DNA from: Ulvibacter antarcticus
Lineage (GTDB): Bacteria; Bacteroidota; Bacteroidia; Flavobacteriales; Flavobacteriaceae
NCBI RefSeq assembly: GCF_003688405.1
Contig: NZ_REFC01000012.1
Location: forward strand, 744,001-808,000
Direction: 5' to 3'
Length of the DNA stretch: 64,000 nucleotides
This document shows positions 1-64,000 of the stretch, one piece after another (the first letter of the stretch is position 1; each line of letters starts with the position of its first letter). The position numbers and the translations under genes are program-made. The notes beneath the pieces are model-generated. The model was not told where the DNA came from, made no database searches, and saw only the letters and a list, made by a program, of their open reading frames with translations.

Positions 1-70
1 ATTAATTGTACAAAGAATCAATTGAAATCGCAGTATAATAATTTATATAAAACAAATAAAAACTAGAACT

Positions 71-538
71 ATGGACTTTCAAATTTCAGCCTTAGACGAC
101 ACTATATTTCATGCTTTTTTTAAGCTGAACGACACTGAACTAGAAAAAATAGGTGGAAAAAGAATGATCGTAGATGAAAATCCCGGATATCCATGTAGAG
201 TTAGCTTGGAAGACGCTGAGATAGGAGAAAAAATTATTTTAATTCCGTTTGAACATCACAAAACACAAAGTCCGTATCAAGCTAAAGGTCCAATTTTTAT
301 TAGAGAGGGGATAAAAACAAAGACATTAAAGAAAAATGAAATTCCGAAAATGTTAGATCATAGACTGCTTTCATTTCGTGGATACGACAAAAATGGATTT
401 ATGAAATCTGCAATTACTGAAAAAGGAAATGAGACTAAACAAATCATTGAAAAAATATTTCAGAAAAAAGAAATACAATATATTCATATCCACAATTCAA
501 GTCCGGGATGTTATAACTGTCAGGTGACTAGAATTTAA
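71..538 (+). CDS. DUF1203 family protein
   Basis: A 155-residue soluble protein with no signal peptide. It matches my memory of the DUF1203 family along its whole length: the early FQISALDD segment, then VDENPGYPCRVSLEDA near residues 34-50, IILIPFEHH, and SPYQAKGPIFIRE near residues 67-80. The family has no established biochemical role; the conserved PGYPCR segment and the C-terminal HNSSPGCYNCQV segment, with its two cysteines, are its most distinctive parts. The gene stands seven bases before a small lipoprotein gene, but the two show no evident functional link. The ATG fits the family start. The family call is fairly sure; the function is unknown. Confidence 0.75.
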   Translation: MDFQISALDDTIFHAFFKLNDTELEKIGGKRMIVDENPGYPCRVSLEDAEIGEKIILIPFEHHKTQSPYQAKGPIFIREGIKTKTLKKNEIPKMLDHRLLSFRGYDKNGFMKSAITEKGNETKQIIEKIFQKKEIQYIHIHNSSPGCYNCQVTRI

Positions 539-545
539 TAGGGGC

Positions 546-1049
546 ATGAATTTAAAGATACATTTATTAATTTTTTCATTAATAATCCTATCATGTAATG
601 ATGAGGAAAAAAAAGTATTCCTTGTCCCTGAAAATGCAGTTGAATTAATTTCTGGCGATACTATAAAAACCTGGAAAATAGCTAAGCGATTCAATGACGG
701 ACACAGGATGAACATGGGCGATTGCTTTTTAAGCTATAGGGTTTCTTATTCTCGGAATTCGAATATGAGAGATAATAGTTCTGAAAATATCGACTGTGGT
801 GAGTCACTCGAAGCAAATTGGCAGCTTATAACCAACAAAAACGGTGGTTTCATTAAATTAACAGGAGATAATCTATCCGAACTATTAAATATAGATGAGA
901 GTTACAAATATTTCAAGATAAAAGCACTGTCTCAAAATGAACTAGTGCTGCAGTTCAAACACAAGCAGTTTTCAAACAAATCGACAATAATTGTGGATCA
1001 TCTAGTTCCTGAAAATGTTCTGGTGGAAGATCGCGATTTTCACAATTAG
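546..1049 (+). CDS. small lipoprotein, possibly lipocalin-like
   Basis: A 167-residue protein with a short basic N-terminus, a hydrophobic stretch and a lipobox-like LILSC at residues 13-17, so it is predicted to be a lipoprotein facing the periplasm or the outer membrane. The remaining sequence (TIKTWKIAKRFNDG, then alternating polar and hydrophobic strands) resembles the lipocalin-like lipoproteins common in flavobacteria, where W-K near the mature N-terminus is typical. I do not recognise a specific ligand. It follows the DUF1203 gene by seven bases and may be co-transcribed with it. Confidence 0.6.
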   Translation: MNLKIHLLIFSLIILSCNDEEKKVFLVPENAVELISGDTIKTWKIAKRFNDGHRMNMGDCFLSYRVSYSRNSNMRDNSSENIDCGESLEANWQLITNKNGGFIKLTGDNLSELLNIDESYKYFKIKALSQNELVLQFKHKQFSNKSTIIVDHLVPENVLVEDRDFHN

Positions 1050-1099
1050 TAAAATGATGCTCACTGCTTAAAAATATAAAGTTGTTGAGTAAAATTCGG

Positions 1100-1507
1100 T
1101 TATGTTGTTTCAAAAGAATTCACTATTGAAATTAGCTCGCCGGGCTTTATGGGTTTAATTATATAGTCTGAAACTTCAGAAATACTTTTAGCTCTAAGTA
1201 TATCACTGGAGTCTACTGAAGAAGAAACCATATAAATTAGTATCTTTTTTCCTACTCTTGGTTTAATTTTAATATATTCTTCCATGAATTGAAATCCATC
1301 CATTATAGGCATATTAATATCCAATAAAATGATGTCTGGAAGTTTTGCACTATCATCAAGATTTCTAATTAGGAAATCTAAAGCCTCTTCACCATCCGAA
1401 AAAGCGATAATTTCTTTAGCTAAATTGTAAGCTTGAATTGTTTTTGAAATTGTGTATTGATAAATGTTATCATCATCAATAACACAAATATTATAAAGGT
1501 TTTTCAT
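1100..1507 (-). CDS. stand-alone response regulator receiver (CheY-like)
   Basis: A single receiver domain of about 135 residues with no output domain. The acidic pocket is seen in VIDDDN near the start, the phosphoacceptor Asp in LLDINMP, the conserved Ser in YMVSSS and the Lys in YIIKP. I chose the ATG at 1507, which begins MKNLYN just before the first strand; an ATG at 1519 would add MRIG. Either start overlaps the end of the upstream kinase gene, which is strong evidence of translational coupling. The protein is the likely phosphotransfer partner of that kinase and must act through protein contacts rather than by binding DNA itself. Confidence 0.9.
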   Translation of the reverse strand: MKNLYNICVIDDDNIYQYTISKTIQAYNLAKEIIAFSDGEEALDFLIRNLDDSAKLPDIILLDINMPIMDGFQFMEEYIKIKPRVGKKILIYMVSSSVDSSDILRAKSISEVSDYIIKPIKPGELISIVNSFETT

Positions 1508-4058
1508 TCCTATCCTCATTAAAAATTATAGTAAACACAGAGCCCTTATTTACTTCACTTGCTGCAGAAATAATCCCACCCATAGATTCGATTTGTATTT
1601 TCGTTAAATAAAGCCCAACACCTTTTGCTTCAGGGTGTCTATGAAATGTTTTATTTAATCCAAAAAGTTTATGTCCGTGTTTTTTTAAATCTATTCCCAA
1701 TCCATTATCGCGAAATGTAAGTTTAATCTTATCATTGATATATTCCGTTTCAATATGGATTTCAGGATTTCGATCGGGTGATCGATATTTCACAGCATTG
1801 GTCACTAAGTTAAGAAAAATACTTTCTAAATAGGTTTTATGATATTTAATTTTGGGTATTCTTGAAAATTCACTAGTTATAGTTGCGTTAGATTTAATTA
1901 TCTGCCCTGAAATTATTTCTTTTGTTATACTCAAAATTTCCTCGAAATCTATAAATTCAATCTCTTTTGCGACGCCTTTTTTAGTTTTTAAAGCTTCGAT
2001 TAAGGTATTTAAAGTTGAGGTGAGATGGCTAATTACGATCTCAAATTTTTCAAACAATAATTTTCTTTCCTCCTCACTATCTGAAATATTATACAAATGT
2101 AATAGTGCATTTAAGTTACTTACGGGTGAACGTAAATTATGGGAGGTAATATGTGCAAAGTCTGCCAACTGATTATTTTGATCTGTAAGATGTTGCGTTA
2201 AAACTTCTAGACTTTCTTTCGCTTGAAGTATTTTATGTTCTGCTAATTTTTGTTCTGTAATATCACGTATTGCGGCCGAAACGAGTAAACCTTCTTCTGT
2301 TTGAAGGGGACTTAAGCTTATTTGAATTGGAATTTCTATTCCTTCTTTATTTATTCCGAATAGCTCTTTTCCCACGCCCATTCCCCTAACCTTAGGGTTG
2401 GTGAAAAAACTATCTCGATACTTTTCATGGTTGCCAGTAAATCGCTTGGGAATAAGAATTTCAACAGATTTCTCAATTAGTTCCAGCGCAGAATAACCAA
2501 ACAATATTTCGGCTTGTTTATTAATAAGTTGAATGTGTCCTTTTTCATTCACAATTACCATAGCATCGGGCGCAGATTCTAATAATCCTCTAAACTTATT
2601 TTCTGCCATTCTCTGCTCAGTCACATCTTGACACGTACCGATCATCTCTATTAATTCGCCGTCTTTATTAGTGATAATCTCTGCTAAGAGTTGTATTATT
2701 TTAACAGTACCGTCTTTTAATTTGATGCGATGCGATAGGTCATCAAATTTTTTATCTTCAAGTGACTTTTGGACGTGTTCAGTCACCATTTCCTTGTCAT
2801 CCGGGTGAACAAAACTAAAATAGGTGTCATAGCTTACATCTGAATTTTCATCGAGTCCAAAAATTTGAAATAAATTAGCAGACCACTTTACAGCATTGGT
2901 AGTGAGATCCCATTGCCAATTCCCCATCATAGTTATTTTCTCTGCGAAAGTTAATAACTGATTTTTGCGCAACAATTCATTCTCTGTTTTTTTCCTTTTA
3001 GTAATGTCTCCTGTTTGCATTAATATGCCTCCGATATTGCCATCTGAATCATACCAAGGCCTTACATCCCAAGTAATCCATTGCAATGATCCATCGGTAC
3101 GAATAAACGGTTCTTCATCATTTATATCAATAGCGCCGTTAAGACATCTTTGATGCATTTTCTTCCATTCTTCCCCTATTTCCGGAAAGAGATCATAATG
3201 AGAACGGCCAATAAACTCTTTACCCTCCATTTTATAGTCCGTAATCCAGCGCTTGGATACTGCTATGTACCGCATATTATTATCGACCATAGCAATAGCT
3301 ATTGGGCTTTGCTCAATAAAAATTTTGTTATGCTCATCTTTAGCCTCCAAATATTTTTTGAGCTTTTTTAATTCCAAAGCGTTCAGATTCAATTTGTTTT
3401 CAGAAATAGCTAATTCAGTAGTTGCTTCTCTTAGCTCTTTATTTCTTTGAAACAATTGTTTTAAACCAGGGGTTAAAACGAAAAGGAGTTCTCCTATTAA
3501 TATTAAAACGGCTATTAATACAAGAAAATAAATTATCAGTTTTAAATTTTGAAGATTTTTCTCTGCGTTTTTTTGATATTCGTTGACTAGGGCATCCATA
3601 GTCAACAAAAAAAATGGCTCTACCTTTGCAATAGTATTTACATCCTTTATAAGGAACTCAGAATCCGGATCATTAATTATATTCCTTGAGGAGCTAACTA
3701 TCTTTTTTAATTGTAACTCACTAGTTTTTAATAATGAATCAATCGTACTATTATTCTCCCCTTCTTTATTAGTATTAATAAGATAATTATGAGTGCTTTC
3801 AAATTCATCAATAACTGTCTTTAATGAATTTAATCTTAGAGTATCGCTTGAGTCATTATCAATAGAAAACACTATTTTAGTTATGTTTTGACTTAGCGCG
3901 CGTTGTTTTCCCGATTTGTTAATTAGGTAAGCATCCTGTTTTTGCAAATTGATACTTCGGTGTATAATAAATAGTACACTTACAATTATAATTAATAACG
4001 TAATTATGAAAAGTAGATATCGATTTTTTATGGACTCTGTTAGTTTATGAATTGCCAA
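1491..4058 (-). CDS. membrane sensor histidine kinase with PilJ-like sensor and three PAS domains
   Basis: An 855-residue kinase. TM1 lies at about residues 13-30, an extracytoplasmic four-helix region at about 31-172 (its LINKSGKQRALSQ motif is that of the PilJ/type IV pilus transducer N-terminal domain), and TM2 at about 175-198. Three PAS/PAC units follow, ending in GDITKRK, CQDVTEQR and IRDITEQK. The HisKA box contains ITSHNLRSP with the phosphoacceptor His. The HATPase domain shows NLVTNAVKY (N box), FRDNGLGI (G1) and KGVGLYL (G2). There is no attached receiver; the partner receiver is encoded by the overlapping downstream gene. The PAS units may sense a redox or small-molecule signal, but no heme or flavin motif can be read. 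The stimulus is unknown. Confidence 0.92.
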   Translation of the reverse strand: MAIHKLTESIKNRYLLFIITLLIIIVSVLFIIHRSINLQKQDAYLINKSGKQRALSQNITKIVFSIDNDSSDTLRLNSLKTVIDEFESTHNYLINTNKEGENNSTIDSLLKTSELQLKKIVSSSRNIINDPDSEFLIKDVNTIAKVEPFFLLTMDALVNEYQKNAEKNLQNLKLIIYFLVLIAVLILIGELLFVLTPGLKQLFQRNKELREATTELAISENKLNLNALELKKLKKYLEAKDEHNKIFIEQSPIAIAMVDNNMRYIAVSKRWITDYKMEGKEFIGRSHYDLFPEIGEEWKKMHQRCLNGAIDINDEEPFIRTDGSLQWITWDVRPWYDSDGNIGGILMQTGDITKRKKTENELLRKNQLLTFAEKITMMGNWQWDLTTNAVKWSANLFQIFGLDENSDVSYDTYFSFVHPDDKEMVTEHVQKSLEDKKFDDLSHRIKLKDGTVKIIQLLAEIITNKDGELIEMIGTCQDVTEQRMAENKFRGLLESAPDAMVIVNEKGHIQLINKQAEILFGYSALELIEKSVEILIPKRFTGNHEKYRDSFFTNPKVRGMGVGKELFGINKEGIEIPIQISLSPLQTEEGLLVSAAIRDITEQKLAEHKILQAKESLEVLTQHLTDQNNQLADFAHITSHNLRSPVSNLNALLHLYNISDSEEERKLLFEKFEIVISHLTSTLNTLIEALKTKKGVAKEIEFIDFEEILSITKEIISGQIIKSNATITSEFSRIPKIKYHKTYLESIFLNLVTNAVKYRSPDRNPEIHIETEYINDKIKLTFRDNGLGIDLKKHGHKLFGLNKTFHRHPEAKGVGLYLTKIQIESMGGIISAASEVNKGSVFTIIFNEDRNEKPL

Positions 4059-4790
4059 AGTCCTTCTGATTTGGGCTCAGTGAGCCGATATAGGTTTTTG
4101 AAATAAATTTGGAAATGGTGAAATCAGAAACTTTTATCATCATTGAGTTAGAATTTACTATGCTTAAGAGGGTTTGTTTAAAATAAAAATAGCGAACTCG
4201 ATGATGTATACAAAATAAATCGCTAATAGATATAAGTTATATCTACTTGAAATTGGGGATTTTCGTACAAATACATTTATTTACGCTGATATACCATCAA
4301 TGTTTAAATCATTGTTTATCAAATATAGTTTTTTAATGAACAATACGAATATTTTTTTTTACTGAATTTAGAATAACATCCTAATCTAGTTATTAAAGAA
4401 AGCATTATAAAATCAATTTTACCCATAGCTAAATTTCAAAATGTGATTGTATACTCCTTCGTCAAAAGTACTTTAGGCATTATAACTAATTTGTATATGT
4501 ACGCTTCGGAAGATGTCAATAATCTGTTACTATAAAAAGAGTTAGGAAGCTTTTAAATAACATTCGAACTGTCTAGAACCTAGTAGAAAAACGATACTGA
4601 AGTACAATGAAATATAAGAATTTGTAGAAACAATAATTGTTCTATATAATTTCACCATTAAAAGACAAGTGAAATAATATTTCAAGCGAATTTATAAATT
4701 ATTTAATGTCGAAATTCTATTGAAAAAGTTACTCAAATAAGTAGCGATAACTAAAGCTCCATAAATTCCATTTTTAGTACTTTCGTGTCC
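4059..4790. other. long AT-rich intergenic region between divergent genes
   Basis: About 730 bases without a credible gene, lying between the divergently transcribed histidine kinase and the HipA-like cluster. The one clear structure is a 13-bp palindrome GGCTCAGTGAGCC at 4074-4086, only 16 bases before the kinase start codon, which could be an operator or a leader hairpin. A weak Bacteroidota-type -7 box, TACTTTCG at 4778-4785, precedes the HipA-like gene. I see no RNA gene or insertion sequence. Confidence 0.5.
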
Positions 4791-5570
4791 ATGAATAAAA
4801 TTGATATTCGAAGCGTAGATGTTATTCAATATGTGCAGCCGTTGCGGGAAGGTGGCTCACTTCCTGCTATAGTTAAAGCCGATGATGGATTTCTTTATGT
4901 ACTTAAGTTTAGAGGAGCCGGACAAGGTAAGAAGGCGCTGATAGCTGAATTTATTGGAGGTGAAATTGCGCGAACAATTGGTTTACATGTTCCTGAATTG
5001 GTATTTATGAATCTAGATGATTCTTTTAGCAAGACAGAACCTGATGAAGAAATTCAAGACTTGCTTAAATTTAGTGTTGGTTTAAACCTGGGGTTGCATT
5101 TTTTATCAGGTGCGATTACTTATGATCCATTAGTTTCAAATGTAGATGCAATGACTGCTTCAAAAGTTGTAATACTAGATAGTCTTATTAGTAATATTGA
5201 TAGAACTTCCAAGAACACAAATTTGTTAAACTGGAATAATGAACTTTGGGTAATTGACAATGGAGCTAGTTTATATTTTCACCATGACTGGAAAAATTGG
5301 AAAAAACACCTTATTAGAACATTTCCACTCATCACAGATCATGTACTTTTGCAACAGGCAACTGTTTTAACTGAAGCTTCGGAAGAAATCCAAGGTTTAC
5401 TTAGAAATGAGAGAATTACTGAAATAATTTCAAATATACCCGAAGACTGGTTGTTAAGTGAAGCTGATGCATTAAGTCCTAACGAAATGAGAGCAGCGTA
5501 TATCGAATTTTTAAGTGCAAAACTTTCTATGATTGATTTATTAGTTAAAGAAGCAGCCGATGCAAGATAG
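4791..5570 (+). CDS. HipA-like kinase family protein
   Basis: A protein of about 259 residues resembling the compact HipA-like kinase domain rather than full HipA (about 440 residues). Kinase-like features are VLKFRG near the N-terminus (candidate ATP-binding Lys), NIDRTSKNTN near residue 140 (catalytic Asp and metal-binding Asn) and WVIDNGASL near residue 155 (DFG-like Asp). I chose the ATG at 4791 over a GTG six bases upstream. The end overlaps the DUF3037 gene by 11 bases, so the pair is translationally coupled. No HipB-type helix-turn-helix antitoxin is present. Toxin, kinase or regulatory roles are possible but cannot be decided from the sequence. Confidence 0.8.
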   Translation: MNKIDIRSVDVIQYVQPLREGGSLPAIVKADDGFLYVLKFRGAGQGKKALIAEFIGGEIARTIGLHVPELVFMNLDDSFSKTEPDEEIQDLLKFSVGLNLGLHFLSGAITYDPLVSNVDAMTASKVVILDSLISNIDRTSKNTNLLNWNNELWVIDNGASLYFHHDWKNWKKHLIRTFPLITDHVLLQQATVLTEASEEIQGLLRNERITEIISNIPEDWLLSEADALSPNEMRAAYIEFLSAKLSMIDLLVKEAADAR

Positions 5571-5943
5571 ATATACATTTGAATATGCCATAATAAGAAT
5601 TGTGCCAAAGGTTGAACGTGAAGAATTCTTTAATGTTGGAGTAATTCTCTTTAGTAAGCAGAAAAAATTTCTAGGAATAAAATATCAAATTAATGAAGAC
5701 AAGTTAAAAGCATTTTCAACTGAAATTGAGCTGGAAGTATATAATGATTACTTAAATGCCTGGAAATTAATTTGCGATGGTGAACCTTCAGGAGGGAAAA
5801 TAGGGAAACTGGAATTATCTGACAGGTTTAGATGGTTAGCAGCTTGCAGAAGCACAATTATTCAAAGCTCTAAAACGCATCCCGGCTTAAGCCATGATCC
5901 GAAAAAAACATTGGATGATATATTCAAAAAGTACGTTTTATAA
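5560..5943 (+). CDS. DUF3037 domain protein
   Basis: A 127-residue protein that opens with YEFAIIRIVPKVEREEFFNVGVILFS-type residues, the hallmark of DUF3037 (written here as a pattern: aromatic-AIIRIVP, then REEFFNVGV). The family is known mainly as a partner of HipA-like kinase genes and has no proven activity. The gene overlaps the kinase gene by 11 bases and is followed after nine bases by an alpha/beta hydrolase gene, which suggests a three-gene transcript. If the pair acts as a toxin-antitoxin or regulated kinase module, this protein would be the likely inhibitor or specificity subunit; that is inference. Confidence 0.82.
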   Translation: MQDRYTFEYAIIRIVPKVEREEFFNVGVILFSKQKKFLGIKYQINEDKLKAFSTEIELEVYNDYLNAWKLICDGEPSGGKIGKLELSDRFRWLAACRSTIIQSSKTHPGLSHDPKKTLDDIFKKYVL

Positions 5944-5952
5944 ACAGTTTAG

Positions 5953-7161
5953 ATGTCAAACAAACAAAAAACAGGTTCCAAACTACAAGGAATTAGCCGT
6001 TTAATTACTGATGCTACTATAGGAATAACCGATTTGGTCGAATCCATGCATAGAAGGATAGTCCATCCTCCTTTTTTACCCTCCACCCCCATTCAGCATC
6101 TAATTACCGATATTTCCGGAATAGTTTATAACAACATAAGGTGGAGTACTCGATTTATTGGCAGTGGTGTAGATAATGTTTTAGGACAATTTGCAACTGT
6201 AAGTGGAAAAATTAAGACTACCGCCGAAAGGGAAGCTTTACAAGCTGTTTTAAACGGCGTTGTAGGTGATTATTTGGAAAAAACTGAAAATCCGTTGCAG
6301 ATTGAAATGCAATTAAGATACGAGGCAAATACTGTCTTAATTAATAAAAAAAGTCTTGAAAAAGCATTTCCGTCAATCAATGGCAAAATTCTCTTAATGG
6401 TACACGGTTCATGTATGAATGATATCCAATGGACTAGAAATGACCATAATCATGGAACAGCGTTAGGAAAAGAACTTCAGAAAACCCCCATTTACCTGCT
6501 ATATAATAGCGGTTTACATATTTCCAGCAACGGACAAAGTTTAAATGAATTATTGGAAAAACTGGTGCTTCATTGGCCTGTACCCGTTGAAGAACTTATA
6601 ATTGTCGCGCATAGTATGGGTGGCTTAGTCTCGAGAAGTGCCTTACATTACGGTGAAGAACAGCAAAAAACATGGACGAAGCATCTCAAAAAAATCATTT
6701 TTTTAGGCACCCCTCACCACGGCGCATCCTTAGAGCAGGCAGGTAATTATGTGGATGTCGTTTTAGAGGCTGTTCCCTATGCCAAACCATTTGCACGATT
6801 GGGAAAAATAAGAAGTGCCGGGGTTACAGATTTAAGATATGGGAGTTTAGTAGATGAAGACTGGAAAGACATCGATCGTTTTAAAATGGGAGGCGACCAA
6901 AGACAGAGCAGCTCATTACCGAAAAAGATTGATTGTTATGCTATCGCCGGAGTTGTAGGAAAGGATATTAAATCTGGATCTACCCAGCTATTAGGAGACA
7001 ATATGGTGGGTTTGAAAAGTGCACTTGGACAACATAGTGACCCCGCTAAAAATTTAAATTTTAAAAAGAAAAATACGTGGATTGCTTTTGAGAATAATCA
7101 TATGGATTTGTTAAGCAATAAAGAGATTTATTCCAAAATAAAGACATGGATGCTTTTATAA
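5953..7161 (+). CDS. alpha/beta hydrolase, PGAP1/lipase-like
   Basis: A 402-residue hydrolase. About 140 residues of helical N-terminus without a recognisable domain are followed by the hydrolase core: MVHGSCMND (oxyanion-hole region), VAHSMGGLVSR with the nucleophile Ser in a G/A-H-S-M-G elbow, FLGTPHHGA soon after, and a late NNHMDLL that can supply the catalytic His. The FLGTPHHG segment is typical of PGAP1-like and lipase-class enzymes. No signal peptide is seen, so it is probably cytoplasmic. It follows the DUF3037 gene by nine bases, so it may be an effector or a housekeeping esterase carried along. The substrate is unknown. Confidence 0.8.
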   Translation: MSNKQKTGSKLQGISRLITDATIGITDLVESMHRRIVHPPFLPSTPIQHLITDISGIVYNNIRWSTRFIGSGVDNVLGQFATVSGKIKTTAEREALQAVLNGVVGDYLEKTENPLQIEMQLRYEANTVLINKKSLEKAFPSINGKILLMVHGSCMNDIQWTRNDHNHGTALGKELQKTPIYLLYNSGLHISSNGQSLNELLEKLVLHWPVPVEELIIVAHSMGGLVSRSALHYGEEQQKTWTKHLKKIIFLGTPHHGASLEQAGNYVDVVLEAVPYAKPFARLGKIRSAGVTDLRYGSLVDEDWKDIDRFKMGGDQRQSSSLPKKIDCYAIAGVVGKDIKSGSTQLLGDNMVGLKSALGQHSDPAKNLNFKKKNTWIAFENNHMDLLSNKEIYSKIKTWMLL

Positions 7162-7223
7162 GCCATAATTTAAAGTCTCAGCTGTTTTTAAACGATCAAA
7201 TTTAATCTTTGCTACTCAAAAAC

Positions 7224-8291
7224 TTATTTATTTATTAGTACCCAAAGTTCTACTTCCTCCAAAGCACGCCAATGCTGATCTCGCTTCGTTTTATTTGAAG
7301 CACTTTTAACCGTTTTTTTTAAATAGTTATCCAGTTGAAATCGCCCGCCTTCGGCTAGTTCCTTTTCAATTGGATGTTCTTTTGACACATTTGTTATTTG
7401 TGCTAAATTCGAGAATAAGAGCACCAATTTTCCATCTGGTAAAAGTCGTTGCTTTGCTCCTTCAAAAAAATCAGGAAATAGATTTTCATCGTAATAAATA
7501 GCTTCATCAATTCTGTCTAAATCATGAGATTTTGGCAACCATGGCGGATTAAAAACTATTAGTTCGGTTTGTTTTTCGAACTTTCCAAAAAGAGATGCAA
7601 CATCTAATTCTATCTTTCTAGACAACTTTGTATCTCCCATATATTCGATTAATCCAACAATGGCATTTGGGTTTGTATCTGTGCCAAAAACCTTTTGAAA
7701 ACCATACTTTATCATTTGAAAAGAAAGTATGCCACTGCCAATACCTACGTCTATCGCTGTTTTTTTGTGCCCATCATAGCGTTTTAACCAATTATCGAAA
7801 AGTATTAAATGATCAAAACGAGTTGGGAAATAGGTACCGTAATAAGGATGTATTTTATTTCGTAATACAGGAACAGAAATTCCGTTTTTATACCATTGCC
7901 AGGCACTGTTTAGTCCTTGTATTTGAGGAAAGGTCAATAAAAAATCACTTGATTCCGGATACAATTTTTTTAGCCAACCAATAGAGGGTGATTTTTTAAG
8001 TATTAAATTATGCGCTACAATTTCCACATAAATAAGATTGGATAGCTTATTATATTCCGCACGATATTCACGTTGTTCTTGAAAAGAGCTATTTGGGAGT
8101 TTTTTTTGAAGATATATCTTTAATGCCTTGAGCAGTAATAATCCGTTGCTATAAAACTCGGTTATTAATACCGGCTTACCCGCTTCTAATGCTTTAATAG
8201 TGAGTTTAACATCTGAAGTCCGATTAAACAATTCTAATTGCTTGTTTAGAATAATAGGTTCCGGCTTACTTAGATTTATATCTGTACTCAT
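7224..8291 (-). CDS. class I SAM-dependent methyltransferase (NPPW type)
   Basis: A 355-residue protein. The N-terminal 170 residues form an unassigned, partly helical domain; the C-terminal half is a Rossmann methyltransferase with motif I DVGIGSG near residue 180, an acidic loop FGTDTN after strand 2, and the motif IV tetrapeptide NPPW near residue 248. NPPY/NPPW methyltransferases modify the amino or amide nitrogen of adenine, guanine or glutamine, as in RlmG, RsmC, TrmN6 or PrmC. The exact target cannot be read. It is convergent with the alpha/beta hydrolase gene and has its own promoter region to the right. Confidence 0.8.
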   Translation of the reverse strand: MSTDINLSKPEPIILNKQLELFNRTSDVKLTIKALEAGKPVLITEFYSNGLLLLKALKIYLQKKLPNSSFQEQREYRAEYNKLSNLIYVEIVAHNLILKKSPSIGWLKKLYPESSDFLLTFPQIQGLNSAWQWYKNGISVPVLRNKIHPYYGTYFPTRFDHLILFDNWLKRYDGHKKTAIDVGIGSGILSFQMIKYGFQKVFGTDTNPNAIVGLIEYMGDTKLSRKIELDVASLFGKFEKQTELIVFNPPWLPKSHDLDRIDEAIYYDENLFPDFFEGAKQRLLPDGKLVLLFSNLAQITNVSKEHPIEKELAEGGRFQLDNYLKKTVKSASNKTKRDQHWRALEEVELWVLINK

Positions 8292-8755
8292 TGTTTGGTT
8301 TTACTTGTGTGTAATGATCGTTTTACTTTCTGTTATTGTAAATGTAAAAACTTTGCGTGAGGGATTGCAGTGTAAATCCCGCATTCGCCAGAGGCGGAGC
8401 GGAATTGCAACGGAAAGCCCGACCCTTTTGGGCACGCCCTAATTTAAAAGAAAAAAATGTCTTATACATTTAGCTTAATAGTGCTTTCGCTCATTTATTT
8501 AATAGGATCGTATAATTCTTAAAATGGTGTGAAAGGATCACAAATATCTATAGATAAATAATGCGTGGCAAAGGTACTTTATTAATGCCCATTAGAGAGC
8601 TTCGATTAAAGCAATTATAAATCAAGCGGATCCACATAAAAGCAGAACGGATAGCTCTTTTTGATTGGAAAAGCTGACTAATCGTAATAAGTATAAGATT
8701 TATTAAATTTATTGGCGACCAGGTAAATGCAATCACGACTTAGTGAGGAATTGAA
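8292..8755. other. gene-free stretch with a GC-richer palindromic element
   Basis: About 460 bases with no convincing gene. Bases 8353-8441 are visibly GC-richer than the surroundings and fold into short hairpins: GGGATT with AATCCC, and GCCC with GGGC across a CCTTTT loop. I recognise the phrases AGGGATTGCAG and GGAAAGCCCGACC as a kind of intergenic element common in flavobacteria. Bases 8561-8740 read as scrambled short open frames on both strands, possibly an old gene remnant, but too weak to name. Confidence 0.4.
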
Positions 8756-9169
8756 TTGAAATTCCTACTTTTAATAATTATGATACTAGAGATTGCAAAA
8801 TGGGTTGTAATAATATTTGGGATCTTTATCATTTTTGCTGGTTTCGTGATGCTATTTGCACCAAAAAAGGCAAGAATAACTTTGAGAAAAGCCGGTAGTT
8901 CAAATTTGATCAACTATTCGGAAATAACAATCCGATTAATCCCTGCGATTGCATTGATTTTACATGCTGATTATTCCAAATTCCCTATTGCATTTAGTGT
9001 TTTCGGATGGGTTATGTTAATAACTTCTCTAATTCTTTATGTTGTTCCAAGAAAAATACATCACAAATTCTCAATGAAAAGTGCTGATATACTTAAGCCA
9101 TTATATTTTCAATTGATTTCACCATTCGCCTTTTTGTTCGGTGCATTAATAATTTATACAGCTATTTAA
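8756..9169 (+). CDS. small integral membrane protein
   Basis: A protein of 129-137 residues with four hydrophobic helices (about residues 9-30, 54-67, 74-92 and 113-136) separated by basic loops such as APKKAR and VPRKIHHK. The first possible start is a TTG at 8756; an ATG at 8780, giving MILEIAKW, leaves the first helix intact and is equally plausible. I do not recognise the family. Its neighbours do not suggest a role. The even hydrophobic pattern and basic cytoplasmic loops support a real gene. Confidence 0.6.
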   Translation: MKFLLLIIMILEIAKWVVIIFGIFIIFAGFVMLFAPKKARITLRKAGSSNLINYSEITIRLIPAIALILHADYSKFPIAFSVFGWVMLITSLILYVVPRKIHHKFSMKSADILKPLYFQLISPFAFLFGALIIYTAI

Positions 9170-9212
9170 AATTTAATTTTTTTATTTATTTAGCATGAAT
9201 CACAGGTTCTAA

Positions 9213-9311
9213 GGATTAATAGGAATAACCAATATCTTAACCGAAGAAGTTGAACTTAAACAAACCAATGTGGGAGCCAGTCTTAATGTGGGTGGCGTAT
9301 TTGCGTTTTAG
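9213..9311 (+). pseudogene. possible remnant of an outer-membrane protein C-terminus
   Basis: A short open stretch of about 32 codons, closed by TAG at 9309-9311, has no start codon in frame. It reads as TEEVELKQTNVGASLNVGGV followed by FAF, a pattern of alternating hydrophobic residues ending in an aromatic residue, as in the last strand of an outer-membrane beta barrel. It lies in the gap before the orphan tape-measure fragment. It may be chance; I list it as weak support that this interval has lost genes. Confidence 0.25.
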
Positions 9312-9386
9312 AAGCAGAAAACTTTAGTTAGTCAAAAAAGAAGTATCTTCATTCTATCAGTTGATTATTAACTCATTTTACATATC

Positions 9387-9896
9387 ATGAACGATTCCAT
9401 ATCGATAAAAAGCGCCGGTCTAGTTTTAATTCAGAGTTTTTTCCCTATGCTCTTTGAGCGCTTAGGACTTACACAAGACAATGCTTTTATTAATAAGGAA
9501 AATCAGATGGATGCCTGTCGTTATCTACAATACCTGGCAACCACAGACGCAAATGTTGAAGAGTCTTATTTACCTTTAAATAAGGTTCTTAGTGGTTTGT
9601 CTGTTAACGATCCTGTATTTCCGGATCTTGATTTGATTCAGGCAGATAAAGATCTAATGGAAGGGCTTATTCAGGCAGCTATAGGTCATTGGACAGCAAT
9701 AGGAGAAACATCAAATCTTGGTTTTAGAGGCAATTGGCTTGTTCGCGATGGCATTTTAACAGAACTTGAGGATCGATGGGAATTAACGGTAGAAAAAAAA
9801 GCATACGACCTCCTAATCAGCAAAGCTCCTTTCGCCTTTTCAATTATAAAATTTCCATGGATGCAAAAACCGATTCATGTAAACTGGCCTTATTAA
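9387..9896 (+). CDS. orphan C-terminal segment of a contractile injection system tape measure protein
   Basis: A 169-residue protein that corresponds to the C-terminal conserved part of the CIS tape measure family. Recognisable blocks are SAGLVLIQSFFPMLFERLGL near residues 9-28, RYLQYLAT near 45-52, LPLNKVLSGL near 62-71, AAIGHWTAIGETS near 95-108, then ELTVEKKAYDLL and a closing FSIIKFPWM. Family members are usually several hundred residues long or more, and lie in gene clusters encoding sheath, baseplate and AAA+ proteins. None of these partners is present here, so this is a truncated leftover or a stand-alone derivative. It starts with ATG and has no internal stop, so it may still be expressed. 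Confidence 0.8.
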   Translation: MNDSISIKSAGLVLIQSFFPMLFERLGLTQDNAFINKENQMDACRYLQYLATTDANVEESYLPLNKVLSGLSVNDPVFPDLDLIQADKDLMEGLIQAAIGHWTAIGETSNLGFRGNWLVRDGILTELEDRWELTVEKKAYDLLISKAPFAFSIIKFPWMQKPIHVNWPY

Positions 9897-9914
9897 AAAG
9901 ATGTTTAGAATCTT

Positions 9915-10889
9915 ATGAAATGTTATAAACTTTTAATTTTTGTCTTACTGTTTTCAAGCTGCAAAGCACAGGAAACAAAGCTTATAGTTAGCAAGGAACT
10001 AATAGCAGATATCTCAGGGGCTCCCATTTATTCAAGCTTAACGGAGGAGATTAATGGTAAGATAGAATGGAAAGAAGAGTACAATTATCTAGACAGAATT
10101 GATATCTATAAAATCACCTATTTAAGTGATGATTTAAAAATAAACGGCCTCTTAGTAAAACCTAAAAAAAAGGGCAAATATCCGTGTGTTATTTATAATC
10201 GCGGTGGAAACAGAGATTTTAGCGCACTTACAATTGCTACAGGAGCAATTAGACTGGGTGCCATTGCTAAAGAAGGCTATGTGGTTATTGCAAGTCAATA
10301 CAGAGGGAATGGAGGAAGTGAAGGAAAAGAGGAGTTTGGAGGAGCCGAGGTGAATGATATTACAATTTTAACTGAAGTTTTAAAGGAAATAGAATCGGCC
10401 GACACAGATAAAATTGGAATGTATGGTTGGAGCCGTGGTGGAATGATGACCTATATCGCTTTAACCAAAACAGATAAAATTAAAGCCGCGGTTGTAGGTG
10501 GCGCCGTATCAAATCTTTATAGTATAATTGAAGACAGACCTAAAATGGAAACGGCAGTTTTAGCAGAATTAATTCCGAAGTATTCAGAAAATAAAGAGAT
10601 TGAATTAACAAAGAGATCTGCCATAAAATGGACTGATAAATTCCCTAAGAATGTTCCAATTTTAATGCTTCATGGTAACGCAGATTGGCGCGTAAAGCCT
10701 GAACAAAGTTTACAGCTGGCTTTAAAACTTGAAGAAAACAGAATACCATACAGACTTATAATATTTGAAGGAGGAGATCATGGAATTTCGGAGCATACGA
10801 AGGAAGTCACAGAACAAATAATTAAATGGTTCAATAGATTTTTGAAAAATAACGAACCCTTACCAGACATGGAGCCCCATGGAAGATAG
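9915..10889 (+). CDS. prolyl oligopeptidase-family (S9) hydrolase, secreted lipoprotein
   Basis: A 324-residue alpha/beta hydrolase with an N-terminal lipoprotein signal (hydrophobic stretch ending FSSCKAQ). The catalytic Ser sits in YGWSRGGMM, the classic GxSxGG elbow of S9 peptidases and acyl-aminoacyl peptidases; the Asp is likely in HGNADWRV and the His in GGDHGIS. YNRGGNRDF and SQYRGNGGSEG resemble the oxyanion-hole and RGxG regions. No beta-propeller domain is present, so it is the short secreted type seen often in Bacteroidota. The substrate may be a peptide or an ester. It follows the tape-measure fragment by 18 bases but shows no functional connection to it. Confidence 0.82.
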   Translation: MKCYKLLIFVLLFSSCKAQETKLIVSKELIADISGAPIYSSLTEEINGKIEWKEEYNYLDRIDIYKITYLSDDLKINGLLVKPKKKGKYPCVIYNRGGNRDFSALTIATGAIRLGAIAKEGYVVIASQYRGNGGSEGKEEFGGAEVNDITILTEVLKEIESADTDKIGMYGWSRGGMMTYIALTKTDKIKAAVVGGAVSNLYSIIEDRPKMETAVLAELIPKYSENKEIELTKRSAIKWTDKFPKNVPILMLHGNADWRVKPEQSLQLALKLEENRIPYRLIIFEGGDHGISEHTKEVTEQIIKWFNRFLKNNEPLPDMEPHGR

Positions 10890-11275
10890 CAATTACCTTG
10901 ATTGTAATTCTTGCAACTAGTTAACAGCTTGGATCACTTTTAAATTAAATGTTGATTGAAAGCTTCAACCTCATGGATTTCTGTTTATGGTCAAACCCAT
11001 TTTTCTATTTATAAATTTTCTTCAAAAGTATAGGTCTCGTTATAAATGTTCATTTCAATTTTTTGACAATAATTTTATGCTATTTTACTTTTATTTGAGA
11101 AACAGAATTTAAAAAATCCTATCGACCCTCATTATAAAGCTGACAGACTTCTAGTAGTTGAAAAATGATGGTTTGTGATTTACCTCTCCTTTAATTTAAT
11201 CATTTTCAAAAGGTTATATTGTTATTGAGATAGTTAATTTCAAATAACCTCAACATAAAAGTTTCCAGCTAAAAA
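10890..11275. other. intergenic region leading to the alginate locus
   Basis: About 390 AT-rich bases between the S9 hydrolase and the PL6 promoter. I find no open frame with codon use like the neighbours, no RNA gene and no repeat shared with other parts of the window. The right end joins the -33 box of the PL6 promoter. Confidence 0.5.
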
Positions 11276-11328
11276 TTTGCAGCTTAGAATAAAATACATA
11301 TATTTGGTAAACCAATCTGGTAAACCAA
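11276..11328 (+). promoter_or_regulatory. PL6-operon promoter with two overlapping GntR-type operators
   Basis: A Bacteroidota promoter is seen as TTTG at 11276-11279, a 19-base spacer and TATATTTG at 11299-11306. Two 12-bp palindromes overlap and follow the -7 box: TTGGTAAACCAA at 11304-11315 and CTGGTAAACCAA at 11317-11328, exactly 13 bp apart. A protein bound here would cover the -7 box and start site, so repression is the natural reading. The same arrangement recurs at 19928 and 22676. The TGGT-N-ACCA symmetry fits FadR-type GntR proteins, one of which is encoded at 27688. Confidence 0.85.
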
Positions 11329-11345
11329 TTATATTTAGCTCTGAT

Positions 11346-13664
11346 ATGACACGAAATTTTAGATCATTTTTTGCATTTATTTTGATGAGTTACTTATTAA
11401 TTTCCTGTAACACTACATCTAATAATAGCACTTTAGTTGAAACCATCATTGAATTTAATGAGGCAGTAGCAAATGCCAAACCTGGTGATGCCATAATATT
11501 AAAAAACGGAATCTGGGAAGATTCTGAGTTGTTATTTGCAGCAGAAGGAACAGATGAAAAACCAATAACACTGCGAGCAGAAACACCGGGCAAAGTTTTT
11601 ATAGAAGGAGTTTCTAGCTTAAAATTTGGCGGAAACTATTTGGTAGTTGATGGCTTGCATTTTAGAAACGGATACTCACCTACTGAGGCCGTTGTAGAAT
11701 TTAGAGTTGATGATAACAACATTGCAAATCATTGTACTTTTACCAATAGTGTAATTGAAGACTTCAATAAAATGCAACGTGATGACTCAGATCTTTGGGT
11801 GCTTTTTAGAGGAAGACACAACACCATGAGCAACTGCTACATTGAAGGAAAAACAAATAGAGGACCAACGGTAAGAGTGGACATCGCAGGAAGGGAAAGC
11901 ATTAATAACTACCACCAGATAATTAATAATCATTTTGGACCAAGACCAACGAAAGGTGGAGCTAGTGGAGAAACCATACAAATAGGTGACAGTTATACTT
12001 CAATGTCACCGAGCTATACTATGGTTGCTAATAATCTATTTGAAAAATGTAATGGTGAGGTAGAAATTATATCAAGTAAAACCAATTTCAATGAGTTTAG
12101 AAATAACGTATTTTATCAAAGTGAGGGTTCATTAGTTACCCGACACGGTAATTATGTGACCATTGATGGAAATTATTTTATTGGCGATGGTGTAAACGAA
12201 AATTACGGCGGAATACGAATCATAAATACAGGTCATACGGTAACAAACAACTATTTCTACAGCATCATAGGGAAAAATTTTAGAAGTCCGTTAGCGGTAA
12301 TGAATGGTATCCCAAAATCTCCATTAAACAGATATAATCAGGTTACAGATCTTGTGGTAGCCTATAACACCTACATAAATTGTGCTTCGCCTTGGCAATT
12401 TGGGGTAGGATCTAATATTAGTCAGAAAGATGTCTTGCCATTGTCAGAAATTCGTTCTGCAAGACCTATTCGATCTTTGGTAGCCAACAATATTATCTAT
12501 AATGAGAATGGAGACCCTTCTCCTATTATTGAGCATGATGAAGCTGATGGTGTAACTTTTAAAAGCAATGTAATAAACAATCACGGGCTTGCATTTAAAG
12601 CTTATGATGGGCTGGAAAATTTAGACTTCCAAGTACAAGAGATAGCTCCTTATATTTTCATGCCTTCAGAAACTTTAAAAATTAAAGCATATCAAGGATT
12701 TGGATTCGATGAATTTTCAAAAGATATCTTCGGAAATTCTAGAAAAAATGATACATCTATAGGTGCTAGTGTAAATCCTGCGGCAAAAGATCCAATGATT
12801 TTAGATAAAACGAAATATGGGACAAACTGGTATTCAAATGAAGTAGAAGCAAATGATCCAACAACCCATACCGTATCTAATGCTGATGAACTAAGAATAA
12901 AAATTAATGAAGCCGAAAATGGGGATATTATAAAATTGAAGGCTGGAAATTATGCTATCGAAACTTCATTACAAATTCATAAAAGACTCAACATTTTATC
13001 TGATGATAAATTAAACACTATCCTAACGTATTCGGGCGCAGAAAACACCGCACTTTTTGAATTGCATCCTAAGGGTTTTTTAAACTTGAAAAGTGTTGTC
13101 TTAAAAGGTAATAGCTCACAATATGCTTTTTCAAGTATAAACAAAAACATGTTTACTCATTTTGGGCTGACCGTTTTAGACTGTGCTATAAGTGATTTTA
13201 ACTATGCCTTAAAAGTGTACAAAGAATCATTCGCAGAACGAATCACCTTTCAAGATACGGCTATTTCAGATTGTACAAACGGCTTAGAATTATCTGAAGA
13301 AACAGATGATAAAGGAGATTATAACACAGAATATTTAACCATCAAAAATTGCGATTTTTCAAATGTTAATCGCAATGTAATCGACTATTATCGTGGCGGG
13401 TATGATGAATCTACTATTGGTGGAAATCTTTTAGTTACCAATTCGAATTTTACTAATTGCGGGGGAAAAGAAGAAACCGGGATCCTGATAAACACGCGAG
13501 GTATTATTAATGTAGCTATTTCAGAAAACACCTTTAAAGATAATCCTGTAAAATTGGTTGCATTACTTTGGGGAGCAAAAAATAACTCACATTCGAATAA
13601 TCAAATTACAAATTCGGGCGAAATTAAAGTGGAAGAGAATTTGAAACTTAAGTTGATGTACTAG
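11346..13664 (+). CDS. alginate lyase, polysaccharide lyase family 6 (chondroitinase-B-like)
   Basis: A 772-residue secreted lyase. I chose the ATG at 11346 because the longer frame from a TTG at 11277 would run through the promoter and operators. The start gives a lipoprotein signal ending LLISCNTT. Residues of about 30-480 form a right-handed beta helix of the PL6 type; the catalytic Lys is expected in IISSKTN and the Arg in VTRHGNY about 20 residues later, as in other PL6 enzymes. The C-terminal part (about 510-772) is a second beta-helical domain, as in two-domain PL6 enzymes of the AlyGC type. It cleaves alginate, often with preference for guluronate or mixed blocks. It heads a six-gene operon. 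Confidence 0.92.
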   Translation: MTRNFRSFFAFILMSYLLISCNTTSNNSTLVETIIEFNEAVANAKPGDAIILKNGIWEDSELLFAAEGTDEKPITLRAETPGKVFIEGVSSLKFGGNYLVVDGLHFRNGYSPTEAVVEFRVDDNNIANHCTFTNSVIEDFNKMQRDDSDLWVLFRGRHNTMSNCYIEGKTNRGPTVRVDIAGRESINNYHQIINNHFGPRPTKGGASGETIQIGDSYTSMSPSYTMVANNLFEKCNGEVEIISSKTNFNEFRNNVFYQSEGSLVTRHGNYVTIDGNYFIGDGVNENYGGIRIINTGHTVTNNYFYSIIGKNFRSPLAVMNGIPKSPLNRYNQVTDLVVAYNTYINCASPWQFGVGSNISQKDVLPLSEIRSARPIRSLVANNIIYNENGDPSPIIEHDEADGVTFKSNVINNHGLAFKAYDGLENLDFQVQEIAPYIFMPSETLKIKAYQGFGFDEFSKDIFGNSRKNDTSIGASVNPAAKDPMILDKTKYGTNWYSNEVEANDPTTHTVSNADELRIKINEAENGDIIKLKAGNYAIETSLQIHKRLNILSDDKLNTILTYSGAENTALFELHPKGFLNLKSVVLKGNSSQYAFSSINKNMFTHFGLTVLDCAISDFNYALKVYKESFAERITFQDTAISDCTNGLELSEETDDKGDYNTEYLTIKNCDFSNVNRNVIDYYRGGYDESTIGGNLLVTNSNFTNCGGKEETGILINTRGIINVAISENTFKDNPVKLVALLWGAKNNSHSNNQITNSGEIKVEENLKLKLMY

Positions 13665-13685
13665 TCTTTCTAAAAAGTAAGCAAA

Positions 13686-14729
13686 ATGAAAAATATAGCT
13701 TTAATAATACTAGCTCTTATTGCAATTGTTGCCTGTAAAAATAAATCGGAAACTATTTCCGAAGGAATTGTACAAACCAATGAAATTGTAAAATACCCAA
13801 GCGATGTCTTACCATTTATGGATGAATGGAAGATTTTATTAGGCGATGGTACTCATAATGACTCTTTAATAAATTATTCAAAAGAAGATTTTTTTTATAC
13901 TGAAAACGATGGTAAAACTAATTGGGTAGTATACAAAACTCCAAACTCTGGTATTACCTCCAAAAATTCGGGGAATACAAGAACAGAATTAGGACAAAAA
14001 AAGCGCTGGATACCAGAAACTGGTGGCAAACTTACCGGCAAATTAAAAGTACAACACGTTTCTACAACTGGTGATGCGAGAGTTGCTGCATCATATTCGG
14101 TGGTAGTTGGGCAAATTCACAGTGATGAAGGTCATAAAAATGAACCCCTTAAAATATTTTATAAAAAATTCCCTGGGCACACTAATGGTTCTGTTTTTTG
14201 GAATTATGAAATTAATACGGAAGGTGACAATGGAGAAAGATGGGATTATTCAACGGCCGTTTGGGGTTATGATATGTCTGTTCTAGGAACAAGCCTCGCA
14301 ACTTATCCGGAAGAGCCCAAAGATGGCATTGCCTTAGGTGAAGAATTCAGTTATGAAATAAATGTTTTTGAAGGCATCATGTATCTCACATTTTCAAGTG
14401 ATACACACGAGACTAAGACCTTTACAAAAAGCTTAATAACTTCCGACTATTCAAAAAAATCTGACATTCCGCAACAAATAGTAAGCTTATATGCTACCAT
14501 TGGTCGGGATGGCACGGAAAGAACTAATGCCTATGCCGATGAGTTACAGTTTTTTAAACAAGGTGCATACAATCAAACTAATGGTAAAAAACCAGTAGAT
14601 AATATGGTTTGGAGTACCGGATCAGAAATCTTTGGAGGTAATGTGGCGGAACAATATGCCAAAGGAAGTTATACAGAAGTTTGGTTTAAAGAAGCCACTG
14701 TTGGTTCAGGAACAGCACCGAATAATTAA
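13686..14729 (+). CDS. alginate lyase, polysaccharide lyase family 7 (first paralogue)
   Basis: A 347-residue lipoprotein (signal ending IAIVACKNK) with one PL7/alginate lyase 2 domain. The three family motifs are present: RTELGQ near residue 99 (family pattern R-S/T-E-L/V-R, here with Gly in the last place), VVGQIHS with the QIH active-site triplet, and FFKQGAYNQ near the C-terminus (family YFKxGxYxQ). It depolymerises alginate by beta-elimination, in the periplasm or at the cell surface. It lies 21 bases after the PL6 gene and has a close paralogue at 17937, from which it is separated by two metabolic and transport genes. Confidence 0.92.
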   Translation: MKNIALIILALIAIVACKNKSETISEGIVQTNEIVKYPSDVLPFMDEWKILLGDGTHNDSLINYSKEDFFYTENDGKTNWVVYKTPNSGITSKNSGNTRTELGQKKRWIPETGGKLTGKLKVQHVSTTGDARVAASYSVVVGQIHSDEGHKNEPLKIFYKKFPGHTNGSVFWNYEINTEGDNGERWDYSTAVWGYDMSVLGTSLATYPEEPKDGIALGEEFSYEINVFEGIMYLTFSSDTHETKTFTKSLITSDYSKKSDIPQQIVSLYATIGRDGTERTNAYADELQFFKQGAYNQTNGKKPVDNMVWSTGSEIFGGNVAEQYAKGSYTEVWFKEATVGSGTAPNN

Positions 14730-14741
14730 AATATTAAATCA

Positions 14742-16625
14742 TTGAAAAAAGTAATCTTCATAATAGGCGTTGCTGGATGTGGAAAAAGCACTATTGGAAA
14801 ATTACTAGCAGAAGAATTACATATTCCTTTTTTTGATGGTGATGATTTTCATTCTGAAAACAACCTTAAAAAAATGTCTGGCGGACAAGCTTTAAATGAT
14901 GAAGATAGACAAGGTTGGTTAGAAACTTTAAATGATTTGGCCAAAAAGCAATTGATTAAGAACAGTTGTGTTATTGCATGTTCAGCACTGAAACAAAAAT
15001 ACCGTATTACGTTAAGTGATACTTTAGAGAACCAAACTAAATGGGTGCATTTATCTGGAAGCTTTGAGCAGATTTTGGAAAGAATGAATAGTCGAACGGA
15101 TCATTTTATGCCCTCAGAATTATTAAAATCTCAATTTGATATTTTAGAAAAACCTAGAGAAGCGATACAAATAGATAGTAGCTTATCACCAGAAAACAGT
15201 ATTAAAATCATAAAAAAAGAATTAATGAATACCTCTGACTTTGGATTATTTGGCTTAGGTGTTATGGGAAAAAGTCTGTGTAGAAATTTAGCAAATAATG
15301 GATTTAAAATTTCAATGTATAACAGACATGTTGAAGGTGTTGAGGAAAATGTCGCTAAAAATTTTAAAGACGAATATCCTGAGTTATCCAATGCAGCTGC
15401 TTTTGACGATATTTCTGCTTTTGTAAAATCTTTGCAACAACCAAGAAAAATAATGCTGATGGTTAATGCAGGAAAAACAATAGATTTTGTATTAGAAGAT
15501 TTGCTTCCACATTTATCTAAAAATGATATAATTATAGACGGAGGAAATTCTAACTATGTAAACACCAAAGAGCGTTTTGATTATTTAAAAACTAAGGGTA
15601 TTCATTTTATAGGAACAGGAGTTTCCGGAGGAGAAGAAGGTGCTTTAAGAGGGCCTTCAATAATGCCAGGTGGAGACTTAGCGGCCTATAAAAGTGTTCA
15701 GTTATTTCTAGAAACAATTGCTGCTAAAGACCAAAATAATTTACCGTGTTGTACCTATGTTGGTCCCGAAGGAAGTGGTCATTTTATAAAAATGGTACAC
15801 AATGGTATTGAGTATGCTGAAATGCAATTGCTAGCTGAAGTATGTACCATATTAGAATCTACAGCTAAAAATCCGGATGAAATAGCCAACATTTTAGAAA
15901 CTTGGAAAGACAATGCTAATAGTTATTTACTAGAAATTACAATTGATATTCTTAGAAAAAAGGAAGGTGACGATTGGTTGGTAAAAAAAATATTAGATAA
16001 AGCTGCTAATAAAGGAACTGGAAACTGGACGACTATTGCTTCGGCAGAGCTGGGTGTTCCAAGTACTTTAATAGCTTCTGCCCTATTTGCTCGATATACT
16101 TCGTTTAATAAAGGTGAGCGACTTGCAAATAATGAAATTTATAGAAATACTAAAAAAGCAAAAGTTGATATCGCCATTGATGAGGTGCGTGAAGCATATC
16201 AATTTGCAAGAATTATAAATCATTATCAGGGTTTTAAACTCATTTATGAAGCGTCGAATGCTTATTCCTGGAATTTAAATTTAAGTGAAATTGCCAGAAT
16301 TTGGACCAGTGGCTGCATTATTAAATCCTCTTTAATGAAAGATTTAGTCGATATCCTTAAAGACACAAAAAACATATTAAACAATCCGCGATTAGTGGAA
16401 TCCATTAATCAATACAAACCATCAGTCAAAAAAGTAGTATCACAATGTGTACTCAATGACCTTACTGTGCCTTGTTTAAGTGAATCTATTCAATTTTTCA
16501 ATGGAATTACAACTGCATACTCTTCAGCAAATATAATACAAGCTCAAAGAGATTATTTTGGAGCACATACCTATCAAAGATTAGATGATGTAAAAGTAAA
16601 AAGTCATCATACAAACTGGAAATAA
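14742..16625 (+). CDS. gluconokinase / 6-phosphogluconate dehydrogenase fusion
   Basis: A 627-residue two-domain enzyme. Residues of about 1-160 are a GntK-type gluconokinase: P-loop GVAGCGKSTIG at 8-18, FFDGDDFHS, and SCVIACSALKQKYR-type core (pattern CSALKxxYR). Residues of about 165-627 are a full-length 6-phosphogluconate dehydrogenase: nucleotide loop GLGVMGKSL, IIDGGNSNY, GTGVSGGEEGAL, the catalytic GHFIKMVHNGIEY with Lys and Asn, and C-terminal YFGAHTYQR. The protein would turn gluconate into ribulose 5-phosphate with release of CO2 and NADPH or NADH. The start is a TTG, forced by the P-loop lying only eight residues further on. No stop or frameshift separates the domains. Such an enzyme is unexpected in an alginate operon, whose DEH pathway does not pass through gluconate. 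Confidence 0.92.
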   Translation: MKKVIFIIGVAGCGKSTIGKLLAEELHIPFFDGDDFHSENNLKKMSGGQALNDEDRQGWLETLNDLAKKQLIKNSCVIACSALKQKYRITLSDTLENQTKWVHLSGSFEQILERMNSRTDHFMPSELLKSQFDILEKPREAIQIDSSLSPENSIKIIKKELMNTSDFGLFGLGVMGKSLCRNLANNGFKISMYNRHVEGVEENVAKNFKDEYPELSNAAAFDDISAFVKSLQQPRKIMLMVNAGKTIDFVLEDLLPHLSKNDIIIDGGNSNYVNTKERFDYLKTKGIHFIGTGVSGGEEGALRGPSIMPGGDLAAYKSVQLFLETIAAKDQNNLPCCTYVGPEGSGHFIKMVHNGIEYAEMQLLAEVCTILESTAKNPDEIANILETWKDNANSYLLEITIDILRKKEGDDWLVKKILDKAANKGTGNWTTIASAELGVPSTLIASALFARYTSFNKGERLANNEIYRNTKKAKVDIAIDEVREAYQFARIINHYQGFKLIYEASNAYSWNLNLSEIARIWTSGCIIKSSLMKDLVDILKDTKNILNNPRLVESINQYKPSVKKVVSQCVLNDLTVPCLSESIQFFNGITTAYSSANIIQAQRDYFGAHTYQRLDDVKVKSHHTNWK

Positions 16626-16648
16626 GAACAAGCCAATAAACTAATATT

Positions 16649-17923
16649 ATGGAAGCGTCTAAGACTAATAAATCATTTCTGAAGAAAGTTATAGCGCTAA
16701 TCTTGGGTTTTGGTCCTGGTATTTTTGCAATTGGCTACACCATTGGTACAGGCAGCGTAACCTCTATGATTGTTGCAGGAAGTAAATTTAATATGCAATT
16801 ATTATGGGTGCTTTTATTAAGCTGTATTTTCTCAGGAATTTTAATGTTTGCTTATGGAAATTACGCGTTACTAACAGGTGAAACAGCACTTTTTGGGTTT
16901 AAAAAACATTTAAAATACGGGAAGGTTTTAGCGATATTAATAATTATAGGAATTACGTTTGGACAATGGAATTCACTAATGGGTATTTTAGGGATTTCAT
17001 CAAATATTATATATGAAATACTGGCAGTTAATTTTAATGGATTAGGTGCTTATAAATATGAAACCGTTCTAATAATTGCAATTGTAATAATTATTACTTT
17101 TTACTTACTAATGCTAGTCGGTAAGTACACTTTTTTTGAAAAGATACTCGTCATATTTGTAACCCTAATGGGTTTCTCGTTTATATTGTCATTATGCTTT
17201 GTGCAGCCACTTCCTTTAGATGTTGTAAAAGGATTAATACCAACGATACCTGATGTTCCGGGTGGTAAAATGTTAGTTGCCGCATTTGTTGGCACCACTA
17301 TGGCTTCGGCTACTTTTCTATCACGACCCTTATTTGTAAAAGGAAAAGGATGGACTATCAAAAATTTAAAGCAACAAAAAAGAGACTCCATTACTGCTGC
17401 CATTCTAATTTTTGTAATTAGTGGAGTTATTATGGCAGTAGCCGCTGGCGCTTTGTTTTATCAAGGTAAGGAGGTGACTCAAGTACTTGATATGGCAAAT
17501 ACTTTAGAGCCGGTAGCTGGTAAATGGGCTGTTACTATTTTCTTTTTTGGAGCATTAAGCGCAGGCTTATCATCAATATTTCCTTGTTTATTAATAGCGC
17601 CGTTACTGGTTGCTGATTATCAATCGGGAACCTTAGACACCAATTCTCGTCAGTTTAGAATTATCACTGCAATTGCATGTCTGGTGGCTTTAATTGGCCC
17701 TGCCTTTGGAGCAAATCCTATTGAAGTCCAAATTCTATCCCAAGTTTTTAATGTGTTTGTGCTTCCAGTTGTAGTACTAGGTATTATTCTTATGCTAAGC
17801 AGTAAAAAAGTAATGAAAGATTATACCACTAGCGTAGGTGTTTATATGGGCTTGTATGCTGCGCTTTTCTTTTCATTAGTGATTTCATACAATGGTATAG
17901 TAGCACTTCTGGAATATTTCTGA
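16649..17923 (+). CDS. NRAMP-superfamily membrane transporter lacking the metal-binding motifs
   Basis: A 424-residue membrane protein with about 11 helices and the fold signature of NRAMP/MntH proteins: FGPGIFAIGYTIGTGSV in TM1 and GTTMASATFLSRPLF in TM6. In metal-transporting NRAMPs these places read DPGN and MPHxxxxHS; here the TM1 Asp and Asn and the TM6 Met are gone, so ordinary Mn or Fe transport is doubtful. Its place between the gluconokinase/dehydrogenase fusion and a PL7 lyase, under the alginate promoter, suggests a sugar acid, its counter-ion or Mg as substrate. That is inference; the family call itself is sound. Confidence 0.78.
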   Translation: MEASKTNKSFLKKVIALILGFGPGIFAIGYTIGTGSVTSMIVAGSKFNMQLLWVLLLSCIFSGILMFAYGNYALLTGETALFGFKKHLKYGKVLAILIIIGITFGQWNSLMGILGISSNIIYEILAVNFNGLGAYKYETVLIIAIVIIITFYLLMLVGKYTFFEKILVIFVTLMGFSFILSLCFVQPLPLDVVKGLIPTIPDVPGGKMLVAAFVGTTMASATFLSRPLFVKGKGWTIKNLKQQKRDSITAAILIFVISGVIMAVAAGALFYQGKEVTQVLDMANTLEPVAGKWAVTIFFFGALSAGLSSIFPCLLIAPLLVADYQSGTLDTNSRQFRIITAIACLVALIGPAFGANPIEVQILSQVFNVFVLPVVVLGIILMLSSKKVMKDYTTSVGVYMGLYAALFFSLVISYNGIVALLEYF

Positions 17924-17936
17924 TAACTAATTAAAG

Positions 17937-19055
17937 ATGAAAAATATGAAACCAAATAATATACAAATGACTAAAAAAACGATTACATCATCAGCAACGT
18001 TCATAATTCTTACTCTTCTCATAATATTAAGTAGTTGTAAAAATGAAGCGAAGGAACCAAACAAAAAAGAAATTGCAAAAACAGTTTATGCAAGTGATGT
18101 TATTCCATTTTTTGATCATTGGAAATTAATTTTAGGTGATGGTACAAATGCTGGTATTGCAAACAATTTTGAAAATACAGATTTCTTTTTCACCACAAAT
18201 GATGGCAAAAGCGATTGGGTTGTATTTAAGTCTCCAAATGGTGGAGACACACATGGAACTTCAAACAATACAAGAACCGAATTGGCGCAAGTAAAAAAAT
18301 GGTATCCCAAAACTGCTAATGATAAATTAACAGCTACACTTAAGGTAATGAATGTATCTGCGACTGGTGATGCACGTGTAGCGGCTTCATACGCTGTCGT
18401 TGTAGGTCAGATTCATAGTGCAGATTTACATGAAAACGAACCACTTAAAATATTTTATAAGAAATTCCCCGGCCATTCCAAAGGCTCAGTTTTTTGGCAT
18501 TATGAAATCAATACAGAAGGTGATGATAATTCTGGAAGATGGGATTATTCCACGGCTGTTTGGGGCCATGACTTTTCTGTAGTTGGTACTGATGCAAAGA
18601 CCTATCCGGAAGAACCTAATGACGGTATAACTTTAGGGGAAGAATTTAATTATGAAGTCGAAGTTAAGGATGGTATTATGACCTTAAAATTTAGTAGTGA
18701 AGGTCATGAAACAAAATCGTTTACAAAAAACTTAATCGAATCTGAATATACAACAACTGCAGATATACCAGATCAAACACAAAAATTATTTGTGCCAATT
18801 GGTCAAGACGGAGTTGAACGTAAAAATGCCTACGCTGGTGAAGGTTGTTTTTTTAAGCTTGGCGCTTACAATCAAACCAATGGAAAGTCTCCCGATGAAA
18901 ATATGAACTGGTGTTCTGGTGCTGAAACACATGGTGGCAATCTTCAAAAACAATATGCAGATGGTAACTACGCAGAGGTATGGTTTAAAACAGCAACGAT
19001 CTCTGTAAGTGATGCGGCCGTATCCAATGAAGGATATTTCACCAAAAATGATTAA
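17937..19055 (+). CDS. alginate lyase, polysaccharide lyase family 7 (second paralogue)
   Basis: A 372-residue lipoprotein with signal ending IILSSCKNE. It could start at ATG 17937, 17946 or 17967; the last gives the most normal signal peptide. The PL7 motifs are RTELAQ, VVGQIHS and FFKLGAYNQ. It is very similar to the product of 13686-14729 through the core (shared GDARVAASY, NEPLKIFYKKFPGH and DYSTAVWG), so the two come from a local duplication. Differences around the motifs and an added C-terminal tail may give different block preference or mode of cleavage. It belongs to the PL6 operon. Confidence 0.92.
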   Translation: MKNMKPNNIQMTKKTITSSATFIILTLLIILSSCKNEAKEPNKKEIAKTVYASDVIPFFDHWKLILGDGTNAGIANNFENTDFFFTTNDGKSDWVVFKSPNGGDTHGTSNNTRTELAQVKKWYPKTANDKLTATLKVMNVSATGDARVAASYAVVVGQIHSADLHENEPLKIFYKKFPGHSKGSVFWHYEINTEGDDNSGRWDYSTAVWGHDFSVVGTDAKTYPEEPNDGITLGEEFNYEVEVKDGIMTLKFSSEGHETKSFTKNLIESEYTTTADIPDQTQKLFVPIGQDGVERKNAYAGEGCFFKLGAYNQTNGKSPDENMNWCSGAETHGGNLQKQYADGNYAEVWFKTATISVSDAAVSNEGYFTKND

Positions 19056-19076
19056 ACCGATTAATTCAGCAATAAG

Positions 19077-19847
19077 ATGATAAACAATAATAAATTAGCT
19101 GGCAAAAATGTTCTAATAACCGCTGGTGCTCAAGGAATTGGAGAGTCGATTACAAGGCATTTTATTGATAGCGGTGCTAATGTTGCCATTCATTATTTTT
19201 CCAGTGCCGAAACTGCAAATCAATTAATTGAATATGCAAACGGCAAAGGGCAAAAAGCGGTTGCAATAGCTGGTGACTTAACAAAAGAAACTGATGCGAA
19301 TGCGATAGTAAAAAAAACGGTAGAAGCATTTGGTGGATTAGATATACTAATCAACAACGCAGGTTCACTAGTTGCGCGTAAAATGTTAAGCGAAATGGAG
19401 ACTGAGTTTTGGCATAAAGTAATGGATATCAATCTTACATCCATGATGTTTGTGACGCGAGCAGCGGCTCCATATTTAGCAAAAAATGATCACAGCAGTA
19501 TAGTGAATTTGGCATCACTTGCTGGGCGTAAAGGGGGCCATCCTGGATCATTAGCTTATTCTACAAGTAAAGGTGCTATCCTAACCCTAACACGAGCCCT
19601 CTCGTCAGAATTGGGACCCCAAGGTATCCGAGTCAACGCAGTGTCTCCAGGTCTTATCCTTGGAACTTCATTTCACAATACACATACTACGAATGAATCA
19701 GCGACTGCAACAACGGCCGGAATTCCAATTCAAAGAGCGGGCAACGCAGCTGATGTAGCACGAGCAGTTGTATATCTGGCATCCGAATACGACGGGTTTA
19801 TTACCGGTGCGACATTAGACATCAATGGCGGCGTCTACAATATGTAA
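19077..19847 (+). CDS. SDR family oxidoreductase, candidate DEH reductase
   Basis: A 256-residue classical short-chain dehydrogenase. The cofactor loop reads TAGAQGIGES (family TGxxxGIG, with Ala in place of the first Gly), NNAG follows at strand 4, and the catalytic Ser and YSTSK lie near residues 147-164. It ends the PL6 operon. The pathway needs an enzyme to reduce 4-deoxy-L-erythro-5-hexoseulose uronate (DEH) to 2-keto-3-deoxygluconate, and known flavobacterial DEH reductases are SDRs. A second SDR lies at 29921, so which of the two reduces DEH, or whether both do, cannot be settled here. Confidence 0.82.
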   Translation: MINNNKLAGKNVLITAGAQGIGESITRHFIDSGANVAIHYFSSAETANQLIEYANGKGQKAVAIAGDLTKETDANAIVKKTVEAFGGLDILINNAGSLVARKMLSEMETEFWHKVMDINLTSMMFVTRAAAPYLAKNDHSSIVNLASLAGRKGGHPGSLAYSTSKGAILTLTRALSSELGPQGIRVNAVSPGLILGTSFHNTHTTNESATATTAGIPIQRAGNAADVARAVVYLASEYDGFITGATLDINGGVYNM

Positions 19848-19927
19848 TTCTAGTCAAATTATGTGTGAACAACAGTTGAATATTTATGTTCTAAGCTCAA
19901 TTTATAATAAACTAAATGTGTAAATGC

Positions 19928-19979
19928 TTGGTTAGTAATATAATATGTGTATATTTGGTTAACCAATCTGGTTAACCAA
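19928..19979 (+). promoter_or_regulatory. PL17-kdgF promoter with two overlapping GntR-type operators
   Basis: TTG at 19928-19930, a 19-base spacer and TATATTTG at 19950-19957 form the promoter. The palindromes TTGGTTAACCAA at 19955-19966 and CTGGTTAACCAA at 19968-19979 overlap the -7 box and lie 13 bp apart. The arrangement is nearly base-for-base that of the PL6 promoter, which shows a shared regulator. The predicted leader before the ATG at 19994 is about 30 bases. Confidence 0.87.
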
Positions 19980-19993
19980 TTAAAATTCTTTGA

Positions 19994-22288
19994 ATGAGAA
20001 TAGTTAGTAACTATAATACTCTAATAATAATTATCTCAACATTATTGATATTTATTTCCTGTGCAGAAGATAAAGTGTCGTCCCCAACACTTTCTTCTTC
20101 TGCTTCGGAAATATCAAATAATGCACACCCCTCTTTGATTATAACTAGCGCAGGTGTAGAAAAAATAAAAGCGAATCTAGGAAGTATTCCCATTTTCGAT
20201 GCCTCTCTTGAAGCTGTAAAAAATGAAGTGGATACTGAAATTGCATCTGGAATAGAAGTACCTATTCCGAAAGATTTTTCAGGAGGTTATACTCATACTC
20301 GTCATAAGAAAAACTTTCTTATTCTTCAAAAAGCAGGAATTTTATATCAGATTTTAGACGATCAGAAATATGCAAAGTATGTTCGTGATATGCTCTTTCA
20401 GTATGAAGCAATGTATAAAACATTACCTATTCATCCTCAAACGCGATCTTACGCCAGAGGTAAATTGTTTTGGCAATGTTTAAACGATTCAAATTGGCTG
20501 GTATATGTTAGTCAGGCTTATGACTGTATTTATAATTATTTAACTGCTGAAGAACGTGAAACATTAGAAAAGAATCTCTTTAGACCTTTCGCCGATTTTA
20601 TTTCAATAGAGAATCCACAGTTTTACAATCGCATTCACAACCACAGTACATGGGGAAATGCCGCAGTTGGTATGATTGGTTTAGTGATGAATGATGAAGA
20701 ATTAATAGAACGTGCACTCTATGGAATAAAGCACGACGGTTTGGATCCTAATGCAAAAGATAATGATGGAGGCTTTATTAAAAGTAAAGATGGAAAAGCA
20801 GGTTTCATAGCCAATTTGGAAGAACCTTTTTCACCCGACGGTTATTATACTGAAGGCCCCTATTATCAGCGTTATGCGATGTATCCATTTTTAATTTTCG
20901 CTGAAGGTTTACAAAATGTAAAACCGGAACTGAAGATATTTCAGCACAAAGATAGTGTGCTGCTAAAATCGGTGGATGCTCTTTTAAATCTTTCTGATGC
21001 AGACGGTGAGTTTTTTCCACTTAATGATGGTCAAAAAGGAATGTCATATTTTTCAAGAGAGTTGGTTACGGCAGTGGATATTGCATATCATTATGGAGGA
21101 CATCATCCAGGACTTCTAAGCATTGCCGAAAAACAAAATAATGTATTATTAGATGATTCAGGTTTGTCTGTAGCATTGGGATTAAAAAATGGTGAAGCAA
21201 AACCATTTAATAAAAAATCAATCAATCTTTCAGATGGTTCAGATGGCAAACAAGGAGGCGTTGGTATTTTGAGATATGGTAATGAAGATATGACCCTCGT
21301 TTTTAAGTATGCAGCCCAAGGATTGAGTCACGGTCATTACGATAAGTTATCTTTTTCACTTTATGAAAAAGGAGACGAGATACTTCAGGATTACGGTTTG
21401 GTTCGTTTTGTCAATATCGAACAAAAAGGAGGAGGTAACTATTTACAGGCAAACTCTAGTTGGGCAAAACAGACGATTGCCCATAATACATTAATTCAGA
21501 ATGAAACTTCGCATTTTGAGGGGAAATATGAAATTGGCAGTAAACATTTTTCAGAATTATATCTTTTTGATGTTGCAAATGAAGCCATTCAAGTGGTAAG
21601 TGCCAAAGAAAACAACGCTTATCCGGGGACTCAAATGCAGCGCACATTGGTAATGATAAAAGACGAAAATTTTGAAAAACCTTATGTGCTGGACCTTATG
21701 CAGGTAACTTCCAATACAACGAATCAATACGATCTACCCTACTATTTTATGGGTCAGGTTATAAAAACCAATGTTGACTATAAAACTCATCAAACACTAA
21801 AGAAACTTGGGGGCGCAAACGGATATGAACATCTTTATGTTGAAGGGATAGGTAATGCTTCGGAAGAGAATACAAAACTGTCTTGGTTAAATCATGGTAA
21901 CTTTTACTCATTAACTTCAGCAACAAATAAAGCAGATCAAATACTATTTACTAGAATTGGAGCTAATGACCCGGAATTTAATCTAAGAAGAGATGCCGGA
22001 TTTATGATACGGAGGAAGAATTCAAAAAACACTGTATTTGCAAGCACGATCGAATCACATGGTAGTTATAGCCCTGTGTCTGAATTCGCATTAAATTCAA
22101 ATTCTAATATCGCCGATTTGGAAGTCGTATTCTCTTCCGAAGAATATATGGGTATAAGTATTACGGATTTAAATGGCAGTACCCGATTATTTATTATGTC
22201 GAATAAAGATGCTTCAAAGGAAAAAAATCACACGATTAAAATAAATAACATAATGCATCAATGGACAGGTGCTTATTATTTCAAATAA
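19994..22288 (+). CDS. oligoalginate lyase, polysaccharide lyase family 17 (heparinase II/III-like)
   Basis: A 764-residue lipoprotein (signal ending IFISCAED) with an N-terminal alpha/alpha-toroid alginate lyase domain and a C-terminal heparinase II/III-like beta-sandwich domain. Expected active-site parts are NHSTWGNA (Asn-His pair) near residue 217, TEGPYYQRY (Tyr) near 287, and LSHGHYDKLSF near 440 in the second domain. PL17 enzymes act exolytically on oligoalginate and release unsaturated monomers, which become DEH. The gene is first in a two-gene operon with kdgF, 16 bases downstream, so monomer release and ring opening are produced together. Confidence 0.93.
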   Translation: MRIVSNYNTLIIIISTLLIFISCAEDKVSSPTLSSSASEISNNAHPSLIITSAGVEKIKANLGSIPIFDASLEAVKNEVDTEIASGIEVPIPKDFSGGYTHTRHKKNFLILQKAGILYQILDDQKYAKYVRDMLFQYEAMYKTLPIHPQTRSYARGKLFWQCLNDSNWLVYVSQAYDCIYNYLTAEERETLEKNLFRPFADFISIENPQFYNRIHNHSTWGNAAVGMIGLVMNDEELIERALYGIKHDGLDPNAKDNDGGFIKSKDGKAGFIANLEEPFSPDGYYTEGPYYQRYAMYPFLIFAEGLQNVKPELKIFQHKDSVLLKSVDALLNLSDADGEFFPLNDGQKGMSYFSRELVTAVDIAYHYGGHHPGLLSIAEKQNNVLLDDSGLSVALGLKNGEAKPFNKKSINLSDGSDGKQGGVGILRYGNEDMTLVFKYAAQGLSHGHYDKLSFSLYEKGDEILQDYGLVRFVNIEQKGGGNYLQANSSWAKQTIAHNTLIQNETSHFEGKYEIGSKHFSELYLFDVANEAIQVVSAKENNAYPGTQMQRTLVMIKDENFEKPYVLDLMQVTSNTTNQYDLPYYFMGQVIKTNVDYKTHQTLKKLGGANGYEHLYVEGIGNASEENTKLSWLNHGNFYSLTSATNKADQILFTRIGANDPEFNLRRDAGFMIRRKNSKNTVFASTIESHGSYSPVSEFALNSNSNIADLEVVFSSEEYMGISITDLNGSTRLFIMSNKDASKEKNHTIKINNIMHQWTGAYYFK

Positions 22289-22304
22289 AAACAAAACTAT
22301 TATT

Positions 22305-22652
22305 ATGAAAACATTTGGATCAAGTAAAGAATTTATATTCGGCGATGAAATGGATTGGGAAGTTGTTGGAGTAGGCCTTAAACGTAAAATAATGGGTTAC
22401 GACGATAAGATCATGTTAGTAAAAGTTGACTTTCAAGTTGGCGCTATTGGTGTTATGCATGAACATTACCATTCACAAGTAACTTACGTTGAAAGTGGCG
22501 AATATGAATTAACCATCGGAAATGAGACTAAAACGGTTAAAGGAGGAGATTCATTCTACATTCCACCGCATATAATGCATGGGGCAATTTGTACGAAGGC
22601 CGGGGTTCTTATTGATGTTTTTAGCCCTATTCGGGAAGATTTCATGGAATAA
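22305..22652 (+). CDS. kdgF: KdgF-type cupin, unsaturated uronate to DEH conversion
   Basis: A 115-residue single-domain cupin. I chose the ATG at 22305; a GTG at 22269 would overlap the PL17 gene. The metal site is visible as MHEHYHSQ (two His and a Gln) near residue 48 and the late HIMHG His, matching the His-His-Gln-His set known for KdgF. The enzyme opens 4,5-unsaturated galacturonate, mannuronate or guluronate to the linear ketouronate DEH (or DKI), in step with the lyase upstream. Length and motifs are normal for the family. Confidence 0.88.
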   Translation: MKTFGSSKEFIFGDEMDWEVVGVGLKRKIMGYDDKIMLVKVDFQVGAIGVMHEHYHSQVTYVESGEYELTIGNETKTVKGGDSFYIPPHIMHGAICTKAGVLIDVFSPIREDFME

Positions 22653-22675
22653 TTAAAATTTAACTCATTAATTTC

Positions 22676-22740
22676 TTGTGAGTTAACAAAAATTTAATAT
22701 ATTTGGTAAACCAAAGTGGTTAACCAGTTTGGTTTACCAA
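22676..22740 (+). promoter_or_regulatory. susCD promoter with three overlapping GntR-type operators
   Basis: TTG at 22676-22678, a 19-base spacer and TATATTTG at 22698-22705. Three palindromes follow at an exact 13-bp step: TTGGTAAACCAA at 22703-22714, GTGGTTAACCAG at 22716-22727 and TTGGTTTACCAA at 22729-22740. The extra third box, compared with the two lyase promoters, may give tighter control of the outer-membrane uptake genes. The expected transcript has a leader of about 225 bases before the susC ATG. Confidence 0.87.
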
Positions 22741-22757
22741 AAAGAATACTCATAAAA

Positions 22758-22785
22758 AAAAGGACAGGTGCACGCCTATCCTTTT
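22758..22785 (+). terminator. hairpin in the susC leader
   Basis: AAAAGGA-C-AGG pairs with CCT-A-TCCTTTT around a six-base loop, giving a 10-bp stem with one mismatch and a short T run. It lies after the susCD promoter, so transcripts from that promoter must read through it; it could be an attenuator or an RNA-stability element, and it also ends read-through from kdgF. Confidence 0.6.
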
Positions 22786-22936
22786 AAATCATACTTCTTT
22801 CGAGGGAAGTAAAATTCACGTAGTAACTAATTAAAACATGAGCCACAAAAATACGAATTTGTTTATTCATTTATCGGTCCACTGTCTTTTTAAGTTCCTA
22901 TCATTTGCAAACAACCAAAACTTAAAAAATCTCATT

Positions 22937-25900
22937 ATGAATTTAAAAACGAAGCTAACTTTAATTATGATGCTCTTTAGTAGCATTGTTATTATTGCGC
23001 AAGACAACTACCAACTAAAAGGTACTGTAGTTTCAGTAGTCGACCAATTTGGTATTCCAGGAGCTAACGTGCTTATTCTGGGCACATCGACAGGAGCAAG
23101 CACAGATTTTGATGGAAATTTTGAAATTGACGTAAAAAGCGGCGATCAATTACAATTTTCTTATATCGGTTATGTTACTCAAATTGTAACAATTACTGAT
23201 CAAACTAACCTTTCAATTGCATTAACTGAAGACGCCAACACTTTAGATGAAGTTGTTGTTGTTGGTTATGGTACACAGAAAAAGAGTCATGTAACAGGTT
23301 CAATTGCTAAAGTAGGAGGAGATGATCTTGCAGCAATTCAAGCTACTCGTGTGGATGAAGCATTAGCAGGTAAGTTAGCGGGTGTATTGATTCAAAATCA
23401 GAATGGGTCACCGGGAGCAGATCCTAAAATCCAAATAAGAGCCGCTTCATCTATTAATGGTAATTCAAATCCACTGATTGTTGTGGATGGGTATCCGATT
23501 TCAGGAAGTTTAGCGACTGTTAACCCAAACGATATTGAAAGTGTTGAGGTATTAAAAGATGCTGCTTCAGCTGCCATTTATGGTTCTAGGGGAGCAAATG
23601 GGGTTATTTTAGTTACCACCAAAAAAGGAAAAGAGGGCAAACCAAGTTTTAGTTACAATGCCTATGCAAGCATATCAAATAAATATAAGAATGATAGAAT
23701 AAATATGACAGCTGGAGAATGGGCCAACACATTAGAAACTGGTATAGCTAGTGGCAGGTACGATGTTTCTGAATTGGATCCAGCCTTTGTGAATTATAAG
23801 ATAAATGCCTATAAAAATTCACCTGACGTCTTAGCGGTAGAAGATTGGCTTTACGGAAGTGGTTATAGTACCAATCATGACTTCAGCTATAGCGGGGGCA
23901 CTGAAAAATCAAATTATTTTGCTTCAATTGGTTATCAAAACACAGATGGTATTGTAAGGACTGAAGGTTATGAAAGACTTAATGCGCGTTTAAATATCGA
24001 TACTGAATTGGGGGATAAGTTCAAGACAGGATTAAGTTTCAACGGATTTGCAGCAGATAGAGATATTGTAGGTCATGACCAGAGAGATTTATTAAGAGCC
24101 TATAGCGTTAGTCCTATTTACCATACCGAAGCGTCTATTGCATTTGTTCAACAATTGGATCAGCAAGCGCAGGCTTTGGGACTTGATCCGTTTGACGATG
24201 GTTATAGAGGAGGTGATGCACCTTTTAATAATAGCATCTATACACTACAACCTGGGGATACGGCGCAAGACTGGCATTATGGAAGAAGCGGTAATGGTAT
24301 TGGAGGATCTGGAGATGCAGGTCCTGCAACGAAGCTTGACAACACAGACCGATATCAAAAAACTTATTTCGCAAATGTGTCTACATTTTTACAGTACAGC
24401 CTCTTAAATGATTTGGATATAAAAGTTGTTCTAGGAGCTGATATTAGAGATACCAAAGACTATTTCTGGAGAGGACTTGAGTTTGATTCCAGGGCACGTA
24501 CTAATCAAACTGCCTTAGACGAAACCAATATAAAACAAACTTCAACTTTAAGTGAAACTACTTTGAATTATGCAAAAGAAATTGGTAAGCATGATATATC
24601 TGCGGTAGCTGGAGTTGAATTTCAAAAGATCTATTTCAGGGGTACCGCTACAGCAGGAACCAATGTGCCATTTACCGATATAGTAAATTATAACCTGTTA
24701 GATCCGGCAGATATTACTGTAAGTGAAAGAGACGAGACTATTTCAAGATGGAGCATTTTTGGAAGAATTAACTATGCCTTTGACGATCGTTATTTGCTAT
24801 CGGCATCTGTGAGAAGAGACGGTGATTCTCGTTTCGGGGCTAATGAAAGATACGCTACATTTCCGGCGATTTCTTTAGGATGGAACGTGCATAAAGAATC
24901 ATTTTATAACTTAGACTTCTTGAGTTTATTAAAACCAAGGTTTAGTACTGGGTCTTTAGGATCTACATCTGATTTAGGGGCATACAATTCATTGAGTCTT
25001 TTGAACCCTCAAGCAACGGTGTTAGGGACTGGATATTTAATCCCGTCGGATATAGCAAACTCGAATTTAACTTGGCAAACAAATACAGAGACTAACTACG
25101 GAATTGATTTAGGTTTTATAAACAATCGTATTAGAATTGGTGCAGATTACTACACATCTGATATTGAAGACATCTTAATTAATCAAAGTGTATCTGAAGT
25201 TTTCGGTACCTCTACATATAGAGTAAACGCTGGTGATGTGAGAAGTTCTGGTTTAGAACTTGAATTAACCGCAGGCATTGTGAGACAAGATAATCTGAGA
25301 TGGGATATTGGAGCCAACTTCTCTACAGTGAAAACAGAAATCACAGATTTAGGTGGTCTAGATCAATTACCTAATGTAATTTACGGTCAAAGTGGAAGAG
25401 GTCCCGTGTTTAGAAATTATGTAGGTGGAGAAATTGGAGAAATGTGGGGATTAGAAACCACTGGACAAGTTGAAGATAGTTTTATAGAAGACCCAACAAG
25501 AGCTATTGGCCTTAATAGTTCAGCTTTTTACGTCGTTGATCAAAATGGTGATGGTGTAATTGATAAAACAAAAACAGTTGAAGAGGGTGGAGATTTAGTC
25601 AAAATAGGACAAAATACACCAGATTTTTACTATGGTTTCAATAGTACAGTAAACTATAAGGGTTTTGATTTGTCGTTCCAATTTCAAGGAACCCAAGGAG
25701 GGGAAGTTTGGAATGTCGACCCGATTTACTATAATTCAGAATTTGGTGGAAGAGTACGTGATAGTTTTGATGCAGATAACGATGGTATTGCCGATCATAA
25801 TGGGGAGTACTATTTAGATTCAAATAATCAACTAGATGCGCAGATACAAGATGCTTCTTATTTAGCTTTAAGAAACTTGACTATAGGTTATACCCTTAAT

Positions 25901-26116
25901 TCAGAACTGACTAATAAAGTGGGTATAAGTTCGGCGAGGGTATATCTTGCATCCACTAACTTGTTGTATGTCTGGGGGGACGATTATACCTCTTATAATC
26001 CGGAAGGTGTAGAGATTACGCAAAGTGATTATTTAGGACCTACTACCTATGGAGTGCAAGTAGGTGCGAGTCCAATTGTTAGAAGCTTTACGTTTGGTTT
26101 TAATGTTAATTTTTAA
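22937..26116 (+). CDS. SusC/RagA-type TonB-dependent outer-membrane transporter
   Basis: A 1059-residue protein. I chose the ATG at 22937 (MNLKTKLTL) because it starts a normal signal peptide ending VIIAQ; the ATG at 22838 would add 33 residues and break that signal. An N-terminal carboxypeptidase-like domain (LKGTVVS to FSYIGYVTQ) is followed by DEVVVVGYGTQKK, the SusC TonB-box region, then the plug (PLIVVDGYP, IYGSRGANGVILVTTKKG) and a 22-strand barrel. It ends in NVNF with the usual terminal Phe. With the SusD protein it imports oligosaccharides, here surely oligoalginate given the locus. No FecR-type anti-sigma extension is present. Confidence 0.95.
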   Translation: MNLKTKLTLIMMLFSSIVIIAQDNYQLKGTVVSVVDQFGIPGANVLILGTSTGASTDFDGNFEIDVKSGDQLQFSYIGYVTQIVTITDQTNLSIALTEDANTLDEVVVVGYGTQKKSHVTGSIAKVGGDDLAAIQATRVDEALAGKLAGVLIQNQNGSPGADPKIQIRAASSINGNSNPLIVVDGYPISGSLATVNPNDIESVEVLKDAASAAIYGSRGANGVILVTTKKGKEGKPSFSYNAYASISNKYKNDRINMTAGEWANTLETGIASGRYDVSELDPAFVNYKINAYKNSPDVLAVEDWLYGSGYSTNHDFSYSGGTEKSNYFASIGYQNTDGIVRTEGYERLNARLNIDTELGDKFKTGLSFNGFAADRDIVGHDQRDLLRAYSVSPIYHTEASIAFVQQLDQQAQALGLDPFDDGYRGGDAPFNNSIYTLQPGDTAQDWHYGRSGNGIGGSGDAGPATKLDNTDRYQKTYFANVSTFLQYSLLNDLDIKVVLGADIRDTKDYFWRGLEFDSRARTNQTALDETNIKQTSTLSETTLNYAKEIGKHDISAVAGVEFQKIYFRGTATAGTNVPFTDIVNYNLLDPADITVSERDETISRWSIFGRINYAFDDRYLLSASVRRDGDSRFGANERYATFPAISLGWNVHKESFYNLDFLSLLKPRFSTGSLGSTSDLGAYNSLSLLNPQATVLGTGYLIPSDIANSNLTWQTNTETNYGIDLGFINNRIRIGADYYTSDIEDILINQSVSEVFGTSTYRVNAGDVRSSGLELELTAGIVRQDNLRWDIGANFSTVKTEITDLGGLDQLPNVIYGQSGRGPVFRNYVGGEIGEMWGLETTGQVEDSFIEDPTRAIGLNSSAFYVVDQNGDGVIDKTKTVEEGGDLVKIGQNTPDFYYGFNSTVNYKGFDLSFQFQGTQGGEVWNVDPIYYNSEFGGRVRDSFDADNDGIADHNGEYYLDSNNQLDAQIQDASYLALRNLTIGYTLNSELTNKVGISSARVYLASTNLLYVWGDDYTSYNPEGVEITQSDYLGPTTYGVQVGASPIVRSFTFGFNVNF

Positions 26117-26128
26117 ATTAAGGAAAAA

Positions 26129-27442
26129 ATGAAAAAATTATATATATTATTTTTAGGATCATTGTTGTTAACAATGTCATGTAGTACGGATTTGGATGAA
26201 GCTCCACCAAATATTGCTAGTTCAGATTCTTTGACAGATTTTGAAGGAGTTTTGAATGCGGCATATTACTATCAGCTTGGCTCTGTTACGCCAATGGGAG
26301 TGATGGGAGACTTCAGAGCAGATAATGCTTTAATGTTAGAATCTCCTTACACTGAATTTGATGTTTACGGTCCTGGTTTAACAGCGATGGAAGATCAATT
26401 TTTTGGCCCTTTATATACGGCTTTATACCGGTCAATATTAAGCGCGAATAACGTAATCGAAAATTCATTGGATGCTACTCAAGTAGGTGAAGCTAAATTT
26501 ATTAGGGCTTTGTCTTACTTTAAACTTGTCCAAGTGTTTGGCGATGTTACTGTTATTTTAACTTCACCAGACATAGGCGACATCCCTACGTTCGATTTAA
26601 CAAGACAACCGGCTGCTAATGTTTATAGTACCGTTATAATACCTGATTTACAAGATGCAATAAGTGCTTTGGGTACCACAAATACTAATGGTAGAGCATC
26701 AAAACTTGCTGCACAAGGCGTATTAGGCAAAGTATATATGCATATGGGGAATTATAGCAGCGCGCAACCACTTCTAGCTGCTGTTGTAAACGGAGCTGCT
26801 GGCGCAGGGATTAGTTTAGAGGCTAACTTTGCTGATATTTTTGTTACAGATTTGAATTCAGAAATTATATTTGCAACTCAAGTATCTAGTTCTGTAGTAG
26901 ATGAATATGGTTTTTCCGAGTTTTGGGAATGGTATGGTGGTCTTGACACCAAATCTTTAGATCCTTTAGATCCACGTTTAATTGCTGCATTTGATGCTAG
27001 TCCTGGAGATTTAAGAAGAGCTGTAACTATTGATGTAACAACTTTATCGTCTCCTAAATATCCTCAATCAGGAGGAGCTGATTTCGACTGGATAGAACTG
27101 AGATTAGCAGATGTTATTCTGTTATATGCTGAAACATTAAATGAAAATGGTTCTTCCGCTGAGAATGTACTTAATCTTTTGGATCCTATACGAACTAGGG
27201 CTGGATTAGCTGCTCTGGATCATACTGTCATTAATACTCAGGCTTTAGTTAGACAGGCTATTCAAGATGAAAGAAGACTAGAGTTGGCTTTTGAAGGACA
27301 TCGATGGTTTGATTTAGTTAGAACAGGTACCGTTGACGCTGAAATGGGAGAAACAATTAATCCCAATTATCATGTGTTTCCAGTTCCAATCTCAGAAATT
27401 CTTGCGAGTGATCAAGTGATCACTCAGAATCCTGGATACTAA
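26129..27442 (+). CDS. SusD/RagB-type surface glycan-binding lipoprotein
   Basis: A 437-residue lipoprotein with signal ending LTMSCSTD. The TPR-like core shows AKFIRALSYFKLVQVFGDV near residue 118, a standard SusD helix, then the late RRLELAFEGHRWFDLVRTG and PVPISEI before QNPGY at the C-terminus, all typical. It is shorter than the usual 480-550 residues, mostly through reduced loops. It forms the lid of the SusC transporter and captures the glycan at the cell surface. It follows susC by 12 bases. Confidence 0.93.
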   Translation: MKKLYILFLGSLLLTMSCSTDLDEAPPNIASSDSLTDFEGVLNAAYYYQLGSVTPMGVMGDFRADNALMLESPYTEFDVYGPGLTAMEDQFFGPLYTALYRSILSANNVIENSLDATQVGEAKFIRALSYFKLVQVFGDVTVILTSPDIGDIPTFDLTRQPAANVYSTVIIPDLQDAISALGTTNTNGRASKLAAQGVLGKVYMHMGNYSSAQPLLAAVVNGAAGAGISLEANFADIFVTDLNSEIIFATQVSSSVVDEYGFSEFWEWYGGLDTKSLDPLDPRLIAAFDASPGDLRRAVTIDVTTLSSPKYPQSGGADFDWIELRLADVILLYAETLNENGSSAENVLNLLDPIRTRAGLAALDHTVINTQALVRQAIQDERRLELAFEGHRWFDLVRTGTVDAEMGETINPNYHVFPVPISEILASDQVITQNPGY

Positions 27443-27530
27443 TCATTCCGATGCATTTGCAAAAGTTAATTATAACAGTATAAAGGTGTCTCATTAACGA
27501 ATGTTTGATTAGCCAATCAAGATTCGTTAA

Positions 27531-27566
27531 AAGTTTTACTGGCCTTGTTAAGGGCCGGTAAAACTT
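27531..27566 (+). terminator. intrinsic terminator of the susCD operon
   Basis: AAGTTTTAC-T-GGCC pairs with GGCC-G-GTAAAACTT around an eight-base loop, a 14-bp stem with one T-G wobble. It lies about 90 bases after the SusD stop and before the gntR operators, separating the two transcripts. Confidence 0.8.
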
Positions 27567-27604
27567 ATTATAAAGAGTATGCTAGTTGAAAAAACAAAAA
27601 TGTA

Positions 27605-27667
27605 GAGGTTAACCATACAGTTTTACAAGATTTTTCTAACTTTAAATTTTATTGTTTGGTTAACCAA
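27605..27667 (+). promoter_or_regulatory. operators upstream of gntR (probable autoregulation)
   Basis: A full TTGGTTAACCAA palindrome at 27656-27667 ends 20 bases before the gntR ATG, and a second core GGTTAACC at 27607-27614 lies 51 bp upstream, close to five helical turns, so both face the same side of the DNA. A -7-like TATTGTTTG touches the downstream box. The match to the boxes at 11304, 19955 and 22703 argues that the GntR protein controls its own gene. Confidence 0.75.
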
Positions 27668-27687
27668 TTATTGAAAATATAAAGACT

Positions 27688-28389
27688 ATGAAAGTCGAAA
27701 TACTTAATTCAACTGAAAAACGCACACTTCAGAAGGAAGTAATTGATAAGATTCGAAAGCTTATTAACCATAAGAATTTGGAGCCTGGAGATAAGCTACC
27801 TTCCGAACGAACGCTTTCAGAAAAATTTGAAGTTACAAGAAGTACCATTCGTGAAGCAATTCAGAAATTGGAATTCTACGGCTTGCTCAGGTCAATACCA
27901 CAGAGTGGAACTTTTGTTGCTAATATAGGAGTAGTTGCATTAAACGGAATGATTGATGACATTTTACGTCTTGAAGTTCCAGAATTTAAATCACTCGTTG
28001 AAACAAGAATTCTTTTAGAGTTAAAAACTTCAAGATTGGCGGCGATTAGAAGAACGGAAGAAGATCTTGATATTATGAAAGAAGCTCTGGAAGCATACGC
28101 TACTAAAGTTGAAAAAGGCGAACACGCTGTACAAGAAGATCTACTCTTCCATTTAGCCATCGCCAAAGCAAGTGGCAATAGTACAATGAATACATTTATG
28201 TTGATAATTACACCCGAAATAATTATAAATTTTGAAAAATATCATGTCTGCGATGCTGCCTTGGCGTACTCCGGAATTGAAGAACACCGCTTAATTTATG
28301 AAGCTATTAAGGATCAGAATCCTCAGTTGGCCAAACAAAGAATGAAGGAACATTTTAAAGAACTATACAAATATTGTTACAATGTATAA
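27688..28389 (+). CDS. GntR family transcriptional regulator, FadR subfamily (likely alginate regulator)
   Basis: A 233-residue regulator. The N-terminal winged helix (residues 13-73) contains LEPGDKLPSERTLSE and VTRSTIREAIQKLE, followed by the wing SIPQSGTFV. Residues of about 100-225 are an all-helical FCD domain; candidate metal or ligand residues include Asp in QEDLLFHLAIA, His 154-155 region and His in IEEHRLIYEAI. FCD regulators usually bind sugar acids or their derivatives, so DEH, KDG or KDPG is the likely inducer. The palindrome at its own promoter and at three operons in the locus makes it the probable local repressor. Confidence 0.9.
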   Translation: MKVEILNSTEKRTLQKEVIDKIRKLINHKNLEPGDKLPSERTLSEKFEVTRSTIREAIQKLEFYGLLRSIPQSGTFVANIGVVALNGMIDDILRLEVPEFKSLVETRILLELKTSRLAAIRRTEEDLDIMKEALEAYATKVEKGEHAVQEDLLFHLAIAKASGNSTMNTFMLIITPEIIINFEKYHVCDAALAYSGIEEHRLIYEAIKDQNPQLAKQRMKEHFKELYKYCYNV

Positions 28390-28395
28390 TTGGAA

Positions 28396-28431
28396 TGTTA
28401 GAGAATTAAGTTGCACGCTTAATTTCTAACA
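28396..28431 (+). terminator. hairpin after gntR
   Basis: TGTTAGAGAATTAAG pairs with CTTAATTTCTAACA around a TTGCACG-type loop with one bulged base. It starts six bases after the gntR stop and probably ends that transcript. A second imperfect inverted repeat, TGTGGTAGA with TCTACACA at 28464-28488, follows. Confidence 0.6.
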
Positions 28432-28604
28432 AATTAAAAAATATTGGAGGGGGGTTATATTTATGTGGTAGACTCATTTTTCTACACAAGCTTCCTATTG
28501 CCCGAATAATCAAAGAATTTTCAAACTATTACACCTGTTTGATGCCTTAACTAAATTAGGTGCAAATAATTAAAGAATTGAGTGAATTAATTTAACGAAA
28601 TATC

Positions 28605-29879
28605 ATGAAAATAAAAGGACTAAGATGGTGGATTATATCTTTAATCTGTTTAGCCACGGTTATAAATTATATTGATAGAACAGCATTTGGGGTGATGTGG
28701 CCAGAGATGGGTAAAGACCTTGGTATGGACGAATCTGACTATGCCGTTATGTTAAACGTCTTTATGGTTACCTATGCGTTAGGAAAATTTTTATCAGGAA
28801 AATTATATGATATAATTGGAACACGTATGGGCTTTACAGTATCAATTGTTGTTTGGTCTGTTGCATCTATCTTTCATGCATTCGCTAAAGGATTATTTTC
28901 ATTGACATTATTTAGAGCTCTTTTAGGTTTAGGAGAAGCTGGAAACTGGCCTGGAGCCGTTAAAAGTAATGGAGAATGGTTTCCGGTTAAACAACGGGCT
29001 ATAGCACAAGGTATATTTAATGCTGGTGCTTCATTAGGAAGCGTTATTGCACCGATTTTAATAGCTTTTTTATATGGCCATTTTGGTTGGAGATCAACTT
29101 TTATCATCATTGGAGCAATTGGTATACTTTGGGTAATTCCCTGGTTATTTATAAATAAGACTACTCCTGAATCTCATCCTTGGATTACCGAGAAAGAAAG
29201 AAATCTTATCATGAACAGTCAAATTGAGAAAGCTGCATGTGATGTAAAGAAAGGAAAAGGACTAAGTGTAGTACAAATTCTAAGTTATAAGGAATCTTGG
29301 GGAGTACTAGCCTCTAGATTTTTTATTGAGCCTATTTGGTGGCTATTTGTTGGGTGGATGCCCTTATATTTAAATTCAAAATTTGGATTCAGTATAGAAG
29401 AAATTGGTTCTACTATCTGGATATCTTATTTAGGAGGTATGGCAGGAAGTATAATTGGTGGTTGGTATTCAGGAAAATTAATGGAAACAAAATCTGTTGA
29501 TGCGGCCAGAAAGATTACAATTACCATTGGGTGTACCTTGATCTTTTTAGGCTTACTAGGCATTATATTCTTAGTAACAGAAAATAATCCAATGACATTC
29601 ATATATATAGTCGCTGTAGTTCTCTTCGGATTTCAATTCGCAATTGGGAATATCCAAACAATATCAAGTGATTTATTAAAAGGGCCATCAGTTGGTACAT
29701 TAGCAGGATTAGCAGGAAGTGTTGCGGCAGTTTCTGTAATCATAATGAACTCACTAATCCCATCTATTGCTTCTGTATCATATACACCCGCATTTATAGT
29801 AATCGCTATTCTAGCTCCAATGGCCGTGATATCAATCTTCGCGTTGATTAAAAAAATAGAGCCAGTAGAAAATAAATAA
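28605..29879 (+). CDS. MFS transporter, anion:cation symporter (ExuT-like hexuronate) type
   Basis: A 424-residue transporter with 12 predicted helices. The N-terminal INYIDRTAFGV in TM1, GKFLSGKLYDIIGTR in the TM2-3 loop and RALLGLGEAGNWPGA in TM4 are the signature of the ACS family, whose members (ExuT, GudP) move hexuronates and aldarates with protons. Here it should bring DEH, KDG or related uronates across the inner membrane. It is the first gene of the second half of the locus, ahead of an SDR and the KDG-degrading enzymes. No TTGGTTAACCAA box is seen in front of it, so it may be under a different regulator. Confidence 0.92.
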   Translation: MKIKGLRWWIISLICLATVINYIDRTAFGVMWPEMGKDLGMDESDYAVMLNVFMVTYALGKFLSGKLYDIIGTRMGFTVSIVVWSVASIFHAFAKGLFSLTLFRALLGLGEAGNWPGAVKSNGEWFPVKQRAIAQGIFNAGASLGSVIAPILIAFLYGHFGWRSTFIIIGAIGILWVIPWLFINKTTPESHPWITEKERNLIMNSQIEKAACDVKKGKGLSVVQILSYKESWGVLASRFFIEPIWWLFVGWMPLYLNSKFGFSIEEIGSTIWISYLGGMAGSIIGGWYSGKLMETKSVDAARKITITIGCTLIFLGLLGIIFLVTENNPMTFIYIVAVVLFGFQFAIGNIQTISSDLLKGPSVGTLAGLAGSVAAVSVIIMNSLIPSIASVSYTPAFIVIAILAPMAVISIFALIKKIEPVENK

Positions 29880-29920
29880 AAAGAAAACAATTATAATTCA
29901 ATAGAATAAATATAAAAAAT

Positions 29921-30685
29921 ATGAGTAAAGCAAAAGGAAAAGTAGCTGTAATAACGGGAGCAACAGGAGGAATTGGTTTTGCAGTAGCACAGCGATTAGG
30001 AAATGATGGATATACGGTAGTTTTAAATGGTATCGACAACGAAGCAGGAGCTAAAAGAATACAAGAGCTTAAGGCTGAAGGAATCACTGCAGAATATTAT
30101 GGTTTCGACGTTACAAATGAAGAAGATGTAACATCAAACATAGACGCGATTGGAAAAAAATACGGTAAAATTGATCTACTTGTTAATAACGCTGGTGGCT
30201 TAGGTGGAAGATCTAGGTTTGAAGAAATGACCACCGAGTTTTACAGATCTGTAATGGCACTGAATCTCGATTCAGTATTTTTTGCTTCTAGAACAGCAAT
30301 ACCATACCTTAAAAAGGGAGAGCACCCTTCCATTATTAATTATACTTCAAATGCAGGATGGACTGCTGGAGGTCCCGGAGCAGGAATCTATGGTACATCC
30401 AAAGCTGGTGTTCATGCAATAACCAGAGCATTAGCAAAAGATCTAGCAGAATATGGTATCAGAGTTAATGCAGTATCTCCTGGTACAATTGACACGCCAT
30501 TTCATGCGCAAATTAAAGCGACAAAGCCAGAAGTTTTTGCATCTTGGGCAAATAATATTATGTTGGGCCGTTTAGGCCAACCGGAAGATGTAGCTTCTGT
30601 TGTTTCATTTTTAGCAAGTAAAGATGCCGCTTTTATTACAGCTGAAACCATTCAAATTGGTGGAGGACAAGCGTTAGGAATTTAA
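29921..30685 (+). CDS. SDR family oxidoreductase, candidate DEH reductase
   Basis: A 254-residue classical SDR with the cofactor loop ITGATGGIGFAV at residues 11-22, NNAGG near 91, the catalytic Ser in NYTSNAG and YGTSKAG with the Tyr and Lys. The C-terminal ETIQIGGGQAL fits the family. Its place between the hexuronate transporter and kdgK makes it the better candidate for the DEH reductase that forms 2-keto-3-deoxygluconate, using NADH or NADPH; the SDR at 19077 may be a second enzyme with a different cofactor. It shares only the fold-level motifs with that paralogue. Confidence 0.87.
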   Translation: MSKAKGKVAVITGATGGIGFAVAQRLGNDGYTVVLNGIDNEAGAKRIQELKAEGITAEYYGFDVTNEEDVTSNIDAIGKKYGKIDLLVNNAGGLGGRSRFEEMTTEFYRSVMALNLDSVFFASRTAIPYLKKGEHPSIINYTSNAGWTAGGPGAGIYGTSKAGVHAITRALAKDLAEYGIRVNAVSPGTIDTPFHAQIKATKPEVFASWANNIMLGRLGQPEDVASVVSFLASKDAAFITAETIQIGGGQALGI

Positions 30686-30710
30686 AATTATAATCTAATT
30701 GTCAAGTAGT

Positions 30711-30762
30711 TTTATTATTTAACGTATCTTCTTTAAGTTTAAATTAGACATTAAATAATAAA
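30711..30762. repeat. 12-bp perfect inverted repeat between SDR and kdgK
   Basis: TTTATTATTTAA at 30711-30722 and its exact reverse complement TTAAATAATAAA at 30751-30762 lie in the 124-base gap before kdgK. It is followed by AAAGC and GCTTTTT around a six-base loop, a small terminator-like hairpin. The arms are pure A/T, so a role in RNA folding or as a protein site is possible but unproven. Confidence 0.4.
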
Positions 30763-30809
30763 GCTATTTGGCTTTTTAAAAAGTGAAGTTTAGTAATAAA
30801 ATTCAAAAA

Positions 30810-31832
30810 ATGAGTAAAGTTGTCACATTTGGCGAAATCATGTTAAGACTCTCAACAGAGCGTCATTTAAGATTTTCTCAAGCCAAAAGTTTTGCTGCTT
30901 CTTATGGTGGTGGAGAATTTAATGTAGCAGTTTCATTAGCAAATTATGGAATTCCCGTTGAATTTATAACAAGATTACCTAATAATGAAATTGGAGCCTG
31001 TGCGTTAAAAGAGATGCGTAAATTTAACGTGAAGTCTGAAAACGTAATATATGGTGGCGACCGTTTAGGTATCTATTATCTTGAAACAGGTGCTGGAACT
31101 CGTGGTAGTAATGTTGTATATGATAGAGCAAATAGTTCGATGGCAACTATTACAAAAGGAGCTATAAACTGGGAGTCTGTATTAAAAGATGTTACTTGGT
31201 TTCATTGGAGTGGTATTACTCCTGCAATTTCTGAATCTGCCGCAGAAGAATGTTTAGCAGCAATAAAAGTTGCCCATAAACTAGGTGTTACAATTTCTTC
31301 AGATTTAAATTATAGATCTAAACTTTGGCAATACGGAAAGGAGCCAGATCAAATCATGCCAGAACTTTTAAAATATAGTAATATTATTTTAGGAGATATT
31401 GACACTGCTCTATTTATGTTAGGAAAACCTAAAGTAAAGCCAAACTATCAAAATGAAAAATCATTACCTGTTATATATGATGAACTATTTAAATTATGCC
31501 CTAATTTAAAAACTGTTGCGACCACATTAAGATACTCTGTTAGCGCATCGCATCAAAGAATAGGCGGTATATTATATGATGGTAAAAACATATTCAATGC
31601 AGATGTTAAAGAAGTAACTCCTGTAGTTGATAGAGTTGGTAGTGGTGACGCGTTTATGGGTGGATTAATCTACGGAATGATAAACGATAGCAACGACAAA
31701 CAACGAGCTTTAAATATTGCAGTGGCTGCTTGCTGTTTAAAACATACTATATCTGGTGATTACAATTTAATTACCCTCAACGAAATTGAAAAACTACTAA
31801 GTGGAGACGAATCTGGTAAAGTCTCAAGATAA
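30810..31832 (+). CDS. kdgK: 2-keto-3-deoxygluconate kinase
   Basis: A 340-residue PfkB/ribokinase-family enzyme. I chose the ATG at 30810 (MSKVVTFGEIMLRLS), since the GTG at 30783 would add nine atypical residues. Family signatures are FGEIMLRLS at the N-terminus, SYGGGEFNVAVSLA near residue 37 and the PfkB motif VDRVGSGDAFMGGL with the catalytic Asp near the C-terminus. It phosphorylates KDG to KDPG with ATP. The aldolase gene follows by 11 bases, so kinase and aldolase are coupled. Confidence 0.92.
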   Translation: MSKVVTFGEIMLRLSTERHLRFSQAKSFAASYGGGEFNVAVSLANYGIPVEFITRLPNNEIGACALKEMRKFNVKSENVIYGGDRLGIYYLETGAGTRGSNVVYDRANSSMATITKGAINWESVLKDVTWFHWSGITPAISESAAEECLAAIKVAHKLGVTISSDLNYRSKLWQYGKEPDQIMPELLKYSNIILGDIDTALFMLGKPKVKPNYQNEKSLPVIYDELFKLCPNLKTVATTLRYSVSASHQRIGGILYDGKNIFNADVKEVTPVVDRVGSGDAFMGGLIYGMINDSNDKQRALNIAVAACCLKHTISGDYNLITLNEIEKLLSGDESGKVSR

Positions 31833-31843
31833 ATCACAATACA

Positions 31844-32512
31844 ATGGCACAACACTCAAGAATTAATGTTGCAAATATTATGACTAAAACGGGCTTAGTT
31901 CCGTTGTTTTATGATAGTGATATATCAATTTGCAAAAAAATATTAGATGCTTTATATAATGGTGGAGCACGATTATTAGAGTTTACTGCTAGAGGCGATT
32001 TTGCCGAAGATGTTTTTAGTGAACTAAATAAATATGCAATATCAAAATTACCTGGAATGATTCTAGGCGTTGGTTCTATAACCGATGGGGCTGCTGCATC
32101 AAGATACATGGCTTTAGGTGCCAATTTTATTGTAACTCCTGTTTTAAGAGAAGATATTGCGCTAGTCTGCAATCGTAGGAAAGTGCTATGGTCACCAGGT
32201 TGTGGATCTTTAGCCGAAATTGCAAAAGCCGAGGAATTAGGTTGCGAAATTGTAAAACTGTTTCCCGGGGGTATCTATGGTCCCGATTTTGTAAAAGCGA
32301 TAAAAGGGCCTTGTCAATGGACAAGTATTATGCCTACAGGTGGTGTATCACCTACCAAAGAAAATTTGGAAAGTTGGTTTAAGGCTGGTGTTACTTGTGT
32401 TGGTATGGGATCTAAATTAATTGTAAAGGATGCGAGCGGAAATTATGACTATAATAAAATCCGAGAACTGACAAAGTCCTCTCTTGAGATAATTGCAGAA
32501 TTAAAGAAATGA
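31844..32512 (+). CDS. eda: 2-keto-3-deoxy-6-phosphogluconate (KDPG) aldolase
   Basis: A 222-residue class I aldolase of the KDPG/KHG family. LVPLFYDSD opens the barrel, LLEFTARG contains the expected Glu, GVGSI and the FIVTPV strand follow, and the Schiff-base Lys is expected in GCEIVKLFPGG. TGGVSP and FKAGVTCVGMGSKLI form the phosphate-binding end. It splits KDPG to pyruvate and glyceraldehyde 3-phosphate, the final step of alginate breakdown. Its stop overlaps the start of the LacI-like gene by four bases (ATGA). Confidence 0.93.
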   Translation: MAQHSRINVANIMTKTGLVPLFYDSDISICKKILDALYNGGARLLEFTARGDFAEDVFSELNKYAISKLPGMILGVGSITDGAAASRYMALGANFIVTPVLREDIALVCNRRKVLWSPGCGSLAEIAKAEELGCEIVKLFPGGIYGPDFVKAIKGPCQWTSIMPTGGVSPTKENLESWFKAGVTCVGMGSKLIVKDASGNYDYNKIRELTKSSLEIIAELKK

Positions 32513-33033
32513 ACCAAAAAAATGCATCGATTAATTTAAAAGAATTGTCGCACTTAACAGGCTTTTCTATTTCCACAGTCTCAAAAGCTCTTAATAACAG
32601 GGTAGATATTAGTTTAAAAACTAAAGAAATTGTTGTGGAAGTTGCTAAGAAACACAACTATGTTCCTAATAGTTTTGCCGTTGGTTTAAGAAAAAATAAG
32701 AGTCATACAGTCGCAGTTATTCTGCCTCAGGTGAATGTGCCTTTTTATGGAAATCTGCTTTTTTATTTTCACAGAATAGCAGATTGTCTTGGGTATAGAC
32801 TTCTAGTTTTTCAATCCTTCAAAAGTGAAAAAAAGGAAATTGAATACTTAAAGAATATTGGTGATGGAAGTATCGATGGCGCAATTGTTATTACGAATAA
32901 AAAGAATAAATGCCCCTATAATCAATTCTCCGTTCCTGTTTTAACGATCCCAATTTTCGAAGCAGAAGCCGCAGAGAATCTAGAACGATTTTCTTTTAAT
33001 ACATTTGAAAAATTTCTTGTCGAGATAAATTGA
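32509..33033 (+). CDS. half-length LacI family regulator
   Basis: A 174-residue protein, half the normal LacI length of about 340. The DNA-binding part is complete: LKELSHLTGFSISTVSKALN is the helix-turn-helix, and VPNSFAVGLRKNKSHTVAVILP is the hinge leading into the effector domain. Only the first subdomain of the sugar-binding domain follows (to about residue 150); the second half is absent, and the 66 bases before the next gene hold no remnant of it. It overlaps the aldolase gene by ATGA. It may still bind DNA as a constitutive or small-ligand regulator of the second half of the locus, or be a decaying gene. Confidence 0.8.
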   Translation: MNQKNASINLKELSHLTGFSISTVSKALNNRVDISLKTKEIVVEVAKKHNYVPNSFAVGLRKNKSHTVAVILPQVNVPFYGNLLFYFHRIADCLGYRLLVFQSFKSEKKEIEYLKNIGDGSIDGAIVITNKKNKCPYNQFSVPVLTIPIFEAEAAENLERFSFNTFEKFLVEIN

Positions 33034-33099
33034 TTTTTACTTTAAAGAATTATTAAAATGTATCTATTTTTGATTCTTTAGCCGGTTTAATCCTACCAT

Positions 33100-33939
33100 A
33101 TGTTCAAAAAGTCACTGTATTACATGTTTATAAGTGCATTGGCATTTACCTTCTTAAATGTATTTGTGAAACAACTTGAACAATTTGATGTACCTCAAAT
33201 AATCTTCTTCAGATCTTCAGGATCTCTTATATTCTCGCTCGGATTTCTATTGCGCTATAACATCTCCCCACTTGGCAATAAAAAAGCTTTACTAATTCTA
33301 CGAGGACTCGCAGGTTTAATTTCATTAGGACTCTTCTTTGCAGCAATTAAAGAATTGCAATTAGGCTCAGCAGTTTCATTAAGGTACACCTCCCCTATCT
33401 TTGCGATGTTGTTTGCCTTATTCTTTCTGAAAGAAAAAATTCAACCTCTGCAATGGCTGTTTATTGGAATCGCCTTTTTTGGAGTATTACTAATGAAAGG
33501 TTTTGACAACGATTTAAATAGTCTTGGAATGCTTTTCATTCTAGGTTCTGCTATTTTCAGTGGACTGGTATTTATAATTATTCGAAAGATCGGAGACCGT
33601 GATCACCCAGTAGTAATTGTAAATTATTTTATGGTTATTGCGACCATTGTAAGTGGAATTTTCACCTTTTCAAATTGGACAACTCCTAAAGGTACAGATT
33701 GGTTTTTTTTATTGAGCCTTGGTTTGTTCGGTTACGTGGGTCAGCTTTTTATGACGAAGGCATTTCAGTCGGAACAGACGAATTTTGTGGCTCCGTTAAA
33801 ATATCTGGAGGTTATTTTTACAATGTCACTAGGTCTCATATTTTTAGATGAAAAGTATTCTATGTGGAGTTTAGCGGGTATCATTTTAGTACTCACAGGC
33901 CTAACGTTGAATACACTTTTTGTAAAAACTGGAAAGTAA
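33100..33939 (+). CDS. DMT superfamily (EamA) transporter
   Basis: A 279-residue protein with about ten helices in two EamA repeats (residues 1-135 and 145-275). Features of the family are FFRSSGSLIF near TM2, GSAVSLRYTSPIFAMLFALFFLKE-type TM4-5 residues ending in FLKEKI, and the equivalent FVAPLKYLEVIFTMSLG and FLDEKYS in the second half. Such carriers export or exchange metabolites; the substrate cannot be read. It follows the alginate locus but has its own gap and looks unrelated to it. Confidence 0.85.
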   Translation: MFKKSLYYMFISALAFTFLNVFVKQLEQFDVPQIIFFRSSGSLIFSLGFLLRYNISPLGNKKALLILRGLAGLISLGLFFAAIKELQLGSAVSLRYTSPIFAMLFALFFLKEKIQPLQWLFIGIAFFGVLLMKGFDNDLNSLGMLFILGSAIFSGLVFIIIRKIGDRDHPVVIVNYFMVIATIVSGIFTFSNWTTPKGTDWFFLLSLGLFGYVGQLFMTKAFQSEQTNFVAPLKYLEVIFTMSLGLIFLDEKYSMWSLAGIILVLTGLTLNTLFVKTGK

Positions 33940-34249
33940 AGTTTTAAACTTAACAACTACTACTTTAAAATGTAGCCATCGATTAGTAATCACAACTTTA
34001 TATCACAGCAAGAAAACTACCCATAGAAGAAATTAAAGACTAAAGATCAAAAGATTCATAATGTTTTTAAAACCACTAAGAGCAAGCCCCAAAATCTTAA
34101 AATAAACAAGCTAAACTTGGTCGCTGTATTATTATTGTAGCTCAAAGACAGATTAGGGTTAAGTAAAAACAGCGTTAGGCACATTCATTTTTTTCAACCA
34201 TTTACAATAGCCGAGCTTTTGACACAGTGATAATTCCAATTAAATTGCA
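33940..34249. other. gene-free stretch before the 101-bp repeats
   Basis: About 310 bases between the DMT transporter and the repeat array. It is AT-rich with no credible open frame, no RNA gene and no clear terminator. The phrase GAGCTTTTGACAC at 34214-34226 recurs in altered form (CTGCTTTTGACAC) at 34646-34658 after the array, so the array may have expanded within a duplicated segment. Confidence 0.4.
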
Positions 34250-34641
34250 GGATTTGCATAATCCTTATAAACCCTCATTGCAAATGGAAAATGATCGCTT
34301 TCAGCGTCCACATTTTTTATTTCCATGCGTTTACAAAAACTTAGAAAAATGGATTTACAGAATCCCAATAAACCCTCGTTGCAAATGGAAAATGATCGCT
34401 TTCAGCGTCCACATTTTTTATTTCCATGCGTTTACAAAAACTTAGAGAAATGGATTTGCAGAATCCTAATAAACCCTCATTGCAAATGGAAAATGATCGC
34501 TTTCAGCGTCCACATTTTTTATTTCCATGCGTTTACAAAAACTTAGAGAAATGGATTTGCAGAATCCTAATAAACCCTCATTGCAAATGGAAAATGATCG
34601 CTTTCAGCGTCCACATTTTTTATTTCCATGCGTTTACAAAA
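34250..34641. repeat. tandem array of a 101-bp unit (about 3.9 copies)
   Basis: Four copies of a unit start their ACCCTC mark at 34271, 34372, 34473 and 34574, a constant 101-bp step, and differ at only a few bases. Each contains a hairpin with an AAAATG/CATTTT outer stem and a CGCT-TTC-AGCG inner stem followed by a T run, so it resembles a bidirectional terminator. The array lies at the 3' side of tRNA-Pro(GGG). Overlapping open frames across it follow from the repeats and are not genes. Confidence 0.9.
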
Positions 34642-34665
34642 GCGCTGCTTTTGACACTTTTGGAA

Positions 34666-34701
34666 ATAAAAAATGACCCAGTTTCACTGGATCATTTTAC
34701 A
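34666..34701 (-). terminator. terminator of tRNA-Pro(GGG)
   Basis: Read on the minus strand, AAAATGATCCAGT pairs with ACTGGGTCATTTTT around a GAA-type loop and ends in a T run. It begins six bases beyond the tRNA 3' end, and its outer stem AAAATGA/TCATTTT resembles that of the 101-bp repeat hairpins, so the array may derive from this terminator. Confidence 0.7.
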
Positions 34702-34706
34702 TTCAG

Positions 34707-34780
34707 TCGGGATGACAGGATTTGAACCTGCGACCACTTGACCCCCAGCCAAGTACGCTACCGGACTGCGCCACATCCCG
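34707..34780 (-). tRNA. tRNA-Pro (anticodon GGG)
   Basis: The minus strand folds as a 74-base tRNA. The acceptor arms CGGGATG and CATCCCG pair, A73 is at 34707, the T arm contains GGTTCAAATCC, and the anticodon arm is CTTGG-CTGGGGG-TCAAG, giving anticodon GGG after T33. The C1-G72 pair is a proline tRNA trait. No CCA is encoded. Short pieces of its 5' end recur at least five times just upstream. Confidence 0.92.
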
Positions 34781-35312
34781 AATTACTATTATTTGCTAGA
34801 ATATAATATGACTAATTAAGTTGATCTCATTTCATATTCACTCATGTGGGGCAGCCTGTCCCGAGCTTAGCGACAAAGGAGCTATTATCGAGGGGCCACA
34901 TCCCGAATTACTATTGTTTGCAAAAATATAATATTACTAATTAAGTTAATCTAATATCCTTTTCACTTTTGTGGGGCAGCCTGTCCCGAGCATAGTTGAG
35001 GGGCCACATCCCGAATTATTATATTTTAGAATAAACCAACTGTGGTGCAGTTTACCCTGAGCATTGTGACAAAGGAGCTATTGTCGAAGGGCCACATCCC
35101 GAATTAAAATTGTTTGCAAAAATATAATATTACTAATTAAGTTAATCTAATATCCTTTTCACTTTTGTGGGGCAGCCTGTCCCGAGCATAGTTGAGGGGC
35201 CACATCCCGAATTATTATATTTTAGAATAAACCAACTGTGGTGCAGTTTACCCTGAGCATTGTGACAACGGAGCAATTGTCGAAGGGCCACATCCCGAAT
35301 TACTCTTCCAAC
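34781..35312. repeat. tandem array containing tRNA-Pro 5' ends and REP-like palindromes
   Basis: GCCACATCCC, the complement of the tRNA-Pro(GGG) 5' end, recurs at 34895, 35003, 35091, 35199 and 35287. Steps alternate 108 and 88 bp, so two exact 196-bp units run from 34895 to 35286. Between the tRNA pieces lie palindromic phrases such as GGGGCAGCCTGTCCCGAGC closed by GAGGGGCC, of the REP-like type common in flavobacteria. A divergent copy lies between the tRNA and 34895. No gene is present. Confidence 0.85.
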
Positions 35313-35393
35313 TTCCAGCTTCCAGCTTCTTTCTTCTTTCTTCTTTCTTCTAAAATCCAAATATACTATTACCAATAAAACTAGATACTAATA

Positions 35394-36935
35394 TTACAAC
35401 GGAATATTCCCATGTTTTCTTTTTGGAGAATCTACTGTTTTGGTCTCTAGCATCGCGAAGGCTTTTAATAATTTCCGTCTTGTTTCCTTCGGAAGAATAA
35501 CCTCATCAATGAAACCTCGTTGTGCTGCTTTGAACGGATTTGCAAACTTTTCGGCATATTCGGCTTCCTTTTCTGAAAGTTTCAGTTCCGGATTTTCAGC
35601 TGAAGCAATCTCTTTTCTAAAAATGATTTCACTTGCTCCCTTCGCTCCCATTACAGCAATTTCGGCGGTTGGCCAGGCATAATTGATGTCGGCACCAATA
35701 TGTTTACTGTTCATAACATCGTAAGCGCCTCCATAAGCCTTACGGGTAATTACAGTTACTCTAGGAACTGTTGCTTCACTCAATGCATATAGTAGTTTTG
35801 CGCCGTTTAGAATTATTCCATTCCATTCCTGATCTGTTCCTGGTAAAAATCCGGGCACATCGACTAATACAAGTAACGGAATATTAAAACAATCGCAGAA
35901 TCTGGTAAATCGCGCGGCCTTTCTCGAGCTATCTACATCAAGAACTCCCGCCAAACTCATAGGCTGATTCGCAACTATACCTATACTCCTACCTCCTAAC
36001 CTTGCAAATCCAACAATAATATTTTCGGCGTAATCTTTATGGACTTCAAAGAATGAATCTATGTCAATAATTCCCTTTATAACATCATGCATGTCATAAG
36101 GCTTATTCGAGGAGTCGGGAATGATGGTTTCAAGTTGCTCTCTCAATTCATCTCCAAGCTCATAAGGAAGTTTTTCTGTAAGGATCTTGTTGTTCTGCGG
36201 TATATAACTCAACAATCGCTTTATTTGATTTAAACAAACAATATCACTGGCAGCTGTAAAATGAGTTACGCCACTCTTAGTAGCATGTGTTCTCGCTCCA
36301 CCTAATTCTTCCGAAGTTACATTTTCATTAGTAACGGTCTTCACCACATTAGGACCGGTAACAAACATATAACTACTATCCTGAACCATTAGGGTAAAAT
36401 CTGTCATCGCAGGTGAGTATACTGCTCCACCGGCACAGGGTCCCATTATTGCTGATATCTGCGGAATCACACCTGATGCCTGCACATTTCGATAAAAAAT
36501 ATCTGCATATCCACCAAGCGATCGCACTCCTTCCTGAATTCTCGCACCTCCCGAATCGTTTAACCCGATCAATGGAGCACCCACACGAACTGCATGATCC
36601 ATTACTTTACAAATCTTTTCGGCATGAGTTTCAGATAATGCACCTCCAAAAACCGTGAAATCCTGAGCGAAAACATAAATTAAACGCCCATCTACAGTAC
36701 CATAACCGGTAACTACACCATCTCCATAATAGATTTCCTTATCCATATCGAAATCGGTAGTTCTGTGTGTTACCAGAATTCCCATTTCTTCAAACGAGCC
36801 TTCATCGAGTAGATACTGAACCCTTTCTCTTGCTGTTAATTTCTTTTTTGCATGTTGTTTTTGAATTCTTTTTTCTCCGCCACCCAGATGTGCTTCAGCA
36901 ATTTTTTTCTGTAAACTTTTAATATTATCACTCAT
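35394..36935 (-). CDS. pccB: acyl-CoA carboxylase carboxyltransferase subunit (propionyl-CoA type)
   Basis: A 513-residue carboxyltransferase of the PccB/MmdA family at full length. The N-terminal crotonase-like half shows [26 protein letters not shown] and [13 protein letters not shown], the acyl-CoA oxyanion region, then [12 protein letters not shown]. The C-terminal half has [12 protein letters not shown] and [11 protein letters not shown], the biotin-binding signatures. It transfers the carboxyl group from biotin to propionyl-CoA, giving methylmalonyl-CoA. It is last in the three-gene operon. The mutase genes at 52.3-55.8 kb would use its product. Confidence 0.92.
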
Positions 36936-36948
36936 AGTAATTATCTAA

Positions 36949-38394
36949 TTAATGATTTGGAAGACGTAGTTTTTGAGCGTCCTTCACATATTGAAACAAA
37001 GCTACTTTGGCAGCGATCTTCGCTTCAGCCTCTAGTTGTTCTTTCATTTTTTCTTCGGAATAGTAATTCTTCACGAAATGTGTATTAAAATTTCCACTTC
37101 GGAATGCATCATGCTCAAAAACAAACTTTCCGAAGGGTAGCGTAGTACTAACACCTTTCACTTCAAAACTGGAAATAGCATCTATCATACGTTGTATGGC
37201 CTCATTGCGAGTCTTTCCGAAGCAGATCAGCTTAGACAACATGGGATCGTAATAAATAGGCACTTCCATACCTTCTTCAAAACCATCATCCATTCGAATA
37301 TTAGCTCCGAAAGGTGGTCGATAGAGCTCTAAGGTTCCCACACTCGGCATGAAGTTATTTAAGGAATCTTCGGCATACACCCTCAATTCCAACGCATGTC
37401 CGTTTATCTGAATATCATCCTGAGAAAACTCAAGGACTTCACCGTTGGCTACCTTAATCTGCTGTTCAACAAGATCAATTCCGGTGATCCATTCGGTAAC
37501 AGGATGCTCCACCTGCAGACGAGTATTCATTTCCAGAAAGTAAAAGTTCAGATTTTCATCCAATAAAAATTCAACGGTTCCTGTTCCTACATAATCACAT
37601 GCTTTTGCCACTTTCACAGCAGCATCTCCCATTTGCTTTCTCAATTCGGGCGTAAGTACCACGGAAGGAGCCTCCTCCACAACTTTTTGATGTCTTCGTT
37701 GAATACTGCACTCTCGTTCGAAGAGATGGATAATATTTCCATGCGTATCGGCTAAGACCTGTATTTCTATATGACGCGGAGAGGCAACATACTTTTCAAT
37801 AAATACCGAACCATCACCAAAAGCATTTTCTGCCTCACTAATAGCACGTTTCATTTGTTCCTTTATTTCTGAAGCGTTTTCAACGATTCTCATCCCTTTT
37901 CCTCCCCCACCAGCTGATGCTTTTATAAGAATAGGAAAGCCAATTTCATTTGCCACTTCTGAAGCCTTTTCAACATCAGTAACTGCTGTATCGATCCCAG
38001 GGACCATAGGAATATCGTAATTTTTAACGGCCTCCTTCGCAGCAAGTTTACTTCCCATTATACGGATGGCGTGTGATTTTGGTCCAATAAAGATCATTCC
38101 GCTTTCCTCCACTTTTTCGGCGAAATCGGCGTTCTCACTTAAAAACCCATAGCCGGGGTGAATTGCATCCACGCCTAACTCTAATGCAACCTTAATAATG
38201 TTATCTCCTTTTAAGTAAGATTCGGACGAAGGCGGAGGGCCAATTAATACTGCTTCATCGGCAAAACGAACATGCGGTGCATTTCTATCTGCTTCAGAAT
38301 AAACTGCGACCGTTTTTATTCCCATTTTTTGAGCCGTTTTCATAACTCTAAGCGCAATCTCTCCTCTGTTGGCTACTAATATTTTTTGTATCAT
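36949..38394 (-). CDS. pccA: acyl-CoA carboxylase biotin carboxylase subunit
   Basis: A 481-residue biotin carboxylase without an attached biotin domain. It begins IQKILVANRGEIALRV, has the ATP-grasp loop KASAGGGGKGMR near residue 160, ERECSIQRRHQK near 230 and FLEMNTRLQVEHPVTE near 285, all as expected for AccC/PccA. It carboxylates biotin on the small carrier protein encoded immediately upstream with a two-base gap. The C-terminal extension (about 445-481) is helical and charged. Confidence 0.92.
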   Translation of the reverse strand: MIQKILVANRGEIALRVMKTAQKMGIKTVAVYSEADRNAPHVRFADEAVLIGPPPSSESYLKGDNIIKVALELGVDAIHPGYGFLSENADFAEKVEESGMIFIGPKSHAIRIMGSKLAAKEAVKNYDIPMVPGIDTAVTDVEKASEVANEIGFPILIKASAGGGGKGMRIVENASEIKEQMKRAISEAENAFGDGSVFIEKYVASPRHIEIQVLADTHGNIIHLFERECSIQRRHQKVVEEAPSVVLTPELRKQMGDAAVKVAKACDYVGTGTVEFLLDENLNFYFLEMNTRLQVEHPVTEWITGIDLVEQQIKVANGEVLEFSQDDIQINGHALELRVYAEDSLNNFMPSVGTLELYRPPFGANIRMDDGFEEGMEVPIYYDPMLSKLICFGKTRNEAIQRMIDAISSFEVKGVSTTLPFGKFVFEHDAFRSGNFNTHFVKNYYSEEKMKEQLEAEAKIAAKVALFQYVKDAQKLRLPNH

Positions 38395-38396
38395 AT

Positions 38397-38882
38397 TTAG
38401 ACTTCAAATTCGATTAACAAATCCCCTTTATCCACGGTTCCTCCCGTTGTAATTTTAAGCGATTTAATAACGCCATCGCGTGGGGACACTAATGCATTTT
38501 CCATTTTCATCGCTTCCAGTACACAGAGTGTATCACCCTGATTAACCTTCTGACCTTCCGAAACAGAAACTTCCAAAATCAAACCCGGCATCGGCGCATG
38601 AATTTCGTTTGTTACCGTGTCTTCACCTAATGAAAGGCCCATTTCGGCAATTAGAGCGTCTAATTCATTTTCTATTTTTACTGTATAACTGTTACCATTT
38701 ATCTGGACTGTATAACATCGCTTATTGAAATCAGCTTCAGTTATTTTCGCTATGATGGAATTGTGATTCACAACAATATGTGACTCATTATTTTTAGACA
38801 CAATATCGAGCATTTCAGTGTCCTTCCGAAGTAAAGAAAACTCAAAAGAATCGTTGACAACGGCTTTAAATTTTGATTGCAT
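38397..38882 (-). CDS. biotin carboxyl carrier subunit of acyl-CoA carboxylase
   Basis: A 161-residue protein whose last 75 residues are a biotinyl domain with the acceptor Lys in VLEAMKMENAL, preceded by APMPGLI. The first 85 residues form a small beta-rich domain that probably binds the carboxyltransferase. It is the first gene of the operon, so the three-subunit arrangement is carrier, carboxylase, transferase. The separate carrier distinguishes this enzyme from the two-subunit PccAB of animals and most proteobacteria. Confidence 0.9.
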   Translation of the reverse strand: MQSKFKAVVNDSFEFSLLRKDTEMLDIVSKNNESHIVVNHNSIIAKITEADFNKRCYTVQINGNSYTVKIENELDALIAEMGLSLGEDTVTNEIHAPMPGLILEVSVSEGQKVNQGDTLCVLEAMKMENALVSPRDGVIKSLKITTGGTVDKGDLLIEFEV

Positions 38883-39206
38883 TTATATAAATTTTGATAA
38901 AGATAAGCTTTGTGGAAAAATGCAACAAATAGTGAGGCAATGATTACAGATAACTTCTAATTAATTACCGTAAATCAATTTTTAAGAGTGTGTTTAAACC
39001 AGCGATTGGCTCAAGTCTCGAAAAAGGATCGTTGTTTTACGACATGAAAATCAACGTGATTTATTTAAAATAAGGGAACAAAATTGTTTTAAATTCCTTA
39101 ATTTCAAGTCTTCAAATAAAAGCCATTTACAAATGGTCGTAATTAGTCTTCTCCCCTTCTGACTAATTGCAAATAAAAAAATTGTTCATTTTTTAACCCA
39201 GTTTAG
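38883..39206. other. divergent intergenic region with a hairpin
   Basis: About 320 bases between the carboxylase operon and the STAND-like gene, transcribed in opposite directions. The only clear structure is AATTAGTC at 39141-39148 with GACTAATT at 39161-39168, an 8-bp perfect stem that lies about 40 bases before the STAND start and could be an operator or terminator. No gene is seen. Confidence 0.45.
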
Positions 39207-42200
39207 ATGGATTTTTCACCAAAACGTCGTCGTTCCTTAGGAAAGAAGAAAGCGCAATCGCAGCAGCAAATTTTTGTAGGACGAGAGAAACAAATAGAAC
39301 AATTCACCTCCAATTTAAAACTAAACCCAAACGACAATTCATTTAAGAACATTTTCTCTATACATGGACAAGGTGGCGTAGGTAAAACCACTCTATTAAC
39401 GTATTTCAAAGAACTTTCTGAAAATCATGGTGCATGTTCTGTCCTTTTAGACATGGAAGACATACAATTATATCCAATTCCGTCGGTGATGGCTAAGATT
39501 GCAAGTCTGTTGGAGGAAAATGGTTTTGAATTTAAAAAGTTCAATAAACTTTATAAACATTATTTGCGCAAACGAAGTGAATTGGAAGGGGATCCTCATC
39601 GACCTGACAGTCTTTTAGATAATGTTGCGAGTAAAAGTTTAAAGATTGGCGTTAGTGTTGCCGCCGAATTTATTCCTGGTGGTGGAATTGTAAAAGATTT
39701 ACTTCCTATTGATAATCTTGCCAAAAAGACAGGCGAACTAGCGGATTTTGCATGGAGGAAGTTCGACAATAAAGAAGATGTGGAATTAGCGCTTTATCCA
39801 TTGAAAAAACTCACTCCCGTATGGCTAGATGAATTATATGATTGCTGCGATGAGAAAAATATAATTTTAAACCTGGATACTTATGAAAATTCAAATCCTA
39901 ATCTCGATAAGTGGTTCGCTGAGTTATTGGAGGAGAAATACGGCTACGTTCCTGATAATATTACATTGGTTTTTAGCGGAAGGAATAAGTTAGACTCCAT
40001 TACATGGAAAGATTCATTGGGCTTAATATCTTATATCTCACTACTCCCTTTTACAAAAGAAGAGACTAAAGAATTCCTTTTAAAGAAGGGTGTTATTGAT
40101 GAAGATGTTATCGCATCGATTATCTCAATTTCTGGCTGCTTACCAGTTTATCTTGCTCTTCTAGTAGATGAAAACCCGGATCAGATGGCGCATATTTCAC
40201 ACCCAAATGAAAAGGTTGTGGAAAGGTTTCTTAGACATATCACAAATCCGGAACAAAAAAAGTTAGCGCGTCTAGCGTCTCTACCTAGGAAATTAAATGC
40301 CGATATTATAAAGAGGTTGTTAACTGTGGAAGATAAACATATAGACCTTCTATTTAACTGGCTTAAAGACAGGCCATTTGTGCAAAACAGAGGTGGAAAT
40401 TGGATTTACCATCCAATTGTACGAAAACAGATGCTGCATTATACGAAAGGCGAATCGTTTGAAACCTGGGAACAAATTCATACTGACTTAGCTGATTATT
40501 ATACCAATCTAGCGGTGAGAATAGAAAGCGAAGAAGAAGAAAAGAATTTTGCGGATGACGAATGGAGAAGCCTAAGCTTAGAATCATGGTATCATAAATT
40601 ATGTGCTAATTATAAGAGATACTTACCCGAATTTATTAGATTTTTTGTGCTTTCTGGAATGAAGAAGGTGCCATTTGAAGACCTAACAATTTATGGAGAG
40701 GTTCTCTCTCAGGCTGGAGAATTGACAGAATCTATCGAATGGGGAGATAGAATAAAAAATGGAATTGGTAATTATTTGTCTTCGGAAAATGATATGGGAT
40801 TGGATCTATTTACATCTCTTATTAATTCTGAATACCACAACGATATTGAGAGCAAGGCATATTGTCAGAATGCATTGGGGGTCGTATATAGTAAACTAGG
40901 GAAATTTAATGAAGCGGAAGCAGTGACCCTAAAAGCCATCGAAATATTACCCACCTATACCCGAGCTTACAGAAATTTAGGAAATCTTTATAGACTAGAA
41001 GATAAGAAAAAGAAGTCCATCACATATTTTAAAAGAGCATTGGAACTTGAACCCGAAAATATAGGATGCTTATTTGGGTATGGTTATGCATTCACTCATT
41101 TTAAGCAATTTGACGACGCAATAATTCAGTATAATAAAGTATTACAACTAAAACCAGACTTAGCAACCACTTTAAATAATTTAGGGTACGCATATTTTGC
41201 TAAAAAAGACTATGATGTGGCAATAAACAATTATGAAAAAGCGCTAAAAATACAACCCGATTATCAATTGGCCTGGAATAATCTGGCGATTTTACATGTT
41301 GAGCAGAAAAATTATGAAATGGCCATTGATTGTTTTCTGAAGCTTGTTGAATTGGACGCCAAGAATCACTTATTTTATTATAACCTTGGATGGCTTTATT
41401 ATGGTGAAAAAAAAGAGTTTGATTCCGCTCTCAAATATTTAGAAAAGGCCATCGAAATTAAACCCGACTATTTCGAAGCGATGAATACTATGGGGCTCAC
41501 TTACAATGAACTGAAACAATACGATAAAGCTATAGCTACTTATAATAAAGCATTGCTAATACAAAAAGACCATCATTTTACTATAAACAATTTGGGCAAG
41601 GTCTATTTTGATTTAAAAAAAGACTATGACAAAAGTATTGCACTTTTTAAACAAGCCATTGACCTGCAGCCCGATAATCACACCTATTGGTCAAATTTAG
41701 GTCTCGCCAAATACATTGGCAAGCTGGATTATAAAGAGGCGATCAAATGTTTTGAAAAAGCGTTAGTGCTTAAAAATGATAATCCTCTAGATTTAACAAA
41801 TTTAGGATCTGTTCTAGTTAGGAGTGGAAATGACATCGATAGAGGTATAGATTGCTTGAAAAAGGCAATAGAAATTAATCCAGACTCTTATTTGGCTTGG
41901 TATAATTTGGGTTATGGTTACTCTAGAAAGTTAGATTTTCTGGAAGGTATACGATGTTTTTCGAAATCAACGGAATTAAATCCGGATCATGCACTTGGTT
42001 GGTTTTCAAAAGGGATATCACTTAAAAATGCGAAGAAAGATTTTTCTGAAATGATTAATTGTTTTGAAAAAGCGGTAGCATTAGAACCACAAAATGCCGA
42101 ATATCTAAATACTTATGGGTTTAATCTATTGATTCAACACAAAACTGAAGAAGGTAAAACACAATTATTAAATGCGTGGAGCTCTAAAAAGGAGAATGTT

Positions 42201-42416
42201 TTATTCGAAATACCAATGAATATTGGCCATTGTTATTATATGCAGCGTGAAAATGAGCAAGCTATAGATTGGTACAAAAAAGCAATCACATTATGCAAAG
42301 ATGAACCGCATTTCTTTAAGGGAATGGCATCGGACTACGCAGATTTAAAGATGAAGACTCTTGGAATAAAGGAAACAGACTACAATCAAATGATTGAAGA
42401 TTTAAAAAAAGGTTAA
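39207..42416 (+). CDS. STAND-like P-loop NTPase with C-terminal TPR array
   Basis: A 1069-residue protein. A basic N-terminus (KRRRSLGKKK) leads to FVGREKQIEQF near residue 24, then Walker A GQGGVGKTT at 54-62, a Walker B-like ILNLDTYEN near 215, a sensor-like VFSGRNK near 250, and a winged-helix-like region to about 470. About 14 tetratricopeptide repeats run from about 555 to 1050, with units such as AWNNLAILHVEQKNYEMAID and YNLGWLYYGEKKEFDSALKY. This is the architecture of STAND NTPases (NB-ARC/NACHT related) in which repeats sense a ligand. No effector domain is fused, so it may act on a partner. It faces the CHAT gene tail to tail. Confidence 0.85.
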   Translation: MDFSPKRRRSLGKKKAQSQQQIFVGREKQIEQFTSNLKLNPNDNSFKNIFSIHGQGGVGKTTLLTYFKELSENHGACSVLLDMEDIQLYPIPSVMAKIASLLEENGFEFKKFNKLYKHYLRKRSELEGDPHRPDSLLDNVASKSLKIGVSVAAEFIPGGGIVKDLLPIDNLAKKTGELADFAWRKFDNKEDVELALYPLKKLTPVWLDELYDCCDEKNIILNLDTYENSNPNLDKWFAELLEEKYGYVPDNITLVFSGRNKLDSITWKDSLGLISYISLLPFTKEETKEFLLKKGVIDEDVIASIISISGCLPVYLALLVDENPDQMAHISHPNEKVVERFLRHITNPEQKKLARLASLPRKLNADIIKRLLTVEDKHIDLLFNWLKDRPFVQNRGGNWIYHPIVRKQMLHYTKGESFETWEQIHTDLADYYTNLAVRIESEEEEKNFADDEWRSLSLESWYHKLCANYKRYLPEFIRFFVLSGMKKVPFEDLTIYGEVLSQAGELTESIEWGDRIKNGIGNYLSSENDMGLDLFTSLINSEYHNDIESKAYCQNALGVVYSKLGKFNEAEAVTLKAIEILPTYTRAYRNLGNLYRLEDKKKKSITYFKRALELEPENIGCLFGYGYAFTHFKQFDDAIIQYNKVLQLKPDLATTLNNLGYAYFAKKDYDVAINNYEKALKIQPDYQLAWNNLAILHVEQKNYEMAIDCFLKLVELDAKNHLFYYNLGWLYYGEKKEFDSALKYLEKAIEIKPDYFEAMNTMGLTYNELKQYDKAIATYNKALLIQKDHHFTINNLGKVYFDLKKDYDKSIALFKQAIDLQPDNHTYWSNLGLAKYIGKLDYKEAIKCFEKALVLKNDNPLDLTNLGSVLVRSGNDIDRGIDCLKKAIEINPDSYLAWYNLGYGYSRKLDFLEGIRCFSKSTELNPDHALGWFSKGISLKNAKKDFSEMINCFEKAVALEPQNAEYLNTYGFNLLIQHKTEEGKTQLLNAWSSKKENVLFEIPMNIGHCYYMQRENEQAIDWYKKAITLCKDEPHFFKGMASDYADLKMKTLGIKETDYNQMIEDLKKG

Positions 42417-42920
42417 GCCTGAACTTTTGCAATCGTAATCATCTATAAATAAACCACTGAAAAATCAGTGGTTTTGGTCGGGGTGGCAGCCCCGATACTT
42501 CGGGGGAACCTGCAACCTATAAAAGGGATATCTTTAATTAAAATTGTAAACCAACTGAATGCTCAAAGATAAAACTCCAATTGCTTAAGTTAAATGCACA
42601 AAAAAACCACTGATTTCTCAGTGGTTGATGTCGGGGTGGCAGCCCCGATGCTTCGGGGGAATCTGCGATCTCTAATATTTGATAATATTTTTATAAACAA
42701 TTCGTCGTAATGGACTCACACATATTTTCCCAAATTTATGGCACAAAAAAACCACTGATTTCTCAGTGGTTGATGTCGGGGTGGCAGCCCCGATGCTTCG
42801 GGGGAATCTGCGATCTCTAATATTTGATTATATTTTTATAAACAATTCGTCGTAATGGACTCACACATATTTTCCCAAATTTATAGCACAAAAAAACCAC
42901 TGATTTCTCAGTGGTTGATG
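42417..42920. repeat. 145-bp tandem array carrying tRNA-Pro 3' ends, palindromes and terminators
   Basis: The unit marks GCACAAAAAA (42596, 42741, 42886) and TCGGGGTGGCAG (42631, 42776, 42921) repeat at exactly 145 bp; a more diverged copy lies at 42451-42518. Each copy has the terminator-like CCACTGATTTCTCAGTGG and the 3' end of tRNA-Pro(TGG), in which the T-loop bases are replaced by the palindrome CCCCGATGCTTCGGGG. The last copy joins the real tRNA gene, so the array grew from its 3' end. Confidence 0.88.
42894..42917 (-). terminator. terminator of tRNA-Pro(TGG)
   Basis: On the minus strand AACCACTGA pairs with TCAGTGGTT around a GAAA loop and is followed by seven T residues. It starts four bases beyond the tRNA end. 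Identical hairpins are present in each upstream 145-bp copy, at 42604-42625 and 42749-42770, and a variant at 42454-42475. Confidence 0.85.
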
Positions 42921-42995
42921 TCGGGGTGGCAGGATTCGAACCTGCGACCTCCTGCTCCCAAAGCAGGCGCGATGACCGGGCTACGCTACACCCCG
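42921..42995 (-). tRNA. tRNA-Pro (anticodon TGG)
   Basis: The minus strand folds as a 75-base tRNA. Acceptor arms CGGGGTG and CACCCCG pair, A73 is at 42921, the T arm has GGTTCGAATCC and the anticodon arm is CCTGC-TTTGGGA-GCAGG, giving TGG after T33. C1-G72 again fits proline. The hairpin CCACTGAGAAATCAGTGG followed by T residues, at 42896-42914, is its terminator. No CCA is encoded. Confidence 0.94.
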
Positions 42996-43118
42996 AAAAG
43001 TGAGGTGCAAAAGTAATTAATTTATTCCTTCCTGCAAGCTACTTACTGAAAAATCTTTATTTTTTTTAAGTCCGATCCAGCTAGCTTAATTAGACCCAGT
43101 ATTTTAGCAACAAAGTGA

Positions 43119-46100
43119 CTATTTACCTTTCTTTTTTGGCTTAGCACTAACTTTCTTTACGACTGGCTTAACAGCTTTTGTCGCTTTTTTAGTCCCCACC
43201 TTGTTCTGTTTGCTCTTAAGATGTTTTTTGGCAGCTTCTAAAGCCTCTTTTAGTTCTCCTGTATACGATTTAAAATTATCATCTATCTTTTCATCTTTAG
43301 CTATTCGTCGATCATAGAATTCGGTGTTAGTATCTGCTGCTTTTTTCAACGCATGTATCAGAAATTCAATATGTTCAATTTCTGCAGTCTTCTTAGCTAT
43401 TGAGCCCGCCTTTTGCCAAACTGTTTTAAATTCTTCAATGAAATTCTTCCATTTTTTAGAAGTTTTATCGTCTTCAGAAATTAACAATAAGCACAAATCT
43501 ATATTCAGGTAATCAATCATATCCCAATAATCCAGATTTTCTAAATTAGATTTTTTCTGAAGTTTTTCATGTTCTTCATCAAGATTTTTGACGTAATCGG
43601 AATCTGTATTAAATTCATAGACCTTATCCTCGAATGTGAATTTTCCTTTGCTTTTATAAACACCATTATATTTTAATATCGCCGCTAATTCAATCATATT
43701 AGTAAGTGCGTATACCTTCTGTTTGTTGTTTTCGTGTGAATACGCTCTCGAATAATAAGCATAGGCGCCTTTGTATGCACGAATTCGTTCATTGAATCCT
43801 ACAGCAAGCATAGACAATCGTTTGTAAGCACTTCCCAACAGGGTTAAACGTTCAGATGTAACACCTGCGTTCACCAAAACACCTAAATCAGGGATTACCC
43901 TAAAATCCATTGCTAGGTAAGCGATATTACGGATCTCCTCACGTTCTTTTTCTCTGTCATTTTTCTTTTTATCCTTAGGATCTATTTTAATCTCAAAAAA
44001 TTCACGGACGAACGATTTAGCTCTGATATTACAATACCTTTCCATACATCTAAAAGAGAATTCGGCATTCTCTAACTTCAGGAGTTTTTCGTAGCCTTCA
44101 ATTGCTTTTGCATATTCTCCCAGTTCCTGATAAATTCTCGCTTCTTTCTCCATTATGCGAGGTGTAATTTCCACATCCCGCTTAACCGCCTTAATTATTG
44201 CGTTTAAATCGGATAGATAATTCTTATCAATTCTGGTAGCCATTTCCAGCTTATTGAGAAGATTATCTAAATCCACTTCCGCCTCTTGTGAGGCAATGTA
44301 ACTAGGACTCCACGTACCTGAAAAAGAGCTAATTTGCTTCAATTTAAAGAAGGGATCTCCATAACATTGATAAGCTCCCCAGGTATTATTCTCCGGGTAT
44401 TCCTGATATACTTGTTTACGAGCATTTTTTACAGCATCTCCAAAATTACAGCCGGAAAACATTCCTGAGTAAAATGATTTTGCAAAAAGGCTGGCTGCGG
44501 CATCATCAATTGCCCATCCGGCAGCAACCACCGCTCTTACGCCCATTCTTATTAACTGAGTTCCAATGTTGGCAGCTAGTTTATAACGGTTCTCATAATA
44601 TTTTGAATCTTCGGAACTTGAGTAACCTAGATGGCAACAGTTTATAAATACTAATTCAGGTACCACTGCCATTTGTTGGATCGCAAAAACAGTTAAGAAT
44701 AAATCTTTTCCTATCACCATTCCAGATTTCTTTGGATCATCCGGGTTATATATTCCGTGTCCGGCTAAGTGAATAATCGAATAGTCTTTACAGAATAAAC
44801 TTCTAATTATTGTTGCAGCATCGCTACCTATAATATCATTTACGGGATAGCCCACTCCTTCCAAAACCTCTTTTACTTCTAATCCTTCTCGTTTCGCACC
44901 CTTTAGCTGACCAATAAAACCATGTAAATTGGGATCAGCAATCACTAAAGCATCATTAGCTGCAACACGTTTTATGTTTACTCTAAAGTCTTTTGTTTTT
45001 AACTGTCTTATCATTCCAGCATCGATACACAACGGATCTGCATTTGTAGTGTTATCCTGTAACAATTCCCAAGGATAGGATGCGGTGTCATCATCAAGAA
45101 TCCAGAACATATTTCCTTTTCGTTTGAGCTTCTCTTTGAATTCATTCGGAATTAAAAGCTCAAATAATGTCTTTGCTGTACAATCATTCCAATTGTGATT
45201 ACGTGATATTTCAGAAACAAACATATCTATCAAAGATGTACTACTCTGAAGCTCCACCTCTTCTTCCCTTGAATCTCCTGTAGAAACACTAAATAACATA
45301 CTTGACATCTTATCTTTAGACTCGTCTTCAGTTTTTCCAACAATTGTGATCCGTTTCCACCAATCATCTGTAGTATCTAAAGGAATCATTTTTCTAACCC
45401 CTAGAAGATTTTTTATTTTCTTATTACCAATTTGAATATTGTACGATGAATTTTCATTTTTAGCAATCTTATTAATTACATACATGCAATTCAATGCCCT
45501 GTTTTCATACAACTCTACAAATTCTAAATGTCCTATTGTTTTGTAGCCTTCTTCGAATAACATTCTTATTTTAACATTCGCACGATTCACCCCTTCAATA
45601 ATTGCCTTTATGGAACTTTCAACCGACAATCCTCCATATCCTGATCCAATTACTAAAGCTGAAACACCCACGGTGTTATTCATGCTGTTGTCTCCACGAA
45701 TTCTAAGCATATAATTTAATACACCCTGTTCTATCGTTTTGGTTAGTTGAAAAGAAGTGAGCTGATCAGGTTCACCTAGCCCAACAATTATTGACCCAGG
45801 AAAATCACTTCCCGGAAGTCGATCAAAATAGGAATGTGTACTAATTCCGCCGGGATATAATCCCAAAAAGTGATTGGCCGACAAGCTATCGTTCAAATAA
45901 CGATCGATTGCTTTCTCTGCCGAAAGAATTCCGTCGTTAAGAAAATGGCCTGCAAGTATTGGATACGAAGCGTACCTTAGATCTCCATTGCTAATTGTAA
46001 CATTTAATGGTAGTATACTTCCCTCAGGTGATTTAGTTGCACCTACGCCAAATATTGTATGTGCCAATCCACCTTCAGAAATATCAAAATCCAGATCCGG

Positions 46101-48761
46101 TTCGGCTCTAAATACTTTCTCTTCTCCTCGAATAAGTGGTCGGGTTTTACGAATAAGTCCGGTTTCTCCTGTTAACAGAATTTCTTCAATAGCAGGGAAT
46201 AATTCAGCATCGTTTGCTAGCGCTCCATGTGTCATTCTAGAATAATACACCGTATCATTCTCTATCATTTTCTTCGGAATTCCCAATTCCCATGTAACAC
46301 TCTGATCTCCTTCATTAGTGTATAGGAAATAGAGCTTCTTTTTCTCTTTTTTGCCCTTATCGTAGTCTTCCAGATAATAACCACAAGGGGTCATTTTATC
46401 TTTTCCGGCGATATACACCATATCTTTATAGTCTATATTCTTCAGACTTGAATTTATTGTATCTCTATATTTTCTGAAGTCGGTTAAATCTGCTTCCCGT
46501 GGTAACGGCCAGTCTTCTTCTCCAAAATATTCCCGCATTTTTTGCCATGTCTCAATATTCGCAAAATCGTTCTCTCCTTTATCCGTCAATGGCAATAAAC
46601 TTAGAATACCGGGGAATTTCGAAAACATGGTTAATAATCTCTTCTTTGAATGAAAAAGATCCAGTTTACTCAATTTATTGATAATCGCATCTTTTCCAAA
46701 TAAGACAGCTGGAATACGATGTGACCCACCAAGTGGTGAACCAAGAAAGAGTACCTTAAATTCGGAATGTTCCCTTAATTTACTTAAAGTCGTAGGGTGG
46801 GAAACCATAAAATCCCTTACAAGGACGCCTCCCATCGAATGTCCAATAATTTTTATGGGTTGCCCAATCTTCAGTAAATCTTCAATTTTTTTGTTAAAAT
46901 CGCTTACACAAGCAGTAAGTGGTCTACGCCAATCGAAGGGATAAATTACAACATCATAGACATCGCTTAATCGATCGTATAACTTCTTATAGGATGTCTC
47001 TACAACAGAGTCTGCAACTATCTTATTAGAATCGGAATACTCTAGTTGTAATAAACCTCCACTTAATATGCGTCCATATTGAAGCCAGATCTCCTTATTT
47101 TTTTGCGATAAATTCGACCCCATAATCCCTGGGAGCATAATCACAATTGGCTTATCTCCTGCCGGTGGTAAATCGGATGGTTTAAGTTCTCCGTGCTCAA
47201 TTCCTCCCCTGTCACTACCGGGAACAGACATTTGATAAACATCCTTAAATCCCTGTATTACTTCACCCTCTTTGGATCGTATCACTACTTCTATTGCCTC
47301 ACGTGTTCTGTCATTTTCAAAGTATCGAACATGGTTAACATTCGCAGCTTGATCGAAAAAATAACGAATCTTCTCTTTCCTCTTCACACCCAAGTACATA
47401 GAGTCTGTATTCACTACAAGATCGTTTCTCTGCCAGTAAAATAACCTTCCCAGAATCACAAACAATCCTTGACCTGTAAAACTCACCCGTCCATTACCTG
47501 AAATAACAGATAAAGCATCCCCTTCAATTGCACTATCATCTCCGGGATCGTTTAAAACCTTGAGAAAAGGGGAATCGGGATGCATAGCTTCGACACCTGC
47601 AAGTACATTTGAGTCTGCTTTACTTTTTATGGCTTCGGAAAGCAATTCCTTTAAAACATCTCCAAATCCTCCGCCAACAACAGTTAGTAGATTTAAAAAG
47701 ACATTAAGTATATGATCTAGTCGCTGCGAGGCAAGTTTCGTTCCTGCCGCCGGACATGCAACCCTTATATATTTGGTTATGTATATCTTTTTATTAGAAA
47801 AAGCCTTATTTAATTCTTTAATACTTTCAACATCTCTCTCCCTCTTTTCTTCTTCATCTAAATAATTAACTTGTCTTTCATTGAAACCGGGAGGATTATC
47901 CCCGGCGTATTTGCTCAGAACGTCTCCCACTAGACCTCCTCTTGAATGAGTCAATAGATGTAGCTCTGCATTTTTTGGAAGCATTTTAGCAAGTTCCACT
48001 GTGTTTTCAAGCGGACTTTTAGTAAGTGTTCTATGTTGAAATGCAAGTATATTTTCTCCATAGGTTTGAAACAATACAGGCCAAACCGATGAATTTTTCA
48101 AATCTTCATAAGCCCCAAGCGTATCAGAATTTGTTCCATGAATAAATAGAAAATATGGCTTTTGAGACGAAGCATTGGAAGTACCATTTGTAGCATTGTT
48201 TGTTTTTGTAAAATCAACAGCTTTGAAGCCAAAGCTTTCATCAATTCTAAAAAGACCGGCACCTTTTTCTAAAAATTCATTCTTATCCATTGTCTCCCAG
48301 ACATCACTATCTTCCGGAATACCATTCTGAAGGTTCTTTTCTTCGAGCTTCGATGCGAGCGCAACAACTCCCGCACTTATTGCCTTTTTTGCAAATATCT
48401 TTAAAACCTTTATGGCAATCTTTCCTATTATTCCTCTTTCAGTACTCGGTGCGTCAATTGTGGGTTCCAACACAAACACTCCATCCTTACCATCTCTATT
48501 TAAACTAGGGTTAACAGCAGGATCTAGTTCAGGATAGATCTCATGCATAGTGGAAGCATCGCACATCCAAATGGTGCCATCATCCAGTTCAAATTCCATG
48601 AGGTCTCCATCTTTTTCGAGATCGATTTCATGCGAATCTGCTCCGGCACGATTGCTTGAAACTAGATTATAAATGAAATTGCCATCGGCATCTTTCTCCA
48701 TCTCGCCGTGGACTATTATTTTTTTTATTGGTATCATATAATTGCTATAAGGTTGATTCAA
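43119..48761 (-). CDS. giant protein with two alpha/beta-hydrolase domains and a CHAT (caspase-like) domain
   Basis: An 1880-residue protein with no signal peptide. Residues of about 205-480 are a first alpha/beta hydrolase (FLFIHGTNS; nucleophile Ser near 272 in LLTHSRGG). Residues of about 540-860 are a second, LCAT/lipase-like one (VIMLPGIMGSN; Ser near 641 in IIGHSMGG; PFDWR). Residues of about 890-1080 carry the phrases YASYPILAGHF and LGLYPGGIST that I associate with CHAT proteins. The CHAT protease domain spans about 1240-1520, with His near 1332 in HLAGHG and Cys near 1373 in FINCCHLG. The rest (about 1550-1840) is helical and TPR-like, ending in a Lys-rich tail. CHAT proteins are caspase relatives; here protease and lipase activities sit in one chain. 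It converges with the STAND gene. Confidence 0.85.
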   Translation of the reverse strand: MNQPYSNYMIPIKKIIVHGEMEKDADGNFIYNLVSSNRAGADSHEIDLEKDGDLMEFELDDGTIWMCDASTMHEIYPELDPAVNPSLNRDGKDGVFVLEPTIDAPSTERGIIGKIAIKVLKIFAKKAISAGVVALASKLEEKNLQNGIPEDSDVWETMDKNEFLEKGAGLFRIDESFGFKAVDFTKTNNATNGTSNASSQKPYFLFIHGTNSDTLGAYEDLKNSSVWPVLFQTYGENILAFQHRTLTKSPLENTVELAKMLPKNAELHLLTHSRGGLVGDVLSKYAGDNPPGFNERQVNYLDEEEKRERDVESIKELNKAFSNKKIYITKYIRVACPAAGTKLASQRLDHILNVFLNLLTVVGGGFGDVLKELLSEAIKSKADSNVLAGVEAMHPDSPFLKVLNDPGDDSAIEGDALSVISGNGRVSFTGQGLFVILGRLFYWQRNDLVVNTDSMYLGVKRKEKIRYFFDQAANVNHVRYFENDRTREAIEVVIRSKEGEVIQGFKDVYQMSVPGSDRGGIEHGELKPSDLPPAGDKPIVIMLPGIMGSNLSQKNKEIWLQYGRILSGGLLQLEYSDSNKIVADSVVETSYKKLYDRLSDVYDVVIYPFDWRRPLTACVSDFNKKIEDLLKIGQPIKIIGHSMGGVLVRDFMVSHPTTLSKLREHSEFKVLFLGSPLGGSHRIPAVLFGKDAIINKLSKLDLFHSKKRLLTMFSKFPGILSLLPLTDKGENDFANIETWQKMREYFGEEDWPLPREADLTDFRKYRDTINSSLKNIDYKDMVYIAGKDKMTPCGYYLEDYDKGKKEKKKLYFLYTNEGDQSVTWELGIPKKMIENDTVYYSRMTHGALANDAELFPAIEEILLTGETGLIRKTRPLIRGEEKVFRAEPDLDFDISEGGLAHTIFGVGATKSPEGSILPLNVTISNGDLRYASYPILAGHFLNDGILSAEKAIDRYLNDSLSANHFLGLYPGGISTHSYFDRLPGSDFPGSIIVGLGEPDQLTSFQLTKTIEQGVLNYMLRIRGDNSMNNTVGVSALVIGSGYGGLSVESSIKAIIEGVNRANVKIRMLFEEGYKTIGHLEFVELYENRALNCMYVINKIAKNENSSYNIQIGNKKIKNLLGVRKMIPLDTTDDWWKRITIVGKTEDESKDKMSSMLFSVSTGDSREEEVELQSSTSLIDMFVSEISRNHNWNDCTAKTLFELLIPNEFKEKLKRKGNMFWILDDDTASYPWELLQDNTTNADPLCIDAGMIRQLKTKDFRVNIKRVAANDALVIADPNLHGFIGQLKGAKREGLEVKEVLEGVGYPVNDIIGSDAATIIRSLFCKDYSIIHLAGHGIYNPDDPKKSGMVIGKDLFLTVFAIQQMAVVPELVFINCCHLGYSSSEDSKYYENRYKLAANIGTQLIRMGVRAVVAAGWAIDDAAASLFAKSFYSGMFSGCNFGDAVKNARKQVYQEYPENNTWGAYQCYGDPFFKLKQISSFSGTWSPSYIASQEAEVDLDNLLNKLEMATRIDKNYLSDLNAIIKAVKRDVEITPRIMEKEARIYQELGEYAKAIEGYEKLLKLENAEFSFRCMERYCNIRAKSFVREFFEIKIDPKDKKKNDREKEREEIRNIAYLAMDFRVIPDLGVLVNAGVTSERLTLLGSAYKRLSMLAVGFNERIRAYKGAYAYYSRAYSHENNKQKVYALTNMIELAAILKYNGVYKSKGKFTFEDKVYEFNTDSDYVKNLDEEHEKLQKKSNLENLDYWDMIDYLNIDLCLLLISEDDKTSKKWKNFIEEFKTVWQKAGSIAKKTAEIEHIEFLIHALKKAADTNTEFYDRRIAKDEKIDDNFKSYTGELKEALEAAKKHLKSKQNKVGTKKATKAVKPVVKKVSAKPKKKGK

Positions 48762-49141
48762 TTATTAAAAAGACTGATGTAATTTTGGGGATACCAATCA
48801 AATATAAAGGTGACAATCATTTCAATTCAAGATAGCCACCTCATTCTAGGGAGATTAAAAAGGTACAACTTTTTTTCAAATTGGAACTTATTATGTTGAG
48901 CAAAGCAAATGAGTTTCCGAAGTAAACAGCACCCAGCTTCAAAAAAAGTAGTTTTAATAAAAAAACACCTTATTTAAAAACTATAATCCGAAATATTACG
49001 TATGTTTATATAAGTCAGAGACCCACACATTGCTTATGTTTTGTGGAGAGACTTAAATCCCCCGCAATATCCCCAATCGTGTAATGGTTGGGGTTTTTTA
49101 TTTCCCGCCCGATTTAGTATCTTTCAGAGTAAAAATTTGAT
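48762..49141. other. divergent intergenic region with a possible small RNA
   Basis: A 380-base gap between the CHAT gene and the sugar dehydrogenase gene. Bases 48762-49010 hold nothing I can support. Bases 49020-49099 show a short hairpin CCACA/TGTGG at about 49023-49045 and then a strong terminator, which together look like a small transcript or the leader of the dehydrogenase mRNA. Confidence 0.4.
49071..49099 (+). terminator. intrinsic terminator in the 5' region of the sugar dehydrogenase gene
   Basis: CCCCAA at 49071-49076 pairs with TTGGGG at 49088-49093 across an 11-base loop and is followed by six T residues. It points along the plus strand, yet no plus-strand gene lies upstream within 6 kb, so it either ends a small RNA or acts as an attenuator for the gene at 49142. 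Confidence 0.7.
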
Positions 49142-50302
49142 ATGAAACTCTATATCTTCTATTTCTCCTCTCTATTGTTTTTAACTGCCTGTCCATCATC
49201 GCAAGAAAGCAAAAAGCAAGAAAAGGAAATTGCAAAAAACAGTGAAATTGTATCTCAAACAGAGCTTACAACAGCAGATCGAACCTATACGATTGAAAAA
49301 GTGGTAGAAAATCTATCGAATCCATGGGGTATGACGTGGTTGCCAGACGGAAGTATGTTGATAACAGAAAAAAGCGGCGAACTTATTCACTTCAGAAACG
49401 GGGAAAAAACAGAAATTAAAAACGTGCCTGAAGTCTATAACCGCGGACAGGGAGGCCTTTTGGATATCGAACTTCATCCTAATTACAGTGAAAATGGCTG
49501 GATTTATATCACGTATTCTTCGGAAGAAGGAGAAGATAAAGGTGGAAATACTGCGCTAATTCGTTGCAAATTGAAGGATGCCGCTCTCACATCCATCGAA
49601 AAACTCTATAAAGCAACACCAAATTCTACCCGCGGACAGCATTTTGGCTCCAGAATTGAATTTGATAATGAAGGTTATCTCTATTTTTCTATCGGCGAAA
49701 GAGGAGATCGGGATGTAAATCCGCAAGACATATCTCGTGACGGAGGGAAAATTTATAGACTTAATGACGATGGAAGTATTCCGGCAGACAACCCGTTTAT
49801 TGATACACCTAATTCAAAAAAAGCAATTTTCACCTATGGAAATCGCAACCCTCAGGGAATAGCAAAACATCCTGAAACTGGTGAAATATGGATTCATGAA
49901 CACGGTCCTAAGGGTGGTGACGAAATAAACATTGTGAAGAAAGGTGCTAATTATGGCTGGCCCGTAATTTCGTATGGGATTAATTACAGCGGTACAAAGT
50001 TCACCGATGAAACTTCCAGACCGGATATGGAAGAACCTGTTTACTATTGGGTGCCTTCTATTGCTCCCTGCGGAATGGCATTTGTAACCGGCGATAAATA
50101 TCCCGATTGGAAGGGGCAACTTTTAGTAGGCTCATTGAAATTTAATTATGTAGAATTGCTGAAATTTGAAGGAACTAAATTAATTAGTCGTCAAAAAATC
50201 GCAGAAGATGTGGGTCGTGTAAGAAATGTGAAAATGGGACCCGATGGCTATATTTACATAGGAGTTGAAGGTCAGGGAATTGTGAAAATGGTTCCCAATT
50301 AA
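49142..50302 (+). CDS. PQQ-dependent sugar dehydrogenase (soluble aldose dehydrogenase type), lipoprotein
   Basis: A 386-residue protein with lipoprotein signal ending FLTACPSS. The single domain is a six-bladed propeller of the glucose/sorbosone dehydrogenase family: LSNPWGMTWLPDGSML at the start, GQGGLLDIELHPNY near residue 100 (with the catalytic His region), GNRNPQGIAKHP near 232, and HEHGPKGGDEIN near 247. It oxidises aldose sugars in the periplasm with PQQ. Two c-type cytochrome genes follow, which could accept the electrons. PQQ synthesis genes are not in this window. It is similar to the YliI type in length. Confidence 0.87.
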   Translation: MKLYIFYFSSLLFLTACPSSQESKKQEKEIAKNSEIVSQTELTTADRTYTIEKVVENLSNPWGMTWLPDGSMLITEKSGELIHFRNGEKTEIKNVPEVYNRGQGGLLDIELHPNYSENGWIYITYSSEEGEDKGGNTALIRCKLKDAALTSIEKLYKATPNSTRGQHFGSRIEFDNEGYLYFSIGERGDRDVNPQDISRDGGKIYRLNDDGSIPADNPFIDTPNSKKAIFTYGNRNPQGIAKHPETGEIWIHEHGPKGGDEINIVKKGANYGWPVISYGINYSGTKFTDETSRPDMEEPVYYWVPSIAPCGMAFVTGDKYPDWKGQLLVGSLKFNYVELLKFEGTKLISRQKIAEDVGRVRNVKMGPDGYIYIGVEGQGIVKMVPN

Positions 50303-50319
50303 TTTGAAGATTAACTAAT

Positions 50320-50775
50320 ATGAAAAACTTATACGGTCTCTTATTCCTGCCTTTGATTATTATTTCATTGTTTTTTTCTGAAATAAACCAAGATCCTAAT
50401 TTAATGAGGTATCGGGATGTTGTTTTAGAGTCAATGCAAAGTGACCTTGAAGCAAGTATCGACCGTGGCGCGATTGTATACAAGGAGTATTGTAACCGCT
50501 GTCATCGTCCCAAAGGGAAAGGAATGGGAAAGAGCTATCCTCCTCTGGCCGGATCGGATTATTTAGCAAATAACAGAACGGAAAGTATAAGAGGTGTTAA
50601 ATTTGGTCAGGAGGGTGAAATAGTTGTTAATGGAAAGACCTATAATAAAGTAATGGAACCGATGAATTTAAACGACACCCAAATAGCCGATGTGATGAAT
50701 TATATCATGAATTCCTGGGACAACACACAAGTTAATATAGTAACCCCTCAGGAAGTAGCAGCTATAACAAAATAA
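50320..50775 (+). CDS. periplasmic c-type cytochrome
   Basis: A 151-residue protein with an N-terminal signal or anchor (residues 4-22) and one class I cytochrome c domain. The heme motif is CNRCH at about residues 59-63; the axial Met is in KVMEPMNL near 118, followed by the typical helix VMNYIMNSWDN. It is a likely electron acceptor for the sugar dehydrogenase 18 bases upstream. A paralogue follows directly. Confidence 0.9.
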   Translation: MKNLYGLLFLPLIIISLFFSEINQDPNLMRYRDVVLESMQSDLEASIDRGAIVYKEYCNRCHRPKGKGMGKSYPPLAGSDYLANNRTESIRGVKFGQEGEIVVNGKTYNKVMEPMNLNDTQIADVMNYIMNSWDNTQVNIVTPQEVAAITK

Positions 50776-50806
50776 TACTTTTATCCTTCAGAAATACTAA
50801 AAACCT

Positions 50807-51265
50807 ATGCAATTATTGAAATTAAAACGAAATGTTCCGCTTTTATGTCTCATCTTTCTAATCTCCTGTAATAATTCAGAAAAGAAAAAAACTCAAATAC
50901 AGATCGGGCAAAATTCAGAAGTCAATCAAACCAGCCTGGAAGTGAGCATTGAAAAAGGCAATGAAGTGTATCAAAATTTTTGTCTTCAATGTCATTTGCC
51001 AAATGGTAAAGGGATCCCTAATAATTTTCCTCCTTTGGCGGGTTCAGATTGGCTGACAGAGAAGAGAGAAGAAAGTATCCGCGCAGTGAAGTTTGGGCAA
51101 AATGGCGAAATTAAAGTCAACGGTTTAACCTACAATGGAGTGATGACCCCTATGGGACTAAGTGATGAAGAAATCGCCAACGTTATGAATTATGTCATGA
51201 ATTCATGGGGTAACACACAGGATAAAATGGTCACTGAAGCAGAGGTAACGGCTGTTGAAAAGTAA
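50807..51265 (+). CDS. c-type cytochrome lipoprotein, paralogue of the preceding gene
   Basis: A 152-residue lipoprotein (signal ending LISCNNS) with heme motif CLQCH near residue 60, axial Met in GVMTPMGL and VMNYVMNSWGN. It is clearly related to the preceding cytochrome over the whole heme domain (shared FPPLAGSDWL-type stretch and SIRxVKFGQ). The lipid anchor suggests that it may pass electrons onward at the membrane. The pair and the dehydrogenase appear to be one transcript. Confidence 0.9.
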   Translation: MQLLKLKRNVPLLCLIFLISCNNSEKKKTQIQIGQNSEVNQTSLEVSIEKGNEVYQNFCLQCHLPNGKGIPNNFPPLAGSDWLTEKREESIRAVKFGQNGEIKVNGLTYNGVMTPMGLSDEEIANVMNYVMNSWGNTQDKMVTEAEVTAVEK

Positions 51266-51335
51266 CTATATGTTTTATTAATTAAGGTAGCTTCTATTTA
51301 AGTTAATCTCTATTTTTGTAAAAAGCTAAAACTAT

Positions 51336-51944
51336 ATGCTCATAATTGGTATCGCGGGTGGTACAGGAAGTGGTAAAACAACTGTTGTTGAACAAATTGT
51401 TGCAGAGCTTCCGAAAGACGAGGTATGTGTGATTTCACAGGATTCCTATTATAAGGATACGAGTCATCTCACTTACGAAGAGAGGATAAAGATCAATTTT
51501 GACCATCCTAATTCTATAGATTTCGCTTTATTGGTAAGTCATTTGGAAGAACTTCGGAAAGGCCATTCCTTCGAACAACCGGTGTATTCGTTTGTAGAAC
51601 ACAATCGCACTGGAGAAACTATAACCACCTACCCCAAAAAAGTGGTAATTGTTGAAGGTATTTTAATTTTAACGCATCCCGAAATTCGGGAAATGTTCGA
51701 TATAAAGGTTTATGTGCATGCCGATAGTGACGAACGGCTAATTAGAAGATTAAAAAGAGATATTTCGGAAAGAGGCAGAGACTTAGAAGAGGTACTTAAC
51801 CGTTATCAGACAACGCTAAAGCCAATGCATCAGCAGTTTATAGAACCAACCAAGGAGTTTGCAGATATCATTATACCTACAAACCGATATAACACAGTTG
51901 CGGTAAATCTAATTCGCAGTATTATTCATCAAAAATTAGCCTAA
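51336..51944 (+). CDS. udk: uridine kinase
   Basis: A 202-residue kinase with P-loop GGTGSGKTT at residues 8-16, SQDSYYKD, FDHPNSIDF, YSFVEHNRTGET and VEGILIL, all standard for uridine/cytidine kinase. It salvages uridine and cytidine to UMP and CMP. A TATTTTTG box at 51311-51318 fits the Bacteroidota -7 element and lies 17 bases before the ATG. An ftsB-like gene starts six bases after it, and the mutase genes follow. Confidence 0.94.
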   Translation: MLIIGIAGGTGSGKTTVVEQIVAELPKDEVCVISQDSYYKDTSHLTYEERIKINFDHPNSIDFALLVSHLEELRKGHSFEQPVYSFVEHNRTGETITTYPKKVVIVEGILILTHPEIREMFDIKVYVHADSDERLIRRLKRDISERGRDLEEVLNRYQTTLKPMHQQFIEPTKEFADIIIPTNRYNTVAVNLIRSIIHQKLA

Positions 51945-51950
51945 AGACCT

Positions 51951-52286
51951 GTGAAAATTTCAGAATTAAAACAGAAAAAATGGCTGCGGCTAATTAGCAA
52001 TAAATATGTGCTTATATTGTTGTTATTCGTTATTTGGATGTTTTTTTTCGACACCAATTCATTTCTAATTCACAACGAACTCAACCATGATGTAAATGCA
52101 CTGGAAGATAATAAAGAGTTTTACAAGAAGGAAATAAAAAACGATAAGGTCTTTATTGAACGAATGAAAGATAGCGAGCAGATTGAAAAATTCGCACGTG
52201 AAAAATACTATCTGAAAAAAGAAAAAGAGGATATTTTTATCATAGAAAACGAGGACAGCCTTAAAAAAAAGAAGAAAGATGAGTGA
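51951..52286 (+). CDS. septum formation initiator family protein (FtsB/DivIC-like)
   Basis: A 111-residue membrane protein with a GTG start. A basic N-terminus, one TM helix at about residues 17-36 (YVLILLLFVIWMFFF), then a coiled coil with a heptad pattern (residues 40-75) and the family motif FAREKYYLKKEKEDIFII. The order is that of FtsB/DivIC in the divisome, where the protein links FtsL and FtsQ. The C-terminus is a run of lysines. It lies between udk and the mutase small subunit, overlapping the latter by eight bases, a linkage also known in other flavobacteria. Confidence 0.85.
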   Translation: MKISELKQKKWLRLISNKYVLILLLFVIWMFFFDTNSFLIHNELNHDVNALEDNKEFYKKEIKNDKVFIERMKDSEQIEKFAREKYYLKKEKEDIFIIENEDSLKKKKKDE

Positions 52287-53649
52287 TTTCCTGTTTAATG
52301 AATTCGATACTGTTTCTGCAAAACAATGGAAGCAAAAGATACAGGTAGATCTCAAGGGAGCCGACTATAACGACACCCTGATCTGGCAGAGCTTGGAGGG
52401 GATTAATGTCAAGCCGTTTTATCATAATGACGATCAGAAAGCGGATTATTCTACTATACCCGGCCAACCATTGAACTGGAATATTGCTCAGCAAATTTTT
52501 ATCGATGATGAAAAAATAGCAAACAGATTAACCTTAGATTCCTTGGAAAGAGGAGCTGAGGCTATTATCTTTTCTTCGGCTGAAGAATTTGATCCGAAGG
52601 TTGTTTTTAAAGGGTGTTCACCAAAAAAAACAAAAATTTATTTTCAGTTTACGTTTCTTTCTGAAGCCTTTATCCTTCGTCTGAAGCAATTTTTCAAGAA
52701 TCCAGCTTGGGAAATTTACTACAATATCGACCTCATTGGTAACCTTACGAGGACTGGTAACTGGTTTTTTAACCTGAAAAAGGATCATGAAATATTGGAT
52801 TCCCTTCTTCAGAAATTACCAAAGGAGCGATTTATTAGTGTCGATGCTAGTCTATACCAGAATGCTGGAGCCAATATGGTTCAGCAACTTGCCTATGCCC
52901 TTGCACATGCAAACGAATATCTAAATCACTTTGAGGAAGTTTCAGAAGAAAATTTGAAAATCACTTTTCAACTTTCTGTTGGCTCAAACTACTTTTTTGA
53001 AATCGCAAAGATTCGTGCTTTACGAAAACTTTATGCAGCACTCGCTTCAGAATACACCAAAAAGCAGGAATGTTCTATATTGGCTATCCCTTCAAAAAGG
53101 AATAAAACCATTTACGATTATAACGTAAATATGCTCCGTACCACCACCGAATGTATGAGCGCGGTGCTAGGAGGTGCAAACACAATTTCAAATTTAGCTT
53201 ACGATGTGCTATATCATAAAAGCAATGAATTTGGAGAACGAATTTCACGTAATCAATTATTAATTCTGAAAGCCGAAAGTTATTTTGAAACGGCCGGTAA
53301 TCCCGCAGATGGTACCTATTATATTGAGGCCTTAACCGACGAATTAGCCGAAAAAGCCTTGAGTCTGTTTAAAGATATCGAAGCCAATGGCGGATTTCTA
53401 AAGCAACTCAAAGAAGGTACCATTCAAAGAAAAATTAAAGAAAGTGCATCAAGAGAACAGAAATTATTCGATTCTGGGGAAATTAAACTACTAGGAACCA
53501 ATTTCCATCCCAATCAGCAGGATCACATGAAAGAGAATCTCGATTTGTATCCTTTTGTAAAAACTAATCCTCGTAAAACACTAATTGAACCAATTATAGA
53601 AAGAAGACTTGCAGAAAAAACGGAACAGGAACGCTTAAAAACAGAATAG
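52279..53649 (+). CDS. mutA: methylmalonyl-CoA mutase small (beta) subunit
   Basis: A 456-residue protein of the MCM small-subunit family. It shows FDTVSAKQWKQKIQVDLKGADY at the start, GQPLNWNIAQQIF, a TIM barrel with TTECMSAVLGGANTISNLAYD, and ETAGNPADGTYYIE. The usual B12-binding domain is lacking or degenerate at the C-terminus, as expected of the non-catalytic subunit, and it is shorter than the 620 residues of actinobacterial MutA. It pairs with the large subunit 49 bases downstream. The start overlaps the ftsB-like gene by eight bases. Confidence 0.9.
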   Translation: MSDFLFNEFDTVSAKQWKQKIQVDLKGADYNDTLIWQSLEGINVKPFYHNDDQKADYSTIPGQPLNWNIAQQIFIDDEKIANRLTLDSLERGAEAIIFSSAEEFDPKVVFKGCSPKKTKIYFQFTFLSEAFILRLKQFFKNPAWEIYYNIDLIGNLTRTGNWFFNLKKDHEILDSLLQKLPKERFISVDASLYQNAGANMVQQLAYALAHANEYLNHFEEVSEENLKITFQLSVGSNYFFEIAKIRALRKLYAALASEYTKKQECSILAIPSKRNKTIYDYNVNMLRTTTECMSAVLGGANTISNLAYDVLYHKSNEFGERISRNQLLILKAESYFETAGNPADGTYYIEALTDELAEKALSLFKDIEANGGFLKQLKEGTIQRKIKESASREQKLFDSGEIKLLGTNFHPNQQDHMKENLDLYPFVKTNPRKTLIEPIIERRLAEKTEQERLKTE

Positions 53650-53698
53650 TCATGAGTGAATCGTATTTTGAACATTATTCCCGAAAAATTATCATGTA

Positions 53699-55834
53699 AT
53701 GGCAAGAAAGAATCTGCAACATATAAGCTTAAAGAATTCGATAGTTAAAACGAACAATTCACAATCGGATGTAACTTTTTCGACTGCCGAAAAGGTCGAT
53801 GTGAAAAAGCAATATAGCGCTAAGGATCTTTCGAATCTGAAACATTTAGATTTTGTTGCAGGTATTGCACCTAATCTACGTGGTCCTTATTCTACCATGT
53901 TCGTGAGAAGGCCCTGGACTATTCGACAATATGCCGGTTTTTCGACTGCCGAAGACAGTAATGCCTTCTACCGCAGAAACTTAGCTGCAGGGCAAAAAGG
54001 CTTGTCGGTTGCCTTCGATTTGGCCACCCACAGAGGTTATGACAGTGATCATCCAAGAGTTGTTGGGGATGTTGGGAAGGCTGGTGTTGCAATCGATAGT
54101 GTGGAAGATATGAAAATTCTCTTCGATCAAATTCCGTTGGACAAGATGAGTGTATCTATGACCATGAATGGCGCGGTGTTGCCTATAATGGCTTTTTATA
54201 TTGTTGCTGCGGAAGAACAAGGAATATCTATTGAAACCTTGGCAGGAACCATTCAGAACGATATTTTAAAGGAGTTTATGGTGCGTAATACGTATATCTA
54301 CCCTCCTGCTCCTTCCATGAAGATTATCAGTGATATTTTTGAGTTTACTTCGGAAAAGATGCCGAAATACAATTCTATTTCCATCTCAGGATATCATATG
54401 CAGGAAGCCGGAGCGACCTGTGATATTGAATTGGCATACACTTTGGCTGACGGTCTAGAATACATTAGAACCGGAATCGCCGCCGGAATGGACATAGACA
54501 CTTTCGCACCAAGGCTTTCCTTTTTTTGGGCAATTGGAATGAATCATTTTATGGAAATCGCCAAGATGAGAGCGGCTCGGATGTTATGGGCCAAATTGGT
54601 AAAACAATTTAATCCGAAGAAGGAAAAATCGCTAGCCTTGCGAACTCATTGTCAGACAAGCGGTTGGAGTTTAACTGCTCAGGACCCTTTTAATAATGTA
54701 GCCAGAACTTGTATTGAAGCTGCTGCAGCCGTGTTTGGCGGAACACAATCATTACATACCAACGCCCTTGATGAAGCTATTGCACTTCCAACCGATTTTT
54801 CGGCTAGAATTGCTAGAAACACACAAATTTATCTTCAGCAGGAAACTCAGATCACTAAAACTGTAGATCCATGGGCGGGAAGTTATTATGTTGAAAATCT
54901 TACCAATGATATTGCAAACCGCGCTTGGGAATTGATTCAGGAAGTGGAAGAGCTTGGAGGAATGACGAAGGCTATTGAAGCCGGAATTCCGAAGCTAAGG
55001 ATTGAAGAAGCTGCTGCACGCAAGCAAGCACGCATTGATAGTGGACAAGATATCATTGTTGGTGTAAATAATTATCGCTTAGAAAAAGAAGATCCCTTAC
55101 AGATTTTAGATGTTGACAATGAGAAGGTTCGCAAAGGTCAAATTGAACTATTAAATAAAATAAAAGCTGAAAGAGACACTAAAAAAGTGAATAATGCCTT
55201 GAATAATTTAACCCAATCTGCTAAATCGGGTGAGGGAAATTTACTAGCTTTAGCTATTGAAGCAGCTCGTGAAAGAGCTACTTTAGGAGAAATTAGCGAC
55301 GCGCTCGAAGAGAAGTTTGGGCGCTACAAAGCACAAATTAAATCTTTTAGCGGTGTGTATAGTAAAGAAATAAAAAAGGACCCAACTTTTGCAAAAGCAA
55401 GAGAAATGGCCGATCAGTTTTCAGAACTGGAAGGTAGGCGTCCGCGTATCATGATAGCTAAAATGGGCCAAGATGGTCATGACCGTGGTGCTAAGGTTGT
55501 GGCGACCGGCTATGCCGATGTTGGTTTTGATGTTGATATTGGTCCGTTATTTCAAACCCCGGCCGAGGCAGCAAAGCAGGCGATGGAAAATGACGTTCAT
55601 ATTCTTGGAGTATCTTCCTTAGCAGCAGGACATAAGACACTTGTGCCTCAAGTAATTGAAGAGCTCAAGAAATATGGTCGGGAAGACATTATGGTGATCG
55701 TGGGAGGTGTAATTCCGCCACAAGATTATCAGTTTTTGTTCGATGCCGGAGCCGTTGCTGTTTATGGTCCCGGTACTAAAATTAGTGAGGCTGCAATTGA
55801 GTTGCTTCAGATTTTGATTGATTCGGTTGAATGA
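53699..55834 (+). CDS. mutB: methylmalonyl-CoA mutase large (alpha) subunit
   Basis: A 711-residue B12 enzyme. The barrel half has [21 protein letters not shown] near residue 62, the substrate site ATHRGYDSD and [12 protein letters not shown]; the C-terminal B12 domain contains [11 protein letters not shown] with the base-off cobalt-ligand His (DxHxxG) near residue 593, and [11 protein letters not shown]. It converts methylmalonyl-CoA to succinyl-CoA. It completes the pathway begun by the carboxylase at 35.4-38.9 kb; an epimerase is not in the window. Length is normal. Confidence 0.95.
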
Positions 55835-55847
55835 GTTTAAATTGGTG

Positions 55848-55935
55848 GATTGTTAGATGTCGGATGTTAGATAAAATGTCAGTTCGAGTGATTTCTTGAA
55901 GTGGAACGAAAAGAAATAATATCGAGAACGATCTT
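55848..55935. repeat. GTTAGAT heptamers and a flavobacterial-type palindrome
   Basis: TGTTAGATGTCGGATGTTAGAT at 55851-55872 (two or three degenerate GTTAGAT units) precedes an imperfect palindrome from GTTCGAGTG at 55881 to TATCGAGAAC at 55929. Phrases of the type CAGTTCGAGTG and TCGAGAACG are common intergenic elements in flavobacteria. The stretch lies in the 185-base gap after the mutase gene. Confidence 0.5.
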
Positions 55936-56018
55936 AATTTGATAGGTGACCGCTAATGGATCGTTGGATATCTGAATATTTAGACAAAAGACAATAATTC
56001 TTAATTCTTAAAATAATC

Positions 56019-56558
56019 ATTTCTACAAAAACCTACATCCTAAAAACCGAAAGACTCGGTCTTCGTAATTGGGTTGCTTCAGATGTAGCACCGTTTTATG
56101 AGATGTGCAGTGATGAGGAGGTAATGCGTCACTTTCCGAAGACACTTTCCGAAGAAGAAACTACAGAGCTTATAAACAGACTAAAAGAGCATTTCGACAT
56201 CTATGGCTATACTTATTTTGCGATTGATGTATTGGAAACTGGTGAATTTATAGGGTTTGCAGGTTTGAAAAATCAGGAGTGGGAAAGCGACTTTACACCT
56301 TGTGTCGATATTGGTTGGCGCTTAAAAAAAGCTGCCTGGGGAAAGGGTTATGCTACAGAAGCTGCAAAAGCTTGTTTGGATGCCGGTTTTCAAACCTTCG
56401 GTATTAAAGAGATTCTATCATTTGCCACCGACACAAACGTGGCTTCAGAAAATGTGATGAAAAAATGCGGCATGAAATACGTTGGAAACGTACAGCATCC
56501 GGCTATTTTAAACGATTCTCGATTTAAACATTGCGTGGTGTATACCCAGTACTCATGA
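56019..56558 (+). CDS. GNAT family N-acetyltransferase without a usual start codon
   Basis: The reading frame is open from 55998 and encodes, after ISTKTYILKTERLGLRNW at the front, a full GNAT domain: the acetyl-CoA site RLKKAAWGKGYATEA and the late FATDTNVASENVMKKCGM. No ATG, GTG or TTG lies upstream in frame, only ATT or ATC codons near 56016-56019; the first ATG (56103) would remove the first strand of the fold. I place the start at ATT 56019 tentatively. The protein resembles RimJ/RimL-type acetyltransferases of about 180 residues. Either it uses a rare start codon or the gene has lost its start. Confidence 0.7.
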   Translation: MSTKTYILKTERLGLRNWVASDVAPFYEMCSDEEVMRHFPKTLSEEETTELINRLKEHFDIYGYTYFAIDVLETGEFIGFAGLKNQEWESDFTPCVDIGWRLKKAAWGKGYATEAAKACLDAGFQTFGIKEILSFATDTNVASENVMKKCGMKYVGNVQHPAILNDSRFKHCVVYTQYS

Positions 56559-56715
56559 AATTTGAATTCGACTTTCTTATGGGAAAAGGATTCGTAATTT
56601 GAAAACACAGCAATTATTTAATAAGTCGCTAAAATGAAAATCTAAAAATTATTTACTATGCAAGCATAATAAATTAGCCTAGATTTCCTACTTTTGTTAC
56701 ACAAAATGTACTTCT

Positions 56716-57597
56716 ATGGATTTTAAAGCAAAAATGTTGCGTGATGACGCATTAAAAGGTAAGACAATCGTAGTTACCGGTGGTGGTAGTGGTCTTGGAA
56801 AAGCGATGACTACTTACTTTTTAGAATTAGGTGCCAATGTTGTAATCACTTCCCGAAATATAGAGAAATTACAAACCGTAAAAACTGAATTAGAGGCAGC
56901 AACTGGTGGAAAAGTATTACCTGTTCAGTGCGATGTACGTAATTACGATGAAGTAGAAGCTATGGTAGCAGCTTCGGTTAAAGAATTTGGAACCGTTGAT
57001 GTATTATTAAATAATGCGGCGGGTAATTTTATCTCTCCTACTGAAAGACTTTCGGCCAATGCGTTCGATACTATCATCGATATCGTTTTAAAAGGAACAA
57101 AAAACTGTACTCTTGCCTTCGGAAAGCATTGGATTGAAAAGAAGGAAACTAATAAAACAGTATTAAATATTGTAACAACCTACGCTTTTACAGGATCTGC
57201 GTATGTTGTTCCAAGTGCAACCGCAAAAGCCGGTGTTTTAGCGCTCACAAGATCATTAGCAGTAGAATGGGCTAAATACGGAATGCGCTTCAACGCCATC
57301 GCACCGGGACCTTTCCCTACAAAAGGAGCATGGGACAGATTATTACCGGGAGATTTAAAAGAGAAATTTGACTTATCTAAAAAAGTACCATTAAAACGCG
57401 TTGGAGATCATCAGGAATTAGCGAATCTCGCGGCTTATCTGGTTTCAGACTTTTCTGCTTACATCAATGGAGAAGTAGTTGTAATTGATGGAGGAGAATG
57501 GTTAAAAGGTGCCGGACAAATGAATCTTCTGGAAGAAGTACCTGAGCAAATGTGGGATATGCTGGAGGCGATGATACGCTCTAAAAAGAGCAAATAA
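56716..57597 (+). CDS. SDR family oxidoreductase, 2,4-dienoyl-CoA reductase-like
   Basis: A 293-residue SDR. GKTIVVTGGGSGLGKAM holds the cofactor loop TGGGSGLG near residue 21, NNAAGNF near 96, and SATAKAG replaces the usual YxxxK with Ala-Thr-Ala-Lys, keeping only the Lys, as in DECR-type dienoyl-CoA reductases. FNAIAPGPFPTKGAWDRL is the DECR substrate loop. It probably reduces 2,4-dienoyl-CoA in beta-oxidation of polyunsaturated fatty acids. A TACTTTTG box at 56689-56696 is a likely -7 element. It stands alone with a strong terminator after it. Confidence 0.85.
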   Translation: MDFKAKMLRDDALKGKTIVVTGGGSGLGKAMTTYFLELGANVVITSRNIEKLQTVKTELEAATGGKVLPVQCDVRNYDEVEAMVAASVKEFGTVDVLLNNAAGNFISPTERLSANAFDTIIDIVLKGTKNCTLAFGKHWIEKKETNKTVLNIVTTYAFTGSAYVVPSATAKAGVLALTRSLAVEWAKYGMRFNAIAPGPFPTKGAWDRLLPGDLKEKFDLSKKVPLKRVGDHQELANLAAYLVSDFSAYINGEVVVIDGGEWLKGAGQMNLLEEVPEQMWDMLEAMIRSKKSK

Positions 57598-57620
57598 CAC
57601 CTTAAAAATATAAATTTTAT

Positions 57621-57654
57621 AAAAGTTCCTTCTTATTCTTCGGAAGGAACTTTT
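57621..57654 (+). terminator. intrinsic terminator after the dienoyl-CoA reductase-like gene
   Basis: AAAAGTTCCTTC at 57621-57632 and GAAGGAACTTTT at 57643-57654 form a perfect 12-bp stem with a ten-base loop, 24 bases after the stop codon. The short T run ends the stem itself. Confidence 0.85.
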
Positions 57655-57790
57655 ATGTATAACAAAACTATAATGTGTGTGCTGAGGCTTGAAAGTCAAG
57701 TGTCTGAATTTTGTTCACTTCCTGTTAACAAAATTCATTTTCAATCCGCATAATTAATCGTATTTTTAACCTGAATTTTAGAAATAATTA

Positions 57791-58555
57791 ATGGGTAAAA
57801 TAATTGCAATCGCAAACCAAAAAGGAGGTGTCGGAAAAACAACTACATCGGTAAACTTAGCCGCTTCCTTAGGTGTTCTTGAAAAGAAAGTTTTATTAAT
57901 TGACGCCGATCCCCAGGCAAACGCAACATCGGGATTGGGTATAAATGTTGAGGAAGTAGAAGCAGGATCTTATCAGGTAATAGAACATACTATAAGTGCG
58001 AGAGAAGCCATTATTAAAACCAAGTCTCCCAACGTAGATCTTATTCCAGCCCATATTGACCTGGTAGCAATCGAAATTGAACTAGTTGATAAGGAAAATC
58101 GTGAATCAATGTTGAAGTCGGCTATATCCGATCTCGCCAAAGATTACGATTACATTTTAATAGATTGTGCACCCTCTCTTGGATTACTAACTTTGAACGC
58201 ACTTACGGCAGCTCATGCAGTAATCATACCTATTCAATGTGAGTATTTTGCACTGGAAGGTCTTGGAAAACTGCTCAATACCATAAAAAGCGTTCAGAAA
58301 ATACATAATGAGAATCTGGATATAGAAGGTTTATTATTAACCATGTACGATTCCAGACTTCGCCTATCGAATCAGGTGGTGGAAGAAGTGAAAAAGCACT
58401 TCACCGAAATGGTATTTAAAACAATCATTCAGCGAAATGTGCGTTTAAGTGAAGCCCCTAGCTATGGTGAAAGTATTATAAGTTATGACGCGGGTAGTAC
58501 AGGTGCCAATAATTACTTAAGTTTGGCGCAAGAATTAATTGAAAAAAACAAGTAG
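57791..58555 (+). CDS. parA: chromosome partitioning ATPase ParA/Soj
   Basis: A 254-residue ATPase with the deviant Walker A KGGVGKTTT at residues 11-19, the A' motif LLIDADPQANATSG, and LIDCAPSLG. It matches chromosomal Soj in length, and lacks the N-terminal HTH of plasmid ParA. It moves origin regions with ParB. parB starts six bases after its stop. No parS-like TGTTTCACGTGAAACA site was noticed in this window. Confidence 0.95.
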   Translation: MGKIIAIANQKGGVGKTTTSVNLAASLGVLEKKVLLIDADPQANATSGLGINVEEVEAGSYQVIEHTISAREAIIKTKSPNVDLIPAHIDLVAIEIELVDKENRESMLKSAISDLAKDYDYILIDCAPSLGLLTLNALTAAHAVIIPIQCEYFALEGLGKLLNTIKSVQKIHNENLDIEGLLLTMYDSRLRLSNQVVEEVKKHFTEMVFKTIIQRNVRLSEAPSYGESIISYDAGSTGANNYLSLAQELIEKNK

Positions 58556-58561
58556 GAGAAG

Positions 58562-59461
58562 ATGGCGAAAGCGACAAAAAAACAAGCCTTAGGCCGCGGC
58601 CTGTCAGCATTACTAAAAGATCCCTCGAACGATATTCAATCTGTTGCTGATAAAAATGCGGATAAAGTAGTTGGAAGTATTGTTGAGTTAGATCTAGATG
58701 CGATCGACGTCAACCCATTTCAGCCACGGACAAGTTTTAATGAGGAATCCCTAAGAGAGCTCGCTTCTTCGATTCGCGAGTTAGGTGTAATTCAGCCAAT
58801 TACGGTACGTAAACTCGATTTTAACACCTATCAATTAGTAAGTGGAGAACGTAGGTTCAGAGCTTCGAAATTAGTAGGTCTGGAAACGATACCAGCTTAT
58901 ATAAGAATCGCCAATGATCAGGAATCGCTCGAGATGGCATTGGTTGAGAACATTCAACGACAGGATTTGGATCCAATCGAAATTGCAATATCCTACCAAC
59001 GTCTAATCGAAGAAATTCAAGTAACACAAGAAGAGCTTAGCGATCGTGTTGGGAAGAACCGATCTACTATAGCAAATTACTTACGATTGTTGAAGTTAGA
59101 CCCAATTATTCAAACAGGAATGCGGGATGGCTTTATTTCAATGGGTCATGGAAGAGCACTAATAAACGTAGATGACACCAATCTACAACTAGATATTTAC
59201 GAAAAGATTGTCAGTGATAATCTATCAGTTCGAGACACAGAAGCTTTGGTGAGAAATTATAAGGCTCCGGAAGAAAAAGCCAAGCCAACTAAAAAGACAG
59301 TACCTAATTTCGCCAAAGAAGCGAAAATAAACCTGTCTACTATTTTTGATCGTAAAGTTGATATAAAGCTTAGCAGTTCAGGCAAAGGTCAGCTTATTCT
59401 ACCTTTCAAGAATGAAGAAGATTTTCAACAAATCCTGAAGCTTATTAAAAGTGCAAAGTAG
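58562..59461 (+). CDS. parB: chromosome partitioning protein ParB/Spo0J
   Basis: A 299-residue ParB. It starts with the conserved ALGRGLSALL, then the CTP-binding ParB/Srx region (NPFQPRTSF, GVIQPITVR, SGERRFRAS) and ALVENIQRQDLDPIE, followed by an HTH (TQEELSDRVGKNRSTIANYLRL) and a C-terminal dimer domain (LSSSGKGQLILPF). It loads on parS and slides as a CTP-gated clamp. Its last ten bases overlap the next gene's GTG start. Confidence 0.95.
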   Translation: MAKATKKQALGRGLSALLKDPSNDIQSVADKNADKVVGSIVELDLDAIDVNPFQPRTSFNEESLRELASSIRELGVIQPITVRKLDFNTYQLVSGERRFRASKLVGLETIPAYIRIANDQESLEMALVENIQRQDLDPIEIAISYQRLIEEIQVTQEELSDRVGKNRSTIANYLRLLKLDPIIQTGMRDGFISMGHGRALINVDDTNLQLDIYEKIVSDNLSVRDTEALVRNYKAPEEKAKPTKKTVPNFAKEAKINLSTIFDRKVDIKLSSSGKGQLILPFKNEEDFQQILKLIKSAK

Positions 59462-60047
59462 GACAATACATATCCTATTCCTCCTTTTGGCGACGACCCT
59501 TTTTGCCCAAGAAAATGATACATTAACGGTAAAAAATGTCAAAGTCCTTGTGGTTAAGGATTCGCTATCTCCTAAAGAACCTTATGATCCTTTAGCACCT
59601 TCAAGAGCTGCATTTTATTCTGCCGTGATTCCTGGTTTAGGTCAGGCATACAATAAAAAATACTGGAAAATTCCTGTTATTTATGCAGGAATGGCTGCAG
59701 GGGTCTATTTTTATATTCAGCAAGATAACGATTACGATCGCTTCAGAAATGCATACAAAAGACGCTTGGCGGGGTACACAGATGATGAATTTTACGGGAC
59801 TGGAACTACGCCAACCATCTCGAGCGATCGACTTATTGATGCTCAAAAATCAGCACAAAAAAACAAAGATGTAAGTATTATCGTTTCTCTGGCCTTCTAC
59901 TTACTAAACATAGTTGACGCCAATGTTGATGCGCATCTTGGACAATATAATGTGAGTGAAGATCTTTCATTACAGCCTAGCTTAAATTATAATTCGGTAA
60001 ACATTCAGCCCAACTACGGATTGTCACTTCGATATTCAATAAAATGA
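59451..60047 (+). CDS. DUF5683 domain protein, exported
   Basis: A 198-residue protein with a GTG start overlapping the parB stop. A signal peptide (residues 1-20, ending TLFAQ) is followed by PSRAAFYSAVIPGLGQAYNKKYWKIPVIYAG, here given as key parts PGLGQAYN and YWKIP, the hallmark of DUF5683. Two hydrophobic helices (about 66-85 and 138-155) suggest membrane association. The family sits between parB and dapB in many Bacteroidota; its function is not known. Its stop overlaps dapB by four bases (ATGA). Confidence 0.85.
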   Translation: MQSRTIHILFLLLATTLFAQENDTLTVKNVKVLVVKDSLSPKEPYDPLAPSRAAFYSAVIPGLGQAYNKKYWKIPVIYAGMAAGVYFYIQQDNDYDRFRNAYKRRLAGYTDDEFYGTGTTPTISSDRLIDAQKSAQKNKDVSIIVSLAFYLLNIVDANVDAHLGQYNVSEDLSLQPSLNYNSVNIQPNYGLSLRYSIK

Positions 60048-60745
60048 AAATAGCACTCTTAGGATATGGTAAAATGGGTAAAACCATAGAACGATTAGCT
60101 TCGGAAAGAGGACATACAATTGTGTATAAAAAAACCAGTAGTGCTTCGGAAGGTGAACTACATAAAGCTGATGCTGCCATCGATTTCTCTACTCCTGAAA
60201 CTGCCGAAAAAAATATATTGCTCGGATTAGAAACCGGCATCCCTGTAATTTCAGGTACTACCGGCTGGTTGGAAGCATTTCAGAAAATCACAAAGTTTTG
60301 CCAAGACCGTAACGGAAGTTTCATCTATGCGTCCAACTTCAGTGTTGGCGTAAATCTATTTTTTCAATTAAATGAACAGCTTGCAACCGTCATGAATTCG
60401 TGGCCGGAATACAAGGTATCCATCGAGGAGATTCATCACACTCAGAAAAAAGATGCCCCAAGTGGCACCGCCATTACAGTAGCTGAAGGAATTATAAAGC
60501 ATTCAGAAAAGAAAAAATGGACACTCAATGAAGGAGACCCAGATGCTATTGAAATAAAAGCTAGACGAATTGATGATGTTAAGGGAACACATAGTGTTTA
60601 CTATACTTCGGAAATTGATACAATTTCAATAAAACATGAAGCTCATAGTCGGGATGGATTTGCCATAGGAGCTATTATGGCTGCAGAATGGATTTTAGAC
60701 AAAAAAGGTATATTTACCATGAAAGATGTGTTGGAGATTGGTTGA
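60044..60745 (+). CDS. dapB: 4-hydroxy-tetrahydrodipicolinate reductase
   Basis: A 233-residue DapB with the cofactor loop GYGKMGKTI at residues 7-15, AIDFSTPE, SGTTGW, the catalytic segment EEIHHTQKKDAPSGTA (His and Lys) and HEAHSRDGFAIGA. It makes tetrahydrodipicolinate for lysine and diaminopimelate, so it serves the cell wall. It overlaps the DUF5683 gene by four bases. A heptamer repeat begins at the base after its stop codon. Confidence 0.95.
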   Translation: MKIALLGYGKMGKTIERLASERGHTIVYKKTSSASEGELHKADAAIDFSTPETAEKNILLGLETGIPVISGTTGWLEAFQKITKFCQDRNGSFIYASNFSVGVNLFFQLNEQLATVMNSWPEYKVSIEEIHHTQKKDAPSGTAITVAEGIIKHSEKKKWTLNEGDPDAIEIKARRIDDVKGTHSVYYTSEIDTISIKHEAHSRDGFAIGAIMAAEWILDKKGIFTMKDVLEIG

Positions 60746-60800
60746 ATTAGATATTAGATGTTAGATGTTAGATGTTAGATGTTAGATGTTAGATGTTAGA
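60746..60800. repeat. tandem (A/G)TTAGAT heptamers
   Basis: Two copies of ATTAGAT at 60746 and 60753, five copies of GTTAGAT from 60760 to 60794 and a partial GTTAGA, all at a strict 7-bp step, directly after the dapB stop. A degenerate form lies at 55851-55872. Such slippage-prone units may vary in number between strains. Confidence 0.9.
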
Positions 60801-60922
60801 AATAAAGTAATTTACATTTTGATAAAGGTTCAAAAACTATTCTTAGTTGAAATATTTTGAATCGATTTAAAGATTGAACATTTTAAAAAGGTGTAAACCT
60901 TTCAGAATAAAAGAAATAAAAT

Positions 60923-62494
60923 ATGAGTTGGACAGGTTGGTTACTATTTATAATCGCAGTACAAGTGATTCATTTTCTAGGTACCTGGAAATTATACGTT
61001 AAAGCAGGGCGACACGCCTGGGAGGCCGCAGTTCCGGTATACAACGCTGTAGTATTAATGAAAATAATTAATCGCCCGTGGTGGTGGACAATCTTGCTTT
61101 TCATCCCTATTGTAAACCTAATTATGTTTCCGGTAGTTTGGGTAGAAACACTGCGCAGCTTCGGAAAAAACAGCATGATCGATACGCTTTTAGGAGTACT
61201 AACTTGCGGACTTTACATCTATTATATAAACTATACTCAGGATGTAAAATACATAGAGGATAGGTCCTTAAAACCTCGCACTTCGGGGGGAGAATGGGTA
61301 AGTTCTATTCTTTTTGCTGTAGTTGCAGCGACTATAGTACATACATACGTAATGCAACCGTTTACAATTCCGACTTCATCCTTAGAAAAAACTTTATTAG
61401 TGGGAGATTTCTTATTCGTAAGTAAGTTTCATTACGGCGCAAGACTGCCAATGACACCGCTATCCTTTCCAATGGTGCACGATACCATTCCAGTAGTTAA
61501 ATCAAAATCATACATAAAGAAACCGCAAATACCCTATTTTAGATTTCCCGGTTTTCAGAAGATAAAAAGAAACGATATTGTTGTGTTTAGTTGGCCAACA
61601 GATACGCTAACCAATATTACCGACCCTTTTAGTAAGGTGGATATCAAACCACTGGATAAAAAATCCAACTACGTAAAACGCTGTGTAGGCTTACCGGGAG
61701 ATTCACTTTCGGTGCGCGATGGCTATGTATTTATCAACGGCGAACAAAATAAGTTGCCTAGCCGGGCAAAGCTTCAGTTTGCATACGCGGTTCAGACGAA
61801 CAGTGCAATTAACCCACAATTGTTAATGGATCGCTACAACCTCACCGATCGTTATCAGTATGACAATCAGCGGAATGTCTATTACTTTGCAGCTATTTCG
61901 GATGAAAGTTTGGAGTTATTAAAAAAGAACCCCAGCGTTGTGAATGTGGTATCACTTAAAGGAAAAGAAGGCGAAGGAAATGCTGCTACTTTCCCACAAG
62001 ATCCCAATTACAATTGGAATACAGATTACTTTGGCGCTTTATATATTCCGAAAGCGGGTGCTACTGTTGCAATCACACCCGAGACCCTTCCACTCTACCG
62101 AAGAATTATTGAAGTATATGAAGGAAGTGAAATTGGGTATGACAATAAAATAACTCAGTCGGGTACCGAAGTTTTACTTAATGGTTCGCCTCTAACTGAA
62201 TACACTTTTAAGTTGGATTATTATTGGATGATGGGAGACAACCGAAACAATTCTCAAGATGCTAGAATGTGGGGTTTTGTACCTTTTACACACGTTCTGG
62301 GAAAACCGGTTTTCGTATGGATGAGTTGGGATACCAATGCAAAAGGAATTATGAATAAAATCCGATGGGAGCGCATGTTCACTACTGTTGGTGGTGAAGG
62401 AGCACCTGTTTCCTATTTCAAATACTTCCTTGTATTCTTAGCAGGCTGGTTTATATTTGACTTTTTCAGAAAGAGAAAGAAGAAAGTTAGCTAA
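60923..62494 (+). CDS. lepB: signal peptidase I, enlarged Bacteroidota form
   Basis: A 523-residue protein. The first 110 residues hold two or three extra helices with a DUF5684-like pattern (AGRHAWEAAVPVYNAVVL), the anchor helix follows near 130, and the S26 domain begins with FTIPTSSLEKTL, where the second Ser is catalytic (residue about 154). The general-base Lys is in YVKRCVGLPGDS near 252, and box E is WMMGDNRNNSQDARMWG near 435. A long insertion between the Lys box and box E is common in this phylum. It releases exported proteins from the inner membrane. A paralogue follows 26 bases on. Confidence 0.93.
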   Translation: MSWTGWLLFIIAVQVIHFLGTWKLYVKAGRHAWEAAVPVYNAVVLMKIINRPWWWTILLFIPIVNLIMFPVVWVETLRSFGKNSMIDTLLGVLTCGLYIYYINYTQDVKYIEDRSLKPRTSGGEWVSSILFAVVAATIVHTYVMQPFTIPTSSLEKTLLVGDFLFVSKFHYGARLPMTPLSFPMVHDTIPVVKSKSYIKKPQIPYFRFPGFQKIKRNDIVVFSWPTDTLTNITDPFSKVDIKPLDKKSNYVKRCVGLPGDSLSVRDGYVFINGEQNKLPSRAKLQFAYAVQTNSAINPQLLMDRYNLTDRYQYDNQRNVYYFAAISDESLELLKKNPSVVNVVSLKGKEGEGNAATFPQDPNYNWNTDYFGALYIPKAGATVAITPETLPLYRRIIEVYEGSEIGYDNKITQSGTEVLLNGSPLTEYTFKLDYYWMMGDNRNNSQDARMWGFVPFTHVLGKPVFVWMSWDTNAKGIMNKIRWERMFTTVGGEGAPVSYFKYFLVFLAGWFIFDFFRKRKKKVS

Positions 62495-62520
62495 TAAGCC
62501 ATTTATTAAAATCACCTTGT

Positions 62521-63186
62521 TTGAAAAAAAATCACATTATTCTGCTCATTTTAGCTGTGATTCTGATTGTAGGAGGAATCATCTTCTTTTTTAATCAGAA
62601 TTTATTGAAGACCTATCACATTTCAACAACTGCAAATGAGCCAGCACTGGAACAAGGAACATTTATAATTAGTTCCAGTTTATGGAAGCCAAAGAAGAAC
62701 GATTTCGTTCTCTTTAAGCATAAAGATTCAGTCTTTGGAATCGGTGCATATATTTATAGACTTATTGCCACTGAAGGTGATACACTTCGAATCAAAAACA
62801 GTACTACTTTTATAAACAGTTCAAATGTAGATAGTAGTTTAAATCTAAAACATGCGTATTTTATTTCTGAAAAGCAAATGAATAATGTTATGGATAACCC
62901 GGATTATCAAGAGGCATACCTTACGCAAGACAGCTACTTAGTTCATTTAAAAGATTCTATTGCAGCGAAAAACGACTATAAGAGAAACTTAATGAAAGTG
63001 AGTGAACCAAATCCGATTGTGAGTAAAGTCTACAACGCAAATTGGAATGCAAACTTTTTCGGACCTTTAGTAATTCCAGAAAACAAGATATTTGTTATGG
63101 GTGATAATCGTGATAATGCGATGGATTCAAGATATATAGGACTCATCGATGAAGAAGAGATCATTGGTGTAGTAAGAACAAATTGA
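62521..63186 (+). CDS. signal peptidase I-like pseudoenzyme
   Basis: A 221-residue membrane-anchored S26-fold protein with a TTG start; one N-terminal helix (residues 5-25) precedes the domain. Alignment by eye with the LepB encoded just before it puts ISTTANEPAL opposite IPTSSLEKTL, so the nucleophile Ser is replaced by Ala; YIYRLIATEGD is opposite YVKRCVGLPGD, so the catalytic Lys is replaced by Tyr. Box E is kept as FVMGDNRDNAMDSRYIG, and PLVIPENKIFV is normal, so the fold is probably intact. It should lack peptidase activity but could assist LepB, as inactive SpsA-type homologues are thought to do in other bacteria. Confidence 0.85.
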   Translation: MKKNHIILLILAVILIVGGIIFFFNQNLLKTYHISTTANEPALEQGTFIISSSLWKPKKNDFVLFKHKDSVFGIGAYIYRLIATEGDTLRIKNSTTFINSSNVDSSLNLKHAYFISEKQMNNVMDNPDYQEAYLTQDSYLVHLKDSIAAKNDYKRNLMKVSEPNPIVSKVYNANWNANFFGPLVIPENKIFVMGDNRDNAMDSRYIGLIDEEEIIGVVRTN

Positions 63187-63258
63187 GAAGATCATCAGTA
63201 AAATCAATACCTTCAGAAAATATCAAATCAACAATTAAACGAAAGACGGAAAAACTAA

Positions 63259-63885
63259 ATGACGAAGATCCTTCTATATCCTACATACTTTCCATCTATT
63301 GTGCAGATGATTGCGGTGGTGAAGGCAGAAGAAGTTGTATTTGAAATTAATGACAATTACCAAAAACAAACCTATCGTAACCGCACATATATTGCTCACA
63401 ATAATGGCAAATTATTGCTCAATATTCCAATAAAACATACAAAGGACGGTGAACGTCAGAAAACGGCCGATGTGGTTATAGAAAATGACTTCCCATGGCA
63501 GTTACATCATTGGAAATCCTTACAGACAGCCTATCGCACTTCTCCTTTCTTTGAATTTTATGAAGATGATTTAATGCCAATTTTTAAAACTCCGGCTAGT
63601 TCGTTATTAAAATTAAACTTTCAAATTTTTGAAATGCTTCAGGAGCTTATTGGTTTCAGTACAGATTATTCTAACACTGAAACATACCAAAAAACACCTG
63701 ATTTCCTGGACTTACGATTACTTTGCGATGTGAGAAAAGCGAAGAAGTTCGTTATGGAGCCATATACCCAGGTTTTGGAGGCAAATCATGGATTTTTACC
63801 AAATTTATCGGTCCTGGATCTCCTTTTTAATGAAGGTCCTAACACCCTGAATTATTTGGAATCGCAAAGTTTTAAATTCGAGTAG
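63259..63885 (+). CDS. WbqC family protein
   Basis: A 208-residue protein of the WbqC-like family, recognised by LYPTYFPSIVQM near the N-terminus, the YRNRTYI and LLLNIPIKH strands, HHWKSLQTAYRTSPFFEFYEDDL in the middle, and the late LDLLFNEGPNTLNYL. In O-antigen clusters WbqC-like proteins are linked to sugar N-acylation, but this copy is a housekeeping one seen after lepB in many Bacteroidota. The function is not established. ATG start; no signal peptide. Confidence 0.87.
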   Translation: MTKILLYPTYFPSIVQMIAVVKAEEVVFEINDNYQKQTYRNRTYIAHNNGKLLLNIPIKHTKDGERQKTADVVIENDFPWQLHHWKSLQTAYRTSPFFEFYEDDLMPIFKTPASSLLKLNFQIFEMLQELIGFSTDYSNTETYQKTPDFLDLRLLCDVRKAKKFVMEPYTQVLEANHGFLPNLSVLDLLFNEGPNTLNYLESQSFKFE

Positions 63886-63937
63886 TGTTGAAGATTGCAC
63901 CTTAGGGTTTTTCATTAGGATGCTCAGTGATCGACTG

Positions 63938-64000
63938 TTACCAACCAACCTTAGCGCTTATAGGATAATGATCTGAAAACGTGCGCTTACTAGTTTCAAA
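63938..64000 (-). CDS. C-terminus of an endonuclease/exonuclease/phosphatase family protein (partial)
   Basis: The minus strand is open from the window edge to TAA at 63938-63940, reading KRTFSDHYPISAKVGW at the end. SDHYPI is the C-terminal SDHxPV motif of the endonuclease/exonuclease/phosphatase superfamily, with the catalytic His, so the gene enters the window from the right. Only the last 20 residues are visible. Confidence 0.7.
   Translation of the reverse strand, partial: FETSKRTFSDHYPISAKVGW

Follow-up and report, generated by a model that had tools for sequence, protein, structure and literature searches.

Results and Discussion

The Nramp-related transporter P0001, encoded in the alginate locus of the window (the whole stretch of 64,000 nucleotides analyzed), is probably an inner-membrane importer with the Nramp fold whose substrate is a sugar acid (an aldonate or a uronate) rather than a metal; the likeliest substrate is gluconate, which would feed the GntK-Gnd fusion enzyme encoded next to it. 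Taken together with the first alternative discussed below, in which the substrate is an acid derived from alginate, the assignment to the class of sugar acids becomes likely. Gluconate itself is proposed with more reserve, as a choice somewhat short of even, because GntP is found together with the Nramp gene in three loci (L100, L180, and L181), which lowers the strict gluconate reading.

The Transporter and Its Locus

The genes running from the PL6-type lyase to the short-chain dehydrogenase (PL6, PL7, GntK-Gnd, Nramp, PL7, SDR; Table 1) are co-directional and separated by gaps of 12–23 nt, an arrangement that is consistent with one putative operon. The GntK-Gnd gene, which ends 23 nt upstream of the transporter, is the only Gnd match in its own genome at E 1e-80. 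The SDR is presumably a DEH reductase, and the sugar kinase and the KDPG-type aldolase farther downstream are presumably KdgK and KdgA. The MFS protein is the other candidate for an inner-membrane acid carrier in the locus. Upstream of the locus, at 4785–5570, the window encodes a protein that we take, by reading, to be HipA-like; it resembles one at L119:11548-12333, which sits two genes from the Nramp of that locus.

Table 1. Features of the alginate locus in window coordinates, with the motifs of P0001 in residue numbers
Feature	Position	Strand	Basis
PL6-type lyase (Chondroitinase B family)	11277..13664	+	PF14592, 1.8e-190
PL7-type alginate lyase	13686..14729	+	PF08787
GntK-Gnd fusion (gluconokinase - 6-phosphogluconate dehydrogenase)	14742..16625	+	TIGR01313, TIGR00873 above cut-off; 6PGD, NAD_binding_2
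Nramp-related transporter, GTGSVT clade (P0001)	16649..17923	+	ORF and translation, PF01566, fold, tree, conserved residues
P0001, TM1 motif GTGS	residues 33-36		
P0001, TM6 motif GTTMASATFLSR	residues 215-226		
PL7-type alginate lyase, 13 nt downstream of the transporter	17937..19055	+	PF08787
Short-chain dehydrogenase (SDR)	19077..19847	+	PF13561 / PF00106
PL17-type oligoalginate lyase	19994..22288	+	Hepar_II_III_C, Alginate_lyase; NF042990 below cut-off
MFS transporter, galactonate-transporter type	28605..29879	+	MFS_1; best NCBIfam TIGR00893, below cut-off
Sugar kinase, called KdgK	30783..31832	+	name by reading and gene context
KDPG-type aldolase, called KdgA	31844..32512	+	name by reading and gene context

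The open reading frame of the transporter begins with ATG, encodes 424 amino acids, and contains no internal stops. The only Pfam match of the protein at E 0.001 is PF01566 (Nramp), with an E-value of 1.8e-62 and 211.9 bits, to be compared with a curated cut-off of 29.8 bits. The AlphaFold2 model, built on 67 sequences, has a pLDDT of 79 and a pTM of 0.81, and its top Foldseek matches are EleNRMT, BfraNramp, and DraNramp. A second structural aligner superimposes it on DraNramp (8E60) with a Z of 41.5 over 376 residues at 2.9 Å, i.e., the model shows the LeuT fold in its Nramp form, which bears out the sequence-only reading that this fold is kept. The pLDDT falls below 50 at residues 1–7, 224–228, and 317–323, and the placement of Arg226 in the model is weaker because it lies in the second of these segments. 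We regard P0001 as a genuine non-canonical Nramp-related transporter and a member of PF01566.

Neighborhoods of the Close Relatives

A scan of species genomes gave 584 confirmed candidates, the best 80 of which, 72–93% identical to P0001, were named as loci; judging by their titles, we take all of them to be Bacteroidota. Among these best 80 of 584, the gene directly upstream of Nramp is the GntK-Gnd fusion in 49 cases, a Gnd-labeled ORF in 4, GntK alone in 5, KdgA in 8, and KdgK in 1, such that an enzyme of sugar-acid metabolism occupies this position in 67 of the 80 loci (58 with GntK-Gnd, Gnd, or GntK and 9 with KdgA or KdgK). The four Gnd-labeled ORFs start about 1.9 kb before the Nramp gene, like the full fusions. 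The other upstream genes are a PL7 lyase in 6 loci and in L086 (the latter by Pfam), another Nramp in 1, and in the remaining 5 a phosphofructokinase (L103), a glutaminase (L095), a ribonucleotide reductase (L105), an unnamed gene (L090), and an opposite-strand ORF (L112); L095, L105, and L112 have no sugar-acid enzyme as a neighbor. The median gap between the upstream gene and Nramp is 24 nt (79 of the 80 loci). At the Maribacter/Zobellia-type loci the Nramp gene follows KdgA, and GntK-Gnd is absent from the flanking DNA examined. L107 (Maribacter algarum) has a tandem Nramp pair, at about 8698 and 10001, behind KdgK-KdgA, the first of the two being 31% identical to P0001.

A PL6, PL7, or PL17 homolog is present in the flanking DNA of 59 of the same best 80 loci by tblastn, and of L086 by Pfam. 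The association with alginate use is also seen in 99 related genomes, where an Nramp ortholog (at least 69% identity) occurs in 10 and PL17 in 13. The two are found together in 9 genomes, Nramp alone in 1, PL17 alone in 4, and neither in 85 (Fisher p 4e-9, kinship ignored). The gene of the alginate MFS transporter is present in 14 of the 99 genomes, including all 13 with PL17. Since Nramp is found in 9 of the 13 PL17 genomes and the MFS gene in every one of them, Nramp is an optional companion of alginate use and not its core carrier. The idea that Nramp replaces the alginate MFS carrier was likewise rejected, as the MFS gene is retained in all 13. Among viral contigs, 29 stretches matched a pattern and none proved to be a relative.

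The Slot Shared with GntP

Support for gluconate comes from what other genomes of the family place behind the fusion enzyme. In 299 family genomes there are 44 fused GntK-Gnd genes, and the next gene on the same strand, among the matches listed, is this Nramp in 12 cases, GntP in 20, and neither in 12. The gap to the next gene, taken between match ends with the stop codon counted, is 20–55 nt for Nramp and 17–148 nt for GntP. The count draws on 72 typed places (44 fused genes, 26 unfused Gnd, and 2 GntK), most of the unfused Gnd matches of lower identity being left out, and on 86 GntP places typed among the matches listed, with 38 further places at at least 57% identity typed for the next-gene count. 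Five of the genomes scored as neither (G683, G714, G055, G689, and G605) hold at least one weaker GntP match beyond those listed, and in these GntP may adjoin the gene. When GntP is sought anywhere in the genome (E 1e-20), a match appears in every one of the 32 other genomes but, among the 12 of the Nramp type, in G037 alone (Fisher p 1.6e-9, kinship ignored); this exchange may have been a single event in one lineage. The genome of P0001 and that of its congener G003 gave no GntP match at E 0.001. Within the flanking DNA of the best 80 of 584 loci, 56 of which have full 10 kb flanks, GntP appears in L100 only. GntP (PF02447) belongs to a different Pfam family, which P0001 does not match at E 0.001, but this difference concerns homology and not function, and we propose the same job for P0001 as for the permease that takes the same slot.

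The fate of glucose-6-phosphate dehydrogenase points in a similar direction. No match to G6PDH (PF02781) was found in the genome of P0001, despite the presence of the GntK-Gnd fusion, nor in any of the 13 genomes with Nramp behind Gnd, this one included. Where GntP follows the fused gene, a match is seen in 1 of 9 genomes; two genomes with a separate Gnd do have G6PDH. As 8 of the 9 GntP-type genomes lack the enzyme too, its absence goes with the GntK-Gnd fusion rather than with Nramp, and in genomes of both kinds the fusion enzyme runs without the usual source of 6-phosphogluconate. The missing route from glucose-6-phosphate to 6-phosphogluconate in most fusion genomes agrees with a supply of gluconate. 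In the GntP-less genomes a way in for gluconate is then missing, and the adjacent Nramp could provide it, GntP being the one permease family searched for.

Some loci have both carriers. In L100, L180, and L181, Nramp and GntP lie beside the same enzymes. The order in L180 is GntR, MFS, two SDRs, KdgK, KdgA, Nramp, GntK, Gnd, GntP, which amounts to a full gluconate set including GntP, with Nramp in addition, and L181 has a Zn-type alcohol dehydrogenase, Nramp, RbsD/FucU, GntK, Gnd, and a GntP-like stretch. In these loci Nramp is redundant with GntP or else transports a different acid, e.g., KDG. Together with L118, where Nramp adjoins GntP, these loci indicate that Nramp need not be the gluconate carrier.

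We have to weigh an alternative in which P0001 joins the MFS transporter as an additional carrier, its substrate being an acid derived from alginate (2-keto-3-deoxygluconate, DEH, or an unsaturated uronate) and its link to GntK-Gnd reflecting shared regulation. The lyase homologs flanking most of the named loci and the co-occurrence with PL17 favor this proposal, as do the nine of the best 80 loci in which Nramp directly follows KdgA or KdgK and the gene order of L180. However, Nramp is absent from 4 of the 13 PL17 genomes while the MFS gene is absent from none, and GntK, part of the commonest neighbor, phosphorylates gluconate rather than KDG. We consider this alternative rather unlikely. The MFS protein, which every one of the 13 PL17 genomes encodes, could itself be the carrier of the acid.

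The Former Metal Site

The residues of the site in P0001 were assigned from alignments with E. coli MntH, BfraNramp, an Arthrobacter Nramp, and EleNRMT. Three alignments are concordant on the position of DPGN in TM1, and the TM6 alignment with 10KY is off by one in one of them. Relative to MntH, the Asp and Asn of TM1 are replaced by Gly33 and Ser36, the counterpart of DPGN being GTGS. In TM6, the Ala corresponds to Thr216, the Met of MPH to Ala219, the first His to Ala221, and the second His to Arg226, and the canonical A/CxxM and MPH thus give way to TxxA followed by Ser-Ala. The sequence-only reading was right that the Asp, Asn, and Met ligands are missing. Both stretches that it quoted are present, GPGIFAIGY at residues 22–30 and GTTMASATF at residues 215–223, but the former was placed a few residues too early to be the metal-site motif of TM1.

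The pattern extends beyond one sequence. Gly33, Thr34, Ser36, Thr216, Thr217, and Arg226 are identical in all 31 rows of the clade and are also invariant in the 67 rows of the close-ortholog alignment, which comprises P0001 and 66 of the 80 named loci (left out were L069, which has stops, seven near copies, and L057, L060, L063, L078, L085, and L099). Position 219 varies among the 31 clade rows (Ala 16, Ser 7, Gly 7, Phe 1). None of these rows has an acidic residue at the TM1 site, and the Arg of TM6b is invariant. The metal ligands of the canonical Nramps are thus lost in P0001 and its clade. In the alignment, the rows of PxpT-like and further Nramp-related proteins likewise show Gly instead of the TM1 Asp, while EleNRMT retains the Asp.

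In the maximum-likelihood tree of 45 proteins, the 31 GTGSVT proteins (11 of alginate type and 20 deeper ones, a subset of those fetched) are united by one branch with a support of 100/100. The four MntH rows, two of them nearly identical, form a separate branch (100/99), and six PxpT-like proteins a third group (98/91). The grouping with MntH that the sequence-only reading had named as speaking against a non-canonical transporter is thus not seen. L152 and L154 are closest to the alginate-locus proteins. EleNRMT is a single long branch (2.81) attached to MntH at 92/86 in a tree that is flagged for the meeting of long branches; the tree is unrooted, and its deeper order is unreliable. The PxpT-like rows were assigned through their motif, and for L001 also through its neighbors, the PxpT and YcsG sequences themselves not being aligned. 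On present evidence P0001 would belong with neither MntH nor, on the features tested, the NRMT or PxpT group.

The known systems differ from P0001 in instructive ways. Canonical Nramps (DraNramp, BfraNramp, and E. coli MntH) share the fold, but their DPGN and MPH motifs are absent from P0001, which lies on a separate branch. EleNRMT (PDB 7QIA), the best sequence match among solved structures (profile, E 1.4e-32; Z 40.0), is an Nramp-related transporter of the Mg type and illustrates that remodeling can adapt the canonical site to Mg, with the motifs DxxG in TM1 and TxxA/T in TM6 (PMC8806188). P0001 has the second of these (T216 and A219), but GxxS in place of the first, and at position 226 the Arg of the clade stands against an Asn in EleNRMT. 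PxpT and YcsG (MntG), which belong to 5-oxoproline operons, are of the Nramp family like P0001, and the PxpT-like rows also have Gly for the TM1 Asp. Nevertheless, their motifs are IGPGT and GTTVVPYN, those of P0001 are IGTGS and GTTMASAT, and the two fall on separate branches (98/91 for the PxpT-like proteins). The PxpT-like neighbors read as pxpABC, and no such genes were seen beside P0001 on reading the window ORFs of at least 150 aa at 5000–32000. The genome of P0001 has a second Nramp, of the IGPGTVT type, on another contig (L120:9340-12905), directly before three genes that we take, from their first residues, to be pxpA, pxpB, and pxpC (5-oxoprolinase), as in the PxpT/YcsG operons. Both Nramps found in this genome lack DPGN.

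The literature on the PxpT/YcsG group is divided. PxpT is reported to be required for the growth of C. glutamicum on 5-oxoproline, with deletion abolishing growth and a plasmid copy restoring it, while its authors leave room for metal transport (PMC13274462). YcsG of B. subtilis has been reported as a Mn importer that raises the Mn content of the cell, with data from overexpression and from a mutant (PMC10448178). As the two papers disagree, a metal role is not to be dismissed from sequence. Nor is redundancy an argument against a role in Mn transport, since a strong match to E. coli MntH is found in only 1 of 36 genomes with this Nramp (G642, 44% identity), the other matches being 22–30% identical.

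These observations bear on a second alternative, namely, that P0001 carries a divalent cation (Mg, Mn, or Ca) by means of a different site and shares its regulation with ion-requiring enzymes or with the import of a polysaccharide that binds cations. It would account for the PF01566 match and the Nramp fold, for the TxxA shared with the NRMTs, and for a genome in which neither Nramp found has DPGN, and it has precedents in the Mg site of EleNRMT and in the report on YcsG. Against it stand the TM1 site without an acidic residue and the invariant TM6b Arg in all 31 rows, and the slot behind GntK-Gnd that Nramp has in common with GntP. Moreover, we noticed no gene for metal regulation or metal homeostasis next to the members of the clade, most ORFs being judged by their first residues, in contrast to the DPGN-type Nramp of L177, whose neighbors are a cation diffusion facilitator (cation exporter) and a metal-dependent regulator. 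We find a cation carrier improbable. The sequence-only reading had offered a sugar acid or a counter-ion such as Mg or Ca as the substrate; the former is now the better supported, through the upstream genes and the GntP slot, and the latter is less so, because EleNRMT keeps the TM1 Asp where P0001 has Gly and because the usual neighbors are aldonate enzymes.

Deeper Relatives of the Clade

Several of the deeper relatives also lie among genes of acid catabolism. L117 contains a hexuronate set (RraA-like, UxaC, SDR, Nramp, UxuA), and Nramp is the sole inner-membrane carrier seen among the ORFs in the 19 kb read, which implies that import is needed there. In L152 the Nramp gene is accompanied by DGOK, a KDPG-type aldolase, and SMP-30, and in L153 it adjoins a PL6-type lyase. 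L166 has UxaC about 6 kb downstream of Nramp and, upstream, ORFs that by reading are presumably TRAP-like, and L116 has a MOFRL/DUF4147 gene about 4 kb downstream. Many others are found amid amino-sugar, amidohydrolase, or glycosidase genes, some adjoining an SSF symporter: L113 has amidohydrolase and glucosamine-isomerase neighbors, with a DGOK gene about 5 kb off, L155 an asparaginase-type neighbor, L163 an amidohydrolase, and L156 GH2 and an SSF symporter. From their first residues, L114, L115, L157-L160, and L162 resemble one or other of the loci that are not specific for an acid. The neighbor names DenD-like, ManA, Gfo/Idh, TRAP-like, HipA-like, and pxpABC are presumptive, having been given by reading the first residues. 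The common denominator of these neighborhoods is carbohydrate and acid catabolism.

More distant settings were also encountered. On the chromosome of E. coli SK1144, between dnaB and qorA (L173:1415-8402), a GTGSVT Nramp lies in a putative acid-catabolism operon with a LacI regulator, a CoA transferase, an enoyl-CoA hydratase, and an FAD oxidoreductase, and there is no other carrier among the genes of this operon. Its DNA is matched in 825 of 5,426 complete E. coli genomes, with at least 80% of the query covered in 545; the copy on CP054241.1 reads out of frame. A Mesobacillus plasmid (L176:1435-2703) encodes a very divergent Nramp, with GVGTADLVTS in TM1, after thiolase and CoA-transferase genes, and these surroundings are those of an acid pathway, as in other Nramp loci. 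On a Neorhizobium plasmid (L172:5665-9248), genes for a LacI protein, a dihydrodipicolinate-synthase-family protein, and a DPGN-less Nramp-related protein stand side by side.

Proposed Function

A third alternative, an exporter acting as a release valve for sugar acids that accumulate during fast alginate breakdown, would suit a facultative member of a locus already equipped with an MFS carrier, but it is highly improbable, as P0001 occupies the position of the importer family GntP and L117 shows no other inner-membrane carrier.

For P0001 as a sugar-acid importer, we propose the following course. The carboxylate of the substrate would be bound at the former metal site, perhaps aided by Arg226, and uptake would be driven by Na+ or H+. 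The main substrate would be gluconate rather than 2-keto-3-deoxygluconate or another hexonate, and P0001, acting in the manner of GntP and similar aldonate permeases, would let gluconate into a cell whose genome gave no match to either G6PDH or GntP. The imported gluconate would then be phosphorylated by GntK and oxidized by Gnd to ribulose-5-phosphate with formation of NADPH.

Implications

Neither a sugar-acid Nramp nor a substrate for the GTGSVT clade is named among the papers listed in the open-licence literature searched; a sugar-acid role is what we put forward as the best explanation. In Alteromonas sp. 76-1, a gene in an alginate cluster is labeled Nramp in the legend of a supplementary figure (PMC6431674), a likeness by label alone. 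According to the legend of Figure 1 of another study, the Nramp-related groups other than the NRMT-like one and "G-motif 3" are "entirely uncharacterized" (PMC12873925). If the clade carries sugar acids, the substrates of such groups become testable.

A broader proposal, for and against which we see about equal weight, is that the whole GTGSVT clade, from the flavobacterial alginate loci to the E. coli operon, consists of carriers of sugar acids or other carboxylates, marked by the loss of the TM1 Asp and by the invariant TM6 Arg. Such proteins are currently annotated as divalent metal transporters. If the proposal is true, then, together with PxpT, it would make many proteins of that annotation transporters of organic anions and would place the origin of metal transport inside the Nramp fold. 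A common gene of marine alginate degraders would thereby gain a function, and the flavobacterial genomes without GntP would gain an entry route for gluconate.
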